The notes under the pieces are model-generated. The model saw nothing but the letters and a program-made list of their open reading frames with translations. It did no database searches and was not told where the DNA came from. A program made the translations under genes and the position numbers. From NCBI GenBank assembly GCA_016742055.1, contig JACVCK010000008.1:1-33647 (forward strand): a stretch of DNA of 33,647 nt, given 5' to 3'. Within the stretch, counting starts at the first letter, position 1, and each line of letters begins with the position of its first letter. This stretch comes from Phycisphaerales bacterium (GTDB lineage Bacteria; Planctomycetota; Phycisphaerae; Phycisphaerales; UBA1924). Positions 1 to 33,647 of this stretch are shown here, one piece after another.

Positions 1-286
1 CGTGCCCGCGGCGCCAGGGCAGGACGGCGCCGGAGGCGTCCTTCACCACGAAGTCCACCACGTTCTGAATCGGGCCGCTCGGGTTGTGATTGCCCGGCGT
101 CCATTCGACGTAGCGAAGGTCCAGGTCCTCACCATCCGGCGCCCAGGCGTCGGGGATGGTGATGGTGGTGTGGACCAGCCGGCGCGCGATGTCCGTGGCG
201 TCCACCTGCACGCTCATGACGTCGGAGGCGCCGTGCGCCAGCGCGCCGCCGAGGAGGGTCAGCACGATCAATGAAGCGCGGTTCAT
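1..286 (-). CDS. Secreted M61-type (glycyl aminopeptidase-like) protein, N-terminal fragment
   Basis: Only the first 95 codons are inside the window; the gene runs off the left edge. Read on the minus strand from the ATG at 286, it starts with a signal-peptide-like stretch (MNRASLIVLTLLGGALAHG). A beta-rich segment follows with the patterns VHTTITIPDAWAP, RYVEWTPGNHNPSG and IQNVVDFVVKDASG. The W-T-P-G turn and the following N-V-x-x-F/D pattern resemble the N-terminal domain of peptidase family M61. The catalytic HExxH domain would lie outside the window, so activity cannot be judged. There is no Shine-Dalgarno sequence. A TACCCT hexamer ends 6 bases before the ATG, suggesting a leaderless message. 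It lies downstream of the PDZ gene but is separated from it by a terminator, so it is probably its own unit. The family assignment is an inference from short motifs. Confidence 0.6.
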   Translation of the reverse strand, partial: MNRASLIVLTLLGGALAHGASDVMSVQVDATDIARRLVHTTITIPDAWAPDGEDLDLRYVEWTPGNHNPSGPIQNVVDFVVKDASGAVLPWRRGH

Positions 287-292
287 GGGCAC

Positions 293-298
293 AGGGTA
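293..298 (-). promoter_or_regulatory. Putative -10 element (TACCCT) of the M61-like gene
   Basis: On the minus strand TACCCT is followed by six bases (GTGCCC) and then the ATG. No Shine-Dalgarno sequence is present, so transcription would start at or next to the start codon. I see no good -35 hexamer. The same arrangement recurs at several other genes here. Confidence 0.4.
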
Positions 299-312
299 GC
301 CCAGGGCGCGCG

Positions 313-349
313 CAAAGAAAAACGCGGCCGTGTGCGTCGCACGGCCGCG
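313..349 (-). terminator. Rho-independent terminator after the sigma/PDZ operon
   Basis: A perfect 10-bp stem (CGCGGCCGTG at 323-332 with CACGGCCGCG at 340-349) encloses a 7-base loop. On the minus strand it is followed by TTTTTCTTTG (322-313). The U-tract is only on the minus side, so it should end the transcript of the PDZ gene, whose stop codon is about 140 bases upstream. A second imperfect hairpin sits just after that stop codon (about 458-490) but has no U-tract. Confidence 0.85.
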
Positions 350-491
350 CTTCATGAGGGACCAGCCCGTCCCTCGGAGAGTCTTGCGTGGGCCTTTCCC
401 AGCCCCCGCTCGTGAGGAGTACGTTGCAGTGGGACGCTCGGTTCCGTTCCGGGTTCCGCGGGGCTCCGACTTCTTTTTCGGAATCCCCGCC

Positions 492-1649
492 TCAGTTTTT
501 CTCGGCCAGTTTCTGCAGGAGCGCTTCGATCCGGTCCATGCGCTCCTCGATACTCTTCAACCGCTCGTCCGCGGGGGTGGTTGCGGAGCCCGACGGAAGA
601 AATCGGTACGCGCCGGCGGGGGGCGCCGGCTGGGCGCCGGGCGCGGCGGGGGCCGGCGGGGCCGCCGGGGCCATGATCACCGCCTGACGGCCCTGATCCC
701 CAAAGAATCGCACGCGAGGAAGGTCGATCTCGACGTCGAGATTCTCCAGCGACTCGCGGACGCGCTGGAGCGCCGCCTCGAGTTTGGCGCGTTCGGCGTC
801 GTCAAGTTTGAGGTCAAGTTTGTCCCACTCCTGCGAGAGCCGGTCCATCGCCTCCTCCCACGCGACGCGCCCGTGCTCCAACTGCGCCCGGAGTTGCTCC
901 ACCGAGGCCTCCCAAGCGCCGCCCCGGACCATCGCCTCGATCTGCCCCGCATTCGGCCCCTCGGCGGTCCCCCGGAAGGTGTACGCCATCGGCGTCGGCG
1001 CCTCGCCCAGCGTCACCGTCACGTCCTGATGCTTGCCGCCACGCAGCACGCGGAGTTCGAGCGTCTCACCCGGCTTCTTCGCGGCGATGGCCTTCCGAAG
1101 CGCGTCGGCGCCGGCCTCGTCCGATCCGGCGACGGCGACGACGATGTCGTGCGGAAGAACCCCGGCCTTGTCCGCCGGCTGGCCGGGCGTGACGGTCGTG
1201 ATCGTCACGACCGAGCCCGGGCGAAGGCTGAGTTGCGCGGCGGTCGTCTCATCGAGATCGCCGAGGGTCACGCCCATGAACGCGCGGGGCTCGGCGCTGG
1301 CGACCCACACCTGCCGGTCGTCCAACCGACCGGCGCCGTCCACCTTCCAGACACCCGTCCCGGCCGCGGAAACGTTGAACTCCTTGATGAGTTCGCCCTT
1401 CTCATCCAGCACGCGGATCGTCTCGCCCGCGCGCACGACGCGCTCGTCGGGGACGCGCTTGCCGTCCACGAACGCCGCGGCCTCATCGCCGCGGATCGTC
1501 AACTGCACCGTCGAGCCGTCGGCGCCCGTGACGGTGATGTTCGTCGAGGCGCGCGATCCCGAGGCCCGGGGGGCCTCGGCCTGCTGGGCGAGCGCGGGCG
1601 CCGCGGCCGCCAGGCCGCAGACGAGAGTGAGTGTGGCAAGAGTCCGCAT
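492..1649 (-). CDS. Secreted PDZ-domain protein with coiled-coil regions
   Basis: The protein has 385 residues. It starts with a signal peptide (MRTLATLTLVCG... ending ALAQ), then a beta-rich region. A PDZ domain follows (roughly residues 115-220, containing FMGVTLGD, the GQPADKAGVLPHD turn and LRVLRGG). Next come a charged helical stretch rich in E, R, L and K (about 245-310) and a proline/alanine-rich linker. The C-terminus is a short heptad-like helix (RLKSIEERMDRIEALLQKL). PDZ domains bind C-termini or exposed peptides; no protease catalytic domain is visible, so this is probably an envelope scaffold or sensor. An AGGAG at 1658-1662 sits 8 bases before the ATG at 1649 and only 2 bases before the ATG at 1655, so 1649 is the better start. 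It is the last gene of the sigma/anti-sigma operon, 39 bases after the anti-sigma candidate, and may act in that stress circuit (inference). Confidence 0.8.
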   Translation of the reverse strand: MRTLATLTLVCGLAAAAPALAQQAEAPRASGSRASTNITVTGADGSTVQLTIRGDEAAAFVDGKRVPDERVVRAGETIRVLDEKGELIKEFNVSAAGTGVWKVDGAGRLDDRQVWVASAEPRAFMGVTLGDLDETTAAQLSLRPGSVVTITTVTPGQPADKAGVLPHDIVVAVAGSDEAGADALRKAIAAKKPGETLELRVLRGGKHQDVTVTLGEAPTPMAYTFRGTAEGPNAGQIEAMVRGGAWEASVEQLRAQLEHGRVAWEEAMDRLSQEWDKLDLKLDDAERAKLEAALQRVRESLENLDVEIDLPRVRFFGDQGRQAVIMAPAAPPAPAAPGAQPAPPAGAYRFLPSGSATTPADERLKSIEERMDRIEALLQKLAEKN

Positions 1650-1688
1650 GTTCATCGCTCCTAAAAGCACAACGAGTGGTTCGAAAGT

Positions 1689-2312
1689 TCAGATGGGGTC
1701 GGGGTTTGCGGGCTGAATCCGCGGGGCGACAGGCAGGGGCGTGGGGCGGCCGAGGTCGTCCTCGCCCATGCGATAGACGTCCTGCACGCGCACGCGCTCG
1801 AGCACCTGCCGGAGATAGATGACGTCGGAGCCCTGCCCGTCGGCCAGGGGCCGGCTCTCGACCATCACCATCGGCAACTCGGCGAGGACGCGCCCTTCGC
1901 GCTTGCCCTCGTCGAGGTAGCGGTTCATCAGTTCATCGGGGTTCATCAGCGACACGGGAGCCAACGTCGACATCTGCCCGCCCACCGGGCCGGAGGCGAT
2001 GTTGAACCGGCTCGCGCCGGCCCACGCCAGCGCCACGGCCGCCGCCGCCGCCCAGCCCGCATACGAACGCCAGCGCATCGACAGCCGCACGCCCGAATCC
2101 GCCAGGAACTCCGGCGCCTCCACGAGTTCGGCGATGGTGAGCGCGTCGTCCACTGCGCGCTCCAACTCGGCGTGCCGACGCTGAGCGGCGGCCAGGCGGG
2201 TCCAGACCGTCGCGTCGATCGCCGCCAGGGATTCCAGTTCCTGCCAGTCGGAGGGGGAGGCCTCGCCGTCGGTCACGCGTCCGATCAGAATTTCTTCGCG
2301 GTTCGGGTGCAT
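1689..2312 (-). CDS. Probable membrane anti-sigma factor
   Basis: The protein has 207 residues and follows the ECF sigma gene with only two bases between that gene's TGA and this ATG, so the two are translationally linked. The first ~80 residues are acidic and helical (MHPNREEILIGRVTDGEAS...). One transmembrane helix follows (about residues 84-103, YAGWAAAAAVALAWAG). The ~100-residue remainder would be periplasmic; it contains MSTLAPVSLMNPDELMNRYLDEGK and RVQDVYRMGEDD. This layout, cytoplasmic sigma-binding domain / one helix / extracytoplasmic domain, is that of ECF anti-sigma factors. I see no cysteine and no HxxxCxxC zinc motif, so it is not a ZAS-type anti-sigma factor. The function rests on gene order and topology; I do not recognise a named family. 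Confidence 0.65.
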   Translation of the reverse strand: MHPNREEILIGRVTDGEASPSDWQELESLAAIDATVWTRLAAAQRRHAELERAVDDALTIAELVEAPEFLADSGVRLSMRWRSYAGWAAAAAVALAWAGASRFNIASGPVGGQMSTLAPVSLMNPDELMNRYLDEGKREGRVLAELPMVMVESRPLADGQGSDVIYLRQVLERVRVQDVYRMGEDDLGRPTPLPVAPRIQPANPDPI

Positions 2313-2314
2313 GG

Positions 2315-2875
2315 TCAGGCTCCGAGTCCTTCTGGGCTGATGCCCTCACGCTCCAGTTCCTCCCGGAGCATCCGACGCGCGCGGGCCAGGCGCGTCTCCA
2401 CCGTCGTCACCGGCACGCCGAGGGTGTCGGCGATCTGCCGGTACGACATCCCCCGCACGCACTGCAGGATCAGCGGCTCGCGGTACTCCGGGCGCAGCCG
2501 GTGGGCCGCGGCCAGGGCCCGCCGCCCTTCCTCGACCGTCGCCAGCGGCGCCGGCGCGTCGTGAGCGCCCTCGTGCTCCGCGGCGCCCCCCGATCGAACG
2601 ATCCGCATGCGGACCTTGCGCCGCCGCCCCGCCGTGCGCGCGACGTTGATCGCCACGCTCCGAAGCCACGGGCGCACCAGCGAAGGGTCGCGCACGCGGT
2701 GCACCTGCTTGACCACGCGGACGGCGACCTCCTGGAGCAGGTCCTCAAGTTCCGCGTCGCGGGGCATGTGAGCGAGCACGATCGCCGCGACCCAGCGCCG
2801 ATGGGTCTCCCAGAGGGCGCGCACCGCCTCCGGGTCTCCCCGCATCGCTCGTTCGGCTTGGGTCAGGGGATCCAT
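2315..2875 (-). CDS. ECF-type RNA polymerase sigma factor
   Basis: The protein has 186 residues, the usual size of ECF sigma factors. Region 2 carries the DLLQEVAVRVVKQVHRVRD and RPWLRSVAINVARTAGRRR segments (core binding and -10 recognition). Region 4 carries LRPEYREPLILQCVRGMSYRQIADTLGVPVTTVETRLARARRMLREEL, a typical helix-turn-helix for the -35 element. Two to three alanine/proline/histidine-rich turns link the regions. I chose the ATG at 2875 (MDPLTQAERAMRGD) because homologues begin just before region 2; a longer in-frame opening up to 3148 is low-complexity and runs into tatC. The Shine-Dalgarno is weak (GGAG 12 bases upstream). The gene heads the operon sigma factor / anti-sigma candidate / PDZ protein and is probably released by an envelope signal (inference). 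Confidence 0.9.
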   Translation of the reverse strand: MDPLTQAERAMRGDPEAVRALWETHRRWVAAIVLAHMPRDAELEDLLQEVAVRVVKQVHRVRDPSLVRPWLRSVAINVARTAGRRRKVRMRIVRSGGAAEHEGAHDAPAPLATVEEGRRALAAAHRLRPEYREPLILQCVRGMSYRQIADTLGVPVTTVETRLARARRMLREELEREGISPEGLGA

Positions 2876-2949
2876 GGGGCTGGCGTTCTCCGAACCAGTA
2901 AGACGCACGAGGGAGCCGTTCCTGTCGGCAAGGGCGTGAGTTTCCTGCT

Positions 2950-2974
2950 GGACGGCCCCGGGCGGGGCCTGTCC
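2950..2974. other. GC-rich hairpin in the sigma/tatC divergent spacer
   Basis: GGAC-GGCCCC (2950-2959) pairs with GGGGCC-(T)-GTCC (2964-2974) around a GGGC loop, giving a 10-bp stem with one bulge. Neither side has a U-tract, so it is not a terminator. It lies in the 179-base region that must hold the promoters of both divergent units. Its role is unknown and it may simply reflect high G+C content. Confidence 0.3.
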
Positions 2975-3054
2975 GACTATCCTGACCGCCCCCGGAGCGG
3001 CCCCGGAAAGCCCCTCGGTCGTCCGGGCATCGTCGGCTTTGAGGAACTGCCGCC

Positions 3055-4029
3055 ATGCTCCCGCCCGCCGCCCAGGCCATGTCATTCGGCGACCACCTCG
3101 AGGAGTTGCGCCGGCGACTGATCGTGGCGATGCTCGGGGTGATCCCAATCCTGGCTGTTTGCCTTGTGTTCGGTAAGTCCATCCTGATCTTCCTCCTGCA
3201 GCCGCTCAAGAATCAACTCCTCCGCGCCGGACAGGCGCCCACGCTCCAGGCGCTCAGCCCGGTCGAGACGTTCGGCGCGTACGTCAAGGTCTCGACGGTC
3301 GCCGCGGTCCTGATCTCGGTCCCGTGGCTCCTGGCGCAACTCTGGCTGTTCGTTCGGCCGGGCCTGTACGAGAATGAGCGTCGCTTCGCGCGCCTGCTGA
3401 TGCCGATGAGCGTGGCGCTGACGGCCGCGGGCGCGGCGTTCCTCTATTACGCGATGCTGCCGGTCGCGCTGTTCTTCCTGATCTCCTTCGGCGCGGGCCT
3501 GGCGCAGCCGAACGTGCCGTCGGCGCCGCTGCCCGAGGGTGTTTCGATTTCATCCTTGGCGGTGCTCGACGCGGACCCGATCGACGCGCCGGTGGGCTCG
3601 GCATGGGTGCTGCGCCCCACGAACCAACTCCGGGTGAAGGTCGAGCCCGCGACGATCCTGACCACGGCTCTGACCCCCGGCGCCCTCATCGCCCAGCAGT
3701 ACCGCGTGAAGGAGTACGTGGACCTGATCTTCGTGCTGGGGCTGGTCTTCGCGCTGGCGTTCCAGACGCCCATCGTGGTGCTGCTGCTCTCGTGGGTCGG
3801 CATCGTCGAGCCGCGCGAACTGGCCAAGCGGCGCCGGCACGCCTTCGCGCTCTGCGCCGTCTTGGGCGCCGTGCTGACGCCCACGGGCGACCCCGCGTCG
3901 ATGATGCTGCTCACGCTGCCGCTGTACTTTCTCTTCGAGTTGGGCCTGACGTTGGCGCGGGCGCTGCCCGCGAGCCGCGTGGCGGGCCCCGCCCCCACGC
4001 GGGACGGCGCGATGGACGACGAGGGCTGA
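3055..4029 (+). CDS. tatC: Sec-independent protein translocase TatC
   Basis: TatC is the multi-spanning receptor of the twin-arginine pathway, which recognises RR signal peptides of folded proteins. The N-terminus MSFGDHLEELRRRLIVA is the classic TatC signature. Six hydrophobic helices follow, including LLISVPWLLAQLWLFVRPGLYENER, FVLGLVFALAFQTPIVVLLL and the final LLTLPLYFLFELGL. At 324 residues it is longer than the usual ~250. The excess is mainly a ~70-residue hydrophilic stretch (about residues 150-219) between helices 3 and 4, which should face the periplasm. GAGGA at 3041-3045 is 9 bases before the ATG at 3055, so I prefer that start over the ATG at 3079. tadA begins two bases after its stop. 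No tatA/tatB is in the window. Confidence 0.95.
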   Translation: MLPPAAQAMSFGDHLEELRRRLIVAMLGVIPILAVCLVFGKSILIFLLQPLKNQLLRAGQAPTLQALSPVETFGAYVKVSTVAAVLISVPWLLAQLWLFVRPGLYENERRFARLLMPMSVALTAAGAAFLYYAMLPVALFFLISFGAGLAQPNVPSAPLPEGVSISSLAVLDADPIDAPVGSAWVLRPTNQLRVKVEPATILTTALTPGALIAQQYRVKEYVDLIFVLGLVFALAFQTPIVVLLLSWVGIVEPRELAKRRRHAFALCAVLGAVLTPTGDPASMMLLTLPLYFLFELGLTLARALPASRVAGPAPTRDGAMDDEG

Positions 4030-4031
4030 CC

Positions 4032-4559
4032 ATGCCCCGCGCCGTCGAGCCAATGAAACCGACCGATCTGGACCGCCGGGCCATGCGCCGCGCGCTGCGC
4101 CTGGCCCGAGCCGCCGCGGCCGCGGGCGAGGCGCCCGTCGGCGCCGTGATCTACGAAACGTCCACCGGCAGGGCGCTGGGCGCGGCCCACAACCTCCGCG
4201 AGGCCGACGCCGACCCGTGCGCGCACGCCGAACTGCTGGCAATCCGGGCGGCGGCCGCAGCGCTGGGGGACTGGCGGCTCAACGCCTGCACGCTCGTGGT
4301 GACGCTTGAGCCGTGCGCCATGTGCGCGGGGGCGATCGTCAACGCGCGCGTCGGGCGGCTGGTCTACGGCGCTTCGGACCCCAAGGCCGGAGCGGTCGAA
4401 TCGCTGTTCCGCATCTGCTCGGACGCGCGTCTCAACCACCGGCCCGAGATCGTGGCCGGCGTCATGGCCGAGCCGAGCGCCGCGCTGCTCCGGTCGTTCT
4501 TCCGCGCCCGGCGCGGCGCCGTCAAGCCGCCCAAGCCGCGGCGCGGCCCTCAGGCCTGA
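4032..4559 (+). CDS. tadA: tRNA-specific adenosine deaminase TadA (or close nucleoside deaminase)
   Basis: The protein has 175 residues. It shows the zinc deaminase fold: CAHAELLAI (His ligand and catalytic Glu), then LEPCAMCAGAI (the two Cys ligands, PCxxC). EAPVGAVI lies near the start and GRLVYGASDPKAGAVES after the second motif, matching TadA, which converts A34 to inosine in tRNA-Arg(ACG). The C-terminus has the expected RSFFRARR helix. A guanine or cytosine deaminase of the same superfamily is less likely given the DPKAGA segment. The ATG at 4032 follows the tatC stop by two bases, with GAGGG just upstream, so tatC-tadA are probably co-transcribed. The 3' end overlaps the convergent glycosyltransferase gene by ten bases. 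Confidence 0.9.
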   Translation: MPRAVEPMKPTDLDRRAMRRALRLARAAAAAGEAPVGAVIYETSTGRALGAAHNLREADADPCAHAELLAIRAAAAALGDWRLNACTLVVTLEPCAMCAGAIVNARVGRLVYGASDPKAGAVESLFRICSDARLNHRPEIVAGVMAEPSAALLRSFFRARRGAVKPPKPRRGPQA

Positions 4560-7171
4560 ATGGGAGAGGGGGACGGGTCTGCGGGTTCGGCGCGCCGTTC
4601 CTCGTCGTCAGGCCGCCGGATGCCCAGCGTGGCGAGGTGGTCGTGCCAGGCGTCCACGTGGGCCTTCCAGAAGTGATCGAACGAGGCCCTGATGCTGTAC
4701 CGCGCCATCCGCGTGTGCGCCGCCCGCCCCATCCGCCGGCGTCGGTCGCCGTCCTCGATGAGCGCGAGCATCGTGCGCTCCCAGGCGTCGGCGTCGTCGG
4801 CCGGCAGCACGAACCCGGTGAGGTCGTGGTCCACGACCTCCTTGGGGCCGCCCTGATCGGTGACGATCACTGGCAGACCCGACGCCTGGCTCTCCATCAC
4901 CACCTGCCCCAGCGTGTCGGTGGTGGACGCGAACGCGAAGAAATCGCTCGAGGCGTAGATCGCGGAGAGTTCGTCGCCGTGCCGGAAGCCCAGGAAATGG
5001 GCGCGGCAGCCCTGGAGTTCCTCCTGCATCTGCTTCCGGTACGGCCCGTCGCCGACGATGATCAGTTCGGCGTTGAGCCCACGCTGGCGTGCCCGCTCGG
5101 CCACGCGCTTCCACACGCGCGTCATCGCGGGGAGGTTCTTCTCGACGCTGACGCGCCCCACGTACAGGCACTTCACGCTCGTCGTCGAGACGCCGGGGAA
5201 CCGCGCCCAGAGCCCCGGGTCGCGGTACCGCGTGTGGAACGCGTCGGTGTCCAGGCCCGGAAGCAGCGCCACGATCCGATCCCGGTTCAGGCCGAGGTTC
5301 GCGAGCGAATCGACGTAGTCGGTCGAGCGCGTGAAGATCGCGGTGAACGGGCGGTAGAAGAACCGCATGTACGCCTCGGCCGCCTTCGTGAAGGCGTGGT
5401 CGTCGAACAGGTGGTCCACGTACGCCGGGAAGTCCGTGTGGTACACGCCGAGCGCCGGCACTCGCAGCATCCGCGCCGCCAGGTAGCCGATCATCCCCAC
5501 CGGGCCCGGCGTCGAGATGTGGATCACGTCGGGCTGGTGCTCGTCCACGTGGCGCAGGATCCGCATCAGCGGCGGCAGCACGATCTCCAGTTGCTCGTAC
5601 CGCGGCATCTTCGTGGCGAACGCCGGAGCGAAGTTGTGGATGTTGGGCCAGTCGGGCGTTTTGAACGTCGTGCTCGTCACCACGCGCAGGTCGTGCCCGG
5701 TCTTGTTGGCCTGCTCGGCGACGTTCTGAATGAATCGGCAGACGCCGTTGACGTCGCCGAGGGTGTCCGTGAAGAGACTCACCCGCATGGGGCGGTCGAG
5801 CGGGCTCGCGCCCGAACCCGGCGCCGCGGAGTCGTGCTGCAGTCGTTCGAGCATCTGTCGCTCTTTGTTCTGGTGGAACAGCGAGATGATGTACGGGATG
5901 CGCGCGGCCTGGACGATGGCGTACGAGGTCAGGTGGTCCACCATCCCCGCCTTGTCGCGCTCGCGGATGGCGCGGACGGCGCCGGAGGCCATCGCGCGCC
6001 CCAGCGCCTCGGACAGATCGTCGGAGAACTCGGCCATGCGCGCGTGCTGCGCGATCGCGGGCCCGTCCTTCGCCCACGAGCCGGGGTCCAGCAGGCCGGC
6101 CAGATCGGGGTACTTCTCCAGGAGCGGTTTGGGTTCCGAACGCAGCGCGTCACCGATCGCCAGCGCCGGGCCCTCACGCAGCCCCTGGCGCTTGAGCGTG
6201 TCCCACACCAGCGCCGGCTTGCCCGGACGGGGCAGGTCCAGCCCCGCGAATTTCGCCAGTTTGCTCGCCACAACCTGCTGACGCGGCTTGGCCCGGCCGT
6301 GCAGGTTCTCGGCGTACCAGCGCAGGCCCACGGCCGTCAGTTGATGCGCCAGCAGGTCCGAGCGCCCCGTCGCGCCGCCCACAGCCGCCTCCGCGTTCAT
6401 CACCCGACGCAGGAACTCCGCGCCGTCGGCGATCTTCCGCCCGTCCTCCCGCCGCACGGCCGTCCATGTGCGCCCCAGGTTCAGCAGGCCGTGGTCGTCG
6501 GAGCCGCCCGTGACGGCCTTCTCCCACGCCTTGGGCCAGAGCGGCTCGCGCCCGTGCTTCTCGGCGAGCGCCCGCAGGCGCGCGGGGTTGAGCCCCGCGA
6601 GGTAGCGCTCCAGCGCGCACGAGTGCGCCCCCGAGTGTGCGCCGTTCACCAACTCGAACGCCCGGAACAGCAGCGTGCAGCGCTCGAGGTGCCAGGGGCT
6701 CATCCGCCCGTTCTGCACGTACAGCGGGTGCGCCAGCGCGTGCGCCAGGCCCCGCAGGCGGACCCAATCAGCGAACTGGTACACATCCTCGCGCAGGCGG
6801 AGGGCGCCGATCTCCTCGTGCTGGTCGGCGGTCAGCCCCCAGACCAGCACGTGGAGTTTGCAGTGGTCCTCAGGGAAGTACACCGTCACTTCCTCGCCGA
6901 CGACCACGCCCTCGAACCCGCGCTCGACCAGTTCCATGGCGCCGCGGACCTCGTCGTGGTCGGTGATCGTCACCAGGTCCATCCCGCGGGCCCGGGCCTG
7001 GTCGTAGACTTTTTCGGGGGGTGAGAAGCACTCCGGGCAATCCACGACGCCCAGCGCCGCGACCACCGGGCGATCGCTCGCCCAGGAATGGCAGTGCATG
7101 TCCATCCGGGTGACGCCGGGTAGCCCGACATCCAGCCCGCAGTCCCAGTGGTTGCGTCCGGGGGAGTTCAT
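4550..7171 (-). CDS. PHP-domain phosphoesterase fused to a GT4 glycosyltransferase
   Basis: The 873-residue protein joins two enzymes. The N-terminal PHP domain (about 22-330) has DMHCHS (H26, H28), LVTITDHDEVRG, VVGEEVTVYF, HALAHPLYV and a late GGSDDHG. These are the metal-ligand motifs of PHP phosphoesterases, so it looks catalytically intact. A helical linker of ~120 residues follows. The C-terminal half (from ~462, MRVSLFTDTLGDVNGV) is a GT-B fold GT4 glycosyltransferase with CLYVGRVSVEKNL, LIIVGDGPYRK and TLGQVVMESQASGLPVI (the E-x7-E-like region). The sugar and acceptor are unknown; GT4 relatives with the GDVNGV start include mannosyl- and glycolipid transferases. AAGGAGG at 7182-7188 lies 10 bases before the ATG at 7171, which decides against an upstream TTG at 7246. 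It stands alone, convergent with tadA. Confidence 0.85.
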   Translation of the reverse strand: MNSPGRNHWDCGLDVGLPGVTRMDMHCHSWASDRPVVAALGVVDCPECFSPPEKVYDQARARGMDLVTITDHDEVRGAMELVERGFEGVVVGEEVTVYFPEDHCKLHVLVWGLTADQHEEIGALRLREDVYQFADWVRLRGLAHALAHPLYVQNGRMSPWHLERCTLLFRAFELVNGAHSGAHSCALERYLAGLNPARLRALAEKHGREPLWPKAWEKAVTGGSDDHGLLNLGRTWTAVRREDGRKIADGAEFLRRVMNAEAAVGGATGRSDLLAHQLTAVGLRWYAENLHGRAKPRQQVVASKLAKFAGLDLPRPGKPALVWDTLKRQGLREGPALAIGDALRSEPKPLLEKYPDLAGLLDPGSWAKDGPAIAQHARMAEFSDDLSEALGRAMASGAVRAIRERDKAGMVDHLTSYAIVQAARIPYIISLFHQNKERQMLERLQHDSAAPGSGASPLDRPMRVSLFTDTLGDVNGVCRFIQNVAEQANKTGHDLRVVTSTTFKTPDWPNIHNFAPAFATKMPRYEQLEIVLPPLMRILRHVDEHQPDVIHISTPGPVGMIGYLAARMLRVPALGVYHTDFPAYVDHLFDDHAFTKAAEAYMRFFYRPFTAIFTRSTDYVDSLANLGLNRDRIVALLPGLDTDAFHTRYRDPGLWARFPGVSTTSVKCLYVGRVSVEKNLPAMTRVWKRVAERARQRGLNAELIIVGDGPYRKQMQEELQGCRAHFLGFRHGDELSAIYASSDFFAFASTTDTLGQVVMESQASGLPVIVTDQGGPKEVVDHDLTGFVLPADDADAWERTMLALIEDGDRRRRMGRAAHTRMARYSIRASFDHFWKAHVDAWHDHLATLGIRRPDDEERRAEPADPSPSPIQA

Positions 7172-7359
7172 TCTGCCGGTCCCTCCTTGGACCCGCGGCC
7201 CTGGACGCTCCATCGCCCGGCCCGCCGGCTCCTCGGTGTCAGACAACGTACTGCGCCCTGACGCAGCGTGAAGAGCATACGCCGCTAAGTTTCAGTTAGG
7301 GTTCTCCCCACGCCGCTTTCACGCGGAGGCCTTTCGGATGGCCATATCGTTTCAATCAC

Positions 7360-7377
7360 ACGGGGCGCCGGCCCCGT
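7360..7377. other. Short hairpin in the leader of the AhpD-like gene
   Basis: ACGGGGC (7360-7366) pairs with GCCCCGT (7371-7377) around a GCCG loop, 30 bases before the ATG at 7408. There is no T-run of useful length after it. It may be a leader structure or chance in GC-rich DNA. The rest of the 236-base spacer (7172-7407) shows no convincing promoter hexamer pair. Confidence 0.25.
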
Positions 7378-7407
7378 TTCCAAGCCCTCGCACACAGGAG
7401 CCAGCCC

Positions 7408-7938
7408 ATGCCCCGTCTGCCCCTGATCGATCCCGCCGCCGCCACCGGACGCGTCAAGGAGATCTTTGACGGTCCCCTCAAGGGCAAGGGCCTGAACATC
7501 TTCAAGGCGATGGCCAACTCACCCGCCGCGCTCGACACCTACCTCGGCATCGCGGGCGCGCTGCACAACGGCACGCTCAGCCCCAAGGAGCGCGAGGTCG
7601 TCGGCCTGGCGATGGGCGAGAAGTCGGGCTGCGAATACTGCACTGCGGCCCACACCGTCATCGGCAAGTCGCTCGGGCTCTCGGACTCCGCCGCCATCGC
7701 GGCCCGGCGCGGGACCGGCGAAGACCCCAAACTCGCCGCCCTCGCGAAGTTCGTCGTGGCGCTCGACGAAAAGGGCGGCTCCGTCTCCGACGCCGACCTC
7801 GCGGCGTTCATCGGCGCGGGCTACAAGGTCGAGCAGGTCCCCGAAGTCATCGCCGTCTACGCCCTGCAGGTGTTCACGAACACGTTCAACATCTTCAACG
7901 ACACGCCGCTGGACTTCCCCGCTGCGCCGAAGGTCTGA
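7408..7938 (+). CDS. AhpD-like (carboxymuconolactone decarboxylase family) alkylhydroperoxidase
   Basis: The protein has 176 residues. The motif SGCEYCTAAHTVIGKSLGLSD is the E-x-C-x-x-C-x-x-x-H signature of the AhpD/CMD family: a redox-active CxxC with the proton-relay Glu and His. Upstream are the family's LSPKEREVVGLAMG helix and NGTLSPKE turn. The C-terminus (QVFTNTFNIFNDTPLDFP) matches the peroxidase-related subgroup seen with antioxidant enzymes. AGGAG seven bases before the ATG supports the start. It is probably a cytoplasmic thiol peroxidase or dehydrogenase partner; the in vivo reductant is unknown. coaD follows after 54 bases but appears to have its own promoter. Confidence 0.85.
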   Translation: MPRLPLIDPAAATGRVKEIFDGPLKGKGLNIFKAMANSPAALDTYLGIAGALHNGTLSPKEREVVGLAMGEKSGCEYCTAAHTVIGKSLGLSDSAAIAARRGTGEDPKLAALAKFVVALDEKGGSVSDADLAAFIGAGYKVEQVPEVIAVYALQVFTNTFNIFNDTPLDFPAAPKV

Positions 7939-7979
7939 GCGGTCAGGGCGGGACCCACGGGCCATCACGCCCGGCGCCC

Positions 7980-7985
7980 TAAACT
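7980..7985 (+). promoter_or_regulatory. Putative -10 element (TAAACT) of coaD
   Basis: TAAACT is followed by GTCCCCC and the coaD ATG, with no Shine-Dalgarno between. The wording TA-purine-ACTGTCCC is repeated in front of ruvB. No clear -35 hexamer. Suggests a leaderless coaD message. Confidence 0.5.
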
Positions 7986-7992
7986 GTCCCCC

Positions 7993-8547
7993 ATGCCCCC
8001 CGGCCAGCACATCGCCGTCTACCCCGGCTCCTTCGACCCCGTGACCTACGGCCATCTCGACGTGGTCCGGCGGGGTCGGCGCCTGTTCGACCGTCTGATC
8101 GTTGGCGTAGGACAGAACCCCGGCAAGGCCACACTCTTCAGCGCCGACGAGCGGGTGGACCTTGCCCGCCGCCTCGTCGCCGACCTGGTCGCGGAAGAGC
8201 CCGCGGAGTCGCCTGTCGAGGTCATGCACTTCGACGGCCTGACCGTGGACTTCGCGCGGGACGTGGGCGCCACGGTGATCCTCCGCGGCATCCGCAACCT
8301 CTCCGACCTGCAGTACGAGGTGCAGCAGGCCGTCACCAACCGCGAGGTCGCCGGGCTGGACACGGCGTTCATCGTCGCGGGCCAGTCGTTCGCCTACACC
8401 TCGAGCAGCCTCATCAAGCAGATCACGGCGATGGGCAACGACCTCGGCGTCCTGTCGAGCATGTGCCCGCCGCTGGTGATCGAGCGACTGCGTGAGAAAA
8501 AGGCGCAGAACCCCGAGTCGCTGCGCCGCCTGCGGGAGAACGGCTGA
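7993..8547 (+). CDS. coaD: Phosphopantetheine adenylyltransferase
   Basis: CoaD transfers AMP from ATP to 4'-phosphopantetheine, the penultimate step of coenzyme A synthesis. The N-terminus IAVYPGSFDPVTYGHLDVVRRG holds the T-x-G-H nucleotidyltransferase motif. VILRGIRNLSDLQYEVQQAVTNRE and FAYTSSSLIKQI (the counterpart of the ISSTxVR motif) are also present. At 184 residues it is slightly longer than the usual ~160, with an extension after the last helix (REKKAQNPESLRRLRENG). No Shine-Dalgarno precedes the ATG; a TAAACT hexamer seven bases upstream suggests a leaderless transcript. The next gene starts three bases after the stop, so the two are probably co-transcribed. Confidence 0.95.
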   Translation: MPPGQHIAVYPGSFDPVTYGHLDVVRRGRRLFDRLIVGVGQNPGKATLFSADERVDLARRLVADLVAEEPAESPVEVMHFDGLTVDFARDVGATVILRGIRNLSDLQYEVQQAVTNREVAGLDTAFIVAGQSFAYTSSSLIKQITAMGNDLGVLSSMCPPLVIERLREKKAQNPESLRRLRENG

Positions 8548-8550
8548 ACG

Positions 8551-9231
8551 ATGGACGTCCGCGTCGTCAGCATCGGGGCCCTGGGGGCGCACCCACTCTG
8601 GAGCGAGCGCGCGCCCGTCCGCGCAGGGCACGCCACGACCACGCTCATCCGCACGGCCGGGCGCACGATCCTGGTGGACCCCGGCCTGCCCGAGGCCGCG
8701 ATCGTCGCGCGCTTGCGTGAGCGGGCCAACGTCGCGCCCCGCGACGTGACCGACGTGTTCCTGACCTCGTTCCGCCCGGACGCACGCCGGTCGATCGAGG
8801 CGTTCGCCGACGCGGACTGGTGGATCGCCGAGTCCGAGCGCGAGGGCGTGGGTCTGCCCCTGATCGACGCCCTCCAGCGCGCCGCCGAAGGCGGCGATGA
8901 GGAACTCCAGAAGATGATCGCGCACGACGTGGCCGTCCTTCAGCGATGCCGCGCCGCGCCCGACGCGCTCGCCGAACGCGTCGACCTCTTCCCGCTCCCG
9001 GGCGTCACGCCCGGCCTCTGCGGCCTGCTGATCGCGGGCCAGCGCCACACCACGCTGGTCTGCGGCGACGCGATCCCCACCGTCGAGCACCTCGAGCAGG
9101 GCAAGGTGCTGCCCCAGTGCGCCGACGCCGAGGCCGCGGCGGCGTCGTTCGCGGAGGCGATCGAGATCGCGGACCTTCTGATCCTGGGGCGCGACAATCT
9201 GGTCGTGAACCCCACGCGCCGCCCGTTCTGA
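8551..9231 (+). CDS. Metallo-beta-lactamase-fold protein lacking the HxHxDH metal motif
   Basis: The protein has 226 residues. The opening follows a metallo-beta-lactamase fold: TTTLIRTAGRTILVDPGLPEAAIVARLRE, then NVAPRDVTDVFLTSFRPDARRSIEAF. In active enzymes the segment after the V-F/I-L-T strand reads THxHxDH; here it is TSFRPDAR, so the first ligand cluster is missing. A later HTTLVCGDAIPT keeps the Asp-bearing strand, and the last strand LLILGRDNLVVNP has no histidine. The fold call is an inference from the order of these strands. If right, the protein is a non-catalytic or differently catalytic relative. It begins three bases after the coaD stop and probably shares its transcript. No functional link to CoA synthesis is evident. 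Confidence 0.6.
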   Translation: MDVRVVSIGALGAHPLWSERAPVRAGHATTTLIRTAGRTILVDPGLPEAAIVARLRERANVAPRDVTDVFLTSFRPDARRSIEAFADADWWIAESEREGVGLPLIDALQRAAEGGDEELQKMIAHDVAVLQRCRAAPDALAERVDLFPLPGVTPGLCGLLIAGQRHTTLVCGDAIPTVEHLEQGKVLPQCADAEAAAASFAEAIEIADLLILGRDNLVVNPTRRPF

Positions 9232-9280
9232 ATCGCCCTCGCATCGTGGTTTCGCCCGAACATCCCCCATGCTGGGCCAG

Positions 9281-9286
9281 TATCAT
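9281..9286 (+). promoter_or_regulatory. Putative -10 element (TATCAT) of the following secreted-protein gene
   Basis: TATCAT is followed by CACGGCC and the ATG at 9294. No Shine-Dalgarno lies between, so the message would be leaderless. Confidence 0.45.
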
Positions 9287-9293
9287 CACGGCC

Positions 9294-11294
9294 ATGCCGC
9301 GAACGATCGCCCTGCTGACTCTCGCCTGCGTCCTCCTTGCCCCCTGCTTGCGCGCTCAGGACGAGGCGCCCCCGCCCGCCGAGGCGCCGGCCCAGCCCGA
9401 CTGGTCCGAGACGGCGCCTCCGGTTCCCGAGCAGACCGCGCCGGGCGCGCCGGCGATCGATTTCGCCTCGCTCCCGCCGCAGATCCGCCTGGGCGTGCGC
9501 GTGGCCCTGGTCCGGCAGAACATCCCCGTGCACTCCACGGTGGTGATTGTGCCCGACGCGTCGGCGTACATCGAGGCCATCGGCGAGTGGCGGACCGAGG
9601 CCCGATTCCCCGTCCTGATCGACGATGGCTCCGCTGAAGCCGCCGAGAGCATCGCGCGGTTCGTCCGCGCCTTCCGGCCCGACGCGGTCGTCCGATGGCC
9701 GGGCTCCGGGCAGGTCTGGGCGCAGTCGATCGAGGTCCTGCGCCAGCGCGTGGACGACGCCGCGGCCCGGGCGTTCGGCGCCGAGAACCGCGAGAAGATC
9801 CGCGAGCGCTGGGAGGAACTGCGCTTCGCCCCCATGGGCGTGGTCGTGGCGTCCATTAAGGACCCCGCGTGGGCTGGCGCGCTGGCGATGGCGGCGGGCT
9901 ACGGCCAGCCGATCGCGTGGGTGGACGTTGAGCCCCGCTCGCTCGCGGGCGAGGTCGCCCCCGAGGAGATCGCGGCGCTCAACGGAGCGGTGGCGTCCCT
10001 GTGCGAATCGCTCGAACTTCCGTTCGCGGGCTTCGGCGACGCGGTGGACGCGTTCACCGTGTGCCTGAACATGCCCACGAAGCACCCCGGCGCCGACGGG
10101 CCCTTGGCCGTCACCGACCTGCTCGGGCGCAACGAACAGAAGTTGCGCTGGGCGTACGTTGGCCTCATGCCCGGCGACGCGCCCACCAGCGCCTACCGCG
10201 CCATGTGCTCGCTGTTCCTCAACCCGCGCTCCGGCTGGTTCGTGGACGGCTACGAATCCAGGCGCGAGACGGCCGGCTACGACGTCAACCGCCCGGCCGC
10301 GATCCTGCGCGAACGCGGCGTGGTGTCCGTCACCGACCGCAGCCCTGGCGTGGGGCGTGCGGCGTGGCGCTCGCGCGCGGCCCTGGGCGTGGACGCGGGA
10401 TTCATCCACCTCAACTCCTCCGGCCAGCGCCGCTGGTTCCGCCTCCTCAAGGACGACGTGGACGCCAGCGACATCCCCCTCCTGCGCACGCCGAGCATCG
10501 TCCACATGATCCACTCCTTCTCCGCACAGAATCCCGACGACGGGCAGTCGATCGCGGCGCGATGGATGGACCGCGGCGCCTACGTCTACTTCGGCTCGGT
10601 GGACGAGCCCTACCTCCGCGCATTCCAGAACCCCCAGACCATGGCCCGGCGCTGGTCCTCCAAGGCGCCCTTCTCGATCGCCGTCCGCGTGGACGGGCTC
10701 GAGCCGTGGAAACTCAACTACTTCGGCGACCCCCTGCTGACCCTCACCAGCGAGCCGCAGCGCAAGCCCGGCGCGCCGGCGCTGTCGGGGCTCGAACCGC
10801 TGGACGGGCTCCTCCGCGCCGCCATCCGCGAGCGGCGGCTGGCCGACGCCGCCCGGATGCTCGTGCTCATGGGGCGCGACGAGGACGCCGCAGGGCTGTT
10901 CGCCGCGGCGCTGGCGGACAAGGACCACGAAGTTTCGCCCGAACTGGCGGAGGCGTGCTTCTACCCGCTCGTCCGCGCGGGCGACGTGCCCGGCGCGGTG
11001 AGCGCGTTCGAGCGCATGTCCGACCGGGCGCGCCGGAGCAACATCGCCGCGGACACGCTCTGGCTCGCCGCGCGGCCCCGGCTGGCGCTCGTCCCGCCCG
11101 ACCTCCGCACCGCGCAGGTCCTCAAGGCCAACGTGCGCCCGCACGCCAGCGCCGACGACGCCGAAGCGCTCGCCCCCGCGCTCCGGCGCATGGAGAGCGC
11201 CGAATCCGTCCGCGCCTGGCTCCAGACCCTCGCGAACGAAACCAAGAACCAGAAGGACCGCCAGCGCCTGACGGAACTCCTGTCGCGCTACTAG
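9294..11294 (+). CDS. Large secreted protein with a gingipain/caspase-like segment, function unknown
   Basis: The protein has 666 residues, with a signal peptide (MPRTIALLTLACVLLAPCLRAQ) and a Pro/Ala-rich spacer. An alpha/beta region follows (VVIVPDASAYIEAIGEW, ARFPVLIDDGSAE, IARFVRAFRPDAVVRW) that reads like a surface-repeat Rossmann-type domain. The middle contains GVDAGFIHLNSSGQRRWF. Later come SIAARWMDRGAYVYFGSVDEPYLRAFQNPQ and EPWKLNYFGDPLLTL. The last two patterns, 'GA-x-x-x-G-S-x-x-x-P-Y' and 'GDPLL-x-L', are reminiscent of C25 gingipain-like proteins; I cannot assign a catalytic Cys. The C-terminal ~170 residues are helical, tetratricopeptide-like (ERRLADAARMLVLMGRDEDAAGLF). The ATG at 9294 is chosen because the signal peptide starts there and TATCAT lies 7 bases upstream. 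Its TAG overlaps the convergent cstA stop in a shared CTAG. Confidence 0.55.
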   Translation: MPRTIALLTLACVLLAPCLRAQDEAPPPAEAPAQPDWSETAPPVPEQTAPGAPAIDFASLPPQIRLGVRVALVRQNIPVHSTVVIVPDASAYIEAIGEWRTEARFPVLIDDGSAEAAESIARFVRAFRPDAVVRWPGSGQVWAQSIEVLRQRVDDAAARAFGAENREKIRERWEELRFAPMGVVVASIKDPAWAGALAMAAGYGQPIAWVDVEPRSLAGEVAPEEIAALNGAVASLCESLELPFAGFGDAVDAFTVCLNMPTKHPGADGPLAVTDLLGRNEQKLRWAYVGLMPGDAPTSAYRAMCSLFLNPRSGWFVDGYESRRETAGYDVNRPAAILRERGVVSVTDRSPGVGRAAWRSRAALGVDAGFIHLNSSGQRRWFRLLKDDVDASDIPLLRTPSIVHMIHSFSAQNPDDGQSIAARWMDRGAYVYFGSVDEPYLRAFQNPQTMARRWSSKAPFSIAVRVDGLEPWKLNYFGDPLLTLTSEPQRKPGAPALSGLEPLDGLLRAAIRERRLADAARMLVLMGRDEDAAGLFAAALADKDHEVSPELAEACFYPLVRAGDVPGAVSAFERMSDRARRSNIAADTLWLAARPRLALVPPDLRTAQVLKANVRPHASADDAEALAPALRRMESAESVRAWLQTLANETKNQKDRQRLTELLSRY

Positions 11295-13702
11295 GTCGTT
11301 CGGGCGTCAACGATCGCACGCTGCAGGCGCGGCAGTCGGCGCGCCGTCTCGATCAGCAGCCACGCCTCCAGCGTCAGCACGACGAGCGCGAACGCCAGCA
11401 GCGGCCACTGCTTCGTCTCCCACCACGACGCTGTTCCTTCGTTGCCGATGAACGCCTGCCAGATCATCGCCCACGCGGGCACGATCAGCATGAAGATCGC
11501 CGCGGGGACCACGATCCACGTCGGCCGGCGCGTCGCGCGGAGCCAGGCGTAGATCACGATGAACGCCAGACCGCCGAGCAACTGGTTCGTCGCTCCAAAG
11601 AGCGGCCAGAGGATCATCCCGCCCTTGCCGGCGTTCGCGAGTGTCCACGTGGCGCCGGTGGGGGGGATCGCCGCGAGGATCGCCGCCGCGACGACGGCGA
11701 ACATCGTCGCCCCGTGCACGGTCGCGAGCCACTTGAAGGGATTGAGATTCGACGCCGCATGCCACGCGCGATCGCCGGCGTCGTGGTGGTAAATCTCGTG
11801 CTGCGGCCTCTCGGCGCCGCACTCCGGGCAGCGGACCATCGCCGCCGCGGCCACCTCGACCTCCACCTGTTTGCCGTCGATCACGCCCTTCAGGTCGTAC
11901 CCGCACGCGGCGCAGGCGAACGCGCCCCGCTTGGGCAGGAACGTCCGCGCCAGTTCCTGCAGGACGTACCGGTTGAGCCGGCACGCCGTGTCCATCGTGG
12001 TGCCCGCGAACGACGCCACGAGCACGCCCATGAGCGCGACGGCCATGCCCTCGGGGATGCCGAGCGCCTCGACAAGGTTCGCCGCGCCGGTGACGAACGC
12101 GCCGACGGTGGCCGCGAGCCCGCCCGCGGCGTTCCAGGACCTGTACTGTTGGGCGAATGCGAGGTCGCCGTAGAGCCGGAGTTCACCATTCGATTGTAAA
12201 TGAACCACGCTGCCGTCGAATCTGAGCGGATCGTAGACTGCTTCGCCCGTCACGCTCGCGATCAACGGATCGGGATTTTCGCGATATGCATCCCACTGCG
12301 GCTGCGATCCCGTCTGCAATCCCAGCGCTCCGATGAATGATCCAGGCGAACTTGCGATGGCCAGTGTGTGGATCTTGGCGTGCTCCGCCACCTCCAACTC
12401 GCCTCGGGGATTGATCCGAGCTTCAGCAAGAACTCCGATCGTTCGTTGCTGCCCCCCCGCGAATGGGACAGTCACCGGAGCGCCCAACAGCACGGGGCGG
12501 CTGACTCCATTGGCATCGGTCTGGAGGGCTCCGATGGCCGGGCCTGATAATGAGGCCGTCACACCCCCCAGCCCCAACCCCGCCACACACGCCACGATCA
12601 CCAGGATCGCCAGAAAACTCTCCGTGAGCATCGACCCGTAGCCCACCGGCAGGGCATCGGTCTCCTTCTTCAGTTGCTTGCTGGTGGTGCCGCTGCTGAC
12701 GAGGCAGTGGAAGCCCGAGATGGCGCCGCAGGCGACGGTGATGAACAGGAGCGGCACGATCGGCGGCGCGCCCTGGGGCTGCCAGTTGACCATCGGGGCG
12801 ACGATCTCCAGAGGGATGCGCTCGACCTCGCCCGGGGCGACCTCCAGTTTCCCCCCGAACAGCGCCGCGGCGACTAAACCTGCCACGATCAGCCCCAGCG
12901 CCGAGACCAACTGCAGCGCGTTGATGTAGTCCCGGGGCTGGAGCAGGACCCACACCGGCAGCACGCTGGCGATGTAGCAATAGGCCAGCAGGCCGATCGT
13001 CCACGCCCAGAGCGGCTGCGCGGCGAGGAACTGGTTGAACGTGTGCAGCCCCCCGATGGTCGGGCCGAAGGACGCGTCCCCGAACATGACCGAGGCGTAC
13101 ATCAGAACCAAGGCGACAATGCTGACCAGCACGATCGACCCGCCCCGCCGGTGCACCATCACACCGATGACGATGGCGAGGGGAATCTGGAAGAGGACGG
13201 GGAAGATCGCCGCGGGAAACTGGCGCAGGACGCTGGCGATCACCAGCCCGAAGATCGCGAGGACGATCCACAGCCCCAGCGCCAGCACGCACAGGAAGAT
13301 CAGCCGCACGCGCGGCCCGAGCAGGTCACCCGCGATATCCCCGACTGTCCGCCCCTTGTTCCGCAGCGACACCACCAGCGAGCCCAGGTCGTGCACGGCG
13401 CCGATGAAGATTCCGCCGAACACCACCCACAGGACCGCCGGCAGCCAGCCCCACATCACCGCGATCGCCGGGCCCACGATCGGCCCCGTGCCCGCGATGC
13501 TCGTGAAGTGGTGCCCGAAGACGACGGACTTGGCCGTCGGGCAGTAGTCGCGCCCGTCCTCGTACACCACCGCGGGGGTGGGCGAGTCTTCTCGGAGCGT
13601 GAAGACTCGCCTCGCCACCCAGCGGCCGTATGTGAAGTAAGCCACGATGAGCAACCCGCCAGCGACGACGGCGAGCAGCAGCGCTTCCATATCGGCCATC
13701 AT
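11291..13702 (-). CDS. cstA: CstA-family carbon starvation / peptide or pyruvate transporter with inserted domains
   Basis: The protein has 803 residues and many transmembrane helices. It carries the CstA signature DYCPTAKSVVFGHHFTSIAGTGPIVGPAIA near the N-terminus, plus VHDLGSLVVSLRNKGRTVGDIAG, SGFHCLVSSGTTSKQLKKETDALPVGYGSML and ILWPLFGATNQLLGGLAF. CstA proteins import peptides or pyruvate when carbon is scarce. Two insertions are unusual. One is a soluble stretch of about 140 residues (about 380-525) after the AILVIVACVAGLGLGG helix; its DNA is markedly less GC-rich. The other is a zinc-ribbon-like module between helices, with C597/C600 (CAACGYDL) and C625/C628 (CPECG). I took the ATG at 13702 because upstream sequence is out of character. 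No close Shine-Dalgarno is visible. Divergent from the next gene by 38 bases. Confidence 0.85.
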   Translation of the reverse strand: MMADMEALLLAVVAGGLLIVAYFTYGRWVARRVFTLREDSPTPAVVYEDGRDYCPTAKSVVFGHHFTSIAGTGPIVGPAIAVMWGWLPAVLWVVFGGIFIGAVHDLGSLVVSLRNKGRTVGDIAGDLLGPRVRLIFLCVLALGLWIVLAIFGLVIASVLRQFPAAIFPVLFQIPLAIVIGVMVHRRGGSIVLVSIVALVLMYASVMFGDASFGPTIGGLHTFNQFLAAQPLWAWTIGLLAYCYIASVLPVWVLLQPRDYINALQLVSALGLIVAGLVAAALFGGKLEVAPGEVERIPLEIVAPMVNWQPQGAPPIVPLLFITVACGAISGFHCLVSSGTTSKQLKKETDALPVGYGSMLTESFLAILVIVACVAGLGLGGVTASLSGPAIGALQTDANGVSRPVLLGAPVTVPFAGGQQRTIGVLAEARINPRGELEVAEHAKIHTLAIASSPGSFIGALGLQTGSQPQWDAYRENPDPLIASVTGEAVYDPLRFDGSVVHLQSNGELRLYGDLAFAQQYRSWNAAGGLAATVGAFVTGAANLVEALGIPEGMAVALMGVLVASFAGTTMDTACRLNRYVLQELARTFLPKRGAFACAACGYDLKGVIDGKQVEVEVAAAAMVRCPECGAERPQHEIYHHDAGDRAWHAASNLNPFKWLATVHGATMFAVVAAAILAAIPPTGATWTLANAGKGGMILWPLFGATNQLLGGLAFIVIYAWLRATRRPTWIVVPAAIFMLIVPAWAMIWQAFIGNEGTASWWETKQWPLLAFALVVLTLEAWLLIETARRLPRLQRAIVDARTT

Positions 13703-13740
13703 GACGCGCGATTGCACAAAAGGGAAGCCCCCTCCCCCCG

Positions 13741-14427
13741 ATGGACGTGGACATGCGCACAGGAGCGACCGGCGGCGCCCGTCGGACCGGCGCTCTACGC
13801 TGGCGATCGTTGTCCCGGACCATCTCCAAGGACGAACTCTTCTCCCGCCTCGGCCTCGCACCCGGGCAGCCGGTTGTGCTTCAGGCGCTGGAGGACGCGG
13901 GCATCTCGCGGGTCGCCAAGCCGAACATCAGCGAGGAGAAGCAGCCCGCCGCGGCGGCGGTGGTGGCGGAGCGGTTCATCCGCGTCTGCACGCGGGGCGA
14001 CTGCCGCAAGCGGGCGCCGGAGTTGGCGGGTGGCCGCGAGGTGGCGCAGGCGCTGGACGCGGCGCACTGCGAAGTCTGCTCGGGTTCGACGAACAAGTCG
14101 GCGGTGGACGAGATGGTGGAGGCGTTCCGCGCCGTGGGCTGGCGGCGCCTCTGCGTGGTGGGGGGCTCGCCCAACGCCCGTCAGGATTTCGAATCCCTCG
14201 TGGCCGGGCGCATCGAACTCCGCATGGTGGACGGCACGCTGAACCACTCGGGCGCTCAGGCGCGGACGAATCTGGAATGGGCCGATCGGGTGGCCAACTG
14301 GGGCGGGACACAGTTGAACCACAAGGTCTCGACGCTCTACACCGGACCAAAGGTGATCCAGTTCGCCCGGCGGAGCGTTCAGGAACTGGCGAAGGCGATG
14401 ACCGAGTCGGCGCGGAGAGCGAAGTAG
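13741..14427 (+). CDS. Conserved-looking protein with CxxxxC/CxxC cysteines, function unknown
   Basis: The protein has 228 residues, or fewer if a later start is used. The first ~25 residues look random, so the true start is uncertain; the ATG at 13741 is the first available. The middle holds two cysteine pairs, RVCTRGDCRKR and HCEVCSGS, about 25 residues apart, suggesting a small zinc site. The second half reads WRRLCVVGGSPNARQDFESLV, ELRMVDGTL, then EWADRVANWGGTQLNHKVSTLYTG and KVIQFARR. A V-G-G strand, a V-D-G strand, an 'aDlVv-x-x-T-x-x-x-H-K' segment and a final hydrophobic strand match the DUF2325-like layout; that link is my inference. No membrane segment. It is divergent from cstA and convergent with the response regulator, so it stands alone. 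I do not know its function. Confidence 0.6.
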   Translation: MDVDMRTGATGGARRTGALRWRSLSRTISKDELFSRLGLAPGQPVVLQALEDAGISRVAKPNISEEKQPAAAAVVAERFIRVCTRGDCRKRAPELAGGREVAQALDAAHCEVCSGSTNKSAVDEMVEAFRAVGWRRLCVVGGSPNARQDFESLVAGRIELRMVDGTLNHSGAQARTNLEWADRVANWGGTQLNHKVSTLYTGPKVIQFARRSVQELAKAMTESARRAK

Positions 14428-14440
14428 ACAGGCACGCCGA

Positions 14441-15873
<1,433 letters not shown>

Positions 15874-15877
<4 letters not shown>

Positions 15878-16389
15878 AGGGCCGGGAGTGTATTCGATGA
15901 AGCGGAGCGGGCGGCGCACAGGGCGATGGCGATGGCGTCGGCCACGTCCGCCGGCGTGGGCGGGCGGTCCAGCCCCATCTGGGCCTGAACCGCCTCCTGC
16001 ACCTGACGCTTGCTCGCGTGCCCGAAGCCCGTCAGCGACTTCTTCACCCGCGTGGGCTTGAGTTCCACCACTTCCACCCCCGCCCGGCGAAGCGTCAGCA
16101 GGATTACGCCCCGCGCGTGGCCCATCGCCACCGCCGTGATCGGACGCTTGTAGTGCGCAAACAGCCCCTCGATGCCCGCGGCGTCGGGCTTCAGCCGCTC
16201 CACCGCGTCCGCCAGGTCGCGCTCCAACTCCACCAACCGGTCCGCCACCGGTCGGCCCGCTGGCAGCCGGAACACGCCCGCCTCGATCAGGCGCGGGCGC
16301 TCCGCCGTCGCCGGACCACTCGGGCCGTCCACCCCCACGCAGGCGTAGCCGGTCAGGCGCAGTCCGGGATCGACGCCGAGGAAGAGCAT
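15874..16389 (-). CDS. ruvC: Crossover junction endodeoxyribonuclease RuvC
   Basis: RuvC cuts Holliday junctions brought to it by RuvAB. The 171-residue protein shows LFLGVDPGLRLTGYACV (first catalytic Asp), AGIEGLFAHYKRPITAVAMGHARGVIL (catalytic Glu), TGFGHASKRQVQ and PADVADAIAIALCAA (C-terminal catalytic Asp residues). The length is normal for the family. I chose the ATG at 16389 over the GTG at 16398: the protein then begins two residues before the conserved strand. A TACCAT hexamer lies nine bases before that ATG, and the GTG directly follows the hexamer. The gene overlaps the downstream sigma-54 regulator by four bases. ruvB is 7 kb away in the opposite direction and ruvA is not in the window. 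Confidence 0.93.
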
Positions 16390-16398
16390 CGCGGGCAC

Positions 16399-16404
16399 AT
16401 GGTA
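16399..16404 (-). promoter_or_regulatory. Putative -10 element (TACCAT) of ruvC
   Basis: On the minus strand TACCAT is followed by nine bases and the ATG at 16389. No Shine-Dalgarno is present. A transcript starting 6-8 bases after the hexamer would have a leader of 0-3 bases. Confidence 0.35.
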
Positions 16405-16443
16405 CGGGCTCCGCCGCAGCGGCGGCCGGGCGGCGAGCCTTAC

Positions 16444-17193
16444 TTAGTTGAGAATGTCCGTCTCGATCAGGCCGTCGCGAAGCCGGACGACGCGCTCGCA
16501 GCGCTTGCCGATCGCCGGGTCGTGCGTGACCATGATGATGGTCATGCCCTGCGCGTGCAGGTCGTCGAAGATCTTGAGGATCGCCTGCCCCGTCGCGGAG
16601 TCGAGGTTCCCGGTGGGCTCGTCGGCCATGAGGATCACCGGCTCGGTGACCAGCGCCCGCGCGATCGCCGCACGCTGCTGCTGGCCGCCCGAAAGTTCCG
16701 AGGGCCGGTGGTGCACGCGGTCGCCCAGGCCCACCAGCGCCAGTTTCTCCATCGCGCGGCGCTCGCGCTCCGCCGGGCTCACGCCCTGGTAGAACAGCGG
16801 AACCTCGACGTTCTCCGCGATCGTCAACTGGCTGATGAGGTTGAACGCCTGGAAGATGAAGCCGATCTTCTTGCCCCGAAAGTGGGACAGGGCCTCGTCG
16901 TCCATGGTCGCGGCGTTCTGGCCATCGAGCAGGTACTTGCCCTCGGTCGGCCGGTCCAGGCACCCCAGCACGTTCATCATCGTGGACTTGCCCGAGCCCG
17001 AGGCGCCCATGATGGCCACGAGTTGGCCCTGCGGGATGCGCATGTCCACACCGCGGAGCGCCTCCACCAGCACCGACCCGTCCGGCTTGTAGTAGATCTT
17101 CCGGACCCCCTGCAGTTCGGCGACGACCGGGCGCGCGTCCCAATCCACGGGGTTGCGTCGGGCGGGTGCGGGCTGGACGTCGATCACGCTCAC
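16444..17193 (-). CDS. ABC transporter ATP-binding protein, LolD/MacB type
   Basis: The protein has 249 residues and all ATPase motifs: Walker A GASGSGKST, Q-loop FIFQAFNLI, signature LSGGQQQR, Walker B VILMADEPTGNLD and H-loop VTHD. The text MGASGSGKSTMMNVLGCLDRPTEG and EPTGNLDS is typical of the LolD/MacB/FtsE group, which drives lipoprotein release or extrusion of lipids, peptides or drugs. No permease is adjacent, so it must pair with one elsewhere; the substrate is unknown. It has an N-terminal extension of ~25 residues before the first strand. The start is a GTG at 17193 without Shine-Dalgarno, six bases after a TAGACT hexamer, suggesting a leaderless message. ruvC is downstream of it in the other direction of reading, 54 bases beyond its stop. 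Confidence 0.9.
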   Translation of the reverse strand: MSVIDVQPAPARRNPVDWDARPVVAELQGVRKIYYKPDGSVLVEALRGVDMRIPQGQLVAIMGASGSGKSTMMNVLGCLDRPTEGKYLLDGQNAATMDDEALSHFRGKKIGFIFQAFNLISQLTIAENVEVPLFYQGVSPAERERRAMEKLALVGLGDRVHHRPSELSGGQQQRAAIARALVTEPVILMADEPTGNLDSATGQAILKIFDDLHAQGMTIIMVTHDPAIGKRCERVVRLRDGLIETDILN

Positions 17194-17199
17194 CGCTGG

Positions 17200-17205
17200 A
17201 GTCTA
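17200..17205 (-). promoter_or_regulatory. Putative -10 element (TAGACT) of the ABC ATPase gene
   Basis: TAGACT on the minus strand is followed by CCAGCG and the GTG start. Identical to the hexamers before ruvB, greA and the DUF4442 gene. No -35 element recognised. Confidence 0.5.
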
Positions 17206-17263
17206 CCGCCCCCGGACGGCCCGGATGCCCCCCACGGGCCGGAAGCGCCGAGACGGGGCGGGT

Positions 17264-17614
17264 TCAGCGCTTGCGGTCCTCGATCTGGAGGGAGGCCAGG
17301 GCGCTGGCGGTGTCCGACGCGAAGCGGAACACCTTGTCCAGCCCGGTGACGAGCATGATCGACCAGACCTGATCGGAGACCGAGCACAGCCGCAGCGAGC
17401 GGTCGCACTCGTCCAGCCGCTTGCGCAGGCGGAGGAGTTGGGCGATGTTGGACGAGTTGAGGTACGTCACGCCCGAGAGGTTGAGCACCACGTGGGGCGA
17501 TTTCTCCGAGGGGATCGCGACCAGCCGGGCGTACACGCCGTTGAGTTCCTCGGAAAGGGCGGGCTCGTCGGCGAGTTCGGCGATGACAATGTCGTCGGAC
17601 CAGTTGCTGGCCAT
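17264..17614 (-). CDS. STAS-domain protein (anti-sigma factor antagonist-like)
   Basis: The protein has 116 residues and is one STAS domain. The key strand-turn is HVVLNLSGVTYLNSSNIAQLLRLRKRL, where the Ser of N-S-S is in the position phosphorylated in SpoIIAA/RsbV-type antagonists. LRLCSVSDQVWSIMLVTGLDKVFRF is the usual C-terminal half. Such proteins switch partner anti-sigma factors or scaffold signalling complexes; no kinase or anti-sigma partner is adjacent. GGGAG seven bases before the ATG at 17614 favours that start over one 13 codons upstream. A TAGTCT hexamer at 17644-17649 (minus) could be its -10. It sits between gyrA and the ABC ATPase gene. Confidence 0.88.
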   Translation of the reverse strand: MASNWSDDIVIAELADEPALSEELNGVYARLVAIPSEKSPHVVLNLSGVTYLNSSNIAQLLRLRKRLDECDRSLRLCSVSDQVWSIMLVTGLDKVFRFASDTASALASLQIEDRKR

Positions 17615-17680
17615 CGGGGGGCTCCCTGAGGGTGGGGAGGTGCAGACTAGCACGAAGCGGGACGCGGGGGCTGATGAAAC

Positions 17681-20398
<2,718 letters not shown>

Positions 20399-20439
20399 GC
20401 CTGGGGACGTCTCCGGTTGGGCCTTCGGAAGGGGCCCGA

Positions 20440-20445
20440 AGTATA
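20440..20445 (-). promoter_or_regulatory. Putative -10 element (TATACT) of gyrA
   Basis: A near-consensus -10 hexamer on the minus strand, 42 bases before the gyrA ATG. The leader between contains a weak hairpin. No good -35 hexamer at 16-18 bases. Confidence 0.45.
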
Positions 20446-20458
20446 GGTCCGAACCGCC

Positions 20459-21625
20459 TCACCAGGACGCCGGATCAGCCCCCATATGGCCCCGTTTCGC
20501 CGGGCCGAATAGACCCCGCACCAGGGGCGCCCCCAGCACGATCGCGCAACCCGGCGCCAGCCACACCCAACGCATCTCGATGAAGCCAAGCCAAAAGCAC
20601 GGCGCCGCCAACGCCAACGCCCCCAGCCACGTCGCCAGCCCCGAAGCCGACCGTCGCGGCGTCATCACGATCCACACGTACGCCGGGAACAGCAGCCCGT
20701 AGAAACCCATGAACAGCCGGTACACGTCCTCGGAACTCAGGCCCGGCGAAGCGAACCACGCGCTCTTTGGAACCAGCGCCGCGGCCAGTCCGATCAGGAT
20801 CGGCGTCCACAGCGTCCTGCGGTCCACCTCCCGCGCGTGCGCGCCGACGGTGAAGATCGACTGCAGCAGCATGTGCCCCAGCACGAAGGAACTCAGCGAC
20901 CGGCGCTCGATCGCCCCCCCGGCGTACAGCGCCGTCGCGACGATCATCACGAGAAACAGCGCCCCGAAGCCCAGCACGAACGCCGCGGAGCCCGTCGCGC
21001 CGGGCGTCTCCCGGCGCACGCGGTGGAACGTGGGATCGAGAAACGGGCACGCGCCAAAGCCCAGCGCCAGAACCGGCGTCAGCCACAGCAGGCCCGTCGG
21101 ATGGCTCCGGCCCCACATCTCCGGCAGAACGATCCCCCCGCGCCCCAGGAACAGCCACGTCCCCAGCAGCGTCGCCGAGCCCAGCCAGCACAGCGGCGCG
21201 AGCGCCGTCCACGCCCGGCTGCCCAGCGGTCGAAGCCCGAACGCGCCGACCGCCAGGATCAGCGCCGGCGCCGCCACGAGCAGGCCGCTCACCCACGACG
21301 CCAGCGGCCCCATCATCCACGTCACAAAGAACGCGTGGAACGCGATCGTCGCGAGCGAGAACGCCCGCATCGCACGCCCGTACCGAACGCTCAGCCGCTC
21401 GCTCGCGCCCGGCCGGCGCAGCGCCAGCCCCATGCCCGCCGCGCCAACCACGTTGGGGATCGCAAACGCGATGAACCCCATCCACCCAAACTCCCGGATC
21501 AGGATCACCGGCAGCCACATGCCGATGCACCACGTCCACGAGCAGGCCAAAAAGGCCCCACGCCCGACGGCGGTCGGCCAGTGGATGCGGTCAGAAACAG
21601 TGGCGAGGCCCGTCACGGGGGCCAT
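20459..21625 (-). CDS. Multi-pass membrane protein, function unknown
   Basis: The 388-residue protein is mostly hydrophobic, with about twelve predicted helices. Examples are GAFLACSWTWCIGMWLPVIL, FIAFAIPNVVGAAGMGLAL, LLWLTPVLALGFGACPFLD, AAFVLGFGALFLVMIVATALY and FMGFYGLLFPAYVWIVM. The broken helix near residues 45-60 (FAIPNVVGAAGMG) resembles the unwound first helix of APC-superfamily carriers, so a transporter fold is possible, but I do not recognise the family. I chose the ATG at 21625 (MAPVTGLATVSDR), just before the first helix; the much longer in-frame opening upstream is antisense to the next gene and not membrane-like. There is no clear Shine-Dalgarno. Its stop is about 60 bases upstream of the gyrA start in the same direction. 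Confidence 0.7.
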   Translation of the reverse strand: MAPVTGLATVSDRIHWPTAVGRGAFLACSWTWCIGMWLPVILIREFGWMGFIAFAIPNVVGAAGMGLALRRPGASERLSVRYGRAMRAFSLATIAFHAFFVTWMMGPLASWVSGLLVAAPALILAVGAFGLRPLGSRAWTALAPLCWLGSATLLGTWLFLGRGGIVLPEMWGRSHPTGLLWLTPVLALGFGACPFLDPTFHRVRRETPGATGSAAFVLGFGALFLVMIVATALYAGGAIERRSLSSFVLGHMLLQSIFTVGAHAREVDRRTLWTPILIGLAAALVPKSAWFASPGLSSEDVYRLFMGFYGLLFPAYVWIVMTPRRSASGLATWLGALALAAPCFWLGFIEMRWVWLAPGCAIVLGAPLVRGLFGPAKRGHMGADPASW

Positions 21626-21654
21626 TGTGCCAGCGGGCCGGCCGCGGCGCCCGG

Positions 21655-22332
21655 CTACTTGCGACGGCGGCGGGACTTCTTGTCCCGATGGTGGCTCTTG
21701 GGCGTCACGTGGAACGTGCACAGGCACGTCCCGACACGCCGCTCCTTCAACTCCCGGGTCGGCAACTGCTGCACGATCTCCAGGTCGATGTCGATGTTGA
21801 ATTCCTTGCCCTCGGCGAGGAATGCATCGATGTCCTGGCGGGGCGTGGCCTTGTAGATCGCCGGCCCGAAGCACGGGCGCAGGAACTTGTACTCGAGGTT
21901 CTTGCAGACCACCGTGTAGTCCCCGCCGCAGCGTCCGTAGACGTACATCCCCGCAGAGATCTCGCTGTTGCCCACGAGCGCGGCGCCGGCCATCGCGTTG
22001 TACCAGTTGCGGTTGGCCCGGCGGAACGGCAGCACCGCCGTGAACTTGCTCGAATCCACGCGCTTGATCTTGATGCCGGACCGGAACGCGTACGGCAGCC
22101 AGATCATCGACGCGATCCGGCGCACAAAGTTGTTGCTCGCCGTCAAACGGCTCACCCACGCCTCGAAACGGTCCATCCACGGCTTGCGGACGTGCAACTG
22201 ACGCGTCTCCACGTGCCGACGCGGACGCGCCGCGGCGCCGTTCTGCGACGCGGGCGCCGACGGCGCGGCGGCCACGGCCACACCGCCGCCGATGGAGCCG
22301 GAACCCTCGTTGTCGTGGTGACGCTCGTTCAA
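21655..22332 (-). CDS. DUF4442-like hotdog-fold protein (possible acyl-CoA thioesterase)
   Basis: The protein has 225 residues. The core reads WLPYAFRSGIKIKRVDSSKFTAVLPFRRANRNWYNAMAGAALVGNSEISAG, then GGDYTVVCKNLEYKFLRPCFGP. This is the DUF4442 hotdog pattern: a 'lP-x-R-x-N-R-N' strand, a G-A central helix and a 'D-y-x-v-x-x-k-x-l-e-y-x-f-l-r-P' strand. Hotdog proteins of this type are thought to act on acyl thioesters; the substrate here is unknown. The N-terminal ~50 residues are Ala/Gly-rich and the C-terminus is very basic (KSHHRDKKSRRRRK). The start used is a TTG at 22332; no ATG is in frame before residue ~53, so the exact start is uncertain. A TAGACT hexamer lies about 54 bases upstream. 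Confidence 0.75.
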   Translation of the reverse strand: MNERHHDNEGSGSIGGGVAVAAAPSAPASQNGAAARPRRHVETRQLHVRKPWMDRFEAWVSRLTASNNFVRRIASMIWLPYAFRSGIKIKRVDSSKFTAVLPFRRANRNWYNAMAGAALVGNSEISAGMYVYGRCGGDYTVVCKNLEYKFLRPCFGPAIYKATPRQDIDAFLAEGKEFNIDIDLEIVQQLPTRELKERRVGTCLCTFHVTPKSHHRDKKSRRRRK

Positions 22333-22386
22333 CGCTCTGGAACCGCCGTGGGTGCGGGGACATCGGCCGGATCGGCCGCGCCGCCG

Positions 22387-22392
22387 AGTCTA
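22387..22392 (-). promoter_or_regulatory. Putative -10 element (TAGACT) upstream of the DUF4442-like gene
   Basis: Minus-strand TAGACT, the same hexamer as at ruvB, greA and the ABC ATPase gene. Here it would give a leader of about 45 bases, not a leaderless message. The only support is its sequence and position. Confidence 0.3.
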
Positions 22393-22435
22393 GCCAACCC
22401 GGGCGCCCGCCGCCTACCCCCGCGCCGATGACCCC

Positions 22436-23359
22436 TTACAGGGCGTGCGGACGCCAGACACCGGGTTTCCCCGGCTCCGCCACCACACGCACCAGAGGGG
22501 TGTCGGGCTCGTGGTCGATCGCCAGGATCCACCCTTCGCTCGCCGCGGCCTCAAGGTACTTGTGGCGCATCAGCCCGCTCACGTAGGGCTCCACGTCATA
22601 GGCCATGTTGTACGGCCCGCCCAGGTGGTGAACAGTCGGCATCACGTCCGGCGTAAAGACGACTGTCTCGCCCCCGATCGCCCGGACGCGAACCGCCTGC
22701 TGGCCCCAGGTGTGCCCGGGAACCCGGAAGACGTCGATCCCCGGCAGGACCTCCACGAAGTCGAAGAACGTCCCCGCGCCCGCCGGGCTCGGCTCGGGGG
22801 CGCGTCCGGGCCCGTGCAGCAGCAGCGGCGGCGCCGATTCCACCAGGTGCAGGCGCTCGGCGACCTCCGACGTCAGGTGCTCACGCAGGTACGTCCGCGT
22901 CATCGACGACCGATTCGCCAGGGCGTCGTCCCACTCCTGCTGCTGGGAGACGATCCGGGCATTGGGGAACGTCAGGCGCGGCCCGTCGGGCTCGCCCGCC
23001 CGCGGAAGCCGGGTCAGGCCGCCGGCGTGGTCGAAGTGCAGGTGCGTGACGATGACGTCGCTGACGTCCTCCGGGCGGCAGTCCGCCTCGTGCAGGGCGT
23101 CGAGGATGGACCGGTCCTCCATCGCGTAGATATCCCGCTCCTTGGGCCCGAACTTGTCGCCGTTGCCCACCTCGACGACCACGACGCGCCCCTCGCGCTC
23201 CAGCAGCAGCGCGTTGGTCTGCAGACGGATGCGGTTCTTCTCGTCCGGATTCGCCGCCTTGGCCCACAGGGCCTTGGGCACGATGCCGAACATCGATCCG
23301 CCGTCGAGCCGGAACTCGCCGCAGCGGAGCAATTTCCAGTTCCATCCGGGATTCGCCAT
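22436..23359 (-). CDS. Metallo-beta-lactamase-fold hydrolase, lactonase-like
   Basis: The protein has 307 residues and a complete set of metal-binding motifs: VIVTHLHFDHAGGL (HxHxDH), VPGHTWGQ (next His), VVFTPDVMPT (bridging Asp) and AIDHEPDTP (last His). The opening FRLDGGSMFGIVPKALWAKA and NALLLEREGRVVVVEVGNG are typical of the branch that includes N-acyl-homoserine lactonases and related hydrolases. The substrate cannot be told from sequence. No signal peptide, so cytoplasmic. The ATG at 23359 has no Shine-Dalgarno and lies six bases after TACCCT. It is divergent from ruvB across only 59 bases. Confidence 0.85.
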   Translation of the reverse strand: MANPGWNWKLLRCGEFRLDGGSMFGIVPKALWAKAANPDEKNRIRLQTNALLLEREGRVVVVEVGNGDKFGPKERDIYAMEDRSILDALHEADCRPEDVSDVIVTHLHFDHAGGLTRLPRAGEPDGPRLTFPNARIVSQQQEWDDALANRSSMTRTYLREHLTSEVAERLHLVESAPPLLLHGPGRAPEPSPAGAGTFFDFVEVLPGIDVFRVPGHTWGQQAVRVRAIGGETVVFTPDVMPTVHHLGGPYNMAYDVEPYVSGLMRHKYLEAAASEGWILAIDHEPDTPLVRVVAEPGKPGVWRPHAL

Positions 23360-23365
23360 GCGCGA

Positions 23366-23371
23366 AGGGTA
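23366..23371 (-). promoter_or_regulatory. Putative -10 element (TACCCT) of the lactonase-like gene
   Basis: TACCCT on the minus strand, then TCGCGC and the ATG. Same hexamer and same spacing as before the M61-like gene at 293-298. Confidence 0.4.
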
Positions 23372-23404
23372 GCGCCGGGCCGGGTGTCGGCGGGTCGGCG
23401 GGGT

Positions 23405-23410
23405 TAGACT
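23405..23410 (+). promoter_or_regulatory. Putative -10 element (TAGACT) of ruvB
   Basis: TAGACT is followed by GTCCCGAA and the GTG start. No Shine-Dalgarno. The string TAGACTGTCCC nearly repeats TAAACTGTCCC in front of coaD. Confidence 0.5.
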
Positions 23411-23418
23411 GTCCCGAA

Positions 23419-24459
23419 GTGGCGACGACGCGCGTCATCTCGAGCCAGTCGCAGAGCCCCGAGGACGACCGGGCGAACTGGTCGCTCCGCCCCGCGCGGC
23501 TCCAGGAGTACGTCGGGCAGACCGAACTGATCGAACGGGTGAGGATCGCCGTCGAGGCCGCCCGATCCCGCTCCGAACCCGCCGAGCACATCCTCCTGCA
23601 CGGCCCGCCGGGATTGGGCAAGACCACCCTCGCCCACGTCATCGCCGCCGAGATGAGCAGCCGCATCTACACCTGCTCCGGCGCGGCGCTCACCAAGGCC
23701 ACCGACCTGGTCGGCGCCCTCACGCGCCTGCAGCCCGGCGACGTGCTGTTCATCGACGAGATCCACCGCCTGCCCGCCGCTGTGGAGGAGTTCATCTACC
23801 CCGCGATGGAGGACTTCCGCATCGACGTGACCGTCGAAGCCGGCATGAACGCCCGCGCCGTCTCGCTCACGCTCAAGCCCTTCACCCTCATCGGCGCCAC
23901 CACGCGCGCGGGCATGCTCTCATCGCCCTTGCGCAGCCGGTTCGGCATCGCGCACCACCTCCGCCACTACTCGCTCGAGGAACTCATCGTCATCCTCCGG
24001 CGCAGCGCGTCCCTCCTGGGGCTCGAAGCCGTCCCGGAGTCGGCGCTCGCCGCCATCGCCGCCCGCAGCCGCGGCGCCCCGCGCGTCGCCAACCGCCTCC
24101 TGCGCCGCGTCCGCGACTACGCGCAGGTCCGCGCCGGCGGCGCAGTCTCCACGCGAGTGATCGACGAGGCGCTCGCGCTCGAGGGCGTGGACGACCTGGG
24201 GCTCGACGAACTCGACCGCGCGTACATGCGCACCATCGGCACGACCTACAAGGGCGGGCCCGTAGGCCTCGAAGCCGTCGCCGCCACCATGAACGACGAC
24301 GCCGGCACCCTCGAGGACGTGGTCGAGCCCTTCCTCCTGCAGATCGGCTTCGTCGCCCGAACGCGCCAGGGCCGCCGCCTGACCGAGGCCGGCGCGCGGC
24401 GGATCGGCGTCCCCGCCCCGGCGACGCCCGAGCCCTCGCTGCAGTTCCCAGAGGACTGA
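23419..24459 (+). CDS. ruvB: Holliday junction branch migration ATPase RuvB
   Basis: RuvB forms the hexameric motor that pulls DNA through the RuvA-bound junction. The 346-residue protein has LRPARLQEYVGQ, Walker A HGPPGLGKTTLA, Walker B VLFIDEIHRLP and sensor 1 FTLIGATTRAGMLSSPLRSRFG with the arginine finger. The C-terminal winged helix contains TIGTTYKGGPVGLEA and EPFLLQIGFVARTRQGR. All are canonical. It starts with GTG eight bases after a TAGACT hexamer and has no Shine-Dalgarno. The stop codon overlaps the next start (TGATG), so the glycosyltransferase downstream is coupled to it. ruvA is not adjacent, which is unusual since ruvAB are often together. Confidence 0.97.
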   Translation: MATTRVISSQSQSPEDDRANWSLRPARLQEYVGQTELIERVRIAVEAARSRSEPAEHILLHGPPGLGKTTLAHVIAAEMSSRIYTCSGAALTKATDLVGALTRLQPGDVLFIDEIHRLPAAVEEFIYPAMEDFRIDVTVEAGMNARAVSLTLKPFTLIGATTRAGMLSSPLRSRFGIAHHLRHYSLEELIVILRRSASLLGLEAVPESALAAIAARSRGAPRVANRLLRRVRDYAQVRAGGAVSTRVIDEALALEGVDDLGLDELDRAYMRTIGTTYKGGPVGLEAVAATMNDDAGTLEDVVEPFLLQIGFVARTRQGRRLTEAGARRIGVPAPATPEPSLQFPED

Positions 24460-26024
24460 TGCAGAGCCCCGCAACCAGCCCCCCCGACGCCGCCTCCCCC
24501 GCGCCCCCGGCGCCGCAGACGGCGCCAGCGCCGGCCGTCCGTTGGGCCGTCGCCCTCGCCATCCTGTTCGCCGGTTGGGCGCTGATCGCTCTGGCGCGCT
24601 ACACCGCGCCGCCCGACCTCCTCGACAACGACCAATGGCTCACCGCCTCGTACACGGTGGACATCGCCGCCAACGGCGAGTGGATCGCCCAGCGCGACCC
24701 GTTCGGTCGCCCTGCCACCAAGCCGCCCCTGCACCCGTGGCTCGCCGCAGCGATCTCCGCGCCCGCGGGGCGCGTGACATGGCTGACCGCCGGCCTTCCC
24801 GCGGCGCTGGCGACGCTGGCGACGGCGCTGCTCGCCGGCTGCGCCGCGCGCCGCTGGTTCGGCCCTGCGGCAGGTCTATTCGCCGGCGCCGCGACGCTCG
24901 CCTCGCCCGTCGCCGTGAAGCACCTCTGGCTCGTGCGCCCCGACGCGGTCTTCATGCTCGCGGTGTTCGTCGGCGCGCTGCTCACATGGCGGGCGTGGGA
25001 CCGAGGGCGCGGATGGCTCTGGGTCTGGCTCGCCGCCGCCGTCGTCACTCTCGCCAAGACGCCCTTCGGCATCCCGCTGATGTTCGCGGGCCTGCTCGCG
25101 GCCCCGCTGACCCGCGCGCCCAAGCCCGAGGCGCCCGCCCACTCCACGCCCCCGCGCCGCTTCGACACCTTGGGCCACCTCGTGGGCTTCTCGCTCTTCG
25201 TGCTGATCGTCGCCGGCTGGTTCCTCGCCGCCCGCTGGCGGCTGGGCGACGCGTTCACACAGACGGCGCTGGGCGACGAACTGACCCGCCACGCGCTTGG
25301 GGCCCGCAGCGATGAGTATCTGGGCAAGGGCTTCCTCCGAGCGCCGTGGTACCTGCTCGCCCGGCTGGCGCCCTGGAGCGCGCTGGCGTGCGTGGCGATG
25401 TGGCGCCTCTGGGCGAGCCCCGCTGCGGACCTGCGCACGCGCCGTCTGGAGCGCTTCCTGTTCTGCGCCGTCGTCGGCGGGCTCTTGGTCGTGTGCTTTG
25501 CCTCCCGCCCGCGCGCCGAGCACATCCTGCCCTTCGCCCCTTTCATCGCCATCCTTGCAGCGCGGGAGGTCGCCGCCTGGCCCCTGCTCGCGACGCGCCG
25601 TCGAGCGCTCACGGCCTGCGCCGCCGCGCTGGCCGTCGCCGCAGGCGCCGCCGTGGGGCAGTACCACATCGAACGGCGCGATCATCCCCACGTCGTCACA
25701 GGGCGCGCGCTGAGCGCGATCGGCGACGAACTACGGCCCCTGGTCCAGGCCGGCGCCGCGTTTGTGGACGTCGATGCGCCCTACGCCCTCCAGTTCGCGA
25801 TCGGCACGATGCAGGTGCACGGGACGCCGGAAGACGCCGCGGCGCTGCTCGCGGGCGAAGGCCCCGCGCTCGCGTTCGCATCCGCCGCGTCCACCGGCGA
25901 GATCGGCGCCATGACTGCTCAGGCCCCCGCGGAGATCGCCCGCTGGCCGACGCAGGGTGAGCCCGTGGTCGTCGTCCTCGCCAACCCGGCGGCCGTTCGG
26001 CTGCGGACCATCCACGGGCGCTAA
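24459..26024 (+). CDS. GT39/ArnT-like membrane glycosyltransferase
   Basis: The 521-residue protein has about ten transmembrane helices. After the first helix (VALAILFAGWALIALARYT) comes an acidic loop with DLLDNDQWLTASYT, then RPATKPPLHPWLAAAI. This 'acidic residue in the first loop ... K-P-P-L-x-x-W-L' pattern marks the GT-C glycosyltransferases of the ArnT / protein mannosyltransferase type, which use polyprenyl-phosphate sugars. Later, SRPRAEHILPFAPFIAILAAREVA fits the family helix before the soluble C-terminal part. The donor and acceptor are unknown; lipid A, a protein or a cell-surface glycan are possible. It begins in the ruvB stop codon. The N-terminus is Pro/Ala-rich for ~25 residues. 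Confidence 0.8.
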   Translation: MQSPATSPPDAASPAPPAPQTAPAPAVRWAVALAILFAGWALIALARYTAPPDLLDNDQWLTASYTVDIAANGEWIAQRDPFGRPATKPPLHPWLAAAISAPAGRVTWLTAGLPAALATLATALLAGCAARRWFGPAAGLFAGAATLASPVAVKHLWLVRPDAVFMLAVFVGALLTWRAWDRGRGWLWVWLAAAVVTLAKTPFGIPLMFAGLLAAPLTRAPKPEAPAHSTPPRRFDTLGHLVGFSLFVLIVAGWFLAARWRLGDAFTQTALGDELTRHALGARSDEYLGKGFLRAPWYLLARLAPWSALACVAMWRLWASPAADLRTRRLERFLFCAVVGGLLVVCFASRPRAEHILPFAPFIAILAAREVAAWPLLATRRRALTACAAALAVAAGAAVGQYHIERRDHPHVVTGRALSAIGDELRPLVQAGAAFVDVDAPYALQFAIGTMQVHGTPEDAAALLAGEGPALAFASAASTGEIGAMTAQAPAEIARWPTQGEPVVVVLANPAAVRLRTIHGR

Positions 26025-26069
26025 CGTTCTGCCCCGCCGCCGTGCGGCGCCAACGAAAGGAACGACCTC

Positions 26070-26648
26070 GTGAAACGACTGCTCATCATCGTGGCCGTCG
26101 GCCTCATGGCCGGCCCCGCCGTCGCGCAGGACCAGGAACCCGACGCTGCGGCGCTGATGGAGGCCTACGCCGCGGCGAGCCGTCCCGGCAAGCATCACCA
26201 GATGCTCCAGCCCTTGATCGGAACGTGGAAGACGACCACGCGCGCGTGGGTCGCGCCGGGCGCCGAGCCCATCGAAACGGGCGGAAAGGTCCAGAAGTCC
26301 TGGGACCTCGACAACCGCTTCATCCGCGAGGAACTTTCCGGCGAGACGCCGATGGGCCCGTACCACGGCGTGGGCTACCTCGGCTTCGACAACGCCACCA
26401 AGCAGTATCAGGGCGTCTGGCTGTCCTCGATGTCCACCGGGATGATCCACTACACCGGCACGATGAACGAGGACGGCACGAAACTCACCGCGCGGGGCCA
26501 GGAAGCCGACCCGAGCACGGGGATGATGCTGGACTTCGAGATGACCATCACGATGGACGGCCCCGACAAGCACACGCTCGAGTTCTGGTACCTGCTCCCG
26601 GAGAACCAGAAGATGAAGGCGTTCGAGATCGTCCACGAGCGGTCCTGA
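26070..26648 (+). CDS. Secreted DUF1579 protein
   Basis: The protein has 192 residues with a signal peptide (MKRLLIIVAVGLMAGPAVAQ). The mature part begins AALMEAYAAASRPGKHHQMLQPLIGTWKTTTRAWVAPGAEP, followed by DLDNRFIREELSG, GVGYLGFDNATKQYQGVWLSSMSTG and EFWYLLPENQKMKAFEIVHER. The 'H-x-x-L-x-x-L-x-G-T-W' start and 'G-y-D-N-x-x-x-k-Y-x-x-x-W-x-D/S' strand define DUF1579, a beta-barrel family of unknown function. The start is GTG with AAGGA about eight bases before it. It lies 45 bases after the glycosyltransferase gene and is convergent with the S9 peptidase gene. Confidence 0.88.
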   Translation: MKRLLIIVAVGLMAGPAVAQDQEPDAAALMEAYAAASRPGKHHQMLQPLIGTWKTTTRAWVAPGAEPIETGGKVQKSWDLDNRFIREELSGETPMGPYHGVGYLGFDNATKQYQGVWLSSMSTGMIHYTGTMNEDGTKLTARGQEADPSTGMMLDFEMTITMDGPDKHTLEFWYLLPENQKMKAFEIVHERS

Positions 26649-26668
26649 GCGGCGCCGCCGACGGCAAG

Positions 26669-26700
26669 AAAAAAGGCCCCGGACCAAGCGGTCCGGGGCC
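26669..26700 (-). terminator. Rho-independent terminator of the S9 peptidase gene
   Basis: A perfect 11-bp stem (GGCCCCGGACC at 26675-26685 with GGTCCGGGGCC at 26690-26700) surrounds an AAGC loop. On the minus strand it is followed by TTTTTT (26674-26669). It lies 27 bases past the S9 stop. On the plus side the stem has no U-tract, so it would stop the convergent DUF1579 transcript less efficiently. Confidence 0.93.
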
Positions 26701-26727
26701 TGCTGATGATCGTTCGGCGTCGGCGGC

Positions 26728-28800
26728 TCAGCGGGGGAGAGCCTCGGTCAGGCCGGGCACGCCCGAAGCGCCCGTGGGGACCTGGATGGTCGAGCCCGCG
26801 AAGTCGTTGGAACTGATCGGCTCGGTGCGCCCGCCCAGGTGCTCGGAGAGGAAGGCGTCGGTGACGGCGAAGAAGGAAAGGTTGTTCTCGGGGCGGGCGA
26901 AGCCGTGCCCTTCATCGGGGAACAGGACGTAAGAGACGGGGATGCCCTTCTTCTGCATCGCTTCCACGATCTGGTCGGACTCGCTCTGCTTCACGCGCGG
27001 GTCGTTGGCGCCCTGGCCGATGAGCAGCGGGCGCTGGATCTTGTCCACGTGGGTGAGCGGCGAGCGCTCGTGGAGGAACGCCTGGCCCTCGGGGCTGGTG
27101 TGGTCGCCCACGCGGTCCTTGAACATCTTGATCGCCGGCGCCCAGTAGGGCGGGATGGTGTTGAGAAGCGTGACGATGTTCGAGGGCCCGACGATGTCCA
27201 CGCCGCAGGCGAACTTCTCGGGCGTGAACGTCAGGCCCACGAGCGTGGCGTACCCGCCGTAGGAGCCGCCCATGATGGCGACGCGCGCCGGGTCGGCGAT
27301 GCGCTCGGCGACGGCCCAGTCCACGGCGTCGATGAGATCGTTGTGCATCTTGCCGGCCCATTCCTTGTTGCCGGCGTTGACGAAATTCTTGCCGAAGCCG
27401 GTGGACCCGCGGAAATTCACGCTCAGCACCGCGTACCCGCGGTTGGCGAGCATCTGGTGCAGGCCGTTGTAGCCCCAGGAGTCCCGCGCCCACGGGCCCC
27501 CGTGGACGAGCAGCACCATCGGCAGCGGCTCATTCGGGCGCTCGGCGCCGGGCGAGGCCGAAGACACGGGCAGCGTGAGGTACGACACCAGGTTGAGATT
27601 GTCGCGGCTCTTGATGATCACGGGGCGCATCGGCGCCAGGACGTACTTCTCCAGCGCGCTGCGGTTGTTGAATAGGAACTGCGCCTTCTGAGTGGGCCGG
27701 TCCCACAGGTAGTACGCGATCGGGCCGGTGTCGCTGATGAACGCCACCACCCAGCGCTTGTCGTCCAGCGTGCGGCTGACGACCTCGAAGTCGCCGTCGC
27801 GCAACTTGCGGAGCGCCTCGAAGTCGGGGGCGATCGACTTGTCCACGATCTTCCAGCGCTCGCGGTCGTACTCGAACGCCACCGCCTGGATCTCGTAGGT
27901 CGTCGGGTGGATCATCAGCGAGCCCGAGTCGGCCAGCGGGTCCTCCGCCACCATCTTCTTCTCACCTGTGGCGAGGTCCCAAGTGAATACGGCGCCCGTG
28001 TCGCGCCCGCGGCTGTCCGACATGTACAGGACCTTGCCAGTCTTATCGAAGCCCAGCGGGCCGCTGGACATCTGGTCCTCCATCGGGATGTTCGTGAACT
28101 CCTTCCAGTCCGCGCCGTCCCCGCCCGGCGGCAGCAGGAGCGAGAGACTCCCATCGTCGCTGTTGAGCACCGCCGCGAAACGGACCTTGTAGTCCGCGTC
28201 GGTCATGAAGCCGTTGACCATCCCGCGCCCCATCATCCCCGGGTTCTCCTGCACCAGCGTCATCTCGCCGGTGGCCAGGTTCACGCGGTGCACGTCGTGG
28301 AACGCGGGGTTGCGGTTGTTCAGGCCGACGAGGATCTCGCCGGGGATGCGCTGGCTCACGCCCTCGATCCGCGCCGCCACACCGTCAAAGGGCGTCAGGT
28401 CGCGCACCTCCCCGGTGGCGGCATTCGCGCTGAACACCCGCCAGTTCTCATCGCCGCCCTTGTCCTGCAGGTACACCACGTGCTGGTTGTCGAACGCCCA
28501 GAAGTACACCCGGATGCCCCGATTCGTGTCCCGGGTCACCGGCTTGGCCTGCGAAAGGTCGCCCGCCGGCGCCACCCACACGTTCATCACGCCGTCCACC
28601 GGGGCAAGCCACGACACGCGGGCCCCGTCCGGGCTGATCCGCGGCGCCGCCTTATCCGGGTTGTCGAACAGGACCCGCCGGGGGATCAACGGAACCTCGG
28701 ACCCGGCGACCCGGGCGTCGTTCGGACCGGCGGCGAGGGCCGCGGTGGTCACGGCGACGGCGGTCGAACACAGCAGCACACGCGAGAGCAGCGATCGCAT
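26728..28800 (-). CDS. Secreted S9 family peptidase (prolyl oligopeptidase / acylaminoacyl peptidase type)
   Basis: The 690-residue protein has a signal peptide (MRSLLSRVLLCSTAVAVTTAALA). A seven-bladed WD-like propeller follows (PRISPDGARVSWLAPVDGVMNVWVAPAGD and further repeats). The C-terminal alpha/beta-hydrolase domain has LLVHGGPWARDSWGYNG and LSVNFRGSTGFGKNF. The nucleophile Ser is in MGGSYGGYAT, the Asp in GQGANDPRV and the His in PDEGHGF. All three triad members are present. Such enzymes cut short peptides, sometimes dipeptidyl or acylaminoacyl ends. AGGAG nine bases before the ATG at 28800 fixes the start; the region up to 28869 is not coding-like. It is a single-gene unit ending at a strong terminator. 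Confidence 0.93.
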   Translation of the reverse strand: MRSLLSRVLLCSTAVAVTTAALAAGPNDARVAGSEVPLIPRRVLFDNPDKAAPRISPDGARVSWLAPVDGVMNVWVAPAGDLSQAKPVTRDTNRGIRVYFWAFDNQHVVYLQDKGGDENWRVFSANAATGEVRDLTPFDGVAARIEGVSQRIPGEILVGLNNRNPAFHDVHRVNLATGEMTLVQENPGMMGRGMVNGFMTDADYKVRFAAVLNSDDGSLSLLLPPGGDGADWKEFTNIPMEDQMSSGPLGFDKTGKVLYMSDSRGRDTGAVFTWDLATGEKKMVAEDPLADSGSLMIHPTTYEIQAVAFEYDRERWKIVDKSIAPDFEALRKLRDGDFEVVSRTLDDKRWVVAFISDTGPIAYYLWDRPTQKAQFLFNNRSALEKYVLAPMRPVIIKSRDNLNLVSYLTLPVSSASPGAERPNEPLPMVLLVHGGPWARDSWGYNGLHQMLANRGYAVLSVNFRGSTGFGKNFVNAGNKEWAGKMHNDLIDAVDWAVAERIADPARVAIMGGSYGGYATLVGLTFTPEKFACGVDIVGPSNIVTLLNTIPPYWAPAIKMFKDRVGDHTSPEGQAFLHERSPLTHVDKIQRPLLIGQGANDPRVKQSESDQIVEAMQKKGIPVSYVLFPDEGHGFARPENNLSFFAVTDAFLSEHLGGRTEPISSNDFAGSTIQVPTGASGVPGLTEALPR

Positions 28801-28931
28801 CGTGGAGTTCTCCTGAAGGGCTTGAGGCGCCCGAGCGGCGTCTTCGGCCCTGCGCCAATGTACCCACACCCGCCCCGCGCGTTGCGTCGGGGGGGCCAGA
28901 GTCGGGCCAAAACGGGTCTGAAACGGGCCGG

Positions 28932-29396
28932 TCAGAGGATCTCGACGACCTCGAACCGCTTCACGCCCCGGGGGGCGTCCACGCGCACGACGTCCCCGAC
29001 TCGGGCTTTGAACAGGGACGCGCCCATGGGGCTGCTGACCGTCACCTCGACGTGCTCGGCCATCAGGTCCCCCGAGGCCTCGCCGACGATTTTGAAGGTG
29101 TCTTCTTCGCCGGTTTCGGTGTCGCGCAAACGGACGACAGCCCCGAGGAACACCACGTCGGTCGGAACCGAGCCCTCCTCAACCACCTTGGCGTTGGCCA
29201 GGCGCTCTTCGAGGCGGCGGATCTCCGACTCATCGATGGCCTGCTCCTCGCGGGCGGCGTGGTAATCGCCGTTTTCCTTGAGGTCGCCCAGGGCCCTGGC
29301 GTCAGCGATGCGCAGGGACACCTCGGGCCGCCGGGCCTTGAGTTGATCGAGCCGAGCCGCGATCTGATCGCGTTCCGCCTTGGTCAGAAACTCCAT
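28932..29396 (-). CDS. greA: Transcription elongation factor GreA
   Basis: GreA reaches into the RNA polymerase secondary channel and stimulates cleavage of backtracked RNA. The 154-residue protein has the N-terminal antiparallel coiled coil with its acidic tip (ARALGDLKENGDYHAAREEQ; D and E carry the activity). The FKBP-like C-terminal domain follows (VVFLGAVVRLRDTETGEEDTFKIVGE ... SSPMGASLFKARVGDVV). The length is normal. GAGG eight bases before the ATG at 29396 supports that start over one six codons upstream. An intrinsic terminator ends only ~21 bases before the ATG, and a TAGACT hexamer lies above it, so the terminator appears to be in the greA leader. Confidence 0.95.
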   Translation of the reverse strand: MEFLTKAERDQIAARLDQLKARRPEVSLRIADARALGDLKENGDYHAAREEQAIDESEIRRLEERLANAKVVEEGSVPTDVVFLGAVVRLRDTETGEEDTFKIVGEASGDLMAEHVEVTVSSPMGASLFKARVGDVVRVDAPRGVKRFEVVEIL

Positions 29397-29417
29397 GGTG
29401 ACTGCCTCGTGCAAGCG

Positions 29418-29447
29418 AAAAAAAGACGGGCGGCGAGGCCGCTCCGT
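29418..29447 (-). terminator. Intrinsic terminator in the greA leader (possible attenuator)
   Basis: On the minus strand ACGG-(A)-GCGGC pairs with GCCGC-CCGT around a CTC loop (29447-29426), followed by C and seven Ts (29424-29418). It ends ~21 bases before the greA ATG and starts ~34 bases after the stop of the preceding gene. It could end the mur/ftsQ-like operon, regulate greA by attenuation, or do both. Confidence 0.8.
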
Positions 29448-29477
29448 GGGGGGATCGGACGTCAGAACGGAGTGTGG

Positions 29478-29483
29478 AGTCTA
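29478..29483 (-). promoter_or_regulatory. Putative greA promoter -10 element (TAGACT)
   Basis: TAGACT on the minus strand overlaps the TAG stop of the upstream membrane-protein gene. Transcription from here would start near 29471 and pass through the terminator at 29447-29418 before reaching greA. No -35 hexamer is obvious. Confidence 0.4.
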
Positions 29484-30197
29484 GGCCCTTCCGAGCCCCG
29501 GCGCCCCGCGGCCCGTGCGCAACGCCGCCGCACCCCAGCCCACGAGCCCCAGGCCGGCGACGCCCCCCGCCCACGTCCACACATTCGGCCCAGGCGCCGG
29601 CCGCAGGCCCCCCGGCGCCGCGGTCAGAACGAACGGCAGCGTGATCGGCGAAGGGGTGAGCCATCGCGGGTCCACGCCCCGGCCCGGCTGCGCCGCGGCC
29701 AGCCCGAGGGCCGGCGCGCCGCCGGCGAGCGCGACGGCGACGAGCATCCACAGCGTGCGCGCTTGGGCCGAGGCGCTCGCCGTGCCCAGCGCGACGATGG
29801 CGCCCGCGAGCATCGCCCATGCCGTGGCGTGCACGCTGAGCGCAAGCGTGACGTCCCAGCCCCATCGCCCGATCAGCGTCAGAGGCCAGAGCACCGCCTG
29901 CACAGGGCACAGGGCGACGAACAGGTCCTGCATCGCGGCCCGGACGGGCCGCTCGGGCGACTGCTGGCTGAGCCGGATCAGGGGCCACACCACGGCGATC
30001 CCCACGCCCACGACGACCAGGAGCGCCCGCGCCGGCCCGCGCGCCGCCTCGATGTCCAGCCCGCGCGCCGACCCGGCGCGCAGCACCGTCAGCAGGGCCC
30101 CGCCCAGGAGGAAGACGGTCCAGAGCAGCGCGAAGGGGCGCGGCTCGGCGCGCCGGTGGGCCCACCGGTCGGCGCTCGGGCCTGCGCCGTCGCTCAC
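29481..30197 (-). CDS. Polytopic membrane protein at the end of the mur/ftsQ-like operon
   Basis: The protein has 238 residues with about six hydrophobic helices: FALLWTVFLLGGALLTVL, ALLVVVGVGIAVVWPLI, LFVALCPVQAVLWPLTLI, LSVHATAWAMLAGAIVAL, LWMLVAVALAGGAPALGLA and WAGGVAGLGLVGWGAAAL. I do not recognise a family and see no catalytic motif. The start is a GTG at 30197 that overlaps the stop of the ftsQ-like gene as GTGA, so it is translated from the same operon. That position hints at an envelope or division role, but nothing in the sequence proves one. Confidence 0.7.
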   Translation of the reverse strand: MSDGAGPSADRWAHRRAEPRPFALLWTVFLLGGALLTVLRAGSARGLDIEAARGPARALLVVVGVGIAVVWPLIRLSQQSPERPVRAAMQDLFVALCPVQAVLWPLTLIGRWGWDVTLALSVHATAWAMLAGAIVALGTASASAQARTLWMLVAVALAGGAPALGLAAAQPGRGVDPRWLTPSPITLPFVLTAAPGGLRPAPGPNVWTWAGGVAGLGLVGWGAAALRTGRGAPGLGRA

Positions 30198-31147
30198 CGC
30201 GCGTCGCCCTGCGCCACGGAGCCGGGCGAGTGGCTGGCGTCGATGTACACCAGCGCGCTGTAGATCTCGATCCAGCGCTCTCCGCCGTCGATCCGTTCAG
30301 TCGGGCCGTTCGCCAGATGAACCAGCCGCGCGATCTTCTTGTCCGCGCTCTCTTCGCCCGGAGCGATTACGCCCGGGGGCGCGCCCCAGACCACCCGCGC
30401 GCCCGTGTCCGTCACCAGCGCCAGACGCCCGCTGCGGGCGAACTGCGCGGCGTCCACGCCGGCGATCTGCGGCCAGACGCGCGTCGCGCTGAACGCGCGG
30501 CGCATGGCGTCGAGCAGGGCCAGCGAGGCCTGCACCTCGCCGCCGGGCCACGGGGCGCCGAACGCCGGCGAGCCGTCCGCCCGGATCGGCGGGCGCGCGC
30601 CCACGTTCTCGATCACCTTCAGGCCCGCCCCCGCGCCCCCCGGCGCATAGTGAAGCGGCAGCAGCGCGCCGTGCGCGCCGACCACGATGTCCCGCCCGTC
30701 CTGGCGCACCACCGCCAGCGGCGTGCGCCAGGCGCCCTGCACCTCGATCACGTTGCCCTCGTGGCGACGCACCGAGTCCACACACTCGAACCAGCCCGTG
30801 GCCTCCAGCGCCGCCCGCGCCGACTCCAGCGAGCCGCGGTCGAACACGTCCGGCGACACGCGCGACAGAACGGTCTGCTCGATCTCGCGTCGGACGCTCT
30901 CGGGCATCCACGTCCGGCTTCGATCCCCAGAGACGGTGGGCCAGGCGATGCGGAGCGTCACGGGCTCAGCGCGCTCCTCGGCCACGCGCCGCTGGAGCGC
31001 GTCACGACCGAAGAACCATCCCAGCGTGAGCGTGAGCACGATCGCGGCGAACACCAGCGCGCCGGCACGCTCCGCGAGCGCCCTCCGGGCCAGCCCGGCT
31101 TTCGACGGCGATGACTTGGACTTGGGTTTCCGTCGGCTCTTCGCCAC
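30194..31147 (-). CDS. ftsQ: FtsQ/DivIB-like POTRA-domain protein
   Basis: The 317-residue protein has a very basic N-terminus (KSRRKPKSKSSPSK), one transmembrane helix (about 30-47, ALVFAAIVLTLTLGWFF) and a periplasmic part. The segment SLESARAALEATGWFECVDSVRRHEGNVIEVQGAWRTPLAVVRQDGRDIVVGAHGALLP fits the POTRA plus beta-domain layout of FtsQ ('L...l...W-x-x-x-v-x-V-x-R-x-x-x-x-x-x-v-x-x-x-R-x-P-x-A...v-x-x-x-G-x-l-l'). FtsQ bridges division proteins at the septum. Sequence similarity is weak; position after murC-murB-ddl, the classic dcw order, is the main support. The GTG at 31147 with AAGGA six bases upstream is the best start. It ends in a GTGA overlap with the membrane-protein gene. Confidence 0.72.
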   Translation of the reverse strand: MAKSRRKPKSKSSPSKAGLARRALAERAGALVFAAIVLTLTLGWFFGRDALQRRVAEERAEPVTLRIAWPTVSGDRSRTWMPESVRREIEQTVLSRVSPDVFDRGSLESARAALEATGWFECVDSVRRHEGNVIEVQGAWRTPLAVVRQDGRDIVVGAHGALLPLHYAPGGAGAGLKVIENVGARPPIRADGSPAFGAPWPGGEVQASLALLDAMRRAFSATRVWPQIAGVDAAQFARSGRLALVTDTGARVVWGAPPGVIAPGEESADKKIARLVHLANGPTERIDGGERWIEIYSALVYIDASHSPGSVAQGDAR

Positions 31148-31184
31148 GTCGCATCCTTGCGGTACGGGGAGGTTCCGGGTCTTG

Positions 31185-32111
31185 TCAGCGCCGGGCCGGT
31201 CCGGCCCGCAGCGCGTTCCTGACGATTGTCGCACACAGGGCTGGCATGTCCAGCCCGACGGCCCGGGCGGCCATCGGGACCAGCGAGTGGTCGGTGAAAC
31301 CCGGCATCGTGTTCACTTCCAGCAGGATCGGTCCGCCGCCCGCCGAAGGCAGCATGAAATCCGCACGCGCCAGCCCCCGGACGCCCATCGCCGTGCACAG
31401 GCCAACCGCCGCCGATACGACATGCGTGCGGGTCTCGCCCGGCAGGACGGGGTTCACGAGGTACTGGGTGTCGTCGCGCGTGTACTTGGCCTCGTAGTCG
31501 TACAGACCGTCCGCCGGCACGATCTCGATGGCCGGGAGCGCCCGCAGGCGCCCGTCCACCTCCAGCACGCCGACGGTCAACTCCCGCCCGGGCGTGTAGG
31601 GCTCGACCATGTAGGGCTTGCCGGAAGCCAGCGCCTGCGCCCGGGCGCCCGCCCATTCGGCGCCCGTGCGGCAAATGAACAGGCCGATCGTCGAACCCTC
31701 AAAGATGGGCTTGAGGACCACCGGCAACGCGATCGGGCACGCGTCGTCGGCGGGATTGAGCACGGCGCACGCCGCCGTGGGCACGCCCGCCCGGGCCGCG
31801 GCCATTTTGGTCGCCACCTTGTCCATCGCCAGGCGCGCGGCCGCGGGACGGCAACCAACATAGGGTCGGCCATCGGTTTCGAGGAGGTCCTGCATGGGGC
31901 CCCCCTCGCCAAACGGCCCGTGCAGGACCGGCCACACCACATCGCCGGGCAGCGATCTCAGTTCCGCGCCGCTGATCCGTCCGACCACCCGATGCTCGAC
32001 GCTGAAATCGCCCGAGGCGCGGAGGGCCTCCGCGACGCACGCGGCGCTCTTGAGACTGACTTCGCGCTCGGCGTCGGGTCCGCCGGCGAGAACGAGCGCC
32101 GTCTTCTTCAC
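31185..32111 (-). CDS. ddl: D-alanine--D-alanine ligase
   Basis: The enzyme joins two D-Ala with ATP for the peptidoglycan stem. The 308-residue ATP-grasp protein shows VLAGGPDAEREVSLKSA, the PVLHGPFGEGGPMQ loop and LPVVLKPIFEGSTIGLF (ATP-binding Lys, substrate loop). The omega loop is YDYEAKYTRDDTQY, and GLARADFMLPSAGGGPILLEVNTMPGFTDHSLVP carries the Mg-binding D, E and N. The Y of E-A-K-Y is the residue that selects D-Ala in ligases, so a D-Ala-D-Lac type is unlikely. It begins with GTG overlapping the murB stop (GTGA, 32108-32111). The ftsQ-like gene follows after 37 bases. Confidence 0.96.
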   Translation of the reverse strand: MKKTALVLAGGPDAEREVSLKSAACVAEALRASGDFSVEHRVVGRISGAELRSLPGDVVWPVLHGPFGEGGPMQDLLETDGRPYVGCRPAAARLAMDKVATKMAAARAGVPTAACAVLNPADDACPIALPVVLKPIFEGSTIGLFICRTGAEWAGARAQALASGKPYMVEPYTPGRELTVGVLEVDGRLRALPAIEIVPADGLYDYEAKYTRDDTQYLVNPVLPGETRTHVVSAAVGLCTAMGVRGLARADFMLPSAGGGPILLEVNTMPGFTDHSLVPMAARAVGLDMPALCATIVRNALRAGPARR

Positions 32112-33034
32112 GCCGCGATGTCCTCCCAGGTCAGGCCCGTGCGGGTCCAGATGGCGATCTCGGGCTCCAGCAGCACGCCGTGGTGGTCCTGGACGCGTCG
32201 GCGGACCTCGCCAATGAGGCGGATCACGTCCCTCGCACAGGCGCCGCCGCCAGTGACAAAGAAGTTGGCGTGGACCGGGCTGACCTGGGCCGCGCCCTTG
32301 GCCAGGCCCTTGAGGCCCGCCTTGTCGATCAGCATGCCGGCGCTGACGCGTTCACCGTTGGGCATGGTGGGGTTCTTGAAGACGCACCCGGCGCTGCGGT
32401 CGGCCATGGGCTGGGTGGACTTCTTGTAGGCCATGATTTCCTTGAGGCGCTCGCGCAGCGCCGCGGGGTCGTCGGTGGGCCTCAGGCGCAGGTCGGCGCC
32501 GGTGATGACGACGTTCTCGAGGCCCGAATGCCGGTACCCGAAGGCGATGGCCTCGCTGGGGATGGAGACGGGCTGTCCGTCGGGGCGGAGCGTATGGACG
32601 GCGACGACGGTGTCGGCCATCTGTCCAAACGCGCCGCCGGCGTTCATGACCAGGGCGCCGCCCAGGGACGCAGGGATGCCCGCGAGCGTCTCGAGCCCGG
32701 CCAGCCCGTCGCGGACGGTGTCGGCCACGAGGCGCATGAGGTTCGCGCCGGCGCCGACGCGCAGCAGGCCGGGCTCGGACGGGGAGATCGCCTCTACCCG
32801 GTTGAGCCGGTCGAGCGTGAGCACCAGCCCATCCACGCCGTGGTCGTCCACCAGCAGGTTGGCGCCGTCGCCAAGCACGCGGACGCGCTGGCCTTCCTCG
32901 CCCGCGCGCCGGACCAGTTCGGTCAGTTCCTCAAGCGACCCCGGGCGCGCCAGACGGTCGGCCCGACCGCCAACGCCGAACCAGGTGTGGATGGGTGCGT
33001 TGCGCTGCACGGTCTCTCGCATCTCAGCCAGCAT
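32108..33034 (-). CDS. murB: UDP-N-acetylenolpyruvoylglucosamine reductase MurB
   Basis: MurB reduces UDP-GlcNAc-enolpyruvate to UDP-MurNAc with FAD and NADPH. The 308-residue protein has the FAD-domain signatures NAPIHTWFGVGGRADRLARP, VLGDGANLLVDDHGVDGLVL and LAGIPASLGGALVMNAGGAFGQMADTV. The C-terminal domain holds FGYRHSGLENVVITGADLRL, SAGCVFKNPTMPNGERVSAGMLID and ANFFVTGGGACARDVI. In the S-A-G-x-V-F-K-N-P motif the usual catalytic serine position is Cys217. A weak GAGAGG precedes the ATG at 33034; another ATG four codons on is possible. murC lies 37 bases upstream and ddl overlaps its stop, so murC-murB-ddl form one operon. Confidence 0.95.
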   Translation of the reverse strand: MLAEMRETVQRNAPIHTWFGVGGRADRLARPGSLEELTELVRRAGEEGQRVRVLGDGANLLVDDHGVDGLVLTLDRLNRVEAISPSEPGLLRVGAGANLMRLVADTVRDGLAGLETLAGIPASLGGALVMNAGGAFGQMADTVVAVHTLRPDGQPVSIPSEAIAFGYRHSGLENVVITGADLRLRPTDDPAALRERLKEIMAYKKSTQPMADRSAGCVFKNPTMPNGERVSAGMLIDKAGLKGLAKGAAQVSPVHANFFVTGGGACARDVIRLIGEVRRRVQDHHGVLLEPEIAIWTRTGLTWEDIAA

Positions 33035-33071
33035 CGGGGCGGGCCTCTCTCTTGGACGTTGTCGCGGGCCC

Positions 33072-33647
33072 TCACCGGGCCGGTGCGGTGCGGAAAAACT
33101 CGTGGGCCACCTGCCAGACAGGGCCGGCGCCCATCACCACCACAAGATCATTAGGACGGCAAAGGATCTCCAGGTGTTCCACGATCGCCTCGAACGGGTA
33201 AAGATGCATCGCCTGCACCCCCCGCTTTCGGAGGCGGTCCACCAGGTCCGCGGCGCTCACCTTCGTCTTCTCGATCTCCGAGTCCCGAACGAAGTAGATG
33301 TGCGGCACAATCACCACGTCCGCCTGGCTGAACGCCTGGGCGAACTCATCCAAGAGGTGCCGGGTGCGGCTGTGCTGGTGGGGCTGAAAAACGCAGATCA
33401 GCCGCCCGGCGGGCGACTGCTCCTCCGGACGCTCAAACTCCCGAAGCGCCCGGAGCGTCGCTTCGACCTCCGTCGGGTGGTGCCCGTAGTCGTCGTACAA
33501 CTTCACGGCGCCCCCCTGCACCGGGCGTTGGCCGAGGAACTGGACGCGCCGGTCCACACCCTTAAAGGTCTGGAGCGCCTCAGCGGCGCGGGCGGGGTCG
33601 GCGCCGACCGTCACCGCCAGGGCGCACGCCAGGGCGCTGTTGAACGC
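33072..33647 (-). CDS. murC: UDP-N-acetylmuramate--L-alanine ligase MurC, C-terminal part
   Basis: The gene enters from the right edge, so only the last ~190 residues are seen. They contain the family's FNSALACALAVTVGAD helix, VKLYDDYGHHPTEVEATLRALRE (the DDYGHHP motif unique to MurC and relatives), LICVFQPHQHSRT, FAQAFSQADVVIVPHIYFVRD and NDLVVVMGAGPVWQVAHEF. MurC adds L-Ala to UDP-MurNAc, using ATP. The ATP-binding central domain is outside the window. It is the first visible gene of the mur operon; what lies upstream is unknown. Confidence 0.96.
   Translation of the reverse strand, partial: AFNSALACALAVTVGADPARAAEALQTFKGVDRRVQFLGQRPVQGGAVKLYDDYGHHPTEVEATLRALREFERPEEQSPAGRLICVFQPHQHSRTRHLLDEFAQAFSQADVVIVPHIYFVRDSEIEKTKVSAADLVDRLRKRGVQAMHLYPFEAIVEHLEILCRPNDLVVVMGAGPVWQVAHEFFRTAPAR

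Follow-up and report, generated by a model that had tools for sequence, protein, structure and literature searches.

GreA is a general transcription elongation and proofreading factor. In Escherichia coli, its gene follows a leader in which a promoter, about 20-25 nt of leader, a GC hairpin, a U-tract and a ribosome binding site succeed one another, a layout resembling the one described here (Potrykus 2010; Dylewski 2019, PMC6829880). The GraL RNAs starting at promoter P1 are 49-59 nt long, 19 nt of which precede the terminator, and roughly a third of the leader transcripts read through (PMC6829880). Sense intrinsic terminators 5' of greA are also found in many other species. In a survey of 5' terminators, greA/rnk ranked seventh among gene families, with representatives in Proteobacteria, Bacilli and Clostridia (Naville & Gautheret 2010, PMC2965389). 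Planctomycetota, in contrast, are not among the groups named there for greA. Terminators in greA leaders have thus been recognised before as widespread, and the comparison reported below adds Planctomycetota to their distribution on sequence evidence. Among the papers searched, there was no Planctomycetota study of greA transcription start sites or 3' ends.

The greA locus of a Phycisphaerales bacterium

The window, i.e. the whole analysed stretch of 33,647 nt, comes from an incomplete Phycisphaerales genome (69.8% complete, 268 contigs). It was compared with greA relatives from Phycisphaerales MAGs and other Planctomycetota, about 190 Planctomycetota loci in total. The minus-strand ORF at 28932-29396 (154 aa, ATG at 29396-29394) is certainly greA judging by its family assignments, as it scores above the NCBIfam TIGR01462 cut-off and has both Pfam domains, GreA_GreB_N and the C-terminal GreA_GreB. 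On its upstream side lies a minus-strand ORF for a membrane protein (29481-30197) without a Pfam or NCBIfam family, its TAG stop at 29483-29481, preceded in gene order by an ORF in the ftsQ position, ddl and murB. A homologue of this ORF adjoins greA on the upstream side in most loci of the order.

Several observations concern the surroundings rather than the leader. Downstream of greA, the window encodes an S9-type peptidase (26728-28869, Peptidase_S9), and a Peptidase_S9 look-alike, identified by eye, stands directly upstream of greA in loci L017 and L051, so the link between greA and the peptidase appears to be kept with the order changed. Elsewhere in the window, a long ORF resembling a transporter (11291-13717) carries an insertion with the pattern CxxC...CxxC (CAACGYDLKG...VRCPECG) that looks zinc-ribbon-like by eye. 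In many Planctomycetota genomes outside the order, GreA-like C-terminal domains are part of much longer open frames (about 720-1080 aa) that may be GreA fusions; at the threshold applied, a small stand-alone GreA was missing from some of these genomes.

Between the upstream ORF and greA, the minus strand from 29483 to 29394 reads, 5' to 3', TAGACTCCACACTCCGTTCTGACGTCCGATCCCCCC-ACGGAGCGGCCTCGCCGCCCGT-C-TTTTTTT-CGCTTGCACGAGGCAGTCACC-ATG. That is, TAGACT, which includes the TAG stop, is followed by 30 nt, a 22-nt hairpin, a C, seven Ts, 21 nt including GAGG, and the greA ATG. GAGG (29405-29408), located 8 nt 5' of the ATG, is the putative ribosome binding site. The hairpin (29426-29447) has a 9-bp stem composed of ACGG/CCGT and GCGGC/GCCGC; a single A is bulged, the loop is CTC, and one C (29425) separates the hairpin from the seven-T tract (29418-29424). 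Its folding energy is -14.6 kcal/mol (z = -2.55), equalled in 4 of 200 shuffles, and its terminator score is 45 by a d'Aubenton-Carafa-type function. A simple scan of 27-33 kb returned it as the sole minus-strand terminator-like site, and the opposite strand of the hairpin has no T-run. The GC hairpin and U-tract are thus in the sense direction upstream of greA, as in a 5' leader terminator. It is highly improbable that this is a chance structure without function: the genome is GC-rich and the whole 85-nt leader folds no better than its shuffles (z = -0.83), but the hairpin with its T-run is far above shuffles, antisense counterparts are lacking in related greA gaps (see below) and the terminator is conserved in the window's clade.

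TAGACT (29478-29483) is the putative -10 element of a greA promoter. Counting about 7 nt past it, transcription would start at 29471. The hexamer reaches a leave-one-out score of 10.2, against a 5% shuffle threshold of 8.8, and it corresponds to TANANT, which is conserved in relatives. The -35 position is occupied by GGGCGC (29501-29506) at a 17-nt spacing; this is a poor match, lacking the T that is present in 70% of relatives. At the level of motifs, then, a promoter with a weak -35 precedes the terminator. The original prediction had described both a TAGACT hexamer overlapping the upstream stop and a 9-bp bulged stem with seven Ts on the greA strand ahead of the ribosome binding site, and both descriptions proved exact.

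Recurrence of promoter motif and terminator in Planctomycetota

Among 79 greA gaps of the same order, TANANT occurs in the sense direction in 31 and in the antisense direction in one, with 3.3 occurrences in shuffles; in the larger set of the order, it lies upstream of greA in 48 of 124 loci. When these 48 sites are aligned on the hexamer, 34 have a T at -23, followed by GG, which corresponds to a -35 element with a 17-bp spacer (binomial p ~4e-14). Generic TANANT sites before other genes of the same genomes have no such T (frequency 0.21). The closest relative found, L228 (GreA 82% identical), has TACAAT at the same 30-nt spacing as in the window, followed by a hairpin and a T-run. Its -10 adjoins a TAA stop, whereas that of the window overlaps TAG. 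Since the hexamer was kept despite the changed stop codon, it seems to be more than a by-product of the latter, and many relatives carry TACANT that is often not stop-derived.

The placement of the promoter relative to the hairpin is consistent. According to the leave-one-out score, 27 of the 28 loci having a terminator have their best promoter match ahead of the hairpin, among them all 11 loci with a match above the 5% shuffle threshold; the single best match lying downstream (L051) is weak. In the window itself, no promoter-like site is present between the hairpin and the ATG, which speaks against greA transcription starting below the hairpin, one of the two outcomes that the original prediction had named as contrary to it.

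Sense terminators recur as well. At a score of at least 10 they are found in 19 of the 79 gaps and at a score of at least 20 in 18, compared with 2.1 and 0.6, respectively, in dinucleotide shuffles (0.07 per shuffled set at a score of 30), and there were no antisense terminators at score 10 in the same gaps. The larger set of the order has a terminator in 29 of 124 loci, or about a quarter, the other Planctomycetota in about half of their greA loci, and the window's own clade on the GreA tree in 7 of 11. At least 19 changes of terminator state on this tree indicate a trait that is kept in some clades and has often been gained or lost. Several Planctomycetota families (L245-L284, L099 and L103) share look-alike greA leader hairpins, for example TGCGACCT...AGGTCGCA-TCTTTTTTT and AGCGGGGCC...GGCCCTGCT-TCTTTTTTT, for which a separate RNA family may be warranted. 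In the phylum set, some greA start codons were probably placed about 18 nt too far downstream; this leaves order and orientation unaffected.

Leader terminator or operon end

An alternative explanation is that the hairpin serves only to terminate the upstream cell-wall and division cluster at its 3' end, that the stop codon happens to create TAGACT, and that greA is transcribed by leak-through or from an unrecognised promoter. Indeed, the hairpin resembles an ordinary 3' intrinsic terminator between co-directional genes, in which a hairpin and U-tract come soon after the stop codon. In the window, it lies 33 nt past the upstream stop and 29 nt from the ATG, so that it falls only narrowly on the leader side of the distance rule of PMC2965389. 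In the order, 19 of 23 hairpins are closer to the upstream stop than to greA and the remaining 4 fall on the leader side, which is why position alone is not decisive there. Leader-type terminators assigned by position showed no enrichment in the order (4/76 greA versus 5/120 controls), and the position rule was dropped as proof for the order because it did not separate greA from controls. Many other Planctomycetota, on the other hand, pass the rule clearly: 15 of 27 co-directional loci fall on the leader side, and in several families the hairpin lies 100-250 nt past the upstream stop, close to greA.

The same reading draws on the patchiness of the trait and on the fact that terminators are common in other co-directional gaps. 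In the order, 13 of 120 control gaps have one; even so, greA gaps have it more often (24/77, p 4e-4), and for the other Planctomycetota the difference is larger (27/42 greA versus 11/125 control, p 3e-12), although these Fisher p values overstate independence since the loci are related. It is the combination with a promoter that is far rarer elsewhere. A -10 element followed by a terminator was found in 11 of 77 greA gaps but only 1 of 120 control gaps in the order, and in 15 of 42 versus 2 of 125 in the other Planctomycetota. These comparisons used co-directional gaps of 50-400 nt and a -10 at most 45 nt before the terminator, with control gaps drawn from 20-kb pieces and small contigs, in which genes were called by a simple home-made dicodon model. 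An ordinary 3' terminator would also be expected to differ in arrangement from what is found here, where the conserved promoter of the next gene, with its spaced -35 and its often not stop-derived -10, stands before and not after the terminator, and where, in the window, nothing promoter-like lies between the hairpin and the ATG.

Loci with altered surroundings point in the same direction. The original prediction had proposed looking at relatives with a different upstream gene, and the hairpin is kept in such loci: in L017, which belongs to the window's clade, and in L051, it is retained with an S9-type peptidase gene upstream of greA, and in L036, where a Nudix-like gene is inserted between the usual neighbour and greA, the terminator stands directly before greA, with none behind the usual neighbour. 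The hairpin is thus not tied to the upstream operon, and its loss in the absence of that operon, the second outcome named as contrary to the original prediction, was not seen. The terminator is absent from most loci with another neighbour, and likewise from most with the usual one. A divergent neighbour means that there is no upstream gene needing a terminator; in such gaps, leader-type terminators were present in 5 of 16 greA loci versus 5 of 74 controls in other Planctomycetota and in 2 of 13 versus 3 of 140 in the order.

Taken as a whole, these comparisons speak for a leader terminator rather than a simple operon end, and we consider it unlikely that the hairpin serves the upstream cluster exclusively. 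The original prediction had kept that simpler reading in play. Its exclusive form does not fit a hairpin kept with other upstream genes, but a second role at the operon end is likely given that most hairpins of the order are nearer the upstream stop. We conclude that a terminator lies within the leader of greA, and that the same hairpin probably stops upstream transcription too.

Proposed mechanism and relation to GraL

We think there is a good chance that greA in the window has its own promoter followed by a leader terminator, which would set and maybe regulate its expression while also stopping transcripts from upstream. The hairpin, the U-tract, the conserved promoter motif, the order promoter-terminator-greA and the recurrence across the phylum can be read directly from the DNA. 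According to the proposed mechanism, a promoter of the sigma-70 type, located where the upstream gene ends (-10 TAGACT, 29483-29478), would start an RNA near 29471 that meets the intrinsic terminator after about 24 nt. Termination at 29424-29418 would turn part of the transcripts into a leader RNA of about 54 nt (29471-29418), and the rest would read through into greA, so that the terminator would set greA expression from the 5' leader, possibly in a regulated way. Transcripts arriving from the upstream operon should be stopped by the same hairpin.

It is tempting to go further and assume a full equivalent of GraL, in which GreA promotes termination within the leader of its own gene and the short RNA that is set free works in trans. 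The geometry is that of the E. coli GraL leader (PMC6829880), and the predicted terminated RNA of about 50-55 nt would resemble the short GraL RNAs, which measure 37-59 nt in vivo. Furthermore, the catalytic acids of GreA are conserved: D38 and E41 of the GDLKEN tip, which are required for autoregulation in E. coli, are invariant in the alignment of relatives. Such conservation, however, is expected of any GreA. Conservation of the leader is poor even between the window and L228, whose GreA proteins are 82% identical (p 0.06 against shuffles); the leaders of the window and L002 align better than shuffles (p 0.003). Such weak conservation favours a role in cis over a conserved trans-acting RNA. 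An Rfam search of the window and the leader gave no match, either at the gathering threshold or with E values up to 5, although Rfam may lack a GraL model. In addition, the leader here is unrelated to GraL in sequence and comes from another phylum, its putative promoter sits on the stop codon of the upstream gene, and, whereas GraL involves two promoters, GreA-dependent termination and a trans-acting RNA, the resemblance of the leader here is one of layout. A full GraL equivalent therefore seems improbable to us, whereas regulation of the leader by GreA is possible in this organism. The original prediction had equated the geometry with that of E. coli and proposed independent use of leader attenuation. 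The first part is supported by the order promoter-terminator-greA in the comparison over the roughly 190 loci; the second would look the same as an old trait that was often lost.

A classical attenuator, with a mutually exclusive antiterminator sensing a ligand or the ribosome, is much less probable still. A pairing of CCGUUCUG (29470-29463) with CGGAGCGG in the 5' arm of the terminator is possible at -9.3 kcal/mol, but shuffled leaders pair as well (p 0.58), other loci mostly lack the pairing, and some leaders are too short for it, with 7-8 nt before the hairpin. Since the pairing does no better than in shuffled leaders, an antiterminator like the one reported in PMC2965389 finds no support here.

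Returning to the leader terminator itself, its gains and losses between related species provide ready natural comparisons of greA with and without it. That the phylum-wide terminator constitutes a GreA feedback loop, arisen or kept separately from the enterobacterial GraL, is a rather speculative idea that we hold only tentatively. If it were true, self-limitation of GreA through its own leader would be a recurrent solution in distant bacteria. And if leader termination sets the GreA level in Planctomycetota too, the GraL arrangement would be no enterobacterial oddity.
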